From positions 372,001 to 436,000 of the forward strand of contig JAUIES010000003.1 of the NCBI GenBank assembly GCA_030429705.1: 64,000 nt of DNA. The letters run 5' to 3'. The first letter of the stretch is position 1. The number at the start of each line of letters is the position of its first letter. The stretch comes from Phycisphaerae bacterium. GTDB lineage: Bacteria > Planctomycetota > Phycisphaerae > Phycisphaerales > UBA1924. Shown here piece by piece: positions 1-64,000 of the stretch. The position numbers and the translations under genes were made by a program. The notes beneath the pieces were generated by a model. It was not told where the DNA came from. It saw nothing but the letters and a program-made list of their open reading frames with translations, and did not search any database.

Positions 1-348
1 GGAAGCACCACCAGATCGCACCGCTCGCGATCCCGAGGCAATGGCAAACTCGAAAATGCACCCGGATACGGCTGCTCACGCACCGTCATCCAAGCAGAAT
101 CACCAAAACCCGAGGTCAAAATGGGGTGCAATGCAGTCTCATCAAGGCTATCGAGCCCCAATGGAGCTTGTTCGAGCGACAACGCAGCCTCCGCACGGCG
201 AAGTCCGGATGCCAAGCACGCTGCAATGTCCTCGGCTGTCCACATTCCGTCCCTTTCCGCCCCGGCTTGCAAAACCCGGCCCAATCAGGGATGATTGAAC
301 CCCGCAACAGTCCAGATTCAAGAAATTCCCCCAGGAGCGACCGCGTCG
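1..348. other. Left-edge stretch without a convincing gene
   Basis: Short open frames on both strands here overlap each other and show no recognisable motif or good ribosome binding site, so I call no gene. The stretch probably holds the end of whatever lies to the left plus the promoter and leader of the symporter gene at 349. I saw no tRNA-like or terminator-like hairpin and no obvious glycine-riboswitch core. Confidence 0.5.
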
Positions 349-2217
349 ATGGAAAACATCAATCACTTCATTGAATCCCTCAACGGCATTCTGTTCTCGC
401 AATGGACGGTTTACGCCCTGCTCCTCACCGGTGTCATTTTCACCGTCTGGTCAGGTTTCGGGCAGTTCCGGGCGCTCACCCATGGCGTGGCGGTCGTTCG
501 AGGCAAGTACGACGACAAGAACGACCCCGGTGCGATCAACCACTTCCAGGCGCTCTCCGCAGCGCTCTCGGCAACCGTCGGGCTCGGTAACATCGGCGGC
601 GTCGCCCTCGCTGTCGCACTCGGTGGACCGGGTGCCGTCTTCTGGATGTGGATCATCGGCATCCTCGGCATGGCACTCAAGATGACCGAAGTCACGCAGT
701 CCATGCTCTATCGCAACACCAGCGATCCAGAAAACCCGCACGGCGGACCCATGTTCGTCGTTCAAGGTGGGTTTGCCAAATGGGGACTCGCTCCGCTCGG
801 CTCATTCATCGGCGGCATCTTCGTCGTCACACTCATCATCTCCGCCATCACCGGCGGCAACATGTTCCAGGCGTGGAATGTCGCTGATATCACCCACACC
901 TACTTTGGTGTTTCACAGGTCATCACCGGTATCATCCTGACCGTCGTCGTCGGGCTCGTCATCATCGGCGGCATCAAGCGCATCGGAAATGTCGCAGGCA
1001 AGATCGTGCCATTCATGTGCGTGACCTATGTCCTCGCCGCTCTTTTCGTAATCATAATGAAGATCGACCAGGTCCCCGAGATGTTCGGCCTGATCTTCAA
1101 ATCCGCATTCTCGCCAGCTGATGCCAGCGGCGCGTTCCTCGGCGGAACCGTCGGTTACGCCGCCATGTGGGGCATCAAACGAGCACTGTTCTCTTCAGAA
1201 GCCGGTCAAGGCTCAAGCCCAATCGCACACTCCGCCGCCAAGACCGATCAGCCCGTGCGTGAAGGTGTCGTCGCTGGTCTCGAACCATTCATCGACACGA
1301 TCGTCGTCTGCACACTCACAGCACTCGTGATTCTGTCCAGCGGTGCTTACAACCGCGGCTCGGAAGTTGATCTCCCTGAAGGGTCGCCAATTGCCATCGT
1401 GCAGGCAACGGACGCTGATGGTGCCGTTCTCGATGGCAAGTGGACCATCGAAACCGATGTCCTTCCTCCGATGTCCAAGGAATCACGACGAATCCGCCAG
1501 GCAGCGGAAGGGCAGTCAGGTTGGCGCGAGGGTGAAACAGTCTTCATGGTCATCAACGGCAACAAAGATGACAACACCAACCTCACGCTCCAACGCATCA
1601 CCGGCACCGTCGTGCGAAACGACGATGACACAGCGTGGAATGTTGAATGGAATTCGATCGATGCCGAAGCCATGCCCACCATGCGGACCAATGACGACGG
1701 CACCGTCGATCGCGGAATCTATGGCGATTACGCCGGAGCGTCGCTCACTGCATATGCATTCGACCGTGTACAGCCAGGACTTGGCAAGGTGCTTGTCACA
1801 CTCGCCGCGTGGCTGTTCGCGGTCTCGACCATGATCTCCTGGTCGTACTACGGCGAGCAAGGGATCTACTACATGTTCGGCCGCATGGGCGAAAAACGAA
1901 CCGGCATGATCGTGATGATCTACAAGGTCATCTACAGTTTGCTCATTCTGCTGACTTGTGTCGCTGCAATGGCCATCTTCCCAGATGGTGAAGGTGGGAC
2001 GAAGGCCCTCATCGGGACTGATGCCGAACTCGACATGTGGACCACGCTCGGTCTCGGTGTCATGCTCGTCGCCAACATCCCGATCATGCTCGTGTTCGGC
2101 AGCCAGGCCATGGCGGCCTATCACAAGTACTTCCGTGATATGAAGGCCGGTCTCGATGAAGGCCCGCATGATGCACCGAAGTTCACCGATGTCGTCGAAG
2201 GGAAAGATGTCGAGTAG
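349..2217 (+). CDS. Alanine/glycine:cation symporter family protein (AGCS) with a large loop insertion
   Basis: Integral inner-membrane carrier of about 622 residues expected to co-transport alanine or glycine with Na+ or H+. The AGCS signature GLGNIGGVALAVALGGPGA lies near residues 78-96, and WSYYGEQ followed by a hydrophobic segment marks the C-terminal half. The start is ATG 349, because AGGAG at 333-337 lies 11 bases upstream; a TTG at 295 is also in frame but has no such site. AGCS carriers are usually about 450-500 residues. The extra length comes from a hydrophilic block at roughly residues 340-460, between SSGAYNRG and GASLTAYAF, which probably forms a folded loop domain outside the membrane core. 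The gene is followed by a strong terminator and is likely monocistronic. The family call is secure; the substrate is inferred. Confidence 0.9.
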   Translation: MENINHFIESLNGILFSQWTVYALLLTGVIFTVWSGFGQFRALTHGVAVVRGKYDDKNDPGAINHFQALSAALSATVGLGNIGGVALAVALGGPGAVFWMWIIGILGMALKMTEVTQSMLYRNTSDPENPHGGPMFVVQGGFAKWGLAPLGSFIGGIFVVTLIISAITGGNMFQAWNVADITHTYFGVSQVITGIILTVVVGLVIIGGIKRIGNVAGKIVPFMCVTYVLAALFVIIMKIDQVPEMFGLIFKSAFSPADASGAFLGGTVGYAAMWGIKRALFSSEAGQGSSPIAHSAAKTDQPVREGVVAGLEPFIDTIVVCTLTALVILSSGAYNRGSEVDLPEGSPIAIVQATDADGAVLDGKWTIETDVLPPMSKESRRIRQAAEGQSGWREGETVFMVINGNKDDNTNLTLQRITGTVVRNDDDTAWNVEWNSIDAEAMPTMRTNDDGTVDRGIYGDYAGASLTAYAFDRVQPGLGKVLVTLAAWLFAVSTMISWSYYGEQGIYYMFGRMGEKRTGMIVMIYKVIYSLLILLTCVAAMAIFPDGEGGTKALIGTDAELDMWTTLGLGVMLVANIPIMLVFGSQAMAAYHKYFRDMKAGLDEGPHDAPKFTDVVEGKDVE

Positions 2218-2240
2218 TCAATCCTGACAACGATCACCAA

Positions 2241-2267
2241 AAGGCCCGCATGTGCGGGCCTTTTTTT
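2241..2267 (+). terminator. Rho-independent terminator after the symporter gene
   Basis: A perfect 10-bp stem (AAGGCCCGCA paired with TGCGGGCCTT, 2-base loop) runs directly into a T tract. It starts 24 bases after the symporter stop codon. Confidence 0.92.
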
Positions 2268-2284
2268 CAACCTCGGAGAAGCCC

Positions 2285-4741
2285 ATGCACCATCACTTCT
2301 TGCTGCGTCTCTTCGCCACGATCCTGCTGCTGCCTGTTGCAGCAATTCAAGCAGGCGAGCCGCTTCCACTCTTGACAGAGGGGCTCGCTGTCGAAGCCGG
2401 TCGCAAAGCCGGGCGATCGCCGGTGTATATCGATCCCGTCGAGCACGCCTGGATCACCGCCACATGGGCAGCCCCAGCCGAGGGCGATGAACTCACGCGC
2501 CCTGATGGTCGTGTCGCACAATGGGAACGGGTCACGATCGCAGACGACGGCACCATCAATAGCCCCGCCCTGCGCAATGGGTATGTCTATCTCAACATCC
2601 CCTCTGCATCGCGGCGCATCGTCATGCTCGAAGCGTCCGGCCATTCCGCAGTTCGCGTCAACGGCGATTCGCGAGCGGGCGACCCATACAACTACGGCTT
2701 TGTCAAACTCCCCATCCTGCTGCAACCCGGCGACAACGAACTCCTGTTTCGGTGCGCTCGCGGTCGCCTCAAAGTTGCCCTCAGTGAGCCGCCCGCACAG
2801 GTGTTTTTCTTGGGTGCCGACGACACACGCCCGCACCTGCTCGATTCATCAAAGTCGCCCGGTCCGGCAGGCGTGGTTGTGGTCAATGCCACGACCGATT
2901 GGGTTGATGTGCGTGTCGTCGCAAAGCAAAAGGGGATCCGCCTTCACAATGACGCATTTGTCAGGACCGCTTCCACCCGCCTGGCACCGCTGACACTCCA
3001 AAAACTGCCGATTCAACTGCCTCCACCCGTCATCGTCGATGGGGGCGAGGTCCACTATGAATTCAGGCTCGATACAGAAGGTCTTGAGAATGGTGGATCC
3101 CGGACACTCGTGGTCCCCGTCAAGCAGTCCACCGAGCGCCACGATGTGACCTTTATCAGTAGAATCGACGGCTCCGCACAATACTACACTTTTGTCCCCC
3201 CCACGAAACCGCTCGAAAACCCCGCCCTCGTCCTGACGCTTCACGGCGCGAGTGTCGAAGGACGAAGACAGGCAGCCTCGTACACACCCAAAGATTGGTG
3301 TGCGATCGTCGCCCCAACCAACCGCCGTCCCTACGGCTTTGACTGGGAAGACTGGGGCCGTCTCGACGCGATTGATGTCCTCGAACGCGCTACCGAGTCT
3401 TTCGAGCCGGATCCGTCTCGCATCTACCTCACAGGACACAGCATGGGGGGGCATGGAACCTGGAACATCGGCGTCAACTTCCCCGACCGCTTCGCAGCAA
3501 TCGGTCCGAGCGCCGGATGGGTGTCATTCTGGTCTTACACAGGAGCCGCCGAATTCAACAAAGACAAGCCAATCGAACAAATCATGCGCCGAGCGGTGTC
3601 GTCAAGTGACACGCTCAGCCTCGTCGAAAACCTCAACCACGGCGGCATCTATATCCTCCACGGCGATGCTGACGACAATGTGCCCGTCACACAAGCCCGC
3701 ACCATGCGGACCGAACTCGCCAAGTTTCACAGAGACTTCGCATACTTCGAACAGCCCGGCGCAGGCCACTGGTGGGGTAACCAGTGTGTCGACTGGAAGC
3801 CCATGTTCGAGTTTTTCAAAGATCGCACAATCCCAACGAACCCTGCCAAATTCTCTTTCGTGACCAACGATCCTGGTATCACCAGCCGGTGCTACTGGAT
3901 CGAAGTCCTTCAGCAGGTGCAGTGGGGCGTGCAATCCCGCATGGAAGTTGACGCAACCAACGACTCGATCGACATCACAACCGCGAACATGCAGTCATTT
4001 GCGATCGATCTGGACTGGGCAGCCGATGATTCAGGATTGATCAGCCGAACGATCAAGATCGACGACTCAACCACTGTCGTATCTCGCCAGGTTGGTCGAG
4101 GGCTGGTTTACCTGCAACGATCTGACGATGGGTTGTGGTCACAAGCGTTGCCGGATGCTGCTTCAAAGAACCCGAATCGGTCAGGCCCATTCAAGAATGC
4201 GTTTCGAAACAACATGGCGTTCGTCGTCGGCAATGATGCCTGGTCGCTCGCGAAGGCTCGATACGACGCGGAGACTTTCTGGTACCGCGGCAACGGCTCT
4301 GTCAACATCATCCCCGCTGCGACGCTCGGCGCGACGGACATCCGGAACCGCAACATCATCGTCTATGGAGGTGAAGCATTCCAAACGGTGACCGCAATAT
4401 TGGATCGATCCAAGGAACATGCGGTGTCGATCGATGGGGGGGCATACACCATTGGCGGTGCTGTCACGCGCCGCGATAGCGGGATGGCCATCCTCGCCAT
4501 CATGCCCGGGCTCACCGACGACACGCTCATCGGCGTTGTCGCTGGTGTCGATGAATCTGGTCAGCGTCTCTGTGAACAAGTACCCGTCTTCGTCTCGGGC
4601 ATCGGCTACCCGGACTGGACGCTACTCTCCACCGACATGCTCCGAAACGGGTTCGAAGGCATCATCGGTGCCGGATTCTTTGACGCAAATTGGGACTACA
4701 GCCCGGATCAAAGTGCGTGGCAAGATGGATTAAGTCCCTGA
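2285..4741 (+). CDS. Secreted alpha/beta hydrolase of prolyl-oligopeptidase/esterase type
   Basis: Predicted exported protein of about 818 residues with a short basic start, a hydrophobic core (FATILLLPVAAIQA) and a likely cleavage near residue 21. ATG 2285 is chosen because GGAG at 2275-2278 precedes it; an upstream in-frame GTG lies inside the terminator hairpin. The central hydrolase domain (roughly residues 300-520) shows the nucleophile elbow GHSMGG with Ser near 386, an acid loop HGDADDNVP (Asp near 463) and GAGHWW with His near 495, so a full Ser-Asp-His triad is visible. The N-terminal 300 residues look like beta-rich accessory domains, and the C-terminal 290 residues are unassigned. 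It could be a peptidase or a carbohydrate or polyester esterase; the sequence does not decide. It stands alone between a terminator and a convergent small gene. Confidence 0.8.
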   Translation: MHHHFLLRLFATILLLPVAAIQAGEPLPLLTEGLAVEAGRKAGRSPVYIDPVEHAWITATWAAPAEGDELTRPDGRVAQWERVTIADDGTINSPALRNGYVYLNIPSASRRIVMLEASGHSAVRVNGDSRAGDPYNYGFVKLPILLQPGDNELLFRCARGRLKVALSEPPAQVFFLGADDTRPHLLDSSKSPGPAGVVVVNATTDWVDVRVVAKQKGIRLHNDAFVRTASTRLAPLTLQKLPIQLPPPVIVDGGEVHYEFRLDTEGLENGGSRTLVVPVKQSTERHDVTFISRIDGSAQYYTFVPPTKPLENPALVLTLHGASVEGRRQAASYTPKDWCAIVAPTNRRPYGFDWEDWGRLDAIDVLERATESFEPDPSRIYLTGHSMGGHGTWNIGVNFPDRFAAIGPSAGWVSFWSYTGAAEFNKDKPIEQIMRRAVSSSDTLSLVENLNHGGIYILHGDADDNVPVTQARTMRTELAKFHRDFAYFEQPGAGHWWGNQCVDWKPMFEFFKDRTIPTNPAKFSFVTNDPGITSRCYWIEVLQQVQWGVQSRMEVDATNDSIDITTANMQSFAIDLDWAADDSGLISRTIKIDDSTTVVSRQVGRGLVYLQRSDDGLWSQALPDAASKNPNRSGPFKNAFRNNMAFVVGNDAWSLAKARYDAETFWYRGNGSVNIIPAATLGATDIRNRNIIVYGGEAFQTVTAILDRSKEHAVSIDGGAYTIGGAVTRRDSGMAILAIMPGLTDDTLIGVVAGVDESGQRLCEQVPVFVSGIGYPDWTLLSTDMLRNGFEGIIGAGFFDANWDYSPDQSAWQDGLSP

Positions 4742-4766
4742 AAAACGCCGCAGCAGGGTCATCCGT

Positions 4767-4973
4767 CTACATGACATTGATCGGATGCGTATTGAGATGC
4801 TTCGCCAGTTCCAGCGCCCGCTCGCGTGTTTCGCAGTGCCGGAATGTCGCCCAGCCATTCGCGCCCAAGCGGCGCCATACATACCAATGACCGGACTGAT
4901 CGACATCCGCCCGAAAAAGACTCTGGGTGCCGGCGGCCGTGGAAGCGGTCTGAACCTGCATGTCTTCTGGCAT
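4767..4973 (-). CDS. Small hypothetical protein, 68 residues
   Basis: A compact frame converging on the hydrolase gene. The start is ATG 4973, with a GAGGG element about 8 bases upstream on the minus strand; a TTG at 5000 is also in frame. The protein has a basic, aromatic middle (GHWYVWRRLGANGWATF) followed by a likely amphipathic helix (ETRERALELAKHLN). This looks more protein-like than a chance frame, but I recognise no family. It has no signal peptide or membrane segment. The pattern of a short beta-rich part followed by a helix would suit a small nucleic-acid- or protein-binding fold, but that is speculation. An overlapping frame at 4759-5043 is less convincing. Confidence 0.5.
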   Translation of the reverse strand: MPEDMQVQTASTAAGTQSLFRADVDQSGHWYVWRRLGANGWATFRHCETRERALELAKHLNTHPINVM

Positions 4974-5416
4974 GTCGTATCCCTCGCCGGGAGGCAGCAA
5001 TCATTGCTGCAACCCTCGAATGTGGAGCCAGTTTCGCTTTCAAATCACTCGGATCAGCGTGTTTGAATCGGAGGAAACAATCGAAATCGGCTCACTAGTT
5101 GTACGGGTGCCGTTCAGGCTCGTTCCTGGCCACTGGCGGCACCCACCCATCCAATGCACGAGTCTACCAAATTTATTCGATCTTTTGGAACTGCCAATGT
5201 CCCTATTTTCAAAAATACCCTTGAAAATCAGCCCAGCGCCCCCACAAAATGATGGATTCTGATTCGGGTAACCACTGATTACGGGTGGCTGTTCAACACT
5301 AAAAACACCCAGAACAAGGTGGCTCTACGCGGGTTCACCGGGCAATGTTCGATCGGGTGCCTCGACGACATCTCGCAATTCCGACTACGCTCCGTCGCAA
5401 CCTACGGAGATTCACC
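4974..5416. other. Intergenic region with two small inverted repeats
   Basis: No convincing gene. There is a perfect palindrome GCAGCAAT-C-ATTGCTGC at 4994-5010, just upstream of the small minus-strand gene, and an AT-rich inverted repeat ATTTTCAA/TTGAAAAT at 5205-5228 with an 8-base loop. The sequence around 5165-5230 is clearly more AT-rich than its surroundings. The region presumably holds the promoters of the small gene and of the M14 operon. Confidence 0.45.
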
Positions 5417-7327
5417 ATGCGAATTGGTTCGTCACTGCTCGTCCTGGCGTGTGCGACAGCAACACAGGCCCAGATTCAGATCGATCAAAGGACTTTCGGC
5501 ACGAGTCGTGCCGGAGAGCCTCTTCATGTTTACGCCGTCACCGCGCTCAGTTCAGACCAAGCCGACACCCGCCCGGCGCTTCTTGTCATCGCAGGTGTCG
5601 ATGCCGCTCATCGCGTCGGGATCGATGTCGCCGAACTGCTCGCAAACCGCGACTGGTCAGACGCAGCAGAACTGCTTGAAACCAAAACGCTTTACATCAT
5701 TCCAAATCTCAATCCCGATGGTATGCATTGGCTCACCGGAGACGACGGTCCAAGCGTTGAACTCGGACGCACGCGATCTCCGTTCGATGCCGACCGTGAC
5801 GGCCGGCTCAACGAAGATCCACCCGACGATCTCAACGGCGACGGCATGATCGGAATGATGCGCGTTTTTGACCCCCCCGCACGATACGGTTTCGATATCT
5901 CGATGGTGGCCGAGTCCGACGATCCAAGGCTCGCACGGCAAGCGAAGGCGACTGATGGAGAAAAGGGCGCATTCACCCTCATCACCGAAGGCATCGACAA
6001 CGACGGCGACGGACTGTTCAACGAGGATGGCTTCGGAGGACCAGGCTCGGGTGTCGACCTGAACCGCAACTTCCCCACCCATTTCCCCGAGTTTGAAGAA
6101 GGCTCCGGCTCGATTCCACTCAGCGAACCCGAGACGCGATCACTCGTCGAGTGGGTCCAGAGTCGCCGCAACATCGTTGGTGTGCTCGTCCTCGGACGAG
6201 GCGATAGTTTCCTCAACGCGCCGCCCACCGGCAAGTACGACCAGACCGGCCGCATCCCGAAGGGTCTTGAAAAAGCAGATGAGGCTTACCACCAGCACCT
6301 CGCCAAGTCGTACAAGAAAACAGTGTCAATGGACAACGCGCCCACTCCAAACCATGAGGGTTCCCTACTGTCGTGGGCGTACGCCGATTTCGGCGCTTGG
6401 GCGTTCGAGTCCGCCGTGTGGTCTCGTCCGCAGTCTGCAAATGGGACTGACGACAGAGAAACTGCGGGTGAAAACGATGCCGATGAGCCAGCATCCCCCC
6501 CGGCCAGCCCAGCCGATGAACGGGTAAACCTCATCGAGAGCGGCGTGCCCGAAGAAATCGCCATCTTTCTCACCGCGACACCAGAAGAGAGGCAGGAAAT
6601 TGCGGACGCATTCCAAGCCAGTTCTCAGGAAGAACAAGCAGCCAAGATGGCAGCCGTCGGTGAACTCCCGCCCGAACTCCAGGCACGCATGATGGCTGCC
6701 ATTCAGCAAACCGCAGGCGGTGAAGTCGGTGACCAGCCGGCCGCACCACCAACCGTGAAACCTTCCCCGACCAAACCCAATGACAGCAATGATGGTAAGT
6801 GGCTGACCTACAGCGACGAACAGCGCGATGGTGAAGGTTTCGTTGAGTGGACACCGTTCGACCACCCTCAACTCGGACCGGTCGAAATCGGCGGGTTCGT
6901 GCCAGGTTTCCGCATCAACGCTCCTGCAGGTCTGACGCACACGCTCGCCGACGAACAAGCATCCGTCATTCAATCGCTTCTCGAAGCCCTGCCGGTCGTC
7001 GAAGTGAACGAACCGGTCATCGAACGCCTCGGCGAGCGGGTTTGGCGCGTGTCGGTCGAACTCTGCAATCCCAGTTTCCTGCCAACCAGTTCTACCGTCG
7101 GCCTCAAAATCCGCCAACCGATCGCCGTTGACCTTGTTCTCGATGCCAAACGAATCGCCGTCGGCCGACGCATCGTCATCATCAATCGGTTGCTCGGCTC
7201 TGGTGATTGCGAGCGCGTCGAGTGGGTCATCACCGGTGAGGCCGGCGAAGGCATCGCCATCCAGGTTCGTTCTGAACGGTTCGGCATTCAAGAAGTCCAG
7301 GCGACACTCGAAGGAGATCAGCCGTGA
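5417..7327 (+). CDS. M14-type carboxypeptidase homologue lacking zinc ligands (probable pseudo-peptidase)
   Basis: Exported protein of about 636 residues with a signal peptide ending near ATATQAQ. ATG 5417 has GGAG 8-11 bases upstream. The M14 fold is recognisable from DLNRNFP (near 214-220), a conserved WAFES with Glu near 331, and two Ca-loop-like inserts (DADRDGRLNED and DNDGDGLFNEDG) shared with the next gene. The zinc site is abnormal: where the neighbour reads NIHGNE this protein reads GVDAAH, so the HxxE His and Glu become Asp62 and His65. The third-ligand region reads LGRGDS instead of a His-containing motif. A low-complexity Pro/Glu/Ala segment lies at about 345-460. It overlaps the next gene by 4 bases (GTGA), so the two are translationally coupled paralogues. 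Loss of activity is inferred from motifs. Confidence 0.82.
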   Translation: MRIGSSLLVLACATATQAQIQIDQRTFGTSRAGEPLHVYAVTALSSDQADTRPALLVIAGVDAAHRVGIDVAELLANRDWSDAAELLETKTLYIIPNLNPDGMHWLTGDDGPSVELGRTRSPFDADRDGRLNEDPPDDLNGDGMIGMMRVFDPPARYGFDISMVAESDDPRLARQAKATDGEKGAFTLITEGIDNDGDGLFNEDGFGGPGSGVDLNRNFPTHFPEFEEGSGSIPLSEPETRSLVEWVQSRRNIVGVLVLGRGDSFLNAPPTGKYDQTGRIPKGLEKADEAYHQHLAKSYKKTVSMDNAPTPNHEGSLLSWAYADFGAWAFESAVWSRPQSANGTDDRETAGENDADEPASPPASPADERVNLIESGVPEEIAIFLTATPEERQEIADAFQASSQEEQAAKMAAVGELPPELQARMMAAIQQTAGGEVGDQPAAPPTVKPSPTKPNDSNDGKWLTYSDEQRDGEGFVEWTPFDHPQLGPVEIGGFVPGFRINAPAGLTHTLADEQASVIQSLLEALPVVEVNEPVIERLGERVWRVSVELCNPSFLPTSSTVGLKIRQPIAVDLVLDAKRIAVGRRIVIINRLLGSGDCERVEWVITGEAGEGIAIQVRSERFGIQEVQATLEGDQP

Positions 7328-9060
7328 AATTATTCTTTAACGCAATGATCGGTACATGTCTCGGCTTGTTGATGTCAACCCCCGCAGTTGCGCAGGAGCA
7401 TATCAAGAGCCGCGTCGATCTCAGTTTTAATCGCTATTACGACTACGACGAGATCGCTGACGCGATGCACAAGATCGCGTTTGCCTACCCCGAGCTTGTC
7501 GAGGTGCGAAGCATCGGCAAGAGCGGTCAAGGCCGCGACATGTGGATCGCGATTGTGAATCCCAAATCCGGCCCTCTCGATTCCGATAAACCGGCAATGT
7601 TCATTGATGGCAATATCCATGGCAACGAGATTCAGGCGGCTGAAACAGTCCTCTACACACTCTGGTATCTCGCCAAAGCCTACGGCGAAAATGATCACCT
7701 CACCGAACTCATGGATAACTACGCGTTCTACCTGCTTCCGGTCGAGAATCCGGACAGCCGTGCATGGTGGTTCAGCAAGATCGCTTCACCGCACGGTCCA
7801 CGAGGCAATCAGCGCCCACAAGATGACGATGGCGACGGCCTGATCGACGAGGACGGCCCGGACGATCTCGATGGCGACGGGTCCACCACACAGATGTGGA
7901 TCCGCGATCCTGACGGCGAATGGATCCGTGATCGCTACGACGACCGTATCTTTTCGCGCGTGCCGGCCGGTGAAAAAGGTGAGTGGACGCGGCTCGGCCA
8001 GGAAGGCATCGACAACGATGGCGACGGCCGCACCAATGAAGACGGCACCACCGCCGACGATATGAACCGTAACTGGCCAGCGGACTGGAAGCCGAACTAT
8101 GTGCAGCGCGGTGCAGGGTTCTTCCCCCTCAGCAATCCAGAAACGCGATCAATCGCAAACTTCGTCGCGGCAAAGCCCAACATCGCCGGGTACCAGAGTT
8201 ACCACAACTCGGGCGGCATGATCCTCCGCGGTCCGGGTGCCTCGTACCGCAATGACTTCTACCCCGGTACCGATGTCCGGGCCTACGACACCATCGCCGA
8301 CATGGGTGAAACGCTGCTCCCGTATTACCGTTCAATGGTAATCTACCGCGATCTCTACGGCGTCCACGGCGGCGAAGTGAACTGGACCGGCGAAAGTCTT
8401 GGCATCATTTCATTTACCAACGAACTCTGGGCAGGTGGCAAGTACTTCCAGCGTGACGGCACGACCGACGAAGCCAGAATGTGGGCATGGCGCGACAACC
8501 TCGACTTTGGTCAGACCTTCACGCCCTATACCGAAGTCGAACACCCCGAGCACGGCACTGTCCTCGTGGGGGGGCTCAACAAATGGGCAAGTCGGAACAC
8601 ACCAACATTCATGCTCGAAGAAGAAGCCCACCGCAACTTTGCATTCACGATGTTCCATGCCGGGCAAATGCCAAGGCTGGCTGTCGAACAGGTTGATCTC
8701 GAAAATCTGGCCGAGGGTCTCTGGCAGATCACCGTCGAAATCTCCAATGAAGGAGCCATTCCGTCACGCACGGAGATCATGAGTCGCCGAGGCATCGGCA
8801 CCAAGGACATCCTCGAACTGCGGTTGCCAGAAGGTGCACGGGTGGTCATGAGCGGAGCCATCTCCAATCGGCGTGATACCAGCATGAACGAGGTTCGCTT
8901 CGAGCCAGGCCGCGTCTTGCTCGACCGCGGCGTTCCCGGCAAGGGGAGCATTCTGCATCGCTTCATTGTCGAAGCACCAGACGGCACCGATGCCGAACTT
9001 GTCTACACCGCTGAGAAGGCGAAAAACCTCACCCACAAGGTCCGTATAGAAAGTCACTGA
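7324..9060 (+). CDS. M14 family zinc carboxypeptidase, secreted
   Basis: About 578 residues starting at GTG 7324, which overlaps the upstream stop codon and has AAGGAG at about 7311-7316. A signal peptide (FNAMIGTCLGLLMSTPAVAQ) indicates export. The M14 zinc site is complete: HGNE with His near 99 and Glu near 102, and QSYHNSGG with His near 294. The substrate-binding DMNRNWP and a catalytic Glu in FTNELWAGG (near 367) are also present. Two inserts rich in Asp/Gly (DDDGDGLIDEDG and DNDGDGRTNEDG) resemble calcium-binding loops. The C-terminal 120 residues look like a beta-sandwich (VEISNEGAIPSRTE). It probably trims C-terminal residues from peptides in the periplasm or outside the cell, perhaps together with its inactive-looking partner. 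Confidence 0.9.
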   Translation: MKLFFNAMIGTCLGLLMSTPAVAQEHIKSRVDLSFNRYYDYDEIADAMHKIAFAYPELVEVRSIGKSGQGRDMWIAIVNPKSGPLDSDKPAMFIDGNIHGNEIQAAETVLYTLWYLAKAYGENDHLTELMDNYAFYLLPVENPDSRAWWFSKIASPHGPRGNQRPQDDDGDGLIDEDGPDDLDGDGSTTQMWIRDPDGEWIRDRYDDRIFSRVPAGEKGEWTRLGQEGIDNDGDGRTNEDGTTADDMNRNWPADWKPNYVQRGAGFFPLSNPETRSIANFVAAKPNIAGYQSYHNSGGMILRGPGASYRNDFYPGTDVRAYDTIADMGETLLPYYRSMVIYRDLYGVHGGEVNWTGESLGIISFTNELWAGGKYFQRDGTTDEARMWAWRDNLDFGQTFTPYTEVEHPEHGTVLVGGLNKWASRNTPTFMLEEEAHRNFAFTMFHAGQMPRLAVEQVDLENLAEGLWQITVEISNEGAIPSRTEIMSRRGIGTKDILELRLPEGARVVMSGAISNRRDTSMNEVRFEPGRVLLDRGVPGKGSILHRFIVEAPDGTDAELVYTAEKAKNLTHKVRIESH

Positions 9061-9104
9061 TATTTGATTCGTTGTTCGGGCGAGGCTGGAACGCCCCAAA
9101 GAGG

Positions 9105-9110
9105 TATACT
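9105..9110 (+). promoter_or_regulatory. Candidate -10 box (TATACT) for a possibly leaderless transcript
   Basis: TATACT ends 8 bases before the ATG at 9119, so transcription would begin about 7 bases after the box, at or next to the start codon. There is no convincing -35 box at the right distance and no ribosome binding site, which fits a leaderless message but does not prove it. Confidence 0.35.
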
Positions 9111-9118
9111 GCCCGTCC

Positions 9119-10318
9119 ATGCGTTCGGATATTTGCTATCTCGATAACGCGGCCACCAGTTGGCCCAAACCACCCGAAGTTGCCAAGGCAATGTGCGACT
9201 TCCTGGAGACCAGTGCTGGCAACCCCGGTCGCGGTGGTCACGCGCTCGCGCGGGCTGCTTCAGCGACCATCGAAAGAGCACGCTCGGATCTCGCCAGACT
9301 GGTGCATGCCGAATGCGATCGACGCATCGTCCTCACGCATGGATGTACCGATTCGGTCAACCTCGCGATCCACGGCATCTTTCGCGGACCCATGTGCCGC
9401 CCGGCCTGTGGAAGTAAGCCCCACGCCGTCGTTTCGGCCGTCGAGCACAACGCCGTCCTCCGCACCTTGCATTGTTTTGAAGAACACGGCATCCTCGATC
9501 TGACCATCGTCCAGTGCGGAGAAGACGGTCTCATCGATCCCGATGACTTCCTCAACGCCTGCACAAAACGCACGACCCTCGCATGTCTGTCCCACGCGTC
9601 CAATGTCCTCGGCACGATTCAACCGGTACAGGAAGTGGGGGCAGGTCTGAAAGAACGCAGCCCGTGTGCGCTCTTCCTCGTTGATGCCGCTCAAACCGCC
9701 GGGCATATGGAACTCAAAACCTGCGAATGGGGTATCGATCTCATGGCCATCGCCGGCCATAAAGGTCTCCTCGGCCCGACCGGCACCGGTGCGCTCTATG
9801 TCGGATGCTGCGCCTACCCCGACGAAACCGACAAGCCGCACCTGTTCTGTGAACGCCGAGGGGGGACCGGGGCGGTGGCGCCTGGGCTCGATATGCCGCA
9901 GGTCTTGCCCGACGCACTCGAAGCCGGAACGATGAACGCAGTCGGTTTTGCCGGCCTGTCCGCGGCGATTGAAGTCCTGCCGACCATCGATCACGCGCAC
10001 GAGCAAGCACTGATCGGGCGCATGCTCGAAGGTCTGCAATCAATCGATGGTGTCAAGTTGTATGGCATGCCGACGACAGCAGGCCGAACCTGCTCGATCG
10101 CCTTCAATATCACGGACAAGCCCGCCCGCGATGTTGCCGCCGAGCTCGATCAGTCCGACAACATCGCGGTGCGCGGGGGGGTGCATTGCGCCCCGATGCT
10201 CCACGAAGTCATCGGCAGCGGCGTACGCGGTGCCGTCCGCGCCAGCCCCAGCCCGTGGAACACGGTCGCCGAAGTCGAAGGCTTCCTCGCCGCCATTGAC
10301 CGAATCGCCGCAGGCTGA
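9119..10318 (+). CDS. Cysteine desulfurase family protein (aminotransferase class V)
   Basis: PLP-dependent enzyme of 399 residues expected to release sulfur from cysteine. The N-terminal YLDNAATSWPKP, the Schiff-base lysine in IAGHKGLLG (Lys near 215) and the catalytic cysteine in RGGVHCAPM (Cys near 357) are all present. This motif order and the short length fit the SufS-like subgroup of small desulfurases (the TIGR01977 type, by recollection). No IscU, SufU or SufBCD gene is nearby, so the sulfur acceptor is unknown. A TATACT box 8 bases upstream and the lack of a ribosome binding site suggest leaderless translation. Cytoplasmic, with no signal sequence. Confidence 0.9.
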   Translation: MRSDICYLDNAATSWPKPPEVAKAMCDFLETSAGNPGRGGHALARAASATIERARSDLARLVHAECDRRIVLTHGCTDSVNLAIHGIFRGPMCRPACGSKPHAVVSAVEHNAVLRTLHCFEEHGILDLTIVQCGEDGLIDPDDFLNACTKRTTLACLSHASNVLGTIQPVQEVGAGLKERSPCALFLVDAAQTAGHMELKTCEWGIDLMAIAGHKGLLGPTGTGALYVGCCAYPDETDKPHLFCERRGGTGAVAPGLDMPQVLPDALEAGTMNAVGFAGLSAAIEVLPTIDHAHEQALIGRMLEGLQSIDGVKLYGMPTTAGRTCSIAFNITDKPARDVAAELDQSDNIAVRGGVHCAPMLHEVIGSGVRGAVRASPSPWNTVAEVEGFLAAIDRIAAG

Positions 10319-10439
10319 GCGCCAAGTCAGAGCGGCCGAGTGATCTAATTCCCATGTCGCGCCGCCGACTACGATGACTCAGTCGAATCGCCTGCACCGC
10401 AAAATCAGGTGAGACCACGATCAAACCAGGAGCACAACG

Positions 10440-11840
10440 ATGAAACTGCACTTCCTTGGAGCAAATCGGCAGGTGACTGGGTCGCGCCATCTCCTGCGAG
10501 CACGCGGAAAGAACATCCTCGTCGATTGCGGCCTCTTTCAGGAACGCAAGTTCCAGTCTCGCAACTGGGCCCCGTCACCGGTTCCACCCGACGAAATCGA
10601 TGTCCTCCTGCTCACGCACGCCCACCTCGATCACTGCGGCCTCATCCCAAAGTTCGTTCGTGACGGGTTTCGCGGCAAGATCCTCTGTACACCACCAACC
10701 AAGGACCTCGCCACCATCGTCTGGGAAGACTCGGCCCGCATTCAGGTCGAAGATGCAGCCTACAAGAAACGCCGCCACCAGCGTGAAGGCCGACGAGGCG
10801 ACCACCCAGAGATCCCGCTATACACGCCCGAGAATGTACAGGTCGCGATCGAACGCTTTCAGTTGGTGACCTATGACAAGCCGGTGTCACTCGGCGACGG
10901 ACTCAGCGTGACCTATCGCGATGCGGGGCACATCATCGGTTCGGCCATGCTCGAACTCACGGTGCAGGATCAGGGAACGCAGCGCAAAATGTTGTTCTCA
11001 GGGGATGTCGGCATGACCGAACGCCCGCTCCTGCGCGATCCGACCGAGATTCACAACGCAGACTACATCCTGATGGAGTCAACCTACGGCGACCGCGATC
11101 ACGAAGATGTCGGTGAGCAGGATGTCATCCTCGAACAAGTCGTCAAAGAAACCATCGAACGCGGCGGCAACCTCATCATCCCGACCTTCGCCATCGACCG
11201 TGCTCAGGAAATCATGTACACCTTCAGCGAGCTCGCGTTCGCGGGTCGCATTCCAAAAGTCACCGTCTACCTCGACAGCCCGATGGCGATCAAGGCCACG
11301 GATATCTACAAGCGGTACTCCAATCTGCTGGACCGCGAGACCCAGGACCTGCTCCAGGCCGGTCGGCATCCGTTCCAGTTCCCAGGGCTCCACTTCATTC
11401 GTACAGCCGATGAATCGAAGTCACTCAACAACAAGGGGGGGACAAGTGTGATTCTCGCGGGTTCGGGCATGTGTACCGGCGGCCGGGTCAAACACCACCT
11501 CCGCCAGAACATCAGCCGCCCCGAATCGACCGTTCTTTTTACCGGATACCAGGCGGCCGACACGCTCGGCAGGCAGATTTTGGATGGGGCGGGCGAGGTT
11601 CGTATTCACGGCCGCACATATCCTGTGCACGCGAAAATCGAGCAACTGCAAGGGCTGTCCGCTCATGCCGATCGCAAGGGCCTGATGGCGTGGCTGGCCA
11701 GTTTCAAGTCGCCGCCAAAAACGCTGTTTCTTGTCCACGGCGAAGAAGAGGCGGCCCAAAGTCTGGCCGAGCATATTCGCAGGGAGCTGGGATGGAAGGT
11801 CGAGTTGCCCGAGTATGACTCGACCGCCGACATTTGCTGA
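10440..11840 (+). CDS. MBL-fold/beta-CASP ribonuclease (CPSF73-like, RNA specificity domain)
   Basis: Cytoplasmic metallo-beta-lactamase-fold protein of 466 residues. Motif 2 HAHLDH (residues 60-65) binds two zinc ions, SGDVG supplies the bridging Asp, and the C-terminal HAKIEQLQGLSAHADR carries the late His residues. A beta-CASP insert and the RMMBL-type C-terminus place it with bacterial CPSF-like exoribonucleases/endoribonucleases rather than with glyoxalases. The start ATG 10440 has AGGAG about 9 bases upstream. It probably takes part in RNA maturation or decay. Flanking genes give no further clue. The family call is secure; the RNA target is unknown. Confidence 0.9.
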   Translation: MKLHFLGANRQVTGSRHLLRARGKNILVDCGLFQERKFQSRNWAPSPVPPDEIDVLLLTHAHLDHCGLIPKFVRDGFRGKILCTPPTKDLATIVWEDSARIQVEDAAYKKRRHQREGRRGDHPEIPLYTPENVQVAIERFQLVTYDKPVSLGDGLSVTYRDAGHIIGSAMLELTVQDQGTQRKMLFSGDVGMTERPLLRDPTEIHNADYILMESTYGDRDHEDVGEQDVILEQVVKETIERGGNLIIPTFAIDRAQEIMYTFSELAFAGRIPKVTVYLDSPMAIKATDIYKRYSNLLDRETQDLLQAGRHPFQFPGLHFIRTADESKSLNNKGGTSVILAGSGMCTGGRVKHHLRQNISRPESTVLFTGYQAADTLGRQILDGAGEVRIHGRTYPVHAKIEQLQGLSAHADRKGLMAWLASFKSPPKTLFLVHGEEEAAQSLAEHIRRELGWKVELPEYDSTADIC

Positions 11841-11944
11841 TGGTCTGATTCAGATTTGATCACCAACAACGAGCCCGATGCGCTAGCGAGGGAGCCTTCC
11901 AACGCCCAAGAAGCTTCGTCAAATCCGGTTGATTGCTGATGAAT

Positions 11945-11972
11945 CACCGATATCCGAAAGCGGACATCGGTG
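11945..11972. other. Hairpin between convergent genes
   Basis: CACCGATATCCG pairs with CGGACATCGGTG (11 of 12 bases) around an AAAG loop. It begins 7 bases beyond the stop codon of the minus-strand gene ending at 11980. No T tract follows on either strand, so it may be a Rho-dependent or structural 3' end rather than an intrinsic terminator. Confidence 0.4.
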
Positions 11973-11979
11973 GCATGGG

Positions 11980-12672
11980 TCATGAACGCCCGGCGTGTGT
12001 CAGGGTTATTGGACGAGCTTGACGACGGCGGCGAGAGGCCCACACTATTTGACTCGCCGCCAACAGTGCCAATGCTGGCGGGCTCGGAATGATCGTTGCA
12101 GTCAACCATCGTGTCGCATCATGGCCACCAGGGAGAGCGGCGAAACTCTCCAAGATCTCGCCATCAGTCGTGTAGATATGCGGGGCCTCATCGGATTCGA
12201 CACCGATCTCGTGAACAAAACCAATATGCGGCGCAATGAAAAAATTGGAGTTGAAATCCCAGTCGGCATCCTCGCTCGCCAACATGAATGACATGAAGGG
12301 ACGCCTGCCGTGGTCGTGGAATGAAATGAGTGTTTGACCGGCCGTTCCCGTTGGAGTCACCTCTACTTCCATATACGGCGAAGTGAGGTCAAACACGCCA
12401 AGGTTGCCAAGTTCAACCGTACCGGTCAAGCCTGCGAGAACTCTTCCACCGTCGCCAACATGTTGCACATCGTTGATATCGCCTCTGAGGGTAAACGATA
12501 TGTGGTCCGACCAAGAGCTTTCGGAGGAAAACTCACCCAAGTAACCCTCAATGGTTAGGCCGTCCGGAGCCGTCTCTGCGGTTAAATTAAAAACGACTTC
12601 ATCTGCAGCAACCTGCGGCGTGGCCAATAAGGTCAGTCCAGTAATGGGCTTGATCATCGACATGAAATTCAT
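11980..12672 (-). CDS. Exported protein with PEP-CTERM-like sorting tail
   Basis: Predicted secreted protein of 230 residues. The start is ATG 12672, with GAGGA about 9 bases upstream on the minus strand; the reading frame stays open further upstream, but that part is not protein-like. A signal peptide (ITGLTLLATPQVAA) is followed by a beta-rich, acidic body (EGYLGEFSSESSWSDH, VELGNLGVFDLTSPY). The C-terminus reads IPSPPALALLAASQIVWASR followed by an Arg cluster, which is the Pro-motif, hydrophobic helix and basic tail of PEP-CTERM-type sorting signals common in Phycisphaerae. Such proteins are handled by an exosortase-like system and anchored or released at the surface. No exosortase gene is in the window. 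The body has no recognised enzyme motif. Confidence 0.75.
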   Translation of the reverse strand: MNFMSMIKPITGLTLLATPQVAADEVVFNLTAETAPDGLTIEGYLGEFSSESSWSDHISFTLRGDINDVQHVGDGGRVLAGLTGTVELGNLGVFDLTSPYMEVEVTPTGTAGQTLISFHDHGRRPFMSFMLASEDADWDFNSNFFIAPHIGFVHEIGVESDEAPHIYTTDGEILESFAALPGGHDATRWLTATIIPSPPALALLAASQIVWASRRRRQARPITLTHAGRS

Positions 12673-13138
12673 GCTCGTTGTCCTCATTGAATTGTACGAA
12701 CAGCGAAACTGTGTGGCATTTAACAAACATACATACCACATCAGCCCGACTTGGCCAGCAAATGAGTAAAAAAACCTGAATGCGGGGTCGGGTTCAAATT
12801 TTGTTGACTGTGCATGTACATTTGTGTGGGCAGCCCAGCCATCACCGATGAATGAGGCGGGTAGTCCAGGTGGGCTTTTTTGTGTGGCACGCGCATCGAG
12901 TCTTCGAGTCGTGCGTGGTTGACCGTCCAACCATCTTGCAGCGTCCAATCACGACGACGACATCGGACACACTCGCCAGTCACACGGCCGACTCGAAGAC
13001 GCGCTGGCTGTGGCGCACGACTGGAACACTCATCCGGGCCATACGCCGACACAAGGCTTTGTGTAGTCGATCATGGCCATGCAGAGCCCTGACCACGGCA
13101 TCCCCATCGGCTCGGAGCGCCGATCTACGCGGGGCGGC
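12673..13138. other. Gene-poor region of about 470 bases
   Basis: No convincing complete gene. The arms GTCTTCGAGTCG (12900-12911) and CGACTCGAAGAC (12989-13000) form a perfect 12-bp inverted repeat 77 bases apart. A plus-strand frame ending at the TAG near 13064 (…GRLEDALAVAHDWNTHPG…) is protein-like for about 40 codons but has no start, so it might be a gene remnant. The left part must hold the promoter of the PEP-CTERM-like gene. Confidence 0.4.
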
Positions 13139-13438
13139 TCAGTCCTTGACACCCTCAACCCTCGTCGGGTCGGTGTACTTTTCAAGGCAGGCGGTCAGGT
13201 TGACCATGTTGATGTTGGCCAGGGTAGCCAGCCACGCGAGCACATCAGCGAACTCTTCCTCAAGGTTGGCCCGCTCGGCAGCGGTCGGCGGGCGGTTCGG
13301 GCGGTTGTTGTTGTAGAGGGCGGTGGCGAGTTCGCCGAACTCTTCCGAGAAGTGCATGAAGGTGCCGGTCGTCCCGCGGGCCGAATCGGTGGCAAAATAG
13401 CGGTCTCGGATCAAGTCCTGGAGTTCCTGAATCGTCAT
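13139..13438 (-). CDS. MazG-like nucleotide pyrophosphohydrolase
   Basis: Small all-alpha protein of 99 residues. It has the paired acidic motifs typical of the MazG/dUTPase-zeta fold: EEFGELATAL (near residues 32-41) and EEEFADVLAWLATLANI (near 60-76), which together bind Mg2+ and hydrolyse nucleoside triphosphates to monophosphates. ATG 13438 is preceded by GGAGG on the minus strand. The protein is about the size of single-domain MazG-like housecleaning enzymes. It lies divergently from rpsL. A role in clearing non-canonical NTPs is inferred from the family. Confidence 0.85.
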   Translation of the reverse strand: MTIQELQDLIRDRYFATDSARGTTGTFMHFSEEFGELATALYNNNRPNRPPTAAERANLEEEFADVLAWLATLANINMVNLTACLEKYTDPTRVEGVKD

Positions 13439-13518
13439 GCGAGCCCTCCGATTTCGGTGAATGCTACCCGCACGGGGCTCAATCGTCGATGTTTGAGCCC
13501 TGTTCGCTGCAGATCCGC

Positions 13519-13546
13519 TTGCCTGCTGCGTCGGGCGTGCTAGGAT
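13519..13546 (+). promoter_or_regulatory. Candidate sigma-70-type promoter of rpsL-rpsG
   Basis: TTGCCT (13519-13524) and TAGGAT (13541-13546) are separated by 16 bases and lie 31 bases before the rpsL start codon. It is the best-looking promoter in the gap between the divergent MazG-like gene and rpsL. Confidence 0.45.
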
Positions 13547-13576
13547 TGCCGCTCTAGAAAACAGGGATTCTCAACA

Positions 13577-13948
13577 ATGCCGACGATCAACCAACTTGTC
13601 CGTAACCCACGCCGCACACCGAAGCAGAAGTCGAAGGTCCGCGACCTCGATTCATGCCCGCAGCGTCGTGCTGTGTGTCTGTCTGTGAAGACGACCACAC
13701 CCAAGAAGCCCAACTCAGCCCTTCGGAAGATTGCGCGTGTGCGTCTGTCGAATGGGAAGGAAGTGACGGCTTACATCGGTGGTGAGGGGCACAACCTGCA
13801 GGAACACTCGATCGTCCTCGTTCGCGGCGGCCGTGTGCGTGACCTGCCGGGTGTTCGATTCCACATCGTTCGCGGATCGCTCGACACGCTCGGCGTTGAC
13901 GGCCGCAAGCAGGCCCGCTCGAAGTACGGTGCGAAGAAGGGCAAGTAA
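13577..13948 (+). CDS. rpsL: 30S ribosomal protein S12
   Basis: Protein of 123 residues matching S12 throughout: it starts [12 protein letters not shown], contains the decoding-centre loop KKPNSALRK where streptomycin-resistance substitutions fall, and the [11 protein letters not shown] loop with the conserved Asp that is methylthiolated in some bacteria. The length is normal. It forms part of the decoding site of the small subunit. It is followed by rpsG after a 116-base gap containing a hairpin. The elongation-factor genes fusA and tuf, which usually complete the str operon, are not downstream here. Confidence 0.98.
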
Positions 13949-13956
13949 TCAACTCC

Positions 13957-13983
13957 ATCCCGCACTTTGTGGTGCGGGATTTT
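13957..13983 (+). terminator. Hairpin between rpsL and rpsG (partial terminator or attenuator)
   Basis: ATCCCGCAC pairs with GTGCGGGAT around a 6-base loop and is followed by TTT only. The position between two co-directional ribosomal genes suggests partial termination or mRNA processing that adjusts the S12:S7 ratio. Confidence 0.55.
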
Positions 13984-14064
13984 CACATTGGCAGCGGCAA
14001 GTAATCGCGCCTGTCGCGGTGAACAGCAACGAGGCAACCCCTCGTAGATGAGCCGGAGGAAACC

Positions 14065-14559
14065 ATGGCTGGTCGTATCACAAACTCTGAATCTCAACTT
14101 CGTCCCGACCCCAAGTTCAACGACCGCGTGTTGGCGAAGTTTATCAACTGTGTCATGCAGGACGGCAAGCGCACCCGCGCCGAGCGCGTCATGTACGATG
14201 CGATCGACATCATCGAAACCAAACTCGCTGAGAACGACGAAGAAGGCAAGCCCGAGAACGGCTTGGTTGTCTTCCATAAGGCGATTGACAATGTCAAGCC
14301 GTATGTCGAAGTCCGCTCGAAGCGCATCGGTGGTGCCAACTACCAGGTGCCGATTCAGGTGAGCCGCGGTCGTCAGCAGTCGCTGGCGTTTCGTTGGATC
14401 ATCACTTCAGCCCGCGGCGAGAAGGGTCGTCCGATGGCCAACAAGTTGGCGGACGAGATCTGGGCAGCAGCCCGCGGCGAAGGGAAGGCGATGAACACGC
14501 GCGAGCAGACCCACCGCATGGCTGAAGCGAACAAGGCGTTCGCACACTTCGCCAAGTAA
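14065..14559 (+). CDS. rpsG: 30S ribosomal protein S7
   Basis: Protein of 164 residues, slightly longer than the usual 156. It nucleates assembly of the 16S rRNA head domain. The conserved blocks PDPKFNDRVLAKFINCVM, VRSKRIGGANYQVP, RWIITSAR and TREQTHRMAEANKAFAHF are all present. ATG 14065 follows a GGAGG-like element (GCCGGAGGAAACC). It is the second gene of the rpsL-rpsG pair and is closed by a strong terminator, so no fusA or tuf transcription unit continues from it. A short insert (NDEEGKPENG) near residues 53-62 accounts for the extra length. Confidence 0.98.
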   Translation: MAGRITNSESQLRPDPKFNDRVLAKFINCVMQDGKRTRAERVMYDAIDIIETKLAENDEEGKPENGLVVFHKAIDNVKPYVEVRSKRIGGANYQVPIQVSRGRQQSLAFRWIITSARGEKGRPMANKLADEIWAAARGEGKAMNTREQTHRMAEANKAFAHFAK

Positions 14560-14588
14560 CCCGATCCACTTGCTACGACAACACCACG

Positions 14589-14617
14589 AGCCGCAGGCAC
14601 ATGCCTGCGGCTTTTTT
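14589..14617 (+). terminator. Rho-independent terminator after rpsG
   Basis: AGCCGCAGGCA pairs perfectly with TGCCTGCGGCT around a 2-base loop, then a run of T. It separates rpsG from the convergent ribD gene. Confidence 0.92.
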
Positions 14618-14636
14618 ATGCTCAGCGATCGAGTTT

Positions 14637-15770
14637 CTACTCGTCTCGATTCCGCCTGTACACGAGTTCGACATCATCGCCGAGTCGTTTGGAACTGATT
14701 AGCGAGAACCGTCGGCCCTCGACGAGCGACGCAGCTACACGCCCGGTCGCGACGGACTTCGCTTCTTCATCGCCTAAGAGGAGTGGTGCCACATAGACAA
14801 CCGCTTCATCGATCAGATCTTGATCGAACATGGCGCCAAGTAGCCCTGGTCCTGACTCGACAAGTACTGTTCCGAGCGCACACCGATTCCACAGCGTGTC
14901 GAGGAGCATCGTCAAGTTGAGGCCGGCGATGGTTTCGGGAACGCCCAGGAGTTCGACGCCCGCTGAGACCAATGTCTCACGCCGTCGCTCGCTGATATCT
15001 GCGACGACGAGTTCCTTTGCACAGGCAACAAATGTGCGATGCTGGTCCGCTGTGTGCACGAGATTGGTTTTGGGATCGATGTTGAGGTCGCGGTCGAGAA
15101 TGACGCGTGCGGGGTCACGGCGAACTCGAACGCCCCTCGGTGTCAGCATCGGGTCGTCGGCCGCGACGGTACCCATGCCGGTGAGTATGGCATCGACCCG
15201 ACCGCGCAATCGATGGACGCGCTGCCGAGAGCGGTCATTGCTGATCCACTTGCTCTCGCCGGTTCTGGTTGCAATGCGGCCGTCGATCGTCTGTGCCCAT
15301 TTCGCGATCACCCACGGCAGACCAGTTGACACCCGCTTGACAAACGGATCGCTCAGTTGTCTGGCTTTGACGCTGGCATTGCAGTGACGAATGCTGACAC
15401 CACGATCGCGCAGGACATCTGCCCCGCCCCCTGATTGCTCGCCTGGGTCGCGCCGCGCGTAGACCACCTGCTTGATGCCCGCTTCGAGTATTGATTTGGT
15501 GCAGGGTGGCTGCTTGCCGTGATGGCAGCACGGTTCGAGTGTGACATACATTGTCGCTCCCGCGGGGTCGAAGCCGCGCGATCGACAGTTTGCCAAGGCA
15601 TCGCGCTCGGCGTGCAATTCTCCGAACCGCCGATGATGGCCGAGGCCGATGACGGCATCATCCTTCACGATCACCGCGCCGACGAGTGGGTTGGGTTCGA
15701 CCAAGCCGATCGCTCGCGATGCGACTCGGGCAGCAAGATCGAGCATGCGTTGGTCAAGTATGGTCTCCAC
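14637..15770 (-). CDS. ribD: Bifunctional riboflavin biosynthesis deaminase/reductase RibD
   Basis: Protein of 377 residues carrying out two successive riboflavin steps: deamination of diaminohydroxyphosphoribosylaminopyrimidine and reduction of the ribosyl side chain. The N-terminal deaminase domain shows NPLVGAVIV, the zinc motif HAERDAL and the PC-x8-PC-type ligand pair (EPCCHHGKQPPC). The C-terminal reductase domain starts near residue 150 (PWVIAKWAQTIDGRIAT) and contains VESGPGLLGAM. An internal Met at about residue 9 is an alternative start. No other rib gene is nearby. It lies 9 bases downstream of the RNase HII-like gene and is probably cotranscribed with it. Confidence 0.95.
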   Translation of the reverse strand: METILDQRMLDLAARVASRAIGLVEPNPLVGAVIVKDDAVIGLGHHRRFGELHAERDALANCRSRGFDPAGATMYVTLEPCCHHGKQPPCTKSILEAGIKQVVYARRDPGEQSGGGADVLRDRGVSIRHCNASVKARQLSDPFVKRVSTGLPWVIAKWAQTIDGRIATRTGESKWISNDRSRQRVHRLRGRVDAILTGMGTVAADDPMLTPRGVRVRRDPARVILDRDLNIDPKTNLVHTADQHRTFVACAKELVVADISERRRETLVSAGVELLGVPETIAGLNLTMLLDTLWNRCALGTVLVESGPGLLGAMFDQDLIDEAVVYVAPLLLGDEEAKSVATGRVAASLVEGRRFSLISSKRLGDDVELVYRRNRDE

Positions 15771-15779
15771 GCGATGAGG

Positions 15780-16733
15780 TTACGCCAGTCGAACGAGGCG
15801 AGCCCGCGTGTCAGAGTCGATCGCTTCTTTCGCATCGACGAGCCATCGGCGAGCGTCGGTCGTGTACCCGGCGGTCGATTTCAACCCCGGAACGCGTGAA
15901 CTCCAATACTGGTTAAATCGTGTCATCGCCAACTCACGCACAAGTTTGGCTGTCATGGACCCGAGCGCGACCGGGTAGTGGGCGTTCTCAGCCTCGGGCA
16001 TGAATGCGACCGTGGTGCGGTCATCGAGAGCGTAACGACTCAGCCTTTCACGCTCGTCAAGGACGGCAGCCTCGCCGCGACCGGCAAGGCCGGAAACGGA
16101 TTGCCCGTAATGTTGTCGGCCGCCTTGGCGATCGCACACGATGCGGACATGCTCGTGCGAACTGAACTGCAATACCTGCTCAATCAACTTCCGCGAAGCG
16201 AACGCTGTCGTTGCAGCCTTGGTGCCGTGTGTGCGAATCAACGCGTTGTAGGGCGCTTCACACAGCACGACACACCAGAGCCCAACAAGACGAACACCCG
16301 ACCGAGCACCAGCGTGTTTGAGCATGTTCGCATCGATGCGAATGCTTGAAGCAGCACTTGCGCGAGGCAGATCGTTCACCTGACCGGTGTACCAAGGCTC
16401 GTCTGACAACTTGGCTCCGAGCGACTCGATGAGTATCTCGTCAGAAGTCGGCAAATCGAGCCACGCGTCAAGGTGGGTCAGAACGCCGCGTTCGAGGTGA
16501 GTCAACGGGTCGCGTTTGCCATCATTGGCGAGTTTGAGTTTTTTGGAGTCAGCCACCGGGATGCGTTTGCCTGCGCCTTTGATCGCCCGGCACACCGCCG
16601 GGTCGAGCGCTTCCCACAAATCGGGTGCAGGGTCGCCTGGCTTCCAGTCATCGACTTCGAATGCCGACGCCGCGACACAGAGTGGTCCGAGCATCGGACC
16701 ATACCCGGCTTCATCGATTCCACAGTACAGCAC
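15780..16733 (-). CDS. Divergent ribonuclease HII-like protein
   Basis: Protein of about 317 residues. The RNase HII active-site signature is seen at the N-terminus as CGIDEAGYGPMLGPL (Asp and Glu near residues 6-8), followed by VADSKKL near residue 72 with the second Asp, and a third acidic site in VCDRQGGR near 205. These suggest a two-metal RNase H fold cutting RNA in RNA-DNA hybrids. The protein is about 100 residues longer than typical RnhB and diverges strongly between motifs, so it may be a planctomycete-specific paralogue rather than the housekeeping enzyme. GTG 16733 is chosen because AAGG lies 7 bases upstream; other in-frame starts exist up to 16832. It precedes ribD with a 9-base gap. 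Confidence 0.72.
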   Translation of the reverse strand: MLYCGIDEAGYGPMLGPLCVAASAFEVDDWKPGDPAPDLWEALDPAVCRAIKGAGKRIPVADSKKLKLANDGKRDPLTHLERGVLTHLDAWLDLPTSDEILIESLGAKLSDEPWYTGQVNDLPRASAASSIRIDANMLKHAGARSGVRLVGLWCVVLCEAPYNALIRTHGTKAATTAFASRKLIEQVLQFSSHEHVRIVCDRQGGRQHYGQSVSGLAGRGEAAVLDERERLSRYALDDRTTVAFMPEAENAHYPVALGSMTAKLVRELAMTRFNQYWSSRVPGLKSTAGYTTDARRWLVDAKEAIDSDTRARLVRLA

Positions 16734-16944
16734 GCTCACGCCTTGATGATAACCGAACGCTGTGTTCGGCACATTCTGCGCCGGTCGATGCCGATCTTGC
16801 GCTTTGAGCCGCGAAAACCACACAATCGTCACAATTCCTACCGCCGTTTTAACCGTCAGACTGAACCACGGCTGCAGAGCGGTCGATCTGACCTGCGAGT
16901 CGACAGTGTCAACATCGCGTCAATATCAGATCCGGAGGTTCACA

Positions 16945-19557
16945 GTGACAACCAGTGAGATTATTCGTTCGTGCTCAACGGTTCGCCCGTATGTCACCAT
17001 CACTTCACTCGTCGCAACTTTGGCTGCGGGTGTGGTTGGGTGCGCTCCCTCGTTGGATCGTGCGGACCAGGCATCGAGCGTTGGGTCAGAGCATCCGGCA
17101 TCGATCGAGGTGCCTGTCGCGAGCACCAAAGGTCGATTCGATGCTTCGTTCTACGAAGCGCAGGTCCGTGAGATCGGTGCGCCTTTGACCTGGGCTCAGA
17201 CCGCCGGCTCGACGGTGACCGCGATCGAGTCACAGCGTGCCCTTGCTGAGGCGACTCGAGTTCGGGCGGCTGCGGATCACGCTGCTGCCTTGGCTGAAGC
17301 CAATCGACTGCTTGCGGGCGCGATGAGTTCTTTTGAAACGCAGAGTGCCGCCACGCGTCGCATCCGTGCGAACGCTGAGCATGGGTATACGGCTGCCGAG
17401 CGCACGCTGGCTGCAGAAGAAGCCGCATTCCAGGCCGAGCACCAGGCATCACTGCAAGCTGCTCAGGCTCAACTGAAAGCGGCCCAGGAGCGGGCTGAGG
17501 CGCTTCGTGAGCAGGCGACGAGTCGATACGCCGAAGCGATGGCCGAACACGAGCGCATGCTTGCCGACGCGGATGCATATGTCGATCGCACGCAGGCCAC
17601 GATCGCTCAGATTCGGGAATCTGCGGGTGCTGCTCTTGCCCGCGCCGAAGCCGAAGCAAACGCGCTGCGTGTTCGCGCTCAAACGCGTCACGAGGCGGCG
17701 CTCGCCCATTGGAACACCGTGGACGATCAGGTCGATTCGACGCGTGAGTGGGCCGAAACACGCTACGAGGCGTTGATGCGTGAAGCAACCGCTGTGCGCG
17801 AACAGTCTATGGCCGAGGTTGAGCGTCTGCACGCGCAAGCGTCGGAAATTCTCGGTTTCGACCTCGACGAACGATACACCGCGGCCGTGACAACCGCTGA
17901 GTCTGCGTTTGCCGAGGCCCAGTCGAAGGTCGACGCGATGCGTGACAGCACCACAACGGAGTTGCTTGCGTATGCGGCTGACTACACGACTGACAGAAAG
18001 AATGCACGCGCTCGGCTTGAACGCGACGAGATGACCTATGAAGCCGAACTTATTCGTATTGAGTCTGACCAGCGTGTCGCTGCGGCGCAGGCGTCGATCA
18101 ATGCTGCACGGGCTCAAGAACTCGTGCACGATGCGCAAGCACGATTCGTGTCTGAGATCGCAAACGCGATGGGGGGGACGACCTACGCTGAGCGTTCGCA
18201 GGCGTTTGGCGAAGCGCAGCAATGGGCGCAATCCATCGCGGCAGGTGATGCGGCAACTGCATCGCCGACTTCAATTGACACGAGCGATCCGGCGTTGGCC
18301 GAGTCCATGCATGCGTTCGTGTCTCAACTGGCCCAGGCGAAGTCGTTGCAAGAACAGGCTGCGGCCGAGCGTGAGCGGTCGATTGCGGACGCTCAGTCAA
18401 GGCGATCCCAGATCGAGGTCTGGTGGAACGAGTCACGGGCCGCAACCGAGGCAGCGATCGAGGGGATCACGCATGCGGAGATGTGCACGATCGAGACGAT
18501 GCGTCAGCGTCTTGCCGATGCGGAAGAACTGGACTCCAAGGCTGCGATGGTGCTCGAAGAGGCGCAGCGTGAAGCCGATGCCGCGCGGACGGTTGCTGAT
18601 TCGAAGCGAACTGGACTGCTGCGTGAAGCCGAGCATATCGAACTGACGGCAGTCGAGCGTGCAGAAGCGTTGGTCGCGCAGGCTCAATCTGCCAAGGCAG
18701 AGGGCGAAGAAGCGATCGCACGGTTGATGAGTACGGGTGAAGCATCGTTGGCCGAGGCGCAGGCTGCTGCCAAGGCGCTCGAAGCGCAGGCCGCTCAGTT
18801 ACTCGCCGAAGCGACAGCCGAATCAGCATCGTTGATCGCGATGGCCGATGCTTCGGCGGCTTTGATCGAGCCTGAGTATCAGCTGCGCCAAGCCGAAGCC
18901 GAGCGTGTGCGAACCGTCGCCGAGACCGAGCACGCCGAGTCATTGCAAGCGGCTCAATCGCTCGCGATGGTTGCCCATGCGACTTCAGAAGAGACACTCG
19001 CCGATCTCTCGGTCGAAGTGGAGCAGTTCAACACAGCGATGACCGCCAAGTATCAGCATGCGTCGTCCGCTCGAGATGCGGGATTGGCTGAGGCCGAGCG
19101 CGTCTTGGCCGAAGCGACGACCGGGTATGCATCATTCCAGGCTGACGATGCGGCCCGACGGGCTGAGGCTGAAGCCGTGGAGCAGGCACTGTTGGCGTTT
19201 GCTGAAGAGCGACACGCCGTCGCGGACGCGCAAGATGCTGCGGTCTTTGCAGACTTCAGTTCCAAACTCGCCGTTTTGCAGGCGGATCGTGAGCGGTCAT
19301 TTGCGGATGCGTATTTCAGAGCCTTCCTTGCCAAAGCGAACATGACACCAGAAGACATGCGTCGCTATGTGGCTGCTGCCGACGCAGCGCTCGGTCGATT
19401 GCGCTCCGCATCAACATCGAACACAACACAACCGAACCAGTTTGAGGCATCGGCATCGGTAGCAGTTGAAGAAGACGCAGGTGGGGTCGAGTTGCTCCGC
19501 GTCGACAGCATGTCGGCCAATGGGATCGCGACTGTACCGACGGACGGCGATCAGTAA
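16945..19557 (+). CDS. Giant Ala/Glu-rich coiled-coil lipoprotein
   Basis: Protein of about 870 residues. GTG 16945 is chosen because GGAGG lies 8 bases upstream and because a lipoprotein signal then follows (LVATLAAGVVGC, lipid-accepting Cys near 33). From about residue 90 to 790 it is almost entirely charged and alanine-rich helix, with recurring units of the type AEAxR, EAQ, AQAxA and LAEA that predict one very long alpha-helical coiled coil. Breaks occur near 430-450 (MGGTTYAERSQAFGE) and 460-490. The C-terminus holds MTPEDMRRYVAAADAALGRL and a Ser/Thr-rich tail. A lipid-anchored rod of this length could span the periplasm and tie envelope layers together, similar in concept to Lpp or TolA-type spacers. 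I recognise no family. A strong terminator follows. Confidence 0.8.
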   Translation: MTTSEIIRSCSTVRPYVTITSLVATLAAGVVGCAPSLDRADQASSVGSEHPASIEVPVASTKGRFDASFYEAQVREIGAPLTWAQTAGSTVTAIESQRALAEATRVRAAADHAAALAEANRLLAGAMSSFETQSAATRRIRANAEHGYTAAERTLAAEEAAFQAEHQASLQAAQAQLKAAQERAEALREQATSRYAEAMAEHERMLADADAYVDRTQATIAQIRESAGAALARAEAEANALRVRAQTRHEAALAHWNTVDDQVDSTREWAETRYEALMREATAVREQSMAEVERLHAQASEILGFDLDERYTAAVTTAESAFAEAQSKVDAMRDSTTTELLAYAADYTTDRKNARARLERDEMTYEAELIRIESDQRVAAAQASINAARAQELVHDAQARFVSEIANAMGGTTYAERSQAFGEAQQWAQSIAAGDAATASPTSIDTSDPALAESMHAFVSQLAQAKSLQEQAAAERERSIADAQSRRSQIEVWWNESRAATEAAIEGITHAEMCTIETMRQRLADAEELDSKAAMVLEEAQREADAARTVADSKRTGLLREAEHIELTAVERAEALVAQAQSAKAEGEEAIARLMSTGEASLAEAQAAAKALEAQAAQLLAEATAESASLIAMADASAALIEPEYQLRQAEAERVRTVAETEHAESLQAAQSLAMVAHATSEETLADLSVEVEQFNTAMTAKYQHASSARDAGLAEAERVLAEATTGYASFQADDAARRAEAEAVEQALLAFAEERHAVADAQDAAVFADFSSKLAVLQADRERSFADAYFRAFLAKANMTPEDMRRYVAAADAALGRLRSASTSNTTQPNQFEASASVAVEEDAGGVELLRVDSMSANGIATVPTDGDQ

Positions 19558-19582
19558 AAACCTATTGACTGACAAGTTGATG

Positions 19583-19614
19583 GCAGCGGACCGGTCAAGC
19601 CGGTCCGCTGCTTT
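19583..19614 (+). terminator. Strong hairpin terminator after the coiled-coil lipoprotein gene
   Basis: A perfect 12-bp stem (GCAGCGGACCGG with CCGGTCCGCTGC, 5-base loop) lies 26 bases after the stop codon, followed by a short TTT. It lies between two convergent genes. Confidence 0.75.
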
Positions 19615-19647
19615 GCCTCTTCGTGAATATGTTGATTCGCTTCGAGA

Positions 19648-21495
19648 CTACCGACGAGCAGCGACCGGTGTCACGACCGGGCTCACATAGCCGTCGAGGT
19701 CATATGACCGAACGCCAAAGAACCAGTTGTCCTTGCTCAGGTCGATGGTCGCTTCGAGTTCGAGTCCGACATCCTGCACCCGACTCCACTCGGTCGAATC
19801 TGTCGCACGCCACACGACTTGGTAGCCGGCAACATCCGGTTCGGGCACCGCATCCCATCGCAGGGTCGTGTCATTCGACAACTGCGCGACCAGCATCCGC
19901 GCGTTCGCGGGTGGAGACGGGGCGTTCGCGAGCGAGACAATCGCAGCCGCGTTCAGTCGCGTGACATCGGCGAGGTACTCCGGGTCGACAAACTCTGGAA
20001 GGTCGCCGAACTCGACACCGTCTTCGACGCGCACATCCTGATGTTGCTTGGTGTAGTCTTCGTACACCTCGACAAATCGAACGGCTGAAAATCCGACTTC
20101 GTTGAAGGCTGTGTGATCTCCCCCCCTTAAGAATCGGTCCGGTCGATAGATCAGGCGCGGCTGTACGGTCGTTTGAAATGTTCGTGCAACTTCAGCAATG
20201 TACCGGGCAAGTTGCCGGGACGGCGAGTCCGATTCGGTGGCATACTGGCGGATGGTGCGCAGCGCCCGTACGCTGTTCTCGTTGTCCTGAAACAACACGG
20301 CTGGGAGGCCCTCGCTGAACAGCCTGACCTCATCTGGGGCGTGGAGCCCGTTCGGTCCGGCAGGGTCACCGATGGTGTCGTTGTTGAAGACTGCAGTGAC
20401 ATTGGCACCTGCGGCTGCGAGATCGCGTGCGTGTGCGCGCGCACCGTACAGCCCTTGTTCTTCACCGGCGGTGGCCATGAGAACAACGGTCGATTCGAGT
20501 CGTTCCTTGGCAAAAACGCGAGCCAGTTCGATGAGGGCGGCGACACCCGATGCGTCGTCGTTGGCGCCGGGGGCGTCGCTGGATGAATCCATCGCGCTGC
20601 TTGCCCGACTGTCATAGTGGCCGAGGACATAAATCAAGCGGTCACGCGATTCGGGCATCGAACCTGGAACGGTGCAGAGTACATTGACAACTTCGACGGG
20701 TTCGAGAATCCGTCGGCCATCGGGTTCAACCGTGTGTGCGTCAAACTCAACACGCAGCGTCAGATCGCCGGTTCGACCGGACCCGACTTGTGCATCCTCG
20801 AACGACTGCTTCAGCCAGCGACGGGCTGCACCGATACCGCGTTCGTCAGAGTCTGTCTCAGACATCGTGTGCCGTGTGCCAAACTCGGCCAAGGTGAACA
20901 CCGAATCACGGAGTCTGTCCGCATCAATCCGGTCGGCGATCATCGTCGGGTCCTGTTGAATCATGCGGCGGACCGCTTCGGCCATGCCGCTCCCCATCCC
21001 GAGTGAGAACCCCTCCCGGAGCGCTATTCCGAGATCAACACGGTCAATGAGTGCCTTGTGGGCAGCGATCATCGCTGCACCGCGACTGCCACTTCGGCAA
21101 TGAACGAGGATGGGGCCCTTCACATCGCGGACTGCTTCGTCAAATGCCCGGACGGCTTCGGCAGAAAAACTGGCGCTCTCGACGGGAATGGATGCATATC
21201 CAAGCCCGACCGCATTTGCCTCGGCCTGCTCATCGAATGGCACAGACTCCATTTCGGCCTCTCGCCGCAGGTTCACAACAAACGCGCCGCCCATGTCAGC
21301 GAAGGCTCGCAAGCCTGCGATATCCGGTTGGCCGGCGATAAAGAAAAAACCGGTGCTTCGTGCAGCGTCGACTTCACTCCACCCTGCGGGAGCGACTGGC
21401 GGCGGTGGGGGCGGGTTCAAAATGCTCGATTGAGCAGCCGCAACGCCGCAAAGAAGACCTAGCCCAAGGGCTCCGATATGAAGTGGATTCTGCAT
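19648..21495 (-). CDS. Secreted fusion: phosphatase-like domain + M28 metallopeptidase + Fn3-like domain
   Basis: Exported protein of 615 residues with a signal peptide ending near GVAAAQ. Residues 40-165 resemble the DUF442/beta-lactamase-hydrolase-like phosphatase domain: GQPDIAGLRAFADMG, then HCRSGSRG with the active cysteine near 133. As in that family, the Arg follows at C-x4-R rather than the classic C-x5-R. Residues 185-525 are an M28 aminopeptidase with a full two-zinc site: GHYDSR (His 293), GANDDASG (Asp 313), AGEEQG (Glu 345, 346), NNDTIGD (Asp 373) and GGDHTAF (His 461). Residues 527-613 look like a fibronectin type III domain. The M28 part is well supported and probably hydrolyses peptides outside the cytoplasm; the phosphatase activity is inferred and may be vestigial. 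Confidence 0.85.
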   Translation of the reverse strand: MQNPLHIGALGLGLLCGVAAAQSSILNPPPPPPVAPAGWSEVDAARSTGFFFIAGQPDIAGLRAFADMGGAFVVNLRREAEMESVPFDEQAEANAVGLGYASIPVESASFSAEAVRAFDEAVRDVKGPILVHCRSGSRGAAMIAAHKALIDRVDLGIALREGFSLGMGSGMAEAVRRMIQQDPTMIADRIDADRLRDSVFTLAEFGTRHTMSETDSDERGIGAARRWLKQSFEDAQVGSGRTGDLTLRVEFDAHTVEPDGRRILEPVEVVNVLCTVPGSMPESRDRLIYVLGHYDSRASSAMDSSSDAPGANDDASGVAALIELARVFAKERLESTVVLMATAGEEQGLYGARAHARDLAAAGANVTAVFNNDTIGDPAGPNGLHAPDEVRLFSEGLPAVLFQDNENSVRALRTIRQYATESDSPSRQLARYIAEVARTFQTTVQPRLIYRPDRFLRGGDHTAFNEVGFSAVRFVEVYEDYTKQHQDVRVEDGVEFGDLPEFVDPEYLADVTRLNAAAIVSLANAPSPPANARMLVAQLSNDTTLRWDAVPEPDVAGYQVVWRATDSTEWSRVQDVGLELEATIDLSKDNWFFGVRSYDLDGYVSPVVTPVAARR

Positions 21496-21527
21496 GAACC
21501 CATGGTATCGTGGAAGTCACTGGTCGC

Positions 21528-22982
21528 CTAGCCGGCGCGTCGATCATCGTGGTCGTCGATACCGAGTTGTTTCATTTTTTTGTACAGCGTTGTTCTGTTG
21601 ATCGCGAGATCATCCGCCGTTTGCTGTCGATTCCAGTCGTTTGCCCGTAGAGCCTTGAGCAAGATTCGTCGCTCAGGGTCCCGAATCGCTTCGACGAGCG
21701 GCATCGGGACCCACGGGCCTTCGTCATCGTGCGATGTGTTGTGAGTTGCACCAAAAGCCTTCAAAAGCCCCTGGTCACGCCCATCAATCACATGCGGAGG
21801 CAGGTCTGTCAGTTCAATCACCGGCGATCTTGTCAGCACAGCTGCCCGTTCGATGATGTTCTGGAGTTCACGCACATTCCCGGGGAATGCATACCGACGA
21901 AGTGATTCGAGCGCTTCTTCGCTGAAGCCTGTCAGTTCTCGACCGAGTTGTGCTGCGTGCACGCCAAGAAAGTGATTTGCCAGTGCCGGGATGTCGCTGA
22001 CGCGTTCACGCAGTGGCGGCAGTTCGATTTTGACGACATTGATCCGGTAGTACAGATCCTGACGAAACGCGCCGGAAGCGACAAGTTGTTCGAGCGGTTG
22101 ATTGCTCGCGAGGATCACGCGCGCATCGACCTCGATGGTTTCGCCTGAACCAACTGGTTCAAATCGCCGTTCCTGCAAAACACGGAGCAGTTTCAGTTGC
22201 ATGCCCGGGCTTGCGCTATTGATTTCGTCGAGGAAAATGGTGCCGCCGTCGGCAGCGAGGAACCGACCGGTCTTGTCGGCGTGCGCTCCTGTAAATGCAC
22301 CGCGGACATGGCCGAACAGTTCACTCTCGAGCAGCGTTTCTGGTATCGATCCGCAACTGATCTCGACAAACGGTTTCTCTCGTCGCGGGCTTCGCTGGTG
22401 GATCGCGCCCGCGATGAGGCTCTTGCCCGTTCCACTCTCGCCGGTCATGAGGACAGTTGTCTTGCTGGGTGCGACGGCTTCGACCAGTTCGTAGATGCGT
22501 TGCATCCGATGGTCCGAGCCGACGATGCCGCCGAGTCCATATTTTCCGTCGAGCCGTTGTTTGAGCGATCGGTTTTCCTGTAGCAGTTTCTGCTGACGCG
22601 TCGCTCGTTCGAGCGCGAGGCGCAGTTCTTCGTCGATGACCGGCTTGGTGAGGTAGTCGACAGCACCAAGCCGGAGCGCTTCGACCGCAGACTCAATGGT
22701 GCCATACCCGGTCAGCATGATGACGACAACAGAGGGGAATCGTTTGCCGATCTCGCGCAGCAGTTCCACGCCATTCATCCCGGGCATGGACACATCTGTC
22801 ATGACGATGCCGAAAGGCTGCGTTTCTCCGCTCGACGCATTATCTTCGGCCTGTGTGATTGTCGCCAGGGCTTCTTCACCGTTGTAGGCGCTCGCTGCAT
22901 CAAACCCGTCTTGTGTCAGGTATTCTCGCAGCGAATCGGCCACGATCGGGTCATCATCGACAACCAGTATGCGCACACTCAT
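21528..22982 (-). CDS. Sigma-54-dependent response regulator (NtrC family)
   Basis: Protein of about 484 residues with three domains in the standard order. A receiver domain has the phospho-acceptor Asp near 63 (IVMTDVSMPG). The AAA+ domain shows Walker A GESGTGKS, the sigma-54-contacting GAFTGA loop and Walker B TIFLDEINSAS. A C-terminal Fis-type helix-turn-helix follows (RQQTADDLAINRTTLYKKM). ATG 22982 is used because it overlaps the stop codon of the upstream kinase by 4 bases (ATGA); an upstream in-frame start would lie inside the kinase gene. The pair forms a two-component system activating RpoN promoters. No sigma-54 promoter sequence was recognised nearby, so targets are unknown. Confidence 0.93.
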   Translation of the reverse strand: MSVRILVVDDDPIVADSLREYLTQDGFDAASAYNGEEALATITQAEDNASSGETQPFGIVMTDVSMPGMNGVELLREIGKRFPSVVVIMLTGYGTIESAVEALRLGAVDYLTKPVIDEELRLALERATRQQKLLQENRSLKQRLDGKYGLGGIVGSDHRMQRIYELVEAVAPSKTTVLMTGESGTGKSLIAGAIHQRSPRREKPFVEISCGSIPETLLESELFGHVRGAFTGAHADKTGRFLAADGGTIFLDEINSASPGMQLKLLRVLQERRFEPVGSGETIEVDARVILASNQPLEQLVASGAFRQDLYYRINVVKIELPPLRERVSDIPALANHFLGVHAAQLGRELTGFSEEALESLRRYAFPGNVRELQNIIERAAVLTRSPVIELTDLPPHVIDGRDQGLLKAFGATHNTSHDDEGPWVPMPLVEAIRDPERRILLKALRANDWNRQQTADDLAINRTTLYKKMKQLGIDDHDDRRAG

Positions 22983-23800
22983 GCGTCGCCACCAATCGAT
23001 GTATCGCCGTTGTCGGGTTCCGGGCAACTGATTCGGAAGACAGCGCCGGGTCGATGCGGGTCGGTCGAGTCCGGCTGTCCGGTCAATGCGATGGTGCCGC
23101 CGAGTTCTTCGATCACACTGCGACAGACGGCGAGCCCTACGCCGCGAAGCCCCGGTTTGGTTGAATACCCCGGCTCGAAGACCTGCCTGGGTGTGACGAC
23201 CGCCGGCACACCGACACCATCATCCTGAATCTCGATTTCGATCTGTCGTCGTCGATCGGTCAAGACATCGCCGACGGTACCCACGACTCGAATAACCCCC
23301 CCGGGTCTTGATGCCTGGGCTTGCTCGATCGAATCGATGGCGTTGCACAACCCGTTGAGAACCACGCTGTACAGAGCGCCGCAAGGGATGGTCCCGAAAG
23401 CGGCTTGCAAGTCGATCCTGAGTTCAATGCCAAACTCATCTGCGCGGGGCCGGAGGACTTCGACTGCGTGAGCAATCGCGTCCGCGAGGCTCGTACCGAG
23501 CGCTCGACCAAGGATCGGTGACCCGAGCGACAGATGTCGGCTCTGCAGCGCGACATTGACCAGGTCCGCCATGCGAACCAAAGCCGTCCGAACGGTGTCG
23601 AGTTGTTGCCTGGCCTGTTCGACGGGGTCTGTCTCGGTCTTGGACAGATTCCGATCGGCCAAAGTCAGCCAGCGGATCGATCCATCGAGCAGACTGCTCA
23701 GTTCGTGCGCCAGTTTCGTCACTTCGTCAGCGGCTTGCCCGCTCGCTCGCGCAGTGGGATTCGGTGTCAGCGCATCGCTGTTGTCGTCTTGGTGCGTCAT
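22979..23800 (-). CDS. Soluble sensor histidine kinase
   Basis: Protein of 273 residues. There is a DHp-like helix with a candidate phosphorylated His near 32 (KLAHELSSLLDG), then a catalytic ATPase domain with N box NGLCNAIDS, G1 DDGVGVP and G2 GLRGVGLAVC. No transmembrane segment or separate sensor domain is present, so it is cytoplasmic and must receive its signal through a partner or through the unusually short N-terminus. Translational coupling (ATGA) to the NtrC-type regulator identifies that protein as its partner. ileS lies 110 bases upstream on the same strand, so readthrough is possible. Confidence 0.88.
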   Translation of the reverse strand: MTHQDDNSDALTPNPTARASGQAADEVTKLAHELSSLLDGSIRWLTLADRNLSKTETDPVEQARQQLDTVRTALVRMADLVNVALQSRHLSLGSPILGRALGTSLADAIAHAVEVLRPRADEFGIELRIDLQAAFGTIPCGALYSVVLNGLCNAIDSIEQAQASRPGGVIRVVGTVGDVLTDRRRQIEIEIQDDGVGVPAVVTPRQVFEPGYSTKPGLRGVGLAVCRSVIEELGGTIALTGQPDSTDPHRPGAVFRISCPEPDNGDTSIGGDA

Positions 23801-23910
23801 CGTGTTGTTTCATCGACATCCCCGCGCCACAACTGAAAACGAATGATGCGTGTACGCAACCAATGGCTGAGCACGCATGTTGTGCGCGTGCGACATGTTG
23901 CAACCCGGCT

Positions 23911-26871
23911 TCACCCCGCGTCAACTGCTTCTGCATCGCGGTCCGATAAACAGCCGCCGCGAGCGCGTTCCTTGACCGTGCCATCGCGCTTCCACGAGCG
24001 CTCACAGCGAGGCTCGTGGCGCAGGTCCTGGATCTCGATGCGGTTACCAGTCTGCAGTTCGACGCGGCTGACACCGAACAGATCGGCGAGGTCGACAAGG
24101 TCAAACTTTGCGAATACGCCTTCATCATCACCGATCGAAATGCCGGCATCGAGCACATTCTCGATCCCGAGCGCCGATTTGGACTTCTCAAGTTCGAGCA
24201 TGACCTCATCGCGCTTCGTCAATACCGCCTGCCATGCAGGATCCGCCGCTGCGCGGAAACTGCGGATCGCAGTCTGCAGATGGATGCAGGTCTCGGTGTC
24301 TTTGGGGTCGACTTTGTGGAGCGAGCGATACGCTTCGTCCGCGGTATGGCACAGGATCGGCGACAGCAGGCGACATAACCCATTCGTCAGTTTCCAGAGG
24401 GCGGTTTGCGTTCGTCGGCGGCGGAATGAGTCAGCACGGTCGCAGTACAGCCGATCTTTCACAGCCGCCAGATACACCGAACTCAAAGTGTCATTGCAGA
24501 AGTTGTAGAGTTCGGCGTGGGCTTTCTTGAACTGGAATGACTCATATGCCGCGAGCACGCGATCCGCGAGCGCGTCAAACTCAGCAAGCACCCATGCGTC
24601 GAGGCAGGTGGGGGAAAAGTCAGATTCTTCAACACAGTGCCCCTTCTTGTCGCCGCAACTGGGTTCAAAGTCATTGAGATTGCTGAGCATGAAGCGGAGC
24701 GTATTACGCACCTTGCGGTAGCCTTCGCCGGCAATCTTGAAGAACTCTTCATCGACCTTGACATCATTCTCGTAACTGAGGCTGCACACCCACCAGCGAA
24801 GAACATCCGCCCCGTGGTGCTCGAAGAGGCTTTCGATGGTGTGTCCGGCGCTTTTGCTGAGTTTCTTGCCGTCTTTACCGACCATGAACCCGTGCGTGAG
24901 CAGCGTTTTGAACGGCGGCTCGCCGAGGACACCGAGACCGGGCAGGAGCGAGAGTTGGAACCAGCCGCGATGCTGATCCGAGCCCTCGAGATACAACTCG
25001 ACCGGGACAGCGTCGTCGCCAAATCGCTCACGGATGACCGCGTTCCAACTCGAACCCGATTCGAACCAGACATCGAGGATGTCTTGCCCTTTGCGTAGAT
25101 CGGTGAGGGCGACCGCGCCAGTGCGCACGGCTTCGGGTGCGTCGGGGTCGTTCTTTGGGTCGTAGTGGGTGAGGAGTTCCGCGGGTTCGTTCTGGAACCA
25201 TGCGTCTGAGCCGTTTTCGCGGAAGTACCTCGCAACGGCAAGGACCGACGCGGTGGTCATCATGGACGAGTCGTCGGGAAGGATAAAAGCGGGGATGGGG
25301 AGGCCCCAGGCGCGTTGGCGGGAGATGCACCAGTCGGGTCGGCTGTCGAGCATGCCGCGGAGGCGGTTGCGGCCCCAGTCGGGGACGAAGCGTAGACCCC
25401 CCTCCGAAGTGTTTCGCTCGATTGCATCAAGCGCCATCTCGCGTAGTGCTGTGCCGGTTGACGCGACGGGCATATCAACCCCGACAAACCATTGTTCGGT
25501 GCAGCGGAAGATGACGGGTGTCTTGCTGCGCCAGTCGTGCGGGTAACTGTGCATGAATCTGTTTGAGTGAAACAAGTGGCCGCTGTCACGGAGCCAACCG
25601 GCGATGATGTCATTGGCTTCCCAGATGCTCATGCCACGGATAGCTTCGGGCACGGTCTCATCGTACTTGCCATCTTTGAGGACGGGGCAATAGACCGGAA
25701 GCCCTTCGCGCAGGCCGGTCTGATAGTCATCGGCACCGTGGCCGGGCGCGGTATGCACGAGTCCTGTGCCGTCTTCGAGCGTGACATAGTCCGCGGGTAG
25801 AACCTTGTAACACGCGCTGGTGTCTGCATCCGGGTTGTCGGTCGGTTTGGGTGCGGCCTCGATGAACGGGTGCTTGTACCCGAGCCCGACCAGCGCTTCA
25901 CCTCTCGTGGTGGCGAGGACTTCGACCTCCTCGGCGTTCCCGAGTTTGGCGACTGTTTCGACCAGTTCAGTTGCGAGGACGGTGATGTTGCCATCCATCC
26001 GGACGAGCGCGTACTCAAACCGCGGGTGCACTGCGATCGCGAGGTTGGCAGGCAGGGTCCAGGGGGTGGTGGTCCAGATTATGAACGATGGCGTTTGTGT
26101 GGGCTGGTCGTCTGTGAGGCCGAAGGCGGTGTAGACCGATGCCGCATCACGAGCCTCAAAATCAACGAAGACTGAAAGGTCTTCGCGGTCCTGGTACTCG
26201 AGTTCGGCTTCTGCGAGCGCGGTTTCGTTGTCGATCGACCAATGAACAGGCTTGAGCGCGCGAAACACGACACCCTGCTCAACCAGTCGAGCGAGGACCT
26301 CGAGCGTCGCACCCTCGTACGCAGGCGCCATCGTGAGATAGGGATTCTTGTAGTCTGCTTGCGTCAACAGCCGTTCCATCTGACCGGCTTGCAGTTTCTG
26401 GAATTTTTCAGCGTACTTCTTACACTCACGGCGGATGGCGGTGCGGCGGGCATCATCGGGCAGCGTTTCGAGTTTGGCGGACTTGCCGCTCTCAACCAGA
26501 CCGGTCATGACTTTGTGCTCGATCGGCAGGCCGTGGCAGTCCCAGCCAGGTACGAAGGGGCAGTCATAGCCCATGAGTGTGCGCGAGCGGACGACGAAGT
26601 CCTTGAGGCACTTGTTCATGAGGTGCCCGAGGTGGATGGAGCCGTTGGCGTAGGGGGGGCCATCGTGGAAGGTCCATTTTGGTCGGTTTTCGGTGGTGCA
26701 GAGTTCGCGGATTTTGGAGTAGACATCAACCTTGTTCCAGCGTTTGATGCTTGCTGGTTCGTTCTGAACCAGATTCGCCTTCATCGGGAAACTGGTCTTG
26801 GGGAGGTTGAGCGTTTTCTTGTAATCGGGTTTATCAGGCGACTTGGAACCGCCTGCGTTGTGATCGGTCAT
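23911..26871 (-). CDS. ileS: Isoleucyl-tRNA synthetase
   Basis: Class I synthetase of 986 residues charging tRNA-Ile. The HIGH-type motif appears as GSIHLGHLMNKCLKDF, the KMSKS-type loop as KDGKKLSKSAG, and the editing domain as WTTTPWTLPANLAIAV near residues 265-285. The C-terminal zinc finger of bacterial enzymes is degenerate: C956-x2-S and C974-x2-D replace the two CxxC pairs, leaving two cysteines. Start ATG 26871 gives a normal N-terminus (YKKTLNLPKTSFPMKANL). I looked for a T-box leader upstream and did not find a convincing one. The gene reads toward the histidine-kinase gene, 110 bases away. Confidence 0.96.
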   Translation of the reverse strand: MTDHNAGGSKSPDKPDYKKTLNLPKTSFPMKANLVQNEPASIKRWNKVDVYSKIRELCTTENRPKWTFHDGPPYANGSIHLGHLMNKCLKDFVVRSRTLMGYDCPFVPGWDCHGLPIEHKVMTGLVESGKSAKLETLPDDARRTAIRRECKKYAEKFQKLQAGQMERLLTQADYKNPYLTMAPAYEGATLEVLARLVEQGVVFRALKPVHWSIDNETALAEAELEYQDREDLSVFVDFEARDAASVYTAFGLTDDQPTQTPSFIIWTTTPWTLPANLAIAVHPRFEYALVRMDGNITVLATELVETVAKLGNAEEVEVLATTRGEALVGLGYKHPFIEAAPKPTDNPDADTSACYKVLPADYVTLEDGTGLVHTAPGHGADDYQTGLREGLPVYCPVLKDGKYDETVPEAIRGMSIWEANDIIAGWLRDSGHLFHSNRFMHSYPHDWRSKTPVIFRCTEQWFVGVDMPVASTGTALREMALDAIERNTSEGGLRFVPDWGRNRLRGMLDSRPDWCISRQRAWGLPIPAFILPDDSSMMTTASVLAVARYFRENGSDAWFQNEPAELLTHYDPKNDPDAPEAVRTGAVALTDLRKGQDILDVWFESGSSWNAVIRERFGDDAVPVELYLEGSDQHRGWFQLSLLPGLGVLGEPPFKTLLTHGFMVGKDGKKLSKSAGHTIESLFEHHGADVLRWWVCSLSYENDVKVDEEFFKIAGEGYRKVRNTLRFMLSNLNDFEPSCGDKKGHCVEESDFSPTCLDAWVLAEFDALADRVLAAYESFQFKKAHAELYNFCNDTLSSVYLAAVKDRLYCDRADSFRRRRTQTALWKLTNGLCRLLSPILCHTADEAYRSLHKVDPKDTETCIHLQTAIRSFRAAADPAWQAVLTKRDEVMLELEKSKSALGIENVLDAGISIGDDEGVFAKFDLVDLADLFGVSRVELQTGNRIEIQDLRHEPRCERSWKRDGTVKERARGGCLSDRDAEAVDAG

Positions 26872-27163
26872 GGGTTGTTTTCCTGCTGCGCAACTGGTGT
26901 CGCCGATTCATCGGTCGACCACCAGGATTGTGTTTGATTTCGGAGATGGCTGTGACACCTTGCCGAACTGGCACGGGTTCCTTGTGCATCCAAGAAGCCT
27001 GGCTCAGGCATTGGATGACCGCGCCCCACCGAGTGTGAACTCAGCGGGGCCGCATAATTCGCCGCAAATCGGCTGTCAGCATTGGTTTCTGTGTTCTTTT
27101 CACGGCGACAGAGCATAAGCCGCGTCTGCGATCAAAGCGGGATTCCGCGTCGAGAACGATCAG
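26872..27163. other. Upstream region of ileS
   Basis: No gene seen. The 292 bases separate ileS from the 3' end of the co-directional hypothetical gene and should contain the ileS promoter. Short overlapping frames on both strands have no recognisable features. Confidence 0.4.
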
Positions 27164-27721
27164 TCACGATGAGGCGTGGTGTTCAAAGATCGTTTGCGTT
27201 CGCAGGACGATTCGGCCGTTGGCGATGAAGTGGTAGGCCTGGCAGTGCACCTCACGGCTCATGCCTTGAATCGCGAGAACGGACATGCTCGGACCGAACT
27301 CATCATCCCATTCATAGGACAACGCATCCGCGTCGGCTGCAAATGACCGCATTTCGTCGAGGCCTGACATGAAGATGTTGTCGTTGAGTTGTTCGGTCTG
27401 CACAGTGGTCATGTAGTTCATGCTATAGCGCTTGAAATCTCGATCGAAGTCGCGTTCCCCTGCACAAAAGAATGCCGCGACCACCCCGGAATCGGGGATT
27501 CCTTGGTCTGATTCGGTCACCAGTTCGCAGGTGCAGTGATCGCCGACCGCGAATCGGAGCAGGTGTCGACCTGGCATGAGCCATGATTCGAGTTCAAATC
27601 CGGCACCTTGCGTGACACGACGCGCTTTGAGTTGAAACAGCTCCGGATGGAGTGCTCGGTTGAAGACCATGACCTGATAGGTCTGGAGAAGGTTGATGCC
27701 GCGCGTTGGAGGATTGATCAT
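27164..27721 (-). CDS. Conserved hypothetical protein (possibly DUF2617-like)
   Basis: Protein of 185 residues without signal peptide or membrane segment. The segment VFNRALHPELFQLKARR near residues 18-34 recalls, from memory only, the planctomycete family DUF2617; the rest (PGRHLLRFAVGDHCTCELV, EMRSFAADADALSYEWD) gives no enzyme motif. ATG 27721 is the longest plausible start, and a Met at about residue 18 is an alternative. The gene is divergent from the HEAT-like gene at 27971. Function unknown. Confidence 0.7.
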   Translation of the reverse strand: MINPPTRGINLLQTYQVMVFNRALHPELFQLKARRVTQGAGFELESWLMPGRHLLRFAVGDHCTCELVTESDQGIPDSGVVAAFFCAGERDFDRDFKRYSMNYMTTVQTEQLNDNIFMSGLDEMRSFAADADALSYEWDDEFGPSMSVLAIQGMSREVHCQAYHFIANGRIVLRTQTIFEHHASS

Positions 27722-27970
27722 CGCCGTTGCTCTCTATTGTCGAGGCCGAAGTGTCGAATCTGGCGCTGCCCTGCGCCGCGATGCGGAAAATGAGGTTCCC
27801 GTGCGTTTCGATCCGAAACAGCGGGTGACATCTGTGCTGTTTGCAGTGCGTTCCGCGGGGTGGATTATGTGTTATGCCAACCTTCGGGACACAATATACA
27901 CGGGTGATCTGTCGATTGTCCACAACTTCTTGTGATTTTTGTCTCTAGGGAATAGTCAAGCGAGCCGTAA

Positions 27971-30133
27971 GTGACCACCATACCTCGAACTGCTGCCCGA
28001 GAAAAGAGTTTGTATGGACCTTTTCGTGCTTTCACGAAATTGTCGCAGCGCTCGCAGTTGGTGGTGGTTCAAAAAGCGCTGCGAGATGCCCAGAACCGGG
28101 GCGATCGAGGGGCGCTCCTGGAACTGGCGAGCAGCGTGTTGGCACCGACGCGCAAAGATCGTGATCGCTTGCGTCGGTGGCGAGAGCTCTGGCCGACGCG
28201 AGTCAACGAAGACGAGATTCGTGGCGACCTGTGTTGTGTGATCATCGCCAACTGGTCTCACGCGAGTGATGCTGTGCGCCATCGGCTCTCAGAGGCTCCG
28301 CCGTCTTTGATCGCGCGCGCTCTCAGGCAACTGGAGCAAACCGACCCGTTGGCGGTGACTGATTGGCTCTGCCATCATCCGGAACGGGTGACGCTGCGAA
28401 TGTTGCGTTCGCTGATCTTGGCCGACAATCGAGATGCATCGAATGCAGCAACCGGGTTGTTCTGTGGCTCGGCGATTGCGGCACTGGGTCTGGCGGACGA
28501 TCCAGCGATTGGTGATCGGCTCGTGGGCTTTGCGCGACTGGTCGCGCCGGGCAACGAAGATCTGGAATCGACGATCGACTGTGTTGCGAATCTTGTCAAC
28601 CGGTATGAAGACCACCAGCAGCGCGACCTGATGACGCTTGCGTTGCTTCTCGCCGAAGGCCCGGGGCTGGCGACCGATGGGCCGCTCAAGCGTATTGCCT
28701 CGATGTTTGAAGAGGAAACGCCAGGGACAACCGGTCTCCGCGCAGCCATTCGGCGCGGTTCAGCGCCATTTGTCCGGGCGCGTGCGTGGCGTTGGTTGGC
28801 AAGTGAACCGGTGCGTGCAGCAGCCATCGACCGAATAAATCGAGCAGCGTCTGTACATGAACATGAAGTGGTGTTTCGTGAAGGGTACCTCGTTCTTCGT
28901 GCAAGCAGAGCAGCCACGCTACGGATGATCAAGGTGCGAGCGACGAAAACGGTACGCGGGCAGGAGCCTGCGCGGGGTGAGGCATTGCCGACGGTCAGTC
29001 AACGAGACGCATTGACACCATCTGCCAGACGGTGGTTGCTTGACTGCGCGCAGGCGATGCAGTTGCCGGAAGGGGTTGCGACCCAGATGCGTGGTGCCGG
29101 ACTGACTGATCCCCATGCGTGGGTGCGTTGGGCACACCAACGCCATGCGACACCGACCGAACTTGTTGACTATGTCTTCGACGATGATGCCCGTGTTGCG
29201 CGGTCAGCTGCGCTCGCCCGTTCGCCCGCTGGTGGTCGTTCGTGGACGCGTTGGCCGATTCGTCGGGCGGATCAGGCGAGGCTCGCAGCCACCGGTCACG
29301 CGACGCGCTCGCCACATAAACAGGTGCGAGCGATTGCGTGTGGTGATGCCCGCCGAATGAACCCGTGGCTGGTCAATACTTCGGAAGGCCGACTCGCTGC
29401 ACGCGAATGGCTTCGTTCAGATCGGTCGGAGTTCCTCAAGGCAATTCGTCAACGGCTCGAAGATGGAGACGAGTCCGAACGCGTGGATGCGATCAAACTC
29501 GCTCGGCTGCTGCGGATTGGCGTTGCGATCGAACCGCTCTTGACCGCGATGGCGGATGAAGGGGCAACGCAATGTCGTGTGGCGGCAACCGCGGTATCTG
29601 CGCTCGGTGATGTCGAAACGCCAAGTGCCCAGGCAAGCGTGCGGCGTGCGCTGGGTGCAAGCGATGTCCGGGTTCGCGCCAACGCAGTGGAAAGCACGCT
29701 TCGACATGTCCCATGCACATCGGGCGTGACCAGTCTCGATGGTCAGGCCTATGGCTCTTTGATCGAACTCAAGGGCGACGAACACCACCGTGTTCGCGCG
29801 AACGCACTTCGTGGTCTGATCGCTGGCGGCGGGATCGCAAGGGGGGGTCGAGTGCTTGATCCGAGCGGCGTTGATGGACTGCAGACCATGCTCACGGACA
29901 GTCGCGACATGCACCGGCTCGCGGCCGTGTGGCTGGCAGAGCGGACACTTGTCAGTGGGGGGCAACATCGTGTTGGGGTCGCGTGGGATGAACTGAGTCG
30001 ACGGGTGGCAGCGATGGCTGTCCGAGACGAAGCCAGTGCCGTGCGCACCCGCGCCCTGCGCTGCGCCAAGCGTCTGCTTGCCGAGATTCAGGTGGCTACA
30101 GGCGATCACGAGGAGAAGGTGAAATATGCCTGA
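27971..30133 (+). CDS. Large alpha-helical HEAT-repeat-like protein
   Basis: Protein of about 720 residues starting at GTG 27971, with only a weak ribosome binding site. It lacks a signal peptide or membrane segment. Helical repeat units resembling HEAT repeats are clearest from residue 500 on: ASVRRALGASDVRVRANAV, HHRVRANALRGL, MHRLAAVWLAERTLV and ASAVRTRALRCAKRLL. The N-terminal half is also helical and rich in Arg/Leu. Such solenoids are usually scaffolds. It overlaps the small membrane-protein gene by 8 bases, so the two products are made together and may interact. No catalytic motif was found. Confidence 0.75.
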   Translation: MTTIPRTAAREKSLYGPFRAFTKLSQRSQLVVVQKALRDAQNRGDRGALLELASSVLAPTRKDRDRLRRWRELWPTRVNEDEIRGDLCCVIIANWSHASDAVRHRLSEAPPSLIARALRQLEQTDPLAVTDWLCHHPERVTLRMLRSLILADNRDASNAATGLFCGSAIAALGLADDPAIGDRLVGFARLVAPGNEDLESTIDCVANLVNRYEDHQQRDLMTLALLLAEGPGLATDGPLKRIASMFEEETPGTTGLRAAIRRGSAPFVRARAWRWLASEPVRAAAIDRINRAASVHEHEVVFREGYLVLRASRAATLRMIKVRATKTVRGQEPARGEALPTVSQRDALTPSARRWLLDCAQAMQLPEGVATQMRGAGLTDPHAWVRWAHQRHATPTELVDYVFDDDARVARSAALARSPAGGRSWTRWPIRRADQARLAATGHATRSPHKQVRAIACGDARRMNPWLVNTSEGRLAAREWLRSDRSEFLKAIRQRLEDGDESERVDAIKLARLLRIGVAIEPLLTAMADEGATQCRVAATAVSALGDVETPSAQASVRRALGASDVRVRANAVESTLRHVPCTSGVTSLDGQAYGSLIELKGDEHHRVRANALRGLIAGGGIARGGRVLDPSGVDGLQTMLTDSRDMHRLAAVWLAERTLVSGGQHRVGVAWDELSRRVAAMAVRDEASAVRTRALRCAKRLLAEIQVATGDHEEKVKYA

Positions 30134-30530
30134 ACCGATGACGATTTACGACCCAGACGCGCCGGCTGCTGAGGCATTCGTGATGCAGGTCGACTGGGTG
30201 CAGTACGGGCTTGCAACGGTTGGTGTTGTCCTCGTGGCAGTCCTGCTCCATCGTTTTCTTCGCAGGCGGCTTCGAGCGTCGGCAACGGGTTTGGCTTCGG
30301 CGGCATTTATCAGCGCCATGCGACTCGATCGGGCTTCGCGTCGCGGGCTTGCGGTTGTGTCAAAGCATGTCGATCGAGAGATGCCGCTGAGCAGCCTGCT
30401 GCTCAATCGATCGGTGCTGGTTGCCGCGGCAGCATCGTTGACAAAAGACAACACAAAGCGCACAGAACTTGCCGATGTGAATCGTCTGTTGGACCAGTTG
30501 AATGCCAAACCCGCTCGGCTGCGTGGCTAA
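30126..30530 (+). CDS. Small single-pass membrane protein coupled to the HEAT-like gene
   Basis: Protein of 134 residues. ATG 30126 sits inside the end of the preceding gene and has GGAG/AAGG elements just upstream. One hydrophobic helix (YGLATVGVVLVAVLLHRFL, near residues 27-45) followed by an Arg-rich stretch suggests an N-out, C-in orientation. The rest is a soluble helical tail (SLTKDNTKRTELADVNRLL). Probably a membrane anchor for the HEAT-like scaffold. No known family. Its stop codon overlaps by 4 bases the stop codon of the convergent permease gene. Confidence 0.7.
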   Translation: MPEPMTIYDPDAPAAEAFVMQVDWVQYGLATVGVVLVAVLLHRFLRRRLRASATGLASAAFISAMRLDRASRRGLAVVSKHVDREMPLSSLLLNRSVLVAAAASLTKDNTKRTELADVNRLLDQLNAKPARLRG

Positions 30531-31882
30531 CCGACATCGCGCGTTTCAAACAATGCAACCGCGATGCCGAGAAAGGTCAGGATTTGCAACACGCCATAAA
30601 CGATGACAAGTCGCAGGTGTGAAAACGGGATGTCGCGTGCCTGCGAAATGGCATCGACAAGCCAGAAGAATTGCATATTCGGCGTGATCGCCCAGAGTAC
30701 CGATTGCACGGGCTGCACATTGGTTGGTTCGAGAAATACGAAGTCGTTGTGTTCCGGCGGACGGCGCACCTTGGCAGGGGTGGAACCGACATTTCGAATC
30801 GTCAGCAGCAAGTCATCAACCTCGGTAATAACAATCGCTGAAGGTGTTCCGGAAGGGAACAAGTCATCATGGATGATTGAGGAATCGGGCAGCGTGTCGC
30901 TCGGGCTGCTGGCGAGTCCGAGCCCATTTGCCGCCGGGCCGTACAGAAACTGCATTCCGGGCTCGAGTTCAACATCCGCTGGGGTGATGAGTGTGATGTG
31001 ATAAGACTCGCCCTGTCCTTCCAGCGTGGGCTTGAATGGATCGACCGGTTCGGCGTGAAAAATGACCGCGACGGGTTGATTGGTAAACGCGGTCCTGCCA
31101 AAGAAGTAGTTTGACATGAGACCGAGCACAAAAGCGCCGGTACACACCACAATCGTCATCACCTGACCCAAGCGTGTCGATGCAGCGATCGCAATAGAAG
31201 TCATGACCAGGATTGCAACAGCGATCGCGCCGCACGCCATGGTGACCTGCGGCAGAAAATCTGTGGAGAGGGGTTGAGGTTCCCATTTGGGACTCAAACC
31301 GAGAACAGCGAGATAGGCGACGAGGCTCAAAGGGACCAAAGCCAGCATCGTTGTCTGTGGAAATGACCAGCCGTAGAGAAAGTTTGTCGCTGTTGCGAGA
31401 AAAAGACTGAGTGCGACCGAACCGAGTCCGAGGATCAAAACCGGGCCATCGAGTGAGTCAGCAGCGGTGCTCATCACGCCGTGGCGAAGAGCGAGCATCA
31501 AGAAAATGAGCATAACCGTGACGGCCATGAGAACGGCAACGGCGACCCCGAGAAATTTCCCGAGCACGACGGCCGCTCGCGGGATCGGCTTGGACACCAT
31601 GGTCAGCAGTGTTTTGTTTTCGATTTCACGGCTGAGGACTGCGGTCGAGATGAACGCGGTGAGTAGCATGCCGCACACGAAGATTGTTGATAAGCCTATG
31701 TCAAAAAGGAGTTTGTCGTCACTGGTGATTTCGCCGGGGTCTGAGCGATACCCCATGGAGAATGCCGACCACCAGACGCTGAGAATCTGCAAGATGCCTG
31801 AAATGATGACGAGCAGGAAGACCACCGGCTGTCGCAGGCTCTCTGTGAGGGTATTTCGAGCGATTGTGAGCGATGAAAGCAT
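30527..31882 (-). CDS. ABC-2-type transporter permease, NosY-like
   Basis: Multi-pass membrane protein of about 451 residues. ATG 31882 begins LSSLTIARNTLTESLR, a short amphipathic start typical of these permeases; the frame stays open further upstream but that part is not membrane-protein-like. About six hydrophobic segments are visible, with LSREIENKTLLTMVSKPI in the usual cytoplasmic loop. An extracytoplasmic domain of roughly 170 residues (from MSNYFFGRTAF to NMQFFWLVDA) lies before the last helix. No ATPase gene adjoins on its strand; the ATPase at 36889, in the divergent operon, is the nearest candidate partner. The IARNxLxExLR motif is shared with the permease at 38151, supporting common ancestry. 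Confidence 0.8.
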   Translation of the reverse strand: MLSSLTIARNTLTESLRQPVVFLLVIISGILQILSVWWSAFSMGYRSDPGEITSDDKLLFDIGLSTIFVCGMLLTAFISTAVLSREIENKTLLTMVSKPIPRAAVVLGKFLGVAVAVLMAVTVMLIFLMLALRHGVMSTAADSLDGPVLILGLGSVALSLFLATATNFLYGWSFPQTTMLALVPLSLVAYLAVLGLSPKWEPQPLSTDFLPQVTMACGAIAVAILVMTSIAIAASTRLGQVMTIVVCTGAFVLGLMSNYFFGRTAFTNQPVAVIFHAEPVDPFKPTLEGQGESYHITLITPADVELEPGMQFLYGPAANGLGLASSPSDTLPDSSIIHDDLFPSGTPSAIVITEVDDLLLTIRNVGSTPAKVRRPPEHNDFVFLEPTNVQPVQSVLWAITPNMQFFWLVDAISQARDIPFSHLRLVIVYGVLQILTFLGIAVALFETRDVG

Positions 31883-32280
31883 GGTTGATTGGTGCTTGAA
31901 ACGAGCGTTCTGGCAGAATGCCGGGTGCCGATGGTAGCCGAACGGAATTCGACGGGCGCGCGAACCAGCCTGATGATTCGGCGGTACAAACGAACAGCCT
32001 GTGGACAACACGGGCCGGTTTGCATGTGTTTGTATGGTGAACACCCGGCTACGGTTCGACCAAATCCGGGGAATGGGGCTTGATGAATGGAACGCGTGAT
32101 CGACGCAGAATATGAAACATGTGGAAACCGGAGAGCGAGAGGGCGAGAATAGACCCCCTCGACGGGGCTTGCCTGTTGGCAGGGTCGTCCGCAATTCTGC
32201 GAGACGATGACCGAATCGAACGAACTGATTGAGCGTGGGTGTCACATCGTGGCCCCGCGACAGCGAGGTGACCGGTCGAG
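31883..32280. other. Divergent promoter region of the permease and SPFH operons
   Basis: No gene seen in about 400 bases between the start of the minus-strand permease gene and the plus-strand SPFH operon. It should hold both promoters. Around 32150-32195 there are short C-rich and G-rich blocks that could pair (CCCCCTCGACGGGG and nearby), but no clear regulator site or riboswitch was recognised. Confidence 0.45.
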
Positions 32281-34365
32281 ATGAAAGCCGACTATCTGAC
32301 CTATCGGCGTGGAACTTCGGTTTCCATTCTTGGTTTTGGCATTCAGTTGCTCGTGGCCATTGTGCTGCTGGTGTACAGCCAGTACGCGCACGACCATATG
32401 GCATTTACAGCTGCGGTCTACGCGGGCATTGGGCTGTCCGTCTGGATTGTGCTCGCGATCATGTTTGATCTTCATCGCCGCGAACGCATTGAAGCGATGG
32501 AGATCGAAGCACTCGGGTCGACTGAGACGGGCAGCGCATTTTCTTCGGGAGAAGAGGAACTTCGTCAAGCGGCTCGCCGATTGGCGATGATGCAACGATT
32601 CTTCGTTCCCGGCATGAGTGTTGTGATCGCAATTGCGACAATCCTCGCGGGTTGGTGGCGGTTCGACTCAGGACGGATTTTCCTGGGTGTTGAAGAATCA
32701 CTTGTTGCTCGACTCCCCGGATGGGCCATTGCAATTGGTATCGGCGTTGCATTTGTGGGTTTTGTGTTTGCCCGATTTGTCGCGGGGATGGCCAAGCAGT
32801 CGGTGTGGTCAACGCTTCGAGCGGGTGCTGCTTGGAGCGTTGGGGTCGCGCTGTTCGGACTCACAATCGCGGTTGCGCAGTTCGTGCAGTACGCCGGCCG
32901 CGAAGATGTCCTGCTGCGGTACATCCCGGTGGTGTTACCGATCATCATGATGGTCCTCGGCGGCGAGAATCTGTTGAACTTCGCGCTCAATCTTTATCGC
33001 CCGCGGCGACCGGGTGAAGACCCGAGGCCGGCGTTCGATTCGCGCGTCCTTGGATTCCTCGCCGCTCCAGACAAGATCGCTGAGTCGATCGGCGAAGCGG
33101 TCAACTATCAGTTTGGTGTCGATGTCACGGGATCGTGGTTCTATCAACTTTTAAGCCGATGGATCGCGTTGCTGTTTGGTCTGGGCGCATTGACAGCGTG
33201 GCTGATGACAGCACTCGTTGTGATTCAGCCAGATCAGCGGGCGTTGGTTCTGACCTGGGGTCAGCCTGCAGATGAAGTGATCGAGCCCGGCCTGCATGTG
33301 AAATGGCCATGGCCGATCGGGACCGTGGTGGTGCCCGAATACGAGAAGCCGATTTTTCAGACCAGTGGCACGAAGCACGAGACGGTGCGCACGGCGACGG
33401 GTGTTCGCGTGATTCAGATTGGAACGAGCCCCCCCGATAAGGACACCGGGCCGATCCTATGGACCGAGCAGCATGCTGCCAATGAAGACTACTTGATCGT
33501 GCAGCCGTCGCGTGCAGAATCGGCTGACGACCGTCAGGGGTCAGGTCCCGATGTCGCACTCGTCGCGGTCGAGGTACCGCTGCAATTCTCAATCAGCGAT
33601 GTGCGTGCATATGAAGAGTTTGCAACGCCGGGCATGCGTGATGAGTTGCTTCGTGCCCATGGCCGACGCGTCGTGACGCAGTATCTTTCAAAGTTGACAG
33701 CCGACGATATTCTCGGTGCGAAACGGTCTGATCTTGCAACTGAGTTGAAAGCGGAACTCGAAGCGGAATACGCCAGTCTCAACAACGGCCAGGGCGCTGG
33801 CATCGAGATTCTGTTTGTGGGTGTCGAAGGGACGCACCCCCCGCAGAAAGTTGCGAAAGTCTTTGAAAATGTGATCGAGAGCCAACAACTGCGAGCGAGC
33901 GCCATCGAAGAAGCCGAACGCATTAAAGTCGAGCGGCTGACACTGACCGCTGGTTCTGTTGCGAGCGCTGAAAAAGTCGCCGGCATGCTCGATAATCTCG
34001 ATGTGCTCAAGCGTTCAAATGCATCGGCGAGCGACATCGATGTCCTCAGCCTCGAGATCCAACGCGAACTCGAGCGATCTGGTGGAGCGATGGGGTCTTT
34101 GCTGATTGATGCGAGTGCACAGCGTTGGACGAGGCACATGGATGAACGCGGGCGGGCATCGCTGTATGTCGGGCAGGTCTCGTCGTACGCCGCCTCGCCG
34201 ACGGTGTATCGAGCACGCAGGTACTTTGACGCGCTCGCGATGGCGATGCGCGACGCGCGGGTATACATCGTGCCCAATGGTGACGGGAATGTCCGTCTGA
34301 ATTACGAAGACCTCGATACGGGCGCAGGGATCTTTGACCCGAATGCAGGAGCCCCTGACCAATGA
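32281..34365 (+). CDS. SPFH/Band 7 protein with seven N-terminal membrane helices
   Basis: Protein of 694 residues. Unlike ordinary HflK, the N-terminal 315 residues contain about seven hydrophobic helices (roughly 15-34, 42-62, 107-125, 145-165, 180-200, 210-235, 292-315). An SPFH domain follows immediately (VVIQPDQRALVLTWG, GLHVKWPWPIGTVV), with an extended linker near 370-430 and the flotillin-like helical region EEAERIKVERLTL near 540-556. The C-terminal 90 residues are unassigned. SPFH proteins form large cages or rings at membranes and often control proteases or transporters. This is the first gene of a tightly spaced run with two more SPFH genes and an ABC transporter. ATG 32281 follows GAGGTGACC, a usable ribosome binding site. 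Confidence 0.85.
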   Translation: MKADYLTYRRGTSVSILGFGIQLLVAIVLLVYSQYAHDHMAFTAAVYAGIGLSVWIVLAIMFDLHRRERIEAMEIEALGSTETGSAFSSGEEELRQAARRLAMMQRFFVPGMSVVIAIATILAGWWRFDSGRIFLGVEESLVARLPGWAIAIGIGVAFVGFVFARFVAGMAKQSVWSTLRAGAAWSVGVALFGLTIAVAQFVQYAGREDVLLRYIPVVLPIIMMVLGGENLLNFALNLYRPRRPGEDPRPAFDSRVLGFLAAPDKIAESIGEAVNYQFGVDVTGSWFYQLLSRWIALLFGLGALTAWLMTALVVIQPDQRALVLTWGQPADEVIEPGLHVKWPWPIGTVVVPEYEKPIFQTSGTKHETVRTATGVRVIQIGTSPPDKDTGPILWTEQHAANEDYLIVQPSRAESADDRQGSGPDVALVAVEVPLQFSISDVRAYEEFATPGMRDELLRAHGRRVVTQYLSKLTADDILGAKRSDLATELKAELEAEYASLNNGQGAGIEILFVGVEGTHPPQKVAKVFENVIESQQLRASAIEEAERIKVERLTLTAGSVASAEKVAGMLDNLDVLKRSNASASDIDVLSLEIQRELERSGGAMGSLLIDASAQRWTRHMDERGRASLYVGQVSSYAASPTVYRARRYFDALAMAMRDARVYIVPNGDGNVRLNYEDLDTGAGIFDPNAGAPDQ

Positions 34366-34423
34366 TTTTGACACACACACGAACTGACAGAGCGCAGTTT
34401 GCACGCAAGCAGGAGTTGTCCCG

Positions 34424-35470
34424 GTGAATATGATCAAGCGATACACAGTGTGGATCGTCGTCCTTCTCTTTGTAGTGGCGATGCTGGCGTACACCATGTC
34501 GTACACGGTTCGGTTTACCGAGCGAGCCGTGGTGACTCGATTTGGAAAAGCCGTCGTCAATGAAGACGGCTCGAACCCGAAGGGCGATCCCGGGCAGCAC
34601 TTCAAGTGGTTTTACCCGATCGACTCGGTCACCAAATACGACACCCGCACAAGATTTCTGCAGACGCGCAGCGAGACGCAGCAGACGAAAGATGACAACC
34701 AGATCATCATTCAGGGGTTTGCCACCTACAAGGTGACCAATCCGCTGGAGTTCTATCGCAAGTTCAGCAGTGCCGGGCCGCGTGCGACCGACCACTATCG
34801 AGCAGCGGAAGAGTTGCTGCGGTCACAGTTGCGTTCGGCGCTCGGTGAGACCAGTAAGTATCGGATGGACGAACTGTTCAACCCGACCGTTGAAGGTTCG
34901 AAGATCGGTCAATTGGAAGACACCGTGTTGCAGATCATGAGCGGCACCATCGGAGAAGAGTCGGGCACATCCGCGAGTCAGACGCCAGCAGACTATGGCG
35001 TCGAAGTCACCATGGTCGGGATCGATCGTGTGGTCTTGCCCGAAGTCACCACGCAGCAAGTCATGGACCGCATGGGTGTGACACGAGGCAAACTCGCATC
35101 ACGCTACACGAGTGAAGGCATTGCGATTGCACAGACGATTCAGGCGACCGCTGAAGCCGACGCGCAGCGAATTCGAGCGTTTGCTCGCAGCCGTGCGAAG
35201 GAGATCATCGCTCAGGGCGAGATGGAGGCGGCGCAGTACCTCGCGATGCAGGATACTTATCCTGAACTTGCGATCTTCCTGCAGAATCTTGAGATGATGC
35301 GTGATGTGCTCGCTCGCAAGGTGACGCTTGTGCTTTCGACTGATTCGTTCGGCATGCAACTGTTCAATCCGGCGACAGCCGATGCATTGCAGAACGGTCA
35401 GTTCCCTGTGACATTTCCTGACAACGATGCGTCCGCGGATGCAAGTTCAGAAGGGGAGGATCGCCCGTGA
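34424..35470 (+). CDS. SPFH/HflC-like protein
   Basis: Protein of 348 residues with a single N-terminal helix (VWIVVLLFVVAMLAYTM) and an SPFH domain starting at VRFTERAVVTRFG. PGQHFKWFYPIDSV is the typical early HflC segment, and a helical arm (ATAEADAQRIRAFARSRAKE) is followed by GEMEAAQYLA. GTG 34424 is used because AGGAG lies 8 bases upstream; ATG 34430 is the alternative. The domain probably faces the periplasm or cell exterior, as in HflKC. The 4-base GTGA overlap with the next SPFH gene suggests the two subunits are made in equal amounts and assemble as alternating rings, as HflK and HflC do. No FtsH gene is in the window. Confidence 0.9.
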   Translation: MNMIKRYTVWIVVLLFVVAMLAYTMSYTVRFTERAVVTRFGKAVVNEDGSNPKGDPGQHFKWFYPIDSVTKYDTRTRFLQTRSETQQTKDDNQIIIQGFATYKVTNPLEFYRKFSSAGPRATDHYRAAEELLRSQLRSALGETSKYRMDELFNPTVEGSKIGQLEDTVLQIMSGTIGEESGTSASQTPADYGVEVTMVGIDRVVLPEVTTQQVMDRMGVTRGKLASRYTSEGIAIAQTIQATAEADAQRIRAFARSRAKEIIAQGEMEAAQYLAMQDTYPELAIFLQNLEMMRDVLARKVTLVLSTDSFGMQLFNPATADALQNGQFPVTFPDNDASADASSEGEDRP

Positions 35471-36861
35471 GTGATTCTGATCTGACTCCTTCCGAGCACC
35501 CTCCGGAGCTGCATCGGTCAGCCTCGGTGCAGTTGCGTCGTGGGCGTGAGCAGGCTGATGGGTTGATGGATCCGGCGAATCAGTCGCTCGCCGAAGCATT
35601 GCGCATTACCTACAAGGTTGTGCAGATCGCGATGATCCTGCTCGCTGCTCTGTTCCTTTTCAGCGGGATGCAGCGTGTTGATGAAGGGCAGAGCGGAATC
35701 CCGCTCTTGCTCGGAAAACCAACCGCAGCGGGGCAACTGGACCCCGGATTGCACTTCAGCGCCCCCTTCCCTCTTGGCGAAATTGTCAAAGTGGAATCGG
35801 GCAACACGAAACTGGGCATCATGCGTTCGTATTGGCCGCGGGTTGCAGTCGGCAGCGAAGAGATGGACATCGACAAGTTGTCGCCCTTGCCGCAGATCTC
35901 CCCAGGTGTTGATGGCTCACTGGTCACCGCAGACTTGAACCTTGCACACGCGCAGTGGAAGGTCGAGTATCGACGCACCAATGCCCGTGAGTATGCGCAG
36001 AACATTCTGCCCGATGATGAAGAGAAGATTGTGAAGGGTGCCGTCGAGTCTGGCATCGTGCGGATCGTTGCCGGGGTTTCGATTGACTCGTTGCTCAAGC
36101 AAACTGAAAGCGATGAGTTTTCGGTTGCGTCCCGCGTGCGCTCGATTGCTCAGGAACGATTGAACAAGATTGGTTCGGGGATTCTGATCGAGAGCGTGAC
36201 GCTTTATCGAGTGACTGCACCGGTTCGTCTGCGCAGTCAGTTCGAAAGTGTGTTGTCTGCCGCGAGCGCTGCAAGCACACAGCGCGAGCGGGCTGAAGGC
36301 GCCGGGCGGGCGACCTTGAACAAGGTCGCGGGTATGGCAACGCCGGATCTCGTCGAGTTGATTCAGCGTTACGAAACAGCCGTCGAGTTGGGTGAGGTTG
36401 ATCAAGCCGATCGAGTGCTTGCAGCGATCAATGATGTGTTCGAGGGTCGCGCCGTCGAGATCGACGGCATCTCGATACCTGCTGACCGTGCATCTGGTGA
36501 AGTGACCCAGATCATCAGTGATGCACGAACCCAGGCGGTGTCTCTGCGGGAATCCGCCGAAGCCGATTTGCGGACATTCAATGCCAAGGTTGCACAGTTT
36601 GAAGCGAATGCACAGTTGATGATGTTCCGCGACTGGGTGTCTGCATATGACACTTTCACGAGCAAGCCGTTCGTGCAGACGCAGATGTTGCCCGCGGGGT
36701 CTTCGTGGGAAATGGTCTTGAATGCAGATCCGGAACTGGCGAAAGAAATTTACCGCGACATCAATCGCCGCAAGGTTGAAGAGCAGCAACAACAACGCAT
36801 GAATGAGTTGCTTGAGAAACGGTTTGAGATTGATCCGAATGTAAGTCGAGAAGCAGGCTGA
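35467..36861 (+). CDS. SPFH/HflK-like protein
   Basis: Protein of 464 residues starting at GTG 35467, overlapping the stop of the HflC-like gene. After a 50-residue cytoplasmic tail comes one helix (KVVQIAMILLAALFLFSGM, near 57-75), then an SPFH domain (RVDEGQSGIPLLLG, GLHFSAPFPLGEIV, NLAHAQWKVEYRR). Compared with HflK there is no Gly/Asn-rich N-terminus. The C-terminal arm includes SLRESAEADLRTFNAKVAQF and ends in a Gln/Glu-rich helix (RRKVEEQQQQRMNELLE). It is the third SPFH gene in this operon, 27 bases before the ABC ATPase gene, which points to a shared membrane assembly. Confidence 0.88.
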   Translation: MSDSDLTPSEHPPELHRSASVQLRRGREQADGLMDPANQSLAEALRITYKVVQIAMILLAALFLFSGMQRVDEGQSGIPLLLGKPTAAGQLDPGLHFSAPFPLGEIVKVESGNTKLGIMRSYWPRVAVGSEEMDIDKLSPLPQISPGVDGSLVTADLNLAHAQWKVEYRRTNAREYAQNILPDDEEKIVKGAVESGIVRIVAGVSIDSLLKQTESDEFSVASRVRSIAQERLNKIGSGILIESVTLYRVTAPVRLRSQFESVLSAASAASTQRERAEGAGRATLNKVAGMATPDLVELIQRYETAVELGEVDQADRVLAAINDVFEGRAVEIDGISIPADRASGEVTQIISDARTQAVSLRESAEADLRTFNAKVAQFEANAQLMMFRDWVSAYDTFTSKPFVQTQMLPAGSSWEMVLNADPELAKEIYRDINRRKVEEQQQQRMNELLEKRFEIDPNVSREAG

Positions 36862-36888
36862 GTCTCATGACAGCGGGAGCACACGGAC

Positions 36889-38154
36889 ATGGTTGATCAG
36901 TCCCCAGCCCAGGCTGGCACGGGCGCAAAGCCGGTGATTGAATGTCGCAAACTGACCAAGGTCTTCAAAGACTTCTGGATGCGCGACCGTGCGCGTGCGG
37001 TCGAGTCGTTGTCTTTTGACATTCATCCGCACGAGGTCTTTGGGCTGCTCGGGCCGAACGGTTCCGGGAAGAGCACGACGATCAAAATTCTGCTCGGGCT
37101 GCTGCGACCGACATCGGGCCGCGTACTGGTGTTTGGTCATTCGCCGAACGATGTGCAGACGAAGCGTCGGATCGGATACCTGCCGGAGGAGTCCTATCTC
37201 TATCAGTTTCTGAATGCCCGCGAAACACTCGATTACTACGGCAAGTTGTTCCATCTGGACCACCGCACGCGCACACGCCGCATCGACGAGTTGCTCGACA
37301 TGGTCGGTCTCACGCACGCACAGTTCCGTCCGGTGCGTGAATACTCAAAGGGGATGCAGCGGCGTATCGGTCTTGCGCAGGCGCTCATCAATGACCCTGA
37401 CTTGTTGATCCTCGACGAACCAACCACCGGGCTCGACCCGATTGGCACGCGTCAGGTGAAAGACCTGATCATCGAACTCGGTCGGCGTGGCAAAACCGTT
37501 TTGCTGTCGAGCCACCTGCTTGCGGATGTTGAAGATGTGGTCGATCGGATGGCGATTCTCTATGGCGGTTCGAAACGCGATGAAGGGACATGCGACGACC
37601 TGCTCACGATGAAGAATCTGACGCAGATTGAGACCGACGGGCTTGATGATGCCACGATTGCGGAGATCGATGAGGTCATTCGTAGACGAACGGCTGGTGC
37701 GGCGGCGATCCATAGCGTGACCAAGCCCCGGCAGAAACTCGAAGAGTTGTTCCTGGGCATCGTCGAGAAAGCGCAGGCAGAACGCATGTCAACGAGCGGC
37801 GCCATGCAGGGCGGCGTGACCGCTGAGTTCCTGCGAGCCGATGAAGAGGAAGGCGAAGCACTGATCGAAAACCTGATGCGTGAAGAGCCGGTCGGGCGAC
37901 CGGTCGACGAGTTACTCGCCGAAGCAGACAGCCCGCAAGAGCCGCTACCTGCGGACGATGGTTCTGACCGCGACTTGATCGATGCTCTGGTCTCAGATAC
38001 GGATGACGCGCCACCTCGTTCACATTCAGATGAATCGCATGATTTGTCGAACGACGACGAGCGATCTTCTCCCGTTCAGCGTGAAGATGATGTGGACCGC
38101 AGTGTGATCGATTCATTGCTCGATGCTGATGATGAAGGAGCGCCCAAGCCGTGA
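36889..38154 (+). CDS. ABC transporter ATP-binding protein with acidic repeat tail
   Basis: Protein of 421 residues. The nucleotide-binding domain (residues 15-250) is complete: Walker A GPNGSGKST (55-63), signature YSKGMQRR (from 152), Walker B LLILDEP (Asp near 176) and LSSHLLADVEDV with the switch His. It resembles ATPases of ABC-2 exporters (CcmA/NatA/GldA type). Residues 300-421 form an unusual acidic, probably disordered tail in which a short motif recurs: ALIENLMREE (324), VDELLAEAD (about 340), DLIDALVSD (about 362) and SVIDSLLDADD (about 405). It overlaps the permease gene by 4 bases (GTGA), so they are surely partners. Confidence 0.92.
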   Translation: MVDQSPAQAGTGAKPVIECRKLTKVFKDFWMRDRARAVESLSFDIHPHEVFGLLGPNGSGKSTTIKILLGLLRPTSGRVLVFGHSPNDVQTKRRIGYLPEESYLYQFLNARETLDYYGKLFHLDHRTRTRRIDELLDMVGLTHAQFRPVREYSKGMQRRIGLAQALINDPDLLILDEPTTGLDPIGTRQVKDLIIELGRRGKTVLLSSHLLADVEDVVDRMAILYGGSKRDEGTCDDLLTMKNLTQIETDGLDDATIAEIDEVIRRRTAGAAAIHSVTKPRQKLEELFLGIVEKAQAERMSTSGAMQGGVTAEFLRADEEEGEALIENLMREEPVGRPVDELLAEADSPQEPLPADDGSDRDLIDALVSDTDDAPPRSHSDESHDLSNDDERSSPVQREDDVDRSVIDSLLDADDEGAPKP

Positions 38155-40061
38155 AACTCGCGTCGGCCCTCGCTTCTCTCGATCGTGTTCAGAAGTCGCG
38201 TGGCTTCAAGATCACCGCGTCCATCGTGATCGTTGCGATCGCGATTGGTGTCATTGGTTGGTACACGGTGGGGGTGACCTCCGGCACCGTCGAAGCGGCT
38301 GGCGGGGGCGATCGAGTTCTCAACAACGACGCGCAGCAGGCGATTGAACGCATGGCGCGGGCGGCTGCAAGCCCGATGTCATTTGCCGTCGCATGTAGTG
38401 CAGTCGCGGGTGTCGCGATCGCGGCGATCTGGCTCGGACTGGGACTGACCTATTTCTTTCTCGGGTTGATTGCTGCAGCGGTCGCGTTTCCGCTCATGTT
38501 GTTTGATCGAACCGAGGTTTACGGCCGCCTGCTTTTGGGCGTGGTCGTTCTCAGCGCTTCGTTTTCCGCTTTGATTCAACTTTCCCGGCTGCTACTTTCT
38601 GGCGCTGGTCCGGTGCGTGCGATTGCTCGCAATGTGCTCGCCGAAGCGCTTCGCATGCGTGTGAGCGTGGTGTTTATCGTCTTGCTGATTTTGGGTCTTG
38701 CGTTGTTGCCGGGGATGCTGGATGAATCGCAGCCTTTGCGATATCGGGTGCAATCGTTCCTGCAATACGCGACCGGCGGCACATTCTGGATGCTGGCCCT
38801 GCTCACGCTCATCTTTGGAGTGACGACACTTTCCAACGAACAACGCAGCAGAGCGATCTGGCAGACCGTGACCAAGCCTGTTGCAGCGTGGAAGTACTTG
38901 CTTGGCAAGTGGGTGGGGCTCGTGACGCTGCAGGGCGTGCTGCTTGCGGTTTGTGCCACAGCCATTTTCCTGTTCTCAAGTTACCTGCGACAACAACCGG
39001 CGAATGGCGAGACGGTGGCATTCGTTGCAACGGCTGGCGGTGTGTCTGACGACCGGTTGATGCTTGAGACGCAGGTGCTGACCGCAACGAGCAGAGTTGA
39101 ACCGGTCGTGCCGTTCAATGCCAACGATGAGGGTTTCATCGAGGCGGTTGAGCAATACATCAAGAACGCTCGCATTTCCGATCCGACCTTTGCCGATGAC
39201 CCGGCCTTGCGTCGCAAGGTAGAGAGCGATCTGTTCAAGTCGCTCGTGCAGGCGTATCGATCGATCGATCCGCAGCAGGAGATGGGCGGGGAACGCTACA
39301 AGTTCCGTGGACTCTTGCCCGCCAAGGAGCGAGCCCTGCCGATCACGCTTCGTTACCGCATTGATGCGGCGGGGAATCGACCCGATCAGTTTTACATGTT
39401 GAGTTTCGTGATGCCCGACGGCCGAGTCATGACCAGGCGCACGGGTCTCGGGATGTTCCACACCATGACGCTGCCCGCCGGCTACATTGACGATGCGGGC
39501 GAGTTTGACCTGCTGGTCTACAACGGGGAGATTCGAGAAGGCCCGGGCGGCGGGCCGGTGATCGCGCCGAACCCTTCGACTATGACATTCCCCCCCTATG
39601 GGCTGCATATTTCCTACCAGGCAAGCAGTTATCAGATGAACTTTCTGCGCGTCATGGCGGTGCTCTGGCTCAAACTCGCGTTTATTGCCATGCTGGCGAT
39701 CTGTGCGTCGACCTTTCTCAGTTTCTCGGTCGCGTCACTGGTGTCGATCTCGATCTTTCTCATGGCTGAAACAGCGGGGTTCCTGTCAAACTCAGTTGAT
39801 TTGTACAACACGACCGACCACGACGGCAATCTGGTCTTCTGGCGTGTCGTTGTAGTCTGGATTTCGGCTCGGGTGTCCGAGTTGTTTGGTGTGTACACAC
39901 GACTCGACCCGGTCGGGCGACTGGTCGACGGGCAACTGATGAGTTGGTCGACCGTGGCCTATGGCACCATCGTGCTTGCGATCGTCACACTATTGCTGTA
40001 CGGCCTGGGCGTTGCCATCTTCCGCAAGCGTGAACTGGCGATTTACTCGGGTGGGGGTTAA
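38151..40061 (+). CDS. ABC-2-type permease with large extracytoplasmic domain
   Basis: Protein of 636 residues starting at GTG 38151. Four to five hydrophobic segments in the first 145 residues precede the canonical permease start AIARNVLAEALRMRV, the same motif as in the divergent permease at 31882. A cytoplasmic loop follows (LSNEQRSRAIWQTVTKPV). Between a helix ending near 282 (CATAIFLFSSYL) and one starting near 503 (VLWLKLAFIAMLAI) lies a soluble region of roughly 220 residues, too long for a simple loop and likely a folded domain outside the membrane. The final helices end at FRKRELAIYSGGG. It partners the ATPase encoded immediately upstream; the substrate is unknown. Confidence 0.85.
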   Translation: MKLASALASLDRVQKSRGFKITASIVIVAIAIGVIGWYTVGVTSGTVEAAGGGDRVLNNDAQQAIERMARAAASPMSFAVACSAVAGVAIAAIWLGLGLTYFFLGLIAAAVAFPLMLFDRTEVYGRLLLGVVVLSASFSALIQLSRLLLSGAGPVRAIARNVLAEALRMRVSVVFIVLLILGLALLPGMLDESQPLRYRVQSFLQYATGGTFWMLALLTLIFGVTTLSNEQRSRAIWQTVTKPVAAWKYLLGKWVGLVTLQGVLLAVCATAIFLFSSYLRQQPANGETVAFVATAGGVSDDRLMLETQVLTATSRVEPVVPFNANDEGFIEAVEQYIKNARISDPTFADDPALRRKVESDLFKSLVQAYRSIDPQQEMGGERYKFRGLLPAKERALPITLRYRIDAAGNRPDQFYMLSFVMPDGRVMTRRTGLGMFHTMTLPAGYIDDAGEFDLLVYNGEIREGPGGGPVIAPNPSTMTFPPYGLHISYQASSYQMNFLRVMAVLWLKLAFIAMLAICASTFLSFSVASLVSISIFLMAETAGFLSNSVDLYNTTDHDGNLVFWRVVVVWISARVSELFGVYTRLDPVGRLVDGQLMSWSTVAYGTIVLAIVTLLLYGLGVAIFRKRELAIYSGGG

Positions 40062-40078
40062 GTCTTGGAGCGTGATCA

Positions 40079-42046
40079 ATGTCAGGCATGAAGGTCAAAA
40101 TCATCGCCCTGCTGATCGCCCTGCTGGGGCTCGGTGGATCGAGCGTGATGTCGTTCGCGCTTTCGCGGTCCGTCGGTCAGCACCGCCTCGCCTATACCGA
40201 TCGCGTTGAAGAGGGTGACCCGCCGCAGGTTGCTGCCGGTATTGCCATGGGCGCGTTCAAGGGGCTCTTTGTCAATATCCTCTGGATTCGCGCCAATGAA
40301 CTCAAGGAAGAGGGCAAGTACCACGAAGCAATCGAACTTGCCAAAGCGATCACCAAACTCCAGCCACGCTTCCCGCGCGTTTGGGTCTTTCACGCGTGGA
40401 ACATGGCGTACAACATCTCGGTGGTGACGCAGACACCGGAAGAACGGTGGCAGTGGGTGCAGGCCGGGATTCGACTCCTGCGTGACGGCGGCATCCCGAA
40501 CAATCCCAACGAGACATTGCTCTATAAGGAACTCGGCTGGATCTACCTGCACAAGATCGCCGGGTATACCGACGATGCGAGTCAGTACTACAAGCGGAAG
40601 GTCGCTGAAGAGTTTCAGGTTGTGACAGGAGCCCCGCCACAGATTCGTCTGGCCGACTCGGCATCCCGCTCGGATGTCATCGCGTTGTATGCGAACTGGA
40701 TTGAAGGCATTGCGACTGCTGCTGATACGCGGCAAGGCGTGTTTGATCGGGTTCCCGAGGCTGAGGAACTCGTGCTGGCGCTTGAAGAGCAGGTCGGTGA
40801 ACCGATTGGCCTTGGGTTACTCACGAGATATACCTATCACACGGCACTCGCGACTTCGCCAAGCCGACCAGAACTCGAAGCCGCGATGGGGCCCAAGAAC
40901 CTGGCGATGGGTGCATTACTCGCCGACCCACGGTTTGCAGACGCATGGGATGAACTGATTCGTCATGCGCGCAAGCGTGTTTTGATTGACGAATACAACA
41001 TGCAGCCACACATCATGGCGCGTTTCACACGCCAGTGGGGGCCGATCGACTGGCGTCATCCGGCAGCGCACACGCTGTACTGGGGGGCGCTGGGTGTTGA
41101 GCGCGGCGAACAGCGATACACCGAAGAAACCAAGGGGTTGTTCGACTTCGTCAACTCGAATCGCGTGGTGATGCAGGCGATGCAGGAGTTGTACCGAGGC
41201 GGCGATGTGTATTTCAACTACATCGACTTTGTGCTCGGCGGCCAGGGTTTCTATATGTCGATGCCCGATCCATACTTTGCGCAGTCCTATGGCGATCTGC
41301 AGGATCAGATCGTTCGACTCGGCGGTGTCTTTGAGGACTCGTCACGGCGTGCGATGACACCATTTGCAGCTGGGTATGAAAACTTCATGGTCGATGTCGT
41401 TGCGTTGTTCTATCGCCGCGGCCAAAAGGACATCGCCGAGCAATGGCTCAACAAATTGCGTACCTTCAGCATGCAGGCGGTGAACGACCCGAACAAGGCT
41501 GAAGAATATTCGAAGCCGCTGGATGAGTTTGTGCAGTCGCAATTGTGGGACCGGTACGGCTCCCCCAATATCGCGAGACAGGAAGTCTTCGGCGCTTTGC
41601 AGGGTGCCTACCAGGCGCTTCTTCGCGCCGACACCGAGCAGTTCCATTCGTCGTACGAGTACGCCAAACAGGCGCACCGATACTACTTCAACGAGCAATA
41701 CCGTCCCATGGTCGCGAACCGTGGCACCGCTCGTATGGAGTACATGCCGAAGGACTTCCGACTGTTCGCTGGCGGCGTGTTTGCGCAGGTGTTCCAGAAT
41801 GTCCCGCTTGATGAGGCTGAGATTCTGTTTTCCTACGCAACCGATGATCTCAAACTCTTCGCATACGACATCTTGATCAGCATGTACAAAGAGATGCTGG
41901 ACGAGCGGGCGGAAGACACCGGCACACGCAACTTCGCTGCGGTGTTCCCAGAGCCGCCTGGCTTGGAGCAGTTTCGTCAAGAGCGAGATCGCATGGCTGC
42001 CGAAGAGCGTGAGTTCATCGAGAGTCTGAATGTTGAAGAGAAGTAA
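40079..42046 (+). CDS. Membrane-anchored helical-repeat (TPR-like) protein of the SPFH-ABC operon
   Basis: Protein of 655 residues. ATG 40079 has GGAG about 9 bases upstream. One N-terminal helix (IIALLIALLGLGGSSVMSF) anchors an otherwise soluble, aromatic-rich, helical protein. TPR-like units are visible early (LKEEGKYHEAIELAKAITKL, PRVWVFHAWNMAYN), with further helical hairpins such as KDIAEQWLNKLRTFS. It follows the permease gene by 17 bases, so it belongs to the same transcript. I recognise no named family. A role as an assembly or substrate-recognition subunit on the outer face of the ABC/SPFH complex is inferred from position only. Confidence 0.75.
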   Translation: MSGMKVKIIALLIALLGLGGSSVMSFALSRSVGQHRLAYTDRVEEGDPPQVAAGIAMGAFKGLFVNILWIRANELKEEGKYHEAIELAKAITKLQPRFPRVWVFHAWNMAYNISVVTQTPEERWQWVQAGIRLLRDGGIPNNPNETLLYKELGWIYLHKIAGYTDDASQYYKRKVAEEFQVVTGAPPQIRLADSASRSDVIALYANWIEGIATAADTRQGVFDRVPEAEELVLALEEQVGEPIGLGLLTRYTYHTALATSPSRPELEAAMGPKNLAMGALLADPRFADAWDELIRHARKRVLIDEYNMQPHIMARFTRQWGPIDWRHPAAHTLYWGALGVERGEQRYTEETKGLFDFVNSNRVVMQAMQELYRGGDVYFNYIDFVLGGQGFYMSMPDPYFAQSYGDLQDQIVRLGGVFEDSSRRAMTPFAAGYENFMVDVVALFYRRGQKDIAEQWLNKLRTFSMQAVNDPNKAEEYSKPLDEFVQSQLWDRYGSPNIARQEVFGALQGAYQALLRADTEQFHSSYEYAKQAHRYYFNEQYRPMVANRGTARMEYMPKDFRLFAGGVFAQVFQNVPLDEAEILFSYATDDLKLFAYDILISMYKEMLDERAEDTGTRNFAAVFPEPPGLEQFRQERDRMAAEEREFIESLNVEEK

Positions 42047-42115
42047 CGCGGGCGGGCCCTGATCCAATCGAGCCTTTTGTTCGACTGTTCGAATCGATGA
42101 CTTGGCACCGTCTCT

Positions 42116-43102
42116 TCACCCGAGCAATAGATCGCGCGCTTCGGTGTACTTCGCCAGCGTTCCTGCGATGACGCGATCGGGGAGCACCGGGCCGGGGTCA
42201 GTCTTGTCCCATTGACCAGCCTGAACCAACGCTTCGAGATACTCGCGTACGAATTGCTTATCGAAACTCGGCTGCGGTCCGCCTGGGGCGTATCCGTCTG
42301 CCGGCCAGAACCTCGAACTGTCTGGCGTGAGCGCTTCGTCGATCAGAATCGGTTCGTGACTGCTGATCGATCCATCTTCGTGCACGGGCAATCCAAACTC
42401 AAATTTTGTGTCCGCGATGATGAGCCCGCGCGCTTCAGCGTGTTGTGAAGCCATCGAGTAAATCGCGATCGACAGGTCGCGCAGTTTGGTCATCAGATCC
42501 GAACCAACCAAAGCACATGCCTGGTCGAACGAGATGTTTTCGTCGTGTTCCCCGCGTTCGGCTTTGGTGGCCGGTGAAAAGATGGGCTCGGGCAATCGGT
42601 CGCATTGCTGCAGTCCCGCAGGCAGGGAGATCCCGCACACAGAGCCGGTCTGCTGATAGTCTTTCCAACCACTTCCCTCGAGATAGCCGCGCACGATGCA
42701 CTCGACCGGGATGACCTGGCACCGCCTCCCGATCATGCACCGTCCGGCGAGGTCCGAGCGTGTGGTTTGCGAGCCTTCAAATGCGGCATCGGGTATCACA
42801 TCAGGGTTCACCGTACGCAGGTGTGTTTTGCATAGACCCGCCTGTTCGATGGCGGTGAGCCAGAACGCAGCGATCTCTGTGAGAATGGCCCCTTTACCGG
42901 GAATGGGAGTCGGCAAGACCACATCAAACGCCGAGAGCCGATCGGTCGCAATCAGCAGCAACGATGGTTCCGCAATCGTGCCAGCCGGAAGGGGATAAAC
43001 ATCGCGGACCTTGCCAGCGATGCGCCCGGCAAGGCGCAGATCAGTCTCGCAGACTGCGGTCTGCGGAATAGGGGAGGTCGATTGGTATATTCTGGGATTC
43101 AC
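42116..43102 (-). CDS. purC: Phosphoribosylaminoimidazole-succinocarboxamide synthase (SAICAR synthase)
   Basis: Purine-pathway enzyme of 328 residues joining aspartate to CAIR with ATP. Diagnostic segments are GKVRDVY, ATDRLSAFDVVLP, PVECIVRGYLEGSGWKDY, KAERGEHDENISF and IADTKFEFGL. The length fits the longer form common outside Firmicutes. It is divergent from the GH10-like gene with a 116-base gap, and convergent with the SPFH-ABC operon. No other pur gene is in the window. Confidence 0.97.
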   Translation of the reverse strand: MNPRIYQSTSPIPQTAVCETDLRLAGRIAGKVRDVYPLPAGTIAEPSLLLIATDRLSAFDVVLPTPIPGKGAILTEIAAFWLTAIEQAGLCKTHLRTVNPDVIPDAAFEGSQTTRSDLAGRCMIGRRCQVIPVECIVRGYLEGSGWKDYQQTGSVCGISLPAGLQQCDRLPEPIFSPATKAERGEHDENISFDQACALVGSDLMTKLRDLSIAIYSMASQHAEARGLIIADTKFEFGLPVHEDGSISSHEPILIDEALTPDSSRFWPADGYAPGGPQPSFDKQFVREYLEALVQAGQWDKTDPGPVLPDRVIAGTLAKYTEARDLLLG

Positions 43103-43218
43103 ACGCGCATGGTACGCTCAAATGCGCCTGATTGCAGACTCTGCAGGCGGGATCGACTCGCCCTAGCGTTGCAATGATCGTACAGTAGCCTCTGACGATT
43201 CTGGGCTTCGGAAGAAGG

Positions 43219-45114
43219 ATGGCGTTCGGTATGCTGAGTTTCGTGGTGTTTGATGGTGATCTCCCGGCGGCCGAGTTCGCCGTTCGCCATGCGCACCTGA
43301 TCGGTCCCGACAATGTGCCCGTGCCCGGCGAGATTAATTTTCAGACCGGGTGCGTGCGATGCGTGAAGACCAATCCCGAAGCCGCCGGGCTTTCGCTCCA
43401 GATGGCGATGGACAAGAACACGCTGCATCTGCTCTCACCAACGCGCAGTGGCGACGACGATCTTGACGAAAGAGCATTCCGTGAAAAAGTGCGAGCCGAG
43501 CGCAAGCGTCGCGCCATGGCGCAGCACGATGCCTCGGCTGCCGATGCGATCGGCCCGGAGACGGATATCCCGCTCGAGCCGCTCGGTGTGCTGACGCTGC
43601 AGACCTGCCTCCTGCCTGAGCGGAACGAACCATACTTGTTGAGTCTGGAACTGGCTCGTCATCGGCTCATGCAGTTTCTCGTCAAACTCGAAGAATGGCA
43701 ATTGTTCGACCTGCCTCTCGATCATCCAATCATGGTCCTGTTCGAGCAAGCGAGACTGACTTTTACCGACGCTCTCGTCGCCCAGCGTCACGGTATTGGT
43801 GAAGGCGCCGCCGGCACCGACCAGACCTTCGGATATTCACCAGATGCGAACCGTCTGGCGATGCGGGCGCTGTGGCTCGCGATTGAAGCGGGGGAGCGTC
43901 AGGCGTTGCTCCACGCAGCCACCGATTTCGAGCCGCGCATGTCGGGTGAAATCCATCGTCAGGCGATCGAAGATCAACCGGGGGGGTCAAGTGATCGCAC
44001 AGCAGCCGGCAAGACCGCAACTGTCGTGACGACCAACCGACCGGGCGTTGTCCTTCCAACACGACCGGCCATCGGGTGCGCCGTCTCACCGTCCGCATTC
44101 TTTGAAGCGGCTCAAGAGACAGCCCTGCGATCATGCGAGTTTATCTCGATGCCGATGCGGTGGGCCGAGCTCGAACCGACCGAAGGCAAGTACTTGTTCC
44201 AGAACACCGATCGCTGGATCGAGTGGGCGGTGCGCAAGGCGAAAGTACCCGTTGTTGCCGGACCGATCATTGATCTGCGACCGGGGGCTGTGCCCGATTG
44301 GTTGTACATCTGGGAGAACGACTACGAGACACTTCGTGAGTTGATCTATGAGCATGTAAAAAATGTGGTGACCAGATACCGCCGCACAATTGCGCGATGG
44401 ACCGTTGTTTCGGGTCTTCATGCAAACAACAATTTTCATCTCGGCTTTGATCACATGATGGACCTCACGCGAGTGTGCGTGATGGTGGTGCGCAAGTTGC
44501 ACCCGCAGGCGAAGATTCAGGTCGAGATCACTCAGCCCTGGGGCGAATACTACACGCACAATCGGCGTTCACTTCCGCCGCTCCTGTATGCGGAGATGTT
44601 GACGCAGGCCGGAATCAGCGTTGATTCCTACGCGGTTCGGTTGCAGATGGGTCAGCCTGAGCAAGGTCAGTCGGTCCGTGACTTGATGGAAATCTCTGCC
44701 ATGCTCGATCGTTGCGCGATGCTCGATCGACCGATTGCACTCACCGCTGTGGGCGTTCCATCGGGCACGCCCGAGTCGGTTGGGCATCCTGAACTTGCGG
44801 ATCGTCACCCGGGGTATTGGCGCAAGCCTTGGACAGAACAGGTGCAGGCGGACTGGGCGTCAGCGGTGTGCACGATCGCGATGTCCAAGCCGTTTATTCA
44901 AAGTGTCTGTTGGCAGGAACTGTACGACTTGCCTCAGCCTGTCGAGATGCCGCGCGGCGGGTTGATATCCGTGAGTGGCCATCGCAAACCCATTGTGGAA
45001 CGCATCATGGAGATCCGTGAATGCATGGGACAGGGCAAGCCACCGCGCGGCATCGCCGACTTTGGCGTGCTCAAGGGCGCTGCACTTGCGAGCAGCACGA
45101 GCGCAACTCGTTAG
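43219..45114 (+). CDS. GH10-like TIM-barrel protein without catalytic glutamates
   Basis: Protein of about 631 residues without signal peptide. The second half (residues 300-600) resembles glycoside hydrolase family 10: FISMPMRWAELEPTEGKY, VVAGPIIDLRPGAVPDWL and VVTRYRRTIARW. The acid/base position reads WTVVSG (Gly near 399) where GH10 has WDVVNE. The nucleophile segment reads IALTAVGVPS (Ala near 510) where GH10 has a Glu in ITExDVP-type sequences. Both catalytic Glu are therefore missing. The first 120 residues form a beta-rich domain and 120-200 a helical one. ATG 43231 is an alternative start. It is followed after 12 bases by the ComEA-like gene and then mfd. Being cytoplasmic and inactive-looking, it may be a binding or scaffold protein. 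Confidence 0.75.
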   Translation: MAFGMLSFVVFDGDLPAAEFAVRHAHLIGPDNVPVPGEINFQTGCVRCVKTNPEAAGLSLQMAMDKNTLHLLSPTRSGDDDLDERAFREKVRAERKRRAMAQHDASAADAIGPETDIPLEPLGVLTLQTCLLPERNEPYLLSLELARHRLMQFLVKLEEWQLFDLPLDHPIMVLFEQARLTFTDALVAQRHGIGEGAAGTDQTFGYSPDANRLAMRALWLAIEAGERQALLHAATDFEPRMSGEIHRQAIEDQPGGSSDRTAAGKTATVVTTNRPGVVLPTRPAIGCAVSPSAFFEAAQETALRSCEFISMPMRWAELEPTEGKYLFQNTDRWIEWAVRKAKVPVVAGPIIDLRPGAVPDWLYIWENDYETLRELIYEHVKNVVTRYRRTIARWTVVSGLHANNNFHLGFDHMMDLTRVCVMVVRKLHPQAKIQVEITQPWGEYYTHNRRSLPPLLYAEMLTQAGISVDSYAVRLQMGQPEQGQSVRDLMEISAMLDRCAMLDRPIALTAVGVPSGTPESVGHPELADRHPGYWRKPWTEQVQADWASAVCTIAMSKPFIQSVCWQELYDLPQPVEMPRGGLISVSGHRKPIVERIMEIRECMGQGKPPRGIADFGVLKGAALASSTSATR

Positions 45115-45126
45115 ACTGGAACGATC

Positions 45127-45681
45127 ATGCCGACACCACCCTCCATCTGGAAAGGCCGAATGGGTTGGGGATCGGTCGGATTCGCCGCCGGTGCTGCGTC
45201 AGTCGGCACGCTTTGGACAGGTGTCGGATCACGCGCCATTCCCGAGCCGGTCAGTCATCAACAGCCGCAGGTTGTGCTCCCATATCGAAACACCGAGCCA
45301 CCACCCGATCTGCAGATTGTTGATGCCACGCCGCCTGTGCAAGTGCCTGCGGCGAGCATTGAGCAGCCAGAACAAGATCGAGAGCCTGCTTTTCAGTCTG
45401 AGCCAGAATCTGATCGTGAGATCGCGGCGGTACCGCAACAACCGGCTGTCATTGAGCCTGCTGCCAATCCATTGCCCTCTGCGCGGCTTCTGATCAATCT
45501 GAACACCGCGTCACACGCCGAGTTGGATTTGCTACCTGGAATAGGCCCAGCGCTTGCCGATCGAATCGTTACCGAGCGCGAGCGAGGCGGGCGGTACACA
45601 TCTCTGCGTGATCTGCAGCGTGTGAGCGGGATCGGGCCTCGAACAGCCGAAAAACTCGAAGGGCTGGTCGTTTTTGAGTAG
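45127..45681 (+). CDS. Helix-hairpin-helix protein, ComEA-like
   Basis: Protein of 184 residues. A hydrophobic stretch near the N-terminus (SVGFAAGAASVGTLWTG) may be an uncleaved anchor, followed by a Pro/Gln/Glu-rich linker of about 90 residues. The last 62 residues carry two helix-hairpin-helix motifs (LNTASHAELDLLPGIGPALA and DLQRVSGIGPRTAEKLE), which bind DNA non-specifically, as in the ComEA DNA-uptake receptor. Unlike ComEA it is not next to comEC here. It sits between the GH10-like gene (12-base gap) and mfd (27-base gap). Confidence 0.85.
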   Translation: MPTPPSIWKGRMGWGSVGFAAGAASVGTLWTGVGSRAIPEPVSHQQPQVVLPYRNTEPPPDLQIVDATPPVQVPAASIEQPEQDREPAFQSEPESDREIAAVPQQPAVIEPAANPLPSARLLINLNTASHAELDLLPGIGPALADRIVTERERGGRYTSLRDLQRVSGIGPRTAEKLEGLVVFE

Positions 45682-45708
45682 TCAAGTGCCGATGTCCGAA
45701 AGCCGGTC

Positions 45709-48700
45709 GTGGCGATGGACCTGATCAAACATCTCAACAGCTTGCCGCAGATCGAGCTCCTGTCACAAAGACTCCGTGAAGGCTCGCGTTGTGTGGCATC
45801 CGGCGTCGCAGGGAGTTCAACGGGATTCCTCGCGGGCGCGGTCGCTGTTGCAAGCGAGCGGCCGGTGCTCCTCGTCACCGCTCACCTCGATGATGCGGAC
45901 GAGATAGCGGATGAGGTTTCGCAGGATCCGAGCGCACCCTCGGTGATTCGTGTGCCCGCGCTCGAAGCCGATGCGGGCGGGAAAAGCGTGCCTCCTGACT
46001 TGATGGCCGAGCGATTGGCCGCGGTGCGACAAGTGATCGAACTGTCACCCGATGCGCCGGTCTTGATTGTGGCGCCGATTCACGCGTTGATGCAGGAGTC
46101 CCCCAAGCCAGCTGCGATGGACGATCTTGTTCGTGTGCTTCGGGTCGGCGATTCGATCGATCAAGGTCATCTGATCGGTTGGTTGGGTGATGCCGGGTAC
46201 ACGCGCCGTGAAGTCATCGAAGAGCCGGGCGAGTTTGCAGTGCGTGGGGGGATCATCGACATCTTCCCGCCGGGCGGCATCTCGATGCCGGTCCGCATTG
46301 ATCTCTTCGGCGATGACATCGAACGCATCAACGAAGTCGACCCGGAGACACTCGGCACCGACCGGACTGTTTCATCAGTCCAGATCGTGTCAGCGAACGA
46401 AACGGAAGTCGGCGATGACAACGGGATCTGTGTTGTCGATTTGGTGCCGCGAGAATCGATCGCGATCCTCAGTGAAACGCTCGAAATCGTCGAACAGGCG
46501 CGAGGCTATTTCGAGCGCGTTCGAGACGGTCGCGGCATCCTCGGCCCGCCGGCGGTCCTTGCCAAAGTGGAATCACATTGCTCCGCCATCGCAGAAGTGA
46601 ATCAGTTTTCTGCCGGGGCTTCGACCGCGGATGTCAGAATCAGTCTGCCGTTTGAAGCACTGCCGTCGCTCTCTGAAGAGACCGCAGAAGCGATTGGGGA
46701 TTTGGTCACACTCGCGAGCGACGCAAAGGTGGTCGTTGCATGTCAGAACGAGGGTGAACTGCAAAGGCTCACCGAGTTACTGCAGGAGAACGCAGCCGAA
46801 TCGGCATCGATTGAGTCGCTCGTACGCTATGTCCATCGCGGCATGGTCATTGGTGGCGATGCCCGACTGGCGATCGTTCCATATCACGAACTTCTGCACC
46901 GGTTTGATGCTCGCCGGCGAAACACGCAGTTACGACAAGGGAAGGCGACCGACACCTTTCTCGATTTCGATGTGGGCGATTTCGTCGTGCATGCAGACCA
47001 TGGCATCGCGCGGTTTACCGGGCTCGCGTTGTTAAGGCCCAGACAACTCCCCGGATTGCCCGAGGCTCCAAAGAATGAACGCGAAGAGTACCTCACGCTG
47101 GAGTTTGCTGCGGGAACCAAACTGCATGTGCCGTGCGTCCAGATCGATCAAGTTCAACGATACATCGGGGGTTTCAGCGGCAAACCACCACTTTCGACAC
47201 TGGGGGGTGCCAAATGGAAAAACCAGAAGAAAAAGGTTACTGAATCAGTTCGAGACCTGGCCGCTGAGTTGCTCCGTGTGCGCGCCGCACGCGAACATCT
47301 GCCCGGCATCCGCTATCCAGCGGATACTCGATGGCAGACCGAGTTTGAAGCCGAGTTTCCCTACGAAGAAACGCAGGACCAGTTGGCAGCCATCGCAGCG
47401 ATCAAACGCGACATGCAGTCCGAGCAACCGATGGATCGACTGGTGTGCGGCGATGTCGGGTTTGGCAAAACCGAAGTCGCCATCCGTGCTGCATTCAAAG
47501 CATGCGAGTTTGGTAAACAGGTGGCTATTCTTGTCCCGACCACGGTGCTCGCCGAACAACACGAGCGCACCTTTTTCTCCCGGTTCCGAGACTATCCGTT
47601 TCGCGTCGAGTCGCTCAGTCGGTTCAAGACCGGCAAAGAAATTAACGACACACTACGGGATCTGCGCAAGGGGCAGATCGATGTCGTCATCGGTACTCAT
47701 CGGCTGCTTTCAAAGGATGTGAAATTCGCGGATCTTGGTCTGGTTGTGGTCGATGAAGAGCAGCGTTTCGGTGTTGAACACAAAGAACGACTGTTGCAAC
47801 TGCGCATGATGGTGGATGTACTCACGCTGTCTGCAACTCCCATCCCGCGCACGCTGCATATGGCGATGCTTGGCCTGCGCGATATATCGAGTCTGACCAC
47901 GGCACCGCTCGATCGCCGAGCGATTGTCACCGAGGTCATTCCCTTCAACGAACAGCGCATCGCCCGCGCGATCGCGCGCGAACTGGCTCGCGAGGGGCAG
48001 GTCTACTTCGTTCACAATCGAGTCCACGACATTCAATCGGTTGCGGCTGATGTGCAGAAGTTGGCTCCGGATGCCAAGATCGTCGTCGGGCACGGGCAGA
48101 TGCCGCCGAAGGAACTCGAAAGCGTGATGCTCCAGTTCATGCGCCGACAAGCCGACATTCTCGTTTCAACCACGATCATCGAGTCAGGGATTGATAACCC
48201 AACGGCAAACACCATGATCATCACTGATGCCGATCGATTCGGGCTTGCAGACTTGCATCAGTTGCGCGGGCGTGTCGGTCGATACAAGCACCGCGCCTAT
48301 TGCTACCTGCTCCTGCCGAACGATCGACCCTTGAAAGAGATCGCTCAGAAGCGGCTCAAAGCGATCGAGCAGTACGCCATGCTCGGAGCCGGATTCAAGA
48401 TTGCCATGCGCGATCTTGAGATTCGAGGTGCCGGGAACTTGCTGGGCGCCGAGCAATCGGGGCATATCGCAGCCGTCGGGTACGAGATGTACTGCCAACT
48501 GCTCGATTCTGCCGTGCATGAACTCAAAGAAGGAGCACCGTTGGTCAGATCAAGTGCGACGACCGTTGAAATTGGTGTGTCTGGCATCATCCCACGCAAG
48601 TACATCCCATCAGACGGTCGACGATTGGCAGCCTATCGGCGGCTCGCCGTCGCCGCAACAGCCAGCGAACTTGATGCCGTTCGTCAGGACATGACCGAGG

Positions 48701-49035
48701 CCTATGGCGAACCCCCACCTCAGGTAGAAAGATTGCTCGACCTGGCATCCGTTCGTGTTGCTGCGGCTCACTATGGTGTGCATACCATGACCCGCCGCAA
48801 GCAAGATGTCGTGCTGCTCACACGCGATCCGATAGCAGTCGCTTCGGCCCTCGAAGATGGACCAGGCTCGGTTCGGACGATTGGTCCGGAACTCGCTCAG
48901 ACCAACGCACGCGATTTGCAGGGTGAAAAACTGAGCGAGGTCTATTTACGCCTTCCTGCTCCATATTTTGAGGATCCTACGACGCTGGTGACCACGCTGC
49001 GGACCCGTCTCAGCCGCGGTGCAGCAATCGCCTAA
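45709..49035 (+). CDS. mfd: Transcription-repair coupling factor Mfd
   Basis: ATP-dependent translocase of 1108 residues that removes RNA polymerase stalled at DNA lesions and recruits UvrABC. The N-terminal UvrB-homology region (GSSTGFLAGAV, VRGGIIDIFPPGG), the CarD-like RNA-polymerase-interacting domain (DFVVHADHGIARFTGL, near 425-440), helicase motif I GDVGFGKTE, the Walker B-like DEEQRFGVEHKERL and the TRG region GIDNPTANTMI are all present. The C-terminal TRCF domain completes the normal length. GTG 45709 and ATG 45715 are both possible starts. It probably shares a transcript with the two upstream genes. Confidence 0.96.
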   Translation: MAMDLIKHLNSLPQIELLSQRLREGSRCVASGVAGSSTGFLAGAVAVASERPVLLVTAHLDDADEIADEVSQDPSAPSVIRVPALEADAGGKSVPPDLMAERLAAVRQVIELSPDAPVLIVAPIHALMQESPKPAAMDDLVRVLRVGDSIDQGHLIGWLGDAGYTRREVIEEPGEFAVRGGIIDIFPPGGISMPVRIDLFGDDIERINEVDPETLGTDRTVSSVQIVSANETEVGDDNGICVVDLVPRESIAILSETLEIVEQARGYFERVRDGRGILGPPAVLAKVESHCSAIAEVNQFSAGASTADVRISLPFEALPSLSEETAEAIGDLVTLASDAKVVVACQNEGELQRLTELLQENAAESASIESLVRYVHRGMVIGGDARLAIVPYHELLHRFDARRRNTQLRQGKATDTFLDFDVGDFVVHADHGIARFTGLALLRPRQLPGLPEAPKNEREEYLTLEFAAGTKLHVPCVQIDQVQRYIGGFSGKPPLSTLGGAKWKNQKKKVTESVRDLAAELLRVRAAREHLPGIRYPADTRWQTEFEAEFPYEETQDQLAAIAAIKRDMQSEQPMDRLVCGDVGFGKTEVAIRAAFKACEFGKQVAILVPTTVLAEQHERTFFSRFRDYPFRVESLSRFKTGKEINDTLRDLRKGQIDVVIGTHRLLSKDVKFADLGLVVVDEEQRFGVEHKERLLQLRMMVDVLTLSATPIPRTLHMAMLGLRDISSLTTAPLDRRAIVTEVIPFNEQRIARAIARELAREGQVYFVHNRVHDIQSVAADVQKLAPDAKIVVGHGQMPPKELESVMLQFMRRQADILVSTTIIESGIDNPTANTMIITDADRFGLADLHQLRGRVGRYKHRAYCYLLLPNDRPLKEIAQKRLKAIEQYAMLGAGFKIAMRDLEIRGAGNLLGAEQSGHIAAVGYEMYCQLLDSAVHELKEGAPLVRSSATTVEIGVSGIIPRKYIPSDGRRLAAYRRLAVAATASELDAVRQDMTEAYGEPPPQVERLLDLASVRVAAAHYGVHTMTRRKQDVVLLTRDPIAVASALEDGPGSVRTIGPELAQTNARDLQGEKLSEVYLRLPAPYFEDPTTLVTTLRTRLSRGAAIA

Positions 49036-49146
49036 ACCAGATCTTCACTCAGGCGATGCCGAGTGTCTCGTCGATACAGGATATTATCAGCCTTGTGAGT
49101 TGATCCGACGATAGGGTGATGGGACGAACGAGGAGTCACGATACAC

Positions 49147-49848
49147 ATGCCCGGGCCAAGCAACGAATCAAATGCAAATCGGGAACACTCGCCATTGCAG
49201 CGCGAGCTGGTCGGCCTGCGTCGACGGCTCGCGGCCGAAGCGACTTGTGCAATCCAGATGCTCGAAAACGCATTGGAAGCGTTGTGGACCGGCAACCACG
49301 AGCAGGCTGCCGATGTGCGTGTTCAGGAAAAGGGCGTTGATGTCGAAGAGGTCGCGATCGAGCAGGAGTGCTTTCGGATCATGACGCTGCATCAGCCTTT
49401 TGCACATGATTTCCGTGTGCTCGCCTTTTGCTTGAAGGTGAATCAGGATCTCGAACGCGTTGCCGATCATGCAAGTTCGATTGCCAAGATCACCCGCCGA
49501 ATCGAGCGACCGGAATTGGTGTCGTGGCCAACCGCTGTACGCGACATGGGTGATCGCGTTCCCATGCTCTGTCACGATCTATTGCGCACGGTTCTTGCTG
49601 AAGATGTCGCCCGGGCCCGCGAGATCATCGAGAAAGACAAGGTGATCGACTCACTCGATAAGCGTCTGTTCGCCGAGGTCCGAGATTGGATCGTCAGCGA
49701 CCCGGCGATGGTCGACTCGGCGTTGCTTGCTTATCGGATCGGCCGAGAACTAGAACGCGTGGGCGATCTCATGGTCAACATCGCGGAAGACCTTGTATAC
49801 CTCGCAACCGGAACGATCGTTCGACACAGCAAAGTCAAGTCATACTGA
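49147..49848 (+). CDS. phoU: PhoU-family phosphate regulator
   Basis: All-helical protein of 233 residues with the two PhoU half-repeats. The metal-binding motifs appear as KGVDVEEVAIEQE with RVLAFCLKVNQDLERVADHA (first half), and KDKVIDSLDKRLF with YRIGRELERVGDLMVNIAED (second half). PhoU links the Pst phosphate transporter to the PhoR kinase. No pst or phoBR gene is in the window, so it is an isolated copy. It starts 111 bases after mfd, and a TATTAT sequence at 49082-49087 may be its own -10 box. Confidence 0.93.
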   Translation: MPGPSNESNANREHSPLQRELVGLRRRLAAEATCAIQMLENALEALWTGNHEQAADVRVQEKGVDVEEVAIEQECFRIMTLHQPFAHDFRVLAFCLKVNQDLERVADHASSIAKITRRIERPELVSWPTAVRDMGDRVPMLCHDLLRTVLAEDVARAREIIEKDKVIDSLDKRLFAEVRDWIVSDPAMVDSALLAYRIGRELERVGDLMVNIAEDLVYLATGTIVRHSKVKSY

Positions 49849-49940
49849 ACGCTCTGCGCCGGTCGTAGCAAATCCCGCATCCGACGACCTGTCAACCCTT
49901 CGTGGTCCCTGTCCGATGAACAGTCGGGAGGGTGTTCACC

Positions 49941-50285
49941 ATGGGGCCAGAGTCGCAATCCAGCGATCGTATTCGAAGCGCATTCTGGGAAGAAGAGGAC
50001 ATGCGCGAGCTGATCGATTTGTTCGTCGCGGAACTCGGGACGCGCATCGAAGACCTCTCGATCGCGTGGCAGCGTCAACACACCGATCAGATCCGTGTCG
50101 TTGCCCATCAACTCAGCGGGGTTTCCGCCGGATATGGATTCTCATCAATCGGTGAAGCAGCCCAGCAACTCGAACACGCACTTATCGATGTTGCACCCGA
50201 TGCTGATCTTGCGTGTGTCCAGTCACAGTTTTCTGAGTTGCTCGACCTTTGCCAGAGAGCCATCGCGGGCATGCCGCAGGAATAA
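49941..50285 (+). CDS. Histidine phosphotransfer (Hpt) domain protein
   Basis: Protein of 114 residues. ATG 49941 follows GGGAGG at a 9-base spacing; the nearer in-frame GTG at 49932 directly abuts that site. The Hpt motif is AHQLSGVSAGYGFSSIGEAA with the phospho-accepting His near 56. The whole protein is a four-helix bundle without other domains, so it shuttles phosphate between a hybrid kinase elsewhere and a receiver. The REC-GGDEF gene 25 bases downstream is the obvious receiver partner. Confidence 0.88.
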   Translation: MGPESQSSDRIRSAFWEEEDMRELIDLFVAELGTRIEDLSIAWQRQHTDQIRVVAHQLSGVSAGYGFSSIGEAAQQLEHALIDVAPDADLACVQSQFSELLDLCQRAIAGMPQE

Positions 50286-50310
50286 AGATTTCGATTGACA
50301 ACACACGTCC

Positions 50311-51267
50311 ATGATTGAGACACCAACCCAATTCGACGACTCCAAACCCATCGTGGTCTTGGTTGATGATTGTCCGAGCATTCATCGCCTGTTGTCTGCT
50401 CGACTCAAGTCGGAGCAAATCGAACTTGCGTGTTTCGAAGACGGGCGCGAAGCGATCGAATATGCCAAATCACAATCTCCCTCGTTGTTTATCCTTGACA
50501 TCGAGATGCCCGAGATCGATGGCTACGAAATGCTCCGTGTCATCAAGGATGAATCGAGTTTGCGTGATGTTCCCATTATCATGTTGAGCGGGTTATCGAA
50601 CGCAGAAGACAAGGTGGCGGCCTTTGACCTGGGTGCAAACGACTATGTGACCAAGCCGTTCGATCTGGCCGAGTTGCGCGCCCGGATTCGCGCCGCTTTG
50701 CGATTACATTCCATGGTCCAAATGCTCGCGCAGCGTGCTCAGGTTGACGGGTTAACCGGGCTATGGAATCGCGCTTATTTCGACGATCAGTGGAAAGCCG
50801 CGACGGCACGCGTCAACCGGCACGGCGGCCCGTTGTCGCTCGCTATGTTCGACATCGATCATTTTAAGTCAATCAACGATACCTACGGCCATCCGGCGGG
50901 CGATGCGGTTCTCGAATCGTTCGCCAAACTCATTTCGCGAACGATTCGACAGACTGATCTTGCATGCCGGTTCGGCGGTGAAGAGTTTGCAATTATCATG
51001 CCCGAAACATCGCCCACAGAAGCCACCGCCGTGTGCGAACGAGTTCGAGCGCAACTTGAAGCCGCCCGTTGGCCTCGCCATCCTGAGAAAAATGTCACGG
51101 TGTCAATCGGGATTGCCGGATCGAGTACTCCAATTGCCATTCAGACCGATCAATGGCTCAATCAGGCTGACGAACAACTGTACGCTGCCAAACGCGCTGG
51201 CCGCAATCGACTGTCAATCGTCGATCTTGCCGACTCGTTCGGGCCTCGACTCGCGGACGCTGGCTGA
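50311..51267 (+). CDS. Response regulator diguanylate cyclase (REC-GGDEF)
   Basis: Protein of 318 residues. The receiver domain (17-135) has the acceptor Asp near 63 (FILDIEMPEIDG) and the conserved Lys in DYVTKPFDL. The GGDEF domain (145-300) has an intact active site GGEEF (222-226) and an RxxD inhibitory site (RQTD, 213-216) exactly five residues before it, so product inhibition by c-di-GMP is expected. It makes c-di-GMP when phosphorylated, probably by way of the Hpt protein encoded upstream. It ends near a convergent gene; a short TG repeat (51303-51314) lies in the gap. Confidence 0.95.
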   Translation: MIETPTQFDDSKPIVVLVDDCPSIHRLLSARLKSEQIELACFEDGREAIEYAKSQSPSLFILDIEMPEIDGYEMLRVIKDESSLRDVPIIMLSGLSNAEDKVAAFDLGANDYVTKPFDLAELRARIRAALRLHSMVQMLAQRAQVDGLTGLWNRAYFDDQWKAATARVNRHGGPLSLAMFDIDHFKSINDTYGHPAGDAVLESFAKLISRTIRQTDLACRFGGEEFAIIMPETSPTEATAVCERVRAQLEAARWPRHPEKNVTVSIGIAGSSTPIAIQTDQWLNQADEQLYAAKRAGRNRLSIVDLADSFGPRLADAG

Positions 51268-51319
51268 GCATTGACAATCGTGATACCGGTCGAAGTTGGC
51301 TTTGTGTGTGTGTGCGTGT

Positions 51320-51952
51320 CTACAACGCGAAACTGAATCCGGCGTACAGCATCGCACCGTCTCGGTCCGGGTTGTTCGAGTCGCCGATCGCTCGGGCGTT
51401 CGAGATATGGTGCCAGCGTACGCCGAACTCCAACCGGTCGCCTCGGGTGTTGATCCGCCGTGTGACACCGACACCGACGCGCGGCATGAAGTCAATACTT
51501 GACCCCCCCGACGGGACATCATCCGCAGCGAACAGCAATCCCATCCCCGCGTCGGCATACACAGACCAGGGATCCGTATTGATGAAGTGCCAGCGAATGA
51601 TGACATTCGGGTTCACACCCCAGGTCGGGTCGGGGTTTTGATCGAAATACCAGCCGCCCAACTCGACACGAAACTCCCAGTCGTCGACCAGGAATCGGCT
51701 CCAGGCGATGTTGAGGTTGAAATCGGTCGAGTCGTCGCTTTCTTCAATTTCAAAGGCGATGCCGGTGCCGATCGTCAGCCTTGTTTCACCAGCCATGCCG
51801 AACGCCGGCATGGGTTCGGTTGCTGCCTCATCGCGTCCTTGAAGATCGAACTTGATCTCGCCTGATGGGAGGACGGGCGCATCGGCAGCGAGACTGGTGG
51901 CTGCGCTCAAGCCGATCGTGAGCATTGCAGAGAAGAGTTGTTGCATTTTCAT
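51320..51952 (-). CDS. PagL-like outer-membrane lipid A deacylase / acyloxyacyl hydrolase family
   Basis: Predicted outer-membrane beta-barrel of about 210 residues with a signal peptide (LFSAMLTIGLSAATSLAA). Alternating strands end in a terminal aromatic-rich strand (LYAGFSFAL). The PagL signature HxSNA is present as HHISNA (His 182, Ser 184). An acidic residue, Asp 196, stands 12 positions after the Ser, where PagL has its Glu. The family removes the 3-O-acyl chain of lipid A, implying LPS in this organism. ATG 51952 is chosen to begin at the signal peptide; in-frame starts extend to 51988, where it abuts the gpmI stop. Confidence 0.78.
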   Translation of the reverse strand: MKMQQLFSAMLTIGLSAATSLAADAPVLPSGEIKFDLQGRDEAATEPMPAFGMAGETRLTIGTGIAFEIEESDDSTDFNLNIAWSRFLVDDWEFRVELGGWYFDQNPDPTWGVNPNVIIRWHFINTDPWSVYADAGMGLLFAADDVPSGGSSIDFMPRVGVGVTRRINTRGDRLEFGVRWHHISNARAIGDSNNPDRDGAMLYAGFSFAL

Positions 51953-51987
51953 AGTGCTCAGCATACGAGAAGAATGAACCTCTTGCA

Positions 51988-53658
51988 TCAGTCCACGAGC
52001 AGCGATGTACCTTCCATCGCACCGGGCTTGGCAAGCCCAAGCATGTCGAGTGCAGTGGGGACGATGTCGCCCAGTCGCCCGCGATTGGCGCGCTTCTGTT
52101 CGTCAAACCAGCCTGCGCCATCGTGGTCGCCTCGCAGCGTGCGACCTCGAAATGCCTCGCCAACCACGAACAGCGGCACATCAAACACGGTGTGAGCTGT
52201 CTGCGGCGAATCTGCATCGGCGTTCCACATCTGCTCTGCATTGCCATGATCGGCGGTCACAATGAGTGAGCCACCTCGCCCCAGCGTCTTATCGATGATC
52301 TCACCTACGCACGAATCCACAGTCTCACACGCCAGAATCGTCGCGTCAAGGCTACCCGTATGACCGACCATATCAGCGTTCGCAAAGTTCACGACGATGA
52401 CATCTTCGCAGTCGTCAGCATCCAATCGCCGCAGCACCGCATCACAAACACCCCGTGCAGACATCGCAGGTGCTTCGTCATAAGTGGCGACCTTGGGCGA
52501 TTGAATGATCTCCCGCCGTTCTCCCGGGAAGGCATCTTCGCGATAGTCGTTGAAAAAGAAAGTCACATGCGGGTACTTCTCCGTCTCGGCACATCGGAAC
52601 TGCGTCAACCCAATGTCACTGAGATAGGACCCGGCGATATCCACCATTTTTGGTGGCTTCGGAAATGCGACCGAGGCAAACGCCGCGAGTCGTTCCGAGT
52701 ATGGGGTCATGAGCACGAAATGCAGATCCAGCCTTTCACCGCGATCGAACCCGCGACGACCGGAATCTGGGCTTGGGTTGAGTTCGGTGGCACCATCGAA
52801 CTCGGGTAACAGGAACGCGCTGCAGATCTCGCGGGGTCGATCGCCTCGATAATTGAAGAACACAACTGCATCGCCGTTGCTGATTCGTGTCGCTCGCCAA
52901 TCGGTACCGATCGCTCGCGGGGTCACAAACTCGTCACCCTTCATGGTGCCATTTGCGGCTTCGTCATAGAAGGATTGAATAGCGGTCTCGGCATTGTCAA
53001 AGTGGGGCACCTCGCTTCCGCCCACGAGCAAGTCGTACGCCAACGCCACGCGTTCCCATCGGCTGTCACGGTCCATTGCCCAATAGCGCCCGACGATGCT
53101 GACGACACGCCCCACGCTGCGTTCCTGGCACGCCTGCTCAACCTCCGCAGCGAACGCTCTACCCGCGAAAGGTCCGGAGTCGCGTCCGTCCGTAAAGAGA
53201 TGAATATTCACTTTCCTCGCGCCCATGTCCTTGCACAGGTCGAGCAATGCGTAGAGGTGGATCAACTGCCCGTGCACGCCTGCGTCTGAGCAAATCCCCA
53301 TGAGGTGGACAGCCTTGTCAGACTTGATGGCTGCCGCGATTGCGTCGGTGAGTGCTGTGTTGTCTTTGAGCGCTCCCGATCGGCACGCACGGGTGATGCG
53401 GACTGCATCTTGATCGACCACGCGACCGGCACCGATGTTCTGGTGTCCGACTTCGCTGTTTCCCATCGTGCCGTCGGTCAAACCCACATCTTCGCCGCAT
53501 GTCTTGATGAGGGTCCCCGGCCAGTCTCGTTCGAGCATGTCTGCGACCGGCGTGCGGGCCTGGACGATCGCGTTGGTGTCATCTTGATCCGAGTTGGGGT
53601 TCAATCCCCAGCCGTCGCGGATGACAAGCACGAGAGGAGCGTTGGAAACAGTGGGCAT
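51988..53658 (-). CDS. gpmI: 2,3-bisphosphoglycerate-independent phosphoglycerate mutase
   Basis: Glycolytic enzyme of 556 residues interconverting 3- and 2-phosphoglycerate with two Mn2+ ions. The N-terminal metal site VIRDGWG, the phosphoserine motif TMGNSEVGHQNIGAG, the phosphotransferase loops (FTDGRDSGP, GRYWAMDRDSRWERV) and the C-terminal metal site (NFANADMVGHTG, VTADHGNAEQMW) are complete. It is about 40 residues longer than the usual 510-515. AGGA lies about 11 bases before ATG 53658. It may be cotranscribed with the deacylase gene downstream. Together with pyk at 57.6 kb it gives lower glycolysis in this window. Confidence 0.97.
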   Translation of the reverse strand: MPTVSNAPLVLVIRDGWGLNPNSDQDDTNAIVQARTPVADMLERDWPGTLIKTCGEDVGLTDGTMGNSEVGHQNIGAGRVVDQDAVRITRACRSGALKDNTALTDAIAAAIKSDKAVHLMGICSDAGVHGQLIHLYALLDLCKDMGARKVNIHLFTDGRDSGPFAGRAFAAEVEQACQERSVGRVVSIVGRYWAMDRDSRWERVALAYDLLVGGSEVPHFDNAETAIQSFYDEAANGTMKGDEFVTPRAIGTDWRATRISNGDAVVFFNYRGDRPREICSAFLLPEFDGATELNPSPDSGRRGFDRGERLDLHFVLMTPYSERLAAFASVAFPKPPKMVDIAGSYLSDIGLTQFRCAETEKYPHVTFFFNDYREDAFPGERREIIQSPKVATYDEAPAMSARGVCDAVLRRLDADDCEDVIVVNFANADMVGHTGSLDATILACETVDSCVGEIIDKTLGRGGSLIVTADHGNAEQMWNADADSPQTAHTVFDVPLFVVGEAFRGRTLRGDHDGAGWFDEQKRANRGRLGDIVPTALDMLGLAKPGAMEGTSLLVD

Positions 53659-53781
53659 GTTTGTTCACATTCCTTGCAAGTTGATTCGTGGAAAGATTTT
53701 TCATGTTGGTTGAGACAGTGCCAAATCGCCGGTTCCGAGCCTTTTCCGCCATGTTCTTATCAAGTCAGAGGCTTCTTCGAT

Positions 53782-53831
53782 TTGCACAACCGCTCAAACC
53801 GCGTATTCTACACGCATTGACAGAGTCAATG
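53782..53831 (+). promoter_or_regulatory. Promoter with a 17-base palindrome at the predicted start site (YggS-type gene)
   Basis: TTGCAC (53782-53787) and TATTCT (53804-53809) are 16 bases apart, which predicts transcription starting near 53816. Exactly there lies the perfect inverted repeat CATTGAC-AGA-GTCAATG (53815-53831), a good candidate operator for a dimeric repressor. Confidence 0.45.
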
Positions 53832-53851
53832 TAACCGATCGGGTGTGCGCC

Positions 53852-54724
53852 ATGGATGCGAGTTCGAAATCTCTACCGGAACGATACGCCGAGGTCCGCT
53901 CGCGGATTTCGGCTGCGGCTGCGCGATCGCGACGGCAGATGGAAGACATCATTTTCGTCGCGGTCACGAAATCGGGCGAATCAGATGACATCAGGACGCT
54001 CCTTGAACTCGGGCACCGCGACTTTGGTGAAAATCGCGTCCAACAGTTGGCGCAACGGGCTTCGATCGTTCGCGAATGGTTTGAGCGGCTTCGGGTTCTC
54101 GAACGCACAGGGGCGAAACCGGATACCGCTTCTGTCGGACGCATTCTCGCTTCCGGCAAACCGACGAGTGATTCGACGCTTGGAGGACCGGCGCGGTGGC
54201 ATCTCATCGGGCACCTGCAACGCAACAAAGCACGCAAAGCGCTCGATCACGCCCGGTTGATCCATTCCATCGACAGCCTGCGACTGGCGGAAGAACTGCA
54301 AGCACTGGCTGATAAACGAGATCAGCCGGTCGATGTACTCGTTCAGGTCAACTGCTCGGGAGAAACAACCAAGTATGGGTGCCCTGTCCCGGCGGCCCTT
54401 CCACTCGCCGAGCAGATCGACTCCATGATCCATGTACGCGTGCGTGGACTGATGACGATGGCTCCGCATTCGACGAATCCTGAGGATTCGCGACCTGTCT
54501 TCGCTCGATGTCGTGATCTTTTTGAAGAAATTCGCAACGCTGGCATCGGCGAAGGGCGCTTCAACTTGCTTTCGATGGGCATGTCGAACGATTACGAAGT
54601 GGCGATCGAAGAAGGGTCAAACATCGTGCGTATTGGACGCGCCCTCATCGGCGATTCGACCGAGGAAGAATCGCAGGATGGAGAGTTGGCATCTGAATCG
54701 AGCACAGAAGCAGCAGCACGCTGA
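53852..54724 (+). CDS. YggS/PLPBP-family pyridoxal-phosphate-binding protein
   Basis: Single-domain PLP barrel protein of about 290 residues involved in vitamin B6 homeostasis. The PLP lysine is in FVAVTKSGESDD, the following DFGENRVQQL and WHLIGHLQRNKARKAL are family hallmarks, and phosphate binding is by LSMGMSNDYEVAIEEGSNIVR-type residues near the C-terminus. It is longer than the usual 230 residues because of an insert of about 40 residues (near 72-110, VLERTGAKPDTASVGRILAS) between ENRVQ and the IGHLQ block, plus an acidic tail. ATG 53852 is used; GTG 53843 is possible. It is preceded by the promoter with a palindrome. Confidence 0.92.
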   Translation: MDASSKSLPERYAEVRSRISAAAARSRRQMEDIIFVAVTKSGESDDIRTLLELGHRDFGENRVQQLAQRASIVREWFERLRVLERTGAKPDTASVGRILASGKPTSDSTLGGPARWHLIGHLQRNKARKALDHARLIHSIDSLRLAEELQALADKRDQPVDVLVQVNCSGETTKYGCPVPAALPLAEQIDSMIHVRVRGLMTMAPHSTNPEDSRPVFARCRDLFEEIRNAGIGEGRFNLLSMGMSNDYEVAIEEGSNIVRIGRALIGDSTEEESQDGELASESSTEAAAR

Positions 54725-54788
54725 GTCTGCGTCGCTGTCACGAGAATACATTGCGATGAACAACTGCGTTGGATTCGAAATCGGCGCG

Positions 54789-55523
54789 TCAGGCGTTGGC
54801 GATGAGTCCGCCGCGCGAACGGGCACTGACCATCAAACGCTGCAGATTGCGTCCCGGGCAAGCGGTTGCTGCAAGTTCGCGGTGGGTGTAGATTTGGGAT
54901 GCCGGCACGCGATGGAGGCGCATCTGCTCCACGATGAATCGTTCCACAGCTGAAGTTGCCTGTTCTGTGGGCCGCTCGACTTCAAAATTGCCAAGCACGA
55001 GAATCCCCATATTGCGGGGGTTGGCGATTTTGACATGGGCACCTTGAAGTGCAATCGGGCGTCCTTCCCAGACGCGGCCTTGCGGATCCACGATGTAGTG
55101 ATACCCGATATCAGCCCAGCCATTGCGTCGATGTCCGCGACGAATCTGTTCGATCCGTGAAGCGACCGCATTTTGTGTCCGTAGTGTTGCTGGTGGCATG
55201 CCGTCGTGATGCACCGTGATGCGCTCGACACGAACCATCGGATCGGCGAGACGCACATTCGGGCCGTACGCCGCCCAATTTGTGCGCGGGATGACACCGG
55301 ATGGTGTGGACAGATTGCCGGATGCAACAGGGGTTGTTTGGACAGGCACATGAACGGGGTGCGTCGGCACATAGTTGCTTGCACCGCTCGGGTTCGGCGG
55401 GATGGGTTTGCCGACCATACCCGTTGTCCGTGTGTTACTCGAACCGCATGCGTTGAGCAATCCCGAAGCAGCGGCAGCGGAGCCGAACGAAATGGCACGA
55501 GCGAGGAGTTGTCGTCTGTTCAT
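54789..55523 (-). CDS. Lipoprotein N-acetylmuramoyl-L-alanine amidase (Amidase_2/PGRP-like)
   Basis: Protein of about 244 residues. ATG 55523 gives MNRRQLLARAISFG, a twin-arginine-like start leading into a lipobox (LLNAC), so it is probably exported folded and lipid-anchored. After a Pro/Ser/Thr linker the amidase domain (residues 80-240) shows the zinc ligands in ITVHHDG and HRELAATACPG, with GYHYIVDPQGRVWEGR between them. It should cleave the bond between muramic acid and the stem peptide, which implies that peptidoglycan is present. It is divergent from the DUF481 gene; the 210-base gap should contain both promoters. Confidence 0.9.
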   Translation of the reverse strand: MNRRQLLARAISFGSAAAASGLLNACGSSNTRTTGMVGKPIPPNPSGASNYVPTHPVHVPVQTTPVASGNLSTPSGVIPRTNWAAYGPNVRLADPMVRVERITVHHDGMPPATLRTQNAVASRIEQIRRGHRRNGWADIGYHYIVDPQGRVWEGRPIALQGAHVKIANPRNMGILVLGNFEVERPTEQATSAVERFIVEQMRLHRVPASQIYTHRELAATACPGRNLQRLMVSARSRGGLIANA

Positions 55524-55733
55524 GTTGTCCACGGTGAACATGATATCGGCAGTTCGGTGCGGTTTCATTCAGACATCGGTTGAGAGCGTCTGACTGTGAG
55601 GCTATCTTCTGCTCGGCCAAGGATTCAGGCCAACTCGCTGTCATGCAGCGAACCCCCGTTCATGATTGATTTTACGGTTTCGCCGGGTCTCTGAAAAGAC
55701 GCGGTGATCTCAAACTGACCAGGAGTGTGGAAT

Positions 55734-56606
55734 ATGCGAAAAATCGTTGCATTGGTGTGTGTTGCAGGGTTGGCAGGATCTGTGAGTGCTCAACCGGCGG
55801 ATGCGGCTGCCGCTGCCGAAGCCGCTCGTGCCCGCGTGGCAACACTCGAAGCAGAACTCGCAGCCGCACAAGCGGCGCTCGCATCCGCTGAGTCGCAGTT
55901 GACGGTGGTTGCCCCAGATGCAGCTGAGCCCGCATACACCCCAAGTTGGTTGGAGGGTTGGACCGGGTCTGTTTCCGCAGGGCTTAACGGGTCAGACGGC
56001 AACACGCAACAGTTGGCCTTCCGCGTGGCTGCGAAGGCGGTGCGGACAACCGAGAAGATCGAAACCACCGTTGGTGCCTCCTATCAGTACGCCAACTCGG
56101 ATGGCACAAAGAGTGAGAGCCGGGCACAGTTGTTTGGTCGCAACGATTGGCTTGTGAAAGACTCCCGCTGGCGTTACTTCGTGGAAGGAAAGTACGAGTA
56201 CGACGAGTTTCAGGATTGGGACCACCGTCTGTCCGGCTTTGCAGGTGTTGGGTACGAATTCATCCAGAACGATAAAACCTCGCTGATCGGTCGGGCTGGC
56301 ATCGGTGGTTCATACGAAATCGGGGGTATGGACGAGGAGTTCAAACCCGAAGCCTTGTTCGGACTCGATCTGGCGCACAAGTTGACCGATCGCCAAAGAC
56401 TGACTGCTTCAACGACGATTTATCCCGACTTATCCGACTTCAACGAGTTCCGCATGGTCAACACCGCAGGGTGGGAGATCACCGTGGATCCTGAGACCAA
56501 CATGTTCCTGCGTTTAGGCGCTGAGCATCGTCATGACAGCGACCCCGGGATGGGTTTCAAGAACAATGATCTGGACTACTACCTGACGCTCGGCTGGGAC
56601 TTCTGA
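55734..56606 (+). CDS. DUF481 outer-membrane protein with N-terminal coiled coil
   Basis: Protein of about 290 residues. ATG 55734 has AGGAG 8 bases upstream. After a signal peptide (VALVCVAGLAGSVSAQ) comes a short Ala-rich coiled coil (ARARVATLEAELAAAQAALA, about 30-60), then a barrel domain beginning WTGSVSAGLNGSDGNTQQ. Alternating strands continue to the terminal LDYYLTLGWDF, with the last residue aromatic as in outer-membrane barrels. DUF481 includes YdiY, described as salt-induced. The coiled coil could contact peptidoglycan or a periplasmic partner. The MscS channel gene 61 bases downstream may share its transcript, fitting an osmotic-response theme. Confidence 0.85.
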   Translation: MRKIVALVCVAGLAGSVSAQPADAAAAAEAARARVATLEAELAAAQAALASAESQLTVVAPDAAEPAYTPSWLEGWTGSVSAGLNGSDGNTQQLAFRVAAKAVRTTEKIETTVGASYQYANSDGTKSESRAQLFGRNDWLVKDSRWRYFVEGKYEYDEFQDWDHRLSGFAGVGYEFIQNDKTSLIGRAGIGGSYEIGGMDEEFKPEALFGLDLAHKLTDRQRLTASTTIYPDLSDFNEFRMVNTAGWEITVDPETNMFLRLGAEHRHDSDPGMGFKNNDLDYYLTLGWDF

Positions 56607-56667
56607 TCGGTGTTGCAGTCATTGGACCACCCGCAATGAGTTCTGCATAACCAAAGTGAGAAAAACG

Positions 56668-57588
56668 ATGCAAGGCACAACTCCGATCGATGCTGCGACG
56701 GGCGACGCTGCAACTGAAGAAGGCGCAGCCGTCGTTTTGCAGGAGAAGGCCAACAGCCTGATCGCCGGCTTCACCGATGGAGACATCTCAAGAGCGGACC
56801 TCGTTCAGTTGTGGACAGATGTCGGTATTCCGGTCATCAAAGCCATCGTTCTGATCGTCGCGGTGATTTTCGTGGCGGGGTGGCTCAGTCGGTTGACGAA
56901 GCGCATTGCGACCAAAGCCAATATTGAGATCACCCTTGCCAGGTTCTTCGGGAACATCGTTCGATACGCGGTGCTCGTACTCGGCGCGCTCGCTGTACTC
57001 GATACCTTCGGGATCAAAACAACGAGTTTTGCAGCGGTGCTGGCAGCGGTTGGTTTTGCGATCGGGATGGCGCTGTCCGGCGCGCTGGGCAATGTCGCGT
57101 CTGGTGTGTTGCTCCTGGTTTTTCGTCCGTTCAAGGTTGGTGATGTTGTCTCTGCGGGCGGCGTGACCGGCAAGGTCGAGGAACTCGGGCTGTTCACCAC
57201 CGCATTTGACACGCCGGACAATCGTCGCATCATCGTGCCGAACAACTCGATCTTCGGTTCCACGATTGAAAATGTAACCCACCATGACACGCGCCGCGTC
57301 GATGTCGCAGTCGGGACCGACTACGCGGCGGATCTTGACGAAACGCGAGCCGTGTTGACGAACGCAGCCACCGGGATTGAGGGTGCGAACGATTCGCCCG
57401 AGCCGGTCGTCTACCTGTCCGAACTCGGCGACTCGTCGATTGCCTGGTCGGTGCGAATCTGGTCAGCTACTTCAGACTATTGGGCGGTCAAGGAACGACT
57501 GACCTATGCGATCAAGGTCGCGCTCGATGAAGCCAAGATCGGTATCCCATTCCCGCAGATGGATGTGCACCTGCAGAAACAGGACTGA
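56668..57588 (+). CDS. Small-conductance mechanosensitive channel (MscS family)
   Basis: Inner-membrane channel subunit of about 306 residues. Three hydrophobic helices (VIKAIVLIVAVIFVAGWLS, YAVLVLGALAVLDTFG, and the pore helix AAVLAAVGFAIGMALSGALG with small residues) precede the beta domain (VFRPFKVGDVVSAGG, VPNNSIFGSTIENVTH) and the C-terminal alpha/beta domain. The pore-helix Ala/Gly pattern and length are typical of MscS. The first 45 residues are an extra hydrophilic stretch. ATG 56668 is preferred, with GTG 56656 as the alternative. It releases solutes on hypo-osmotic shock. It converges on pyk with a 30-base gap. Confidence 0.94.
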   Translation: MQGTTPIDAATGDAATEEGAAVVLQEKANSLIAGFTDGDISRADLVQLWTDVGIPVIKAIVLIVAVIFVAGWLSRLTKRIATKANIEITLARFFGNIVRYAVLVLGALAVLDTFGIKTTSFAAVLAAVGFAIGMALSGALGNVASGVLLLVFRPFKVGDVVSAGGVTGKVEELGLFTTAFDTPDNRRIIVPNNSIFGSTIENVTHHDTRRVDVAVGTDYAADLDETRAVLTNAATGIEGANDSPEPVVYLSELGDSSIAWSVRIWSATSDYWAVKERLTYAIKVALDEAKIGIPFPQMDVHLQKQD

Positions 57589-57618
57589 GTGCGGCGCGGT
57601 TTATTGTTGGCCATGCGG

Positions 57619-59175
57619 TCAGACCGATGGCGCCCGGAATCCACTACTCTGATCGCCAAGCCTGAGCATGGCGAGCAGATCCTGCGTGCGCAGTGCCCCG
57701 AGTGGTTTACCCGCCAGAAGGACAGCGATGTCGCCATTGTCAGCAATGCCGAGTTGTTTGAGATCATGCTCGACATGGTCTGTCCAATCACGCAGTCGGC
57801 CTGAGGCTGGCGGTTCGCAATGTATCGGAGTCACACCGGCAAAGAGTGCCATTCGTCGCGCTGCGACTTCGCTGCTGGTGTACGCGAGAATGGGCATGTC
57901 GAGTCGTGTTCGGCTGAGATAGCGGGCCATGCCCCCCGCCTGACTCCAGGTCACGATTGCCTTCGCTTGTGAAGAGATCGCGATTTCGATCGCGCCGTTT
58001 GCCAAGGCCGCCGATCGGTAGGGCAACTCTTCCAACTTGGATTCGTTTGCAATCGGATTGGCGTTTTGCTCGTGTTCGCCGCCATGTTCCGTGACCGAGA
58101 TAATGCGCCGCATCGTCTCGACGACCAGTGTCGGGTGTTTGCCGACAGCCGTCTCGCCAGAAAGCATGACCGCGTCCGCCCCCTGCAACACGGCACCTGC
58201 GACATCGTTTGCTTCTGCCCGAGTCGGGGTGGCGCTGGTGATCATGCTTTCGAGCATCTGGGTCGCAACGATGACAGGTTTGCCATACTCGATGCACTTG
58301 CGGATGATGAGCCGTTGGGCGATGGGCACATAGGCGACATCCATCTCGACACCGAGGTCGCCGCGAGCAACCATGATCGCGTCGCTCACTTCAACAATGG
58401 CATCAATGTTTTCAACCGCTTGTGGCTTTTCTATTTTCGAGACCACCGGAATCTCAAGCCCGATTCCCGCGTCATAGACCGAACGGTCCGTCGGACACAT
58501 GCCCGCGAGTCCCTCTTTGAGTTCGATGACATCTTCGGGTCGGCGAACAAAAGACAACGCGAGGTAGTCGAGCCCGTGCTGGACAGCCCACTCGACGCAT
58601 TTCCAGTCACCCGGTGTCAGAGCGGGCACATTGAGATCAGACTCGGGCAGGTTGATCCCCTTGCCGGTTGAGACTCGGCCGCCGAATGTGACGCGGCACC
58701 GCAGTTCTTCACCAGGAGTCGCATCGACCGCGAGCATGCGCACCGCTCCGTCGTTGATGAGCACGCGCTGACCGGGTAAGACATCGTGATAGAGTGGATC
58801 AAAGGTTGAGCCAAACACGGGCAGGCTATCTTCCATGAACGCTTCTTCGACGCCCGCGCGGAAGATCACATCGGTCCCGGTTTCAATGACCATACCGCCC
58901 TCGATGTCGAGGTCGGGGACCTTGGTCACGCGTAGTTTCGGTCCTTGCAGATCGCCCATGACCGCGATCGGTCGTCCAGCACGCTTGCCTGCTTCGCGGA
59001 TGGCGTGCAGGCGATCAGCGTGACCGTCCAGATCGCCGTGCGAAAAGTTGAGTCGAAAGATCGACACGCCCGCTTCGATGAGTTTGGCGAGCATCTCAGG
59101 AGATTCACTCGCCGGTCCGATGGTGGCGACGATGCGCGACTGCACCGGTTTTTCAGGTCGATAGGTTTCTGACAC
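57619..59175 (-). CDS. pyk: Pyruvate kinase
   Basis: Protein of 518 residues making pyruvate and ATP from phosphoenolpyruvate and ADP. The N-terminal RIVATIGPASES, the catalytic loop RLNFSHGD, GDLQGPKLR, the active-site motif SKIEKPQAVENIDAIVEVSD with Lys, and MVARGDLGVEMD are all present, along with the C-terminal allosteric domain (KAIVTWSQAGGMARYLSRTR). The length is normal. It follows the solute-binding-protein gene by 30 bases on the same strand, so the two may be cotranscribed although functionally unrelated. Confidence 0.97.
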   Translation of the reverse strand: MSETYRPEKPVQSRIVATIGPASESPEMLAKLIEAGVSIFRLNFSHGDLDGHADRLHAIREAGKRAGRPIAVMGDLQGPKLRVTKVPDLDIEGGMVIETGTDVIFRAGVEEAFMEDSLPVFGSTFDPLYHDVLPGQRVLINDGAVRMLAVDATPGEELRCRVTFGGRVSTGKGINLPESDLNVPALTPGDWKCVEWAVQHGLDYLALSFVRRPEDVIELKEGLAGMCPTDRSVYDAGIGLEIPVVSKIEKPQAVENIDAIVEVSDAIMVARGDLGVEMDVAYVPIAQRLIIRKCIEYGKPVIVATQMLESMITSATPTRAEANDVAGAVLQGADAVMLSGETAVGKHPTLVVETMRRIISVTEHGGEHEQNANPIANESKLEELPYRSAALANGAIEIAISSQAKAIVTWSQAGGMARYLSRTRLDMPILAYTSSEVAARRMALFAGVTPIHCEPPASGRLRDWTDHVEHDLKQLGIADNGDIAVLLAGKPLGALRTQDLLAMLRLGDQSSGFRAPSV

Positions 59176-59205
59176 GAGCGGAGTCCTCCCCGGTGCGAGA
59201 CCAGG

Positions 59206-60903
59206 TCAGCCTGGCGCACCTTTCCCAAGATCGACGATTGCCGCGAACTGATCCCGAAAAAATCGGACATATGCAATTTGTGCCCGCCGCGATGCCATCG
59301 GATCGCGCCAAACGCCACGGATGGCCCGATAGTTCTCTTCTGTGAACGCGAGGACCGTGCCGTCGGGCAGTTCCTGTTCTGGAAACGCGTAGAACATCGA
59401 TTCCATCCTGGCCAGCGTTTCGGGGGGGAATCCTTCAGTTGCGCGGGCTTTGGCAATCGCTCGCCACGCCTGTTGGCATTCGTACCCCGCATCAATCGCG
59501 AAAGCACCCATCATCATCTGGACACCGGTCCGCCAGCCAGGGTTGCCTGTGTCTGACGCGATATCAAACGGATTGACCTGATCAATCATCGCGTCCATGT
59601 AGTTGGCGTACATGCTGCGGCGAACCGGCATGCGACGAAGTTCATAGCGCTCCGGTCCCATCGGCTCTCCATCGGGTCCGACGGGGTTGTTTGAACTCGC
59701 GGTCGAACCGGTCGCTCGAAACTGCCACAGCGCCTGCCCCTCGTCACTGAGCGTGAAGGCGACGAAACGCTTCGCAAGATCTGGTTCATTCGCGCCATTG
59801 AGGATCGACACGGGGTCCGCATCGATATAGACCGCTCCGGCGGGTTCGGCGTAACCGACGCGCTCGCCGCCCACCGCTTGCGCTTGGCCGCGACCATAGA
59901 AATCAATTGCCAATCCCATGGCTGCTTCACCTTGGGACACATCCATTGGAGGTTTGGTCGAACTGTTTGTGAAATATCGCGTGTTGGCGCTCATCGCACG
60001 AAGGATCTGCCAGCCGCGCTCCCAGCCGAAGTGCCCGAGGATCGAGTCAAAGGTGGTGGTGATGGATCCGGATTGGCGTGGGTCTGCCAGTGCCACCTGG
60101 CCGATCAGTCGATCATCCATCAGATCTTCAAATGAGTCTGGGACACCGACACCCAGTTCCATACACAAATCGTGGTTATACACAATGCCGAAACTCGAGA
60201 GGGCGGTGCCGATCCAGTATTGCTCGTCATCATAAAGAAACTGTGTGCCGATGGTGTTGTCGCCGAACAGATCGACGAGAACACCGGGGTTAAAACCAGC
60301 GGGTTGTGACATGGGCATGCGCAGTTCGAGCATGGGTGTGCCTGAATCGTCCCGGTACACGCGCACACCATTCGGGATCGGTTGCTGCACGCTCGCGAAA
60401 ACTGCCTGTTCGTTGAGAGGTTCGGCATCGAGCACATCGGCTGACAGGTTTTCAAGACCAAGGGCTGTGGTCATCGGTGTTGTCGTGCGAAGCGATTGAG
60501 CGATTTGCACACCAGTCTTGAGTCGCCCGTGGTCATAACTCCCGCCACCAAACATGATGTCATATGCAGCCGACCCATCGCGGAGGGTGATGGATCCGTC
60601 GTCGGCGACGGTGAACTGACCTCGCTTGATTTCGCTTTTGATCTGCGCATCGAGTTGCGTGAGGATCTCGCTTGTGCCGCCCGGTGTGCGCATATCGACG
60701 CGTACGCGTTCGCCATATTCGCGTTCATGCCATTGTTCAAACGCTGAAGTAAACTCGCGCCGAATCTGGGGTACATGCGGCGTGACGATCAACAGTGTGC
60801 GGGCATCCGCTGGCGGCGGGGGCTCGCTGTTGACGACACTCATCGCGAACGGAATACCGAGGATAACGACCAGCAGGACGGCTATAGAAACTTTGGCAAA
60901 CAT
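59206..60903 (-). CDS. Extracellular solute-binding protein, type 2 periplasmic fold (iron-family-like)
   Basis: Protein of 565 residues with an N-terminal hydrophobic segment (VSIAVLLVVILGIPFAMSVV) lacking a lipobox, so it is secreted or membrane-tethered. The two-lobed binding fold is suggested by TLLIVTPHVPQIRREFTSAF at the start of lobe 1, DIMFGGGSYD, SSFGIVYNHDLC at the hinge, and VALADPRQSGSITTTFDSIL and FVAFTLSDEGQALW of the Fe3+/thiamine/polyamine-type families. It is longer than typical (about 350) owing to an insert near 110-190 and a C-terminal extension after 420. No permease or ATPase gene is adjacent. The ligand is not determined. Confidence 0.82.
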   Translation of the reverse strand: MFAKVSIAVLLVVILGIPFAMSVVNSEPPPPADARTLLIVTPHVPQIRREFTSAFEQWHEREYGERVRVDMRTPGGTSEILTQLDAQIKSEIKRGQFTVADDGSITLRDGSAAYDIMFGGGSYDHGRLKTGVQIAQSLRTTTPMTTALGLENLSADVLDAEPLNEQAVFASVQQPIPNGVRVYRDDSGTPMLELRMPMSQPAGFNPGVLVDLFGDNTIGTQFLYDDEQYWIGTALSSFGIVYNHDLCMELGVGVPDSFEDLMDDRLIGQVALADPRQSGSITTTFDSILGHFGWERGWQILRAMSANTRYFTNSSTKPPMDVSQGEAAMGLAIDFYGRGQAQAVGGERVGYAEPAGAVYIDADPVSILNGANEPDLAKRFVAFTLSDEGQALWQFRATGSTASSNNPVGPDGEPMGPERYELRRMPVRRSMYANYMDAMIDQVNPFDIASDTGNPGWRTGVQMMMGAFAIDAGYECQQAWRAIAKARATEGFPPETLARMESMFYAFPEQELPDGTVLAFTEENYRAIRGVWRDPMASRRAQIAYVRFFRDQFAAIVDLGKGAPG

Positions 60904-60974
60904 GCTCGGCTAGTGTATCCAGACGAGCACTCGGTGCATGGCAAGAGAACGAACCAACGATTCAAGGATCCCAC

Positions 60975-61691
60975 ATGACCGATGAACGACCCGTGGCGAT
61001 TGTGACAGGTGCTGGCGCCGGAATTGGTCGTGCGGTCTGTCTTGCGTTGTCTCAACTTGACTGGCGTGTCGTTGTTGTGGGGCGTACGGAACAAACCCTG
61101 CGTGAAACCGTCGACTTGATGACAGGCCAGGAAGCCAGTAGCAAGGTTGTGGTGGCGGATGTAGCCGAGCCTGCGTCAGCCAATGTGATCGTCGAAGCCG
61201 CCTGTGCCCGGTTTGGTCGTCTGGACGGACTGGTCAACAACGCCGGGCTTGCGGTGATGAAGCCGTTTGCGGAATATGACATCGATGTTCTGGATCGTGT
61301 TTTCGCAGTGAACGCACTTGGTCCGATGCGTTTGATGCTCGTGGCGTGGCCTCACCTGGCGAAATCACAAGGCCGAATCGTGAATGTGTCCAGTATGGCA
61401 TCAGTCGATCCGTTTCCTGGTCTGGGGACCTATGGCGTTGCAAAGACGGTGCTCAACGAGATCGGGAAAAATGTGATGATTGAACACCCGGATGCGGGTG
61501 TGCGCACTTTTGCCGTCGCGCCGGGAGCGGTCGAGACCGGGATGCTCAGGTCGATCGTGTCGGAAGAGTTTGTGCCCAGGTCCAACACACTCTCGCCGAC
61601 GCATGTGGCGAGCATCATCGTCAACTGTGTGCTCGGGCACAAAGACGAGGACGCCGGGACGACTATTCTGGTGCCGAGCCCTTCAGCTTGA
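60975..61691 (+). CDS. Short-chain dehydrogenase/reductase (SDR)
   Basis: Cytoplasmic Rossmann-fold oxidoreductase of 238 residues. The cofactor motif TGAGAGIG (residues 11-18), NNAG (near 87), the catalytic Ser in VNVSSMAS and the YxxxK pair in YGVAK are all in place, as in classical SDRs. An Arg after strand 2 (VVVVGRT) favours NADPH. The substrate cannot be read from the sequence. The last 29 bases overlap, on opposite strands, the 3' end of the convergent RluA-methyltransferase gene. Confidence 0.92.
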   Translation: MTDERPVAIVTGAGAGIGRAVCLALSQLDWRVVVVGRTEQTLRETVDLMTGQEASSKVVVADVAEPASANVIVEAACARFGRLDGLVNNAGLAVMKPFAEYDIDVLDRVFAVNALGPMRLMLVAWPHLAKSQGRIVNVSSMASVDPFPGLGTYGVAKTVLNEIGKNVMIEHPDAGVRTFAVAPGAVETGMLRSIVSEEFVPRSNTLSPTHVASIIVNCVLGHKDEDAGTTILVPSPSA

Positions 61692-63480
61692 TCGCACGAA
61701 TCGTCATGAACATCGGGAATTCGCCACGGGCGCGATTTTCTTCCGCGGCTCGCGGGCCTGGTTCACTCTGTCTCGGACTTGTCCATTCTTCAATCGCGTC
61801 GATCAAAAGTCCTGCTGATGTGAACGCTTCGACATACTTCTGGAGCGGGCGCACATAAGTCGTCGTCGTGATTGGATCTTCACCCTTGGCGACGGCACCG
61901 GGGTTCATGACAATCGGTATGGCGGCTTCTGTCATGTATTCATCAACGCGCCGATACTGGCGTTGCGTCTGTGCGTCAGGTCCATCCCAGCCCCATGAGG
62001 TGCGTCGCGGACTTCTGAATGCGGGATGCAACACGACGGCCACGAACCGTCCGCCCGGGATGAGGGCTTCGTGAATCGCGCGAAGGACCGCTTGGATCTC
62101 ATCAATATTCATGAGCGCCAGGATCGAGCACGCGGCATCAAACTCACCAAGATTCATTGAGCCCAGGTTGCAAGCATCGCCAATGACGAAACGAGCATCG
62201 GGATCATCCGGATTGCTCAGTTTTCGTGCGAGATCGATGAGCCGCTCGCTCGCATCGATACCGGTGACCGAGGCTCCTCGACTGGCGAGTTGTCGATCAA
62301 ATGACCCTTCGCCGCAAGCGACATCGAGGATACGCACACCGTCGAGTGGTTCGAGCAATCGCAACACGCCGGGCCAGACTAGTTCGGTTTGCAGATCATT
62401 GCGAGAACTGGTCAGGAGCTCGGCGTACCAGCCGGCGACATCGTCCCAGCCCTTCGATTTGTTCGGTGCGGCGTTTTGTTGACGGGCTCCCTTGGGTGGC
62501 TCGAGCCCGACGCGTTCATACATCCATGCGGGTGGGGGGCTTTGTATGCGCATTCGAGCAGAGGTTGTCGGATGCGTCAGCGTGACTTCATGCAGGTGCA
62601 AGCCTGCAGCGTCAATTGGCTTGTCTTGGACCGGTCGGGCATTGAGTTGCCGCAGATGCTTGTCGAGTTGTCCGCGGGCATCGGTGCGTGGACGCATCTT
62701 GAGGAGTGCTGCACCGGACTGGTATCCAAGCCTCTGGTAGTGCGTGACGAGGTTTCGAACTTCACTCGTGTCGCGTCCTTGTTGGTCGCTGTTGATGGTG
62801 CCGTTGTCCGGTGACGACGGGTCCGCCGGAGCGCCACCAACGAGTGCGAGGTAGTAGCGTTCGAATCGGCGTGACTGGAGTAATACATCGCGGGCAGCGG
62901 GCGTTCGAGCGAGCACCACGACACCGGTTGCCGATTCTTCGATCTGGTGCAAAGTCCACGGGCCCCGGTCCATGCGCCGGATGTTGAGTTGTCGGCGGAC
63001 CGCTTCGAGTACGCTCGGTTCGTCGTCACGGCCGACCACGGGCAAATGGGCCGGTTTGTGAACAGCGATGATCTGCTTGTCTTCATACAAGACATCGAGG
63101 GGTTTGAAAGCAGGACGCGGTTGCGGGCGATCACTGTCCGGTCTGAATCCGCTGGGTCGTGGACCACCGGTTCGAGGGTGGTTCCGCCGAGGATCCCGAC
63201 GATCACCGGGCGGCGAGCCGTATCTGGCTTGTTGATGCGGCATCGACCTGGGCGGCACAGGTCCGGGTGGTGACGGTGGGGGAGAAGTTGGTGCTGTAGA
63301 TTCCTGCTGAGGGCTGTCGTCGACCTGTTGCACTTGCTCGACATCACCTGAAGTCGGGGCATCGGGCGCGGGCGTGGCATGCGAACCGCCAAGCCGCGTT
63401 CGACGAATCTGCGAGGCGCCGTCTGACCCGTCGCTTGTGTGGGGCTTGCCTGCCGAATCGGCTGGAGTTTGATCAGTCAT
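61663..63480 (-). CDS. Fusion: degenerate RluA-type pseudouridine synthase + SAM methyltransferase
   Basis: Protein of 605 residues. Residues 1-125 are a disordered Pro/Arg/Ser-rich leader. Residues 126-320 follow the RluA fold (VLYEDKQIIAVHKPAHLPVV, RRFERYYLALVGG, GLHLHEVTLTHP). The catalytic HRLDxxTSG reads HQIEESATG, with Glu 181 in place of the Asp, and the TGRTHQIR-type motif reads TDARGQLDKHL. Residues 345-600 are a class I methyltransferase (motif I ILDVACGEG, 384-392; GIDASERLIDLARKL). The methyltransferase looks functional; the first domain may only bind RNA. It overlaps the coaBC gene upstream by 8 bases and is translationally coupled to it. An RNA-modifying role is inferred. Confidence 0.82.
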   Translation of the reverse strand: MTDQTPADSAGKPHTSDGSDGASQIRRTRLGGSHATPAPDAPTSGDVEQVQQVDDSPQQESTAPTSPPPSPPGPVPPRSMPHQQARYGSPPGDRRDPRRNHPRTGGPRPSGFRPDSDRPQPRPAFKPLDVLYEDKQIIAVHKPAHLPVVGRDDEPSVLEAVRRQLNIRRMDRGPWTLHQIEESATGVVVLARTPAARDVLLQSRRFERYYLALVGGAPADPSSPDNGTINSDQQGRDTSEVRNLVTHYQRLGYQSGAALLKMRPRTDARGQLDKHLRQLNARPVQDKPIDAAGLHLHEVTLTHPTTSARMRIQSPPPAWMYERVGLEPPKGARQQNAAPNKSKGWDDVAGWYAELLTSSRNDLQTELVWPGVLRLLEPLDGVRILDVACGEGSFDRQLASRGASVTGIDASERLIDLARKLSNPDDPDARFVIGDACNLGSMNLGEFDAACSILALMNIDEIQAVLRAIHEALIPGGRFVAVVLHPAFRSPRRTSWGWDGPDAQTQRQYRRVDEYMTEAAIPIVMNPGAVAKGEDPITTTTYVRPLQKYVEAFTSAGLLIDAIEEWTSPRQSEPGPRAAEENRARGEFPMFMTIRAIKLKGSAPE

Positions 63481-64000
63481 GGGCTGCGTTCGTCATCATG
63501 TGTTGGGTGTGTTCGGTGACCGCATCGAGAAGCCAGTCGGCGAACTGCGTTTTTGGGATGGGACCATCAGTTGATCGCGGCGACGCAGCCATCGGACCAT
63601 CCGCAGCGATCAGCGTTGCTTCGATGGTGTCTGCGTCCATCGTCTCGAGCGGGTTGGCGACAATGAGATCGAGCCCTTTGCGTTTAAGTTTTGCTTGTGC
63701 AGATGTCATGAGTTCTTCGCGCGGCTCCAGGGCGAAACCCACAAAGCAATGCCCGTCACGGCGCATCGATTTGCAACCTGCCAGGAGATCGGGGGTCGGT
63801 TCAAGTTCAAGGACCATGTTTTCGCCTTTGCGTCGTCGTTTACCGGTGAGGGTCTGGTCGCTGGCTCGAGGACGATAGTCGGATACTGCAGCCGCCATGA
63901 CGAGGACATCAGTCTGTGGCACTTCCTCAGAAAGGCGAGATTCCAGATCGGCGGTGGTGCGGAAAGGAATGACCCGAACGCGAGCGTTGCTTGGCTCACG
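63473..64000 (-). CDS. coaBC: Phosphopantothenoylcysteine synthetase/decarboxylase CoaBC, C-terminal part
   Basis: The 3' part of a gene that continues past the right edge; about 175 residues are visible. The readable frame runs open to base 64000 (ending, reading inward, with VRVIPFRTTADLE before the recognisable part). DVLVMAAAVSDYRP, KRRRKGENMVLELEPTPDLL and FVGFALEP are diagnostic of the CoaB (CTP-dependent cysteine-ligating) domain of coenzyme A biosynthesis. The C-terminal MDADTIEATLIAADG is usual for this domain. The stop codon overlaps the start of the RluA-methyltransferase fusion by 8 bases. Confidence 0.93.
   Translation of the reverse strand, partial: REPSNARVRVIPFRTTADLESRLSEEVPQTDVLVMAAAVSDYRPRASDQTLTGKRRRKGENMVLELEPTPDLLAGCKSMRRDGHCFVGFALEPREELMTSAQAKLKRKGLDLIVANPLETMDADTIEATLIAADGPMAASPRSTDGPIPKTQFADWLLDAVTEHTQHMMTNAAHD

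Follow-up and report, generated by a model that had tools for sequence, protein, structure and literature searches.

Known pseudo-glycosidases include Klotho (GH1), XIP-I and YKL-40 (both GH18) and 4F2hc (GH13). The pseudo-glycosidase is already known as a kind of protein, and the class-wide pseudo-GH10 protein described here would, judged from its sequence, be a new variant of that kind.

For the phylum Planctomycetota, the available portion of a CAZyme survey refers to GH10 and to secretion of enzymes for lignocellulose, and the pseudo-GH10 family was not met in that portion (PMC11131199). A study of essential genes of P. limnophila describes, in its available part, many essential and phylum-specific genes of the phylum as being of unknown function, and the word 'xylanase' is absent from its main text (PMC10632474), as it is from the available part of a subcellular proteome (PMC8567305). 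Searches of the literature on Planctomycetes xylanase or GH10, inactive GH10, pseudo-xylanase and essential or signature genes, covering titles and the openings of abstracts, returned no description of the family; a prior description may exist elsewhere.

The protein is encoded in a 64,000-nucleotide stretch of DNA from a Phycisphaerae bacterium, the whole of which is termed here the window. We read it, with a probability of roughly 0.6, as a non-hydrolytic, repurposed pseudo-glycosidase that has a conserved role and is linked to a membrane helix-hairpin-helix (HhH) DNA-binding protein.

The pseudo-GH10 gene and its predicted product

43219..45114, + strand: GH10-derived pseudoenzyme gene, open reading frame of 631 aa

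The probable start is Met5 (ATG at 43231), which gives a product of 627 aa; this column is Met in 84 of the 93 rows of the first homologue set and in 118 of the 172 rows of the wider set, whose frames were untrimmed to the start. The gene is the sole PF00331 match in the genome of the window. An in-frame stop lies 10 codons upstream of the ATG of the open reading frame, and therefore no upstream signal peptide has been overlooked. The first 45 residues are not hydrophobic, their best 19-residue window having a mean hydropathy of only 0.95, and an N-terminal window of at least 1.6 was found in 1 of 172 homologue rows (counted with the outgroup row L144 and skipping a short L084 piece). A secretion signal missed through the choice of start was thus ruled out, in agreement with the initial annotation, which had noted the absence of a signal peptide, and the protein is read as cytoplasmic from these sequence features. 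An anti-phage system was ruled out separately, PADLOC matching neither the pseudo-GH10 protein nor the HhH protein.

A GH10-fold barrel behind an additional N-terminal domain

43231..44034, + strand: N-terminal domain, strands then helices (AlphaFold2 model; no relative found in Pfam or the PDB)
44056..45048, + strand: GH10-fold (beta/alpha)8 barrel, residues ~280-610 (Pfam, AlphaFold2, Foldseek, VIA-align, hhalign)

Pfam PF00331 matched residues 285-400 only, with 35.7 bits against a curated cut-off of 22.1, and a phmmer search of PDB sequences returned GH10 xylanases (best E 3.6e-9). An AlphaFold2 model of the full protein, built from 51 sequences, reached a pLDDT of 92.9 and a pTM of 0.93. 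Its best Foldseek match in the PDB was the GH10 xylanase 8b73 (E 9.1e-16), and the best GH10 in VIA-align gave a Z of 31.4 over 309 aligned residues with an rmsd of 5.7; most other VIA-align rows lay at Z ~27-29, were nearly all GH10 and covered model residues 276-606. The GH10-like barrel proposed in the initial annotation was hence recovered by both structure comparisons.

Ahead of the barrel lies a domain of ~270 residues, and in the model the two appear to form a single compact body. Its strongest-conserved block spans residues 129-160 (T129, R135, Y139, L141, E144, R147 and W160). When the N-terminal 268 residues were modelled alone, AlphaFold2 gave a pLDDT of 87.3 and a pTM of 0.84. Foldseek returned no match to this model at E<=0.001, and the best VIA-align Z was 7.5 over 106 residues, a range common for unrelated models and no proof of a new fold. 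Pfam yielded five stray families for the domain, each in 1 of 51 members, and a search of PDB sequences yielded 0 matches.

Loss of both catalytic glutamates and of the -1 subsite

44413..44415, + strand: codon of Gly399, which aligns with the acid/base Glu of GH10 (profile alignment)
44746..44748, + strand: codon of Ala510, which aligns with the nucleophile Glu of GH10 (profile alignment)

The barrel profile of the family (131 rows) was aligned by hhalign with 18 planctomycete GH10s, which had been chosen for their acid/base motif and 14 of which also carry the TE nucleophile motif by pattern. The alignment had a probability of 100 and an E of 3e-41 over 316 columns. It pairs WDVVNE with WTVVSG, placing Gly399 at the Glu and Ser398 at the Asn, and ITELD with LTAVG, placing Ala510 at the Glu. 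The initial annotation had given the same two positions and had considered both catalytic glutamates gone, as was found here.

Residues in these columns were counted in 172 homologues, the outgroup row L144, which bears Glu, having been removed beforehand. At the acid/base position, Gly occurs in 147, Ser in 12, Ala in 5 and Arg in 4; four rows have something else, one of them a gap, and Glu occurs in none. The nucleophile column holds Ala in 88, a gap in 26, Ser in 21, Gly in 17 and Glu in 3, plus others; the three Glu belong to L150, L247 and L259, none of which has an acid/base Glu. A Glu within three columns of position 510 occurs in 8 rows, these three counted, and within three columns of 399 in 1 row.

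The active site was mapped by hand from the profile alignment onto 14 GH10 residues, comprising the two catalytic Glu and E43, N44, K47, H80, W84, H85, Q87, N127, Y171, Q205, H207 and W266, which have roles around the -1 subsite. The window protein matches none of the 14. One position meets a gap, W565 lies one place off the W266 position, and the mildest changes are K47 to Arg314 and Y171 to Trp441. The barrel landmarks that the initial annotation had called preserved are largely structural. Nor is the label of a 'sugar-barrel' established, because the -1 sugar subsite has changed residues as well. Judged from its sequence, the window protein probably no longer hydrolyses beta-1,4-xylan or similar substrates.

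That the protein is still a glycoside hydrolase, its activity weak or atypical and dependent on a single acidic residue left in place or on an acid supplied from outside, would fit the Pfam score above the GH10 cut-off and the nucleophile-column Glu of three homologues. We consider it very unlikely in view of the acid/base column without a single Glu, the 14 altered active-site positions and the absent signal peptide; in addition, none of six scanned neighbouring proteins is a carbohydrate enzyme.

Distribution and phylogeny

The family profile matched 40 of the 41 nearest relatives (missing G005), 196 of the 198 genomes sampled from the class (missing G381 and G408), with all 151 sampled genera represented, and, at an E of 1e-8 or better, 156 of 343 genomes of the phylum. 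These figures are profile matches, catalytic loss having been read in the 172 homologues. The Glu-bearing relative L189 also matches the profile (2.3e-69), and a profile match alone is therefore not proof of a dead protein; all best matches in the class outscore that of L189, bar the one in G314 (5.3e-41). Approximately three quarters of the class genomes have one match, the remainder having two to eight, which are unsorted copies, pieces or ordinary GH10s. Outside the class, the genome families f30, f63, f70, f77 and f78 are probably Planctomycetia.

Sampling of homologues was centred on Planctomycetota, and 69 loci on named contigs were found with peptide patterns of the window protein. By title, 33 of these are Phycisphaerales and all are planctomycete MAGs bar two, titled as a Cyanobacteria and an uncultured bacterium; the class is accordingly taken as Phycisphaerae. 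The contig titled Cyanobacteria bacterium CYA N2_1 (L032) carries the same gene block at ~75% identity and is probably a mislabelled MAG. In another locus, from a MAG chromosome record (L084, 6594-9685), the homologue is broken up across reading frames, with pieces at 6594-8459, 8302-9549 and 9326-9685; mfd is in pieces there too, and sequencing errors are likely.

In a tree, 36 dead rows formed one clade (SH-aLRT 99), with three Glu-bearing relatives (L189, L190 and L191) and 18 other GH10s outside it; a smaller tree with 30 rows gave the same single dead clade. The clade splits into a class part of 23 rows (SH-aLRT 99) and an outside-class part of 13 rows (SH-aLRT 100), and the Glu-bearing relatives and the dead rows are together separated from the other GH10s (SH-aLRT 98). 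The single clade fits one early loss of catalysis. L150, L247 and L259 are placed within the class part, and from this placement their nucleophile Glu may be a later change. Catalysis was thus probably lost once, early; the tree fits vertical inheritance of the family from then on, with the second position changing later.

The Glu-bearing relatives (L189, 4025-5620; L190, 3291-4802; L191, 3008-4609) have the acid/base motifs WDIINE, WEIVNE and WEIANE, respectively. At beta-7, L189 and L190 have TE, and L191, with its acid/base Glu present, has TK, with Lys at the nucleophile position. No signal peptide was evident in their N-termini, which were assessed by eye. The N-terminus of L189 matched the N-terminal domain of the family by hhalign (E 3.2e-9, probability 96), those of L190 and L191 matched weakly (E 0.05 and 0.04), and those of two control GH10s gave E 0.57 and 0.71. 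The same domain architecture with a catalytic pair therefore appears, by sequence comparison, to exist at least in L189. A profile of the three relatives found near-full-score copies in 3 of 294 genomes of the phylum; its remaining matches, 35 out of 38, scored far lower, and those recognised were mostly members of the dead family.

The HhH gene as the class-wide neighbour

42116..43102, - strand: purC (SAICAR synthetase), divergent neighbour
45127..45681, + strand: helix-hairpin-helix protein of 184 aa, of membrane-anchored ComEA type, neighbour across the class
45709..49035, + strand: mfd, adjacency not retained in the class's other orders

In the window, the pseudo-GH10 gene is separated by 12 bp from the HhH gene, which is in turn 27 bp from mfd, so that the tight gene cluster described previously is upheld. 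An ABC transporter ATPase, a permease and a 655-aa TPR protein are encoded further upstream (36889-42046). Gene order was compared in four sets, namely the named-contig loci (L031-L099), loci picked from the class's other orders (L224-L263), further loci (L145-L150) and 14 loci outside the class (L131-L144, i.e. 13 dead proteins and L144), with loci having enough flank as denominators.

The HhH gene is directly next in 61/65 named loci, 33/40 other-order loci and 5/6 further loci, and in 0/14 outside the class. Mfd lies within 1.5 kb in 44/60, 0/38, 1/6 and 0/14 loci of the same four sets, the single further locus coming from the window's own order. For divergent purC the counts are 56/64, 7/39, 1/6 and 6/13, for the upstream TPR protein 41/59, 0/37, 0/6 and 0/12, and for PhoU 27/56, 0/28, 0/6 and 0/12. 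While the other neighbours are reshuffled, the HhH gene keeps its place within the class. Clustering of the 14 outside loci with six others revealed no shared downstream partner outside the class. A protein of 164-183 aa follows the HhH gene, or takes its place, in L146, L147, L148, L150, L248-L251, L253 and L258; the L148 copy, the one scanned, had no Pfam match.

The initial annotation had linked the protein to DNA-repair genes. An accessory protein of transcription-coupled repair acting with Mfd would suit the close, co-directional placement of the gene and mfd in the window and the proximity of Mfd in most named loci. However, the pseudo-GH10 itself is retained in the other-order and outside-class loci, none of which adjoins Mfd, and we regard such a role as highly improbable. 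The proposed link to repair was thus not supported, and in terms of gene order conserved across the class the HhH neighbour was confirmed and the Mfd neighbour was not.

The C-terminal HHH_3 domain of the HhH protein scored 67.1 bits in Pfam (cut-off 27; 1.5e-18). A single membrane segment is predicted, the best 19-residue hydropathy being at least 1.5 in 133 of 137 HhH homologues; the window's own copy has a weaker predicted segment, of hydropathy 1.08. Charges flanking the segment, compared with regard to its topology, are higher on the N-side in 53 homologues, higher on the C-side in 54 and tied in 30. The TIGR01259 comE score was 61.6 bits, below the cut-off of 152.35. By these features the protein appears to be of a membrane-anchored ComEA type, and no known repair protein. 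Two HHH_3 matches exceed the cut-off in the genome of the window, the HhH protein being the stronger and the other lying in a frame of 592 aa, and the genome also has ComEC; the HhH protein is therefore the best candidate for ComEA in this genome. Many HhH copies (e.g. L070, L044, L003) have a D-W-S/T motif ahead of the membrane segment, and [DE]W occurs in 38 of 137 HhH tails, possibly as a docking peptide.

Purifying selection and the former catalytic face

Between the window gene and its counterparts in L031-L033, codon positions 1, 2 and 3 differ on average by 0.21, 0.13 and 0.56, so that third positions differ 2.7 times as often as first positions and 4.3 times as often as second positions. 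The pseudo-GH10 gene is under purifying selection. W315 and P359 are invariant across the 172 rows. A decaying or spurious gene, as might be supposed from the loss of the catalytic residues, has next to no probability and was refuted by the codon-position ratios, the two invariant residues and the near-complete distribution in the class.

Other residues are conserved in most of the 172 rows, namely R487 (168), D488 (166), D570 (159) and E443 (151). The conserved residues of the catalytic face are W315, G348-P349, P359/W361, His or Asn at 401, PWGEY at 440-444, R487-D488 and D570. Of the 45 top-conserved barrel positions, 24 lie in beta-to-alpha loops, which make up 143 of 331 positions, and ~19 would be expected from that share. 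A conserved cleft was also sought by way of loop averages, with a negative result, the average conservation of beta-to-alpha loops (0.513) not exceeding that of helices (0.552). Conservation of the cleft is thus modestly supported. Positions were assigned to the cleft by strand order alone.

The main rival to a binding role is new chemistry in the old cleft, by a repurposed enzyme with, for example, E443, R487, D488 and D570 as catalysts. It would account for the conserved charged residues near the strand ends, and near-universal retention suits a needed enzyme. However, L189-L191 are charged alike at these positions (L190 has D at 443, L191 has N at 488), which gives the residues an ancestral rather than a newly acquired look. 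Furthermore, the 13 dead rows from outside the class lack H401 and E436, both conserved within it; there, position 401 is N in 11, Y in 1 and G in 1 and position 436 is never E. We thus rate a repurposed enzyme as somewhat unlikely. The relatives and the dead family also share PWGEY-like, R-D/N and other segments, and a His follows the acid/base Glu in L189-L191 as it follows the corresponding position in the dead family, so that part of the cleft wall looks ancestral by sequence.

Discussion

Set beside the computed features, which are the fold, the loss of catalytic residues, the distribution, the single clade, the absent signal peptide and the class-wide gene pair, the following course of events is proposed for a repurposed, non-hydrolytic pseudo-glycosidase. 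The ancestor would have combined the N-terminal domain with a GH10-type barrel bearing the catalytic pair. This pair and the -1 sugar subsite would have been lost, most simply once and early in the phylum, and the protein would since have been maintained without glycoside hydrolysis. The catalytic face of the barrel, with its conserved residues kept, most likely binds a ligand or partner; we infer such binding in preference to new catalysis. Within the class of the window, the pseudo-GH10 would share a process with the membrane-anchored HhH protein encoded just downstream, and we infer that the two work together at the membrane, with a presumed contact and ligand, in a putative process of DNA uptake or DNA tethering. 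As the HhH neighbour is missing in all 14 outside-class loci, and in 7 of 40 other-order loci, the role of the pseudo-GH10 is independent of this adjacency.

In a more specific form, which we regard as decidedly unlikely, the cytoplasmic dead glycosidase would partner a membrane-anchored DNA receptor from inside the cell, and the class would depend on it. Its cleft would sense or hold an envelope glycan precursor or another ligand, and thereby control how DNA is handled at the membrane, in its uptake or in tethering of the nucleoid. If this were true, it would add a new type of component to bacterial DNA uptake or chromosome-membrane organisation, in the form of a class-wide core pseudo-GH10.

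The protein is scored by Pfam as a GH10 hydrolase and is near-universal in the class, yet lacks the residues that make a GH10 hydrolase. A survey that took it for a xylanase would overestimate xylan breakdown; in the genome of the window it is the sole such match. The conserved function that it presumably has lies in a phylum described, in the available part of PMC10632474, as rich in essential genes of unknown function. Both the loss of catalysis and the putative gain of a new role can be tested directly through the Glu-bearing relatives, one of which has the N-terminal domain as well.

Comparison with known systems

Of the GH10 enzymes, AcXyn10A (8b73) and S. lividans Xyn10A (1v0l) have the barrel in common with the window protein, with VIA-align Z of 31.4 and 27.9, respectively. 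In contrast to GH10 (PF00331) enzymes, the window protein has an extra N-terminal domain and no secretion signal, and Gly399 replaces the acid/base Glu after beta-4 and Ala510 the nucleophile Glu at beta-7. L189-L191 are the nearest GH10-type rows to the dead family in the tree, and differ from it in bearing WD/WE-I-x-NE and, in L189 and L190, also TE. The HhH protein shares with ComEA a predicted N-terminal membrane anchor and a C-terminal HHH_3 domain, but falls short of the comE cut-off of TIGR01259. Klotho, XIP-I, YKL-40 and 4F2hc have a glycosidase fold without catalysis that has been reused for binding, as is proposed here. They are, however, eukaryotic and extracellular or membrane-exposed, whereas the pseudo-GH10 is bacterial, lacks a signal peptide and has the GH10 fold.
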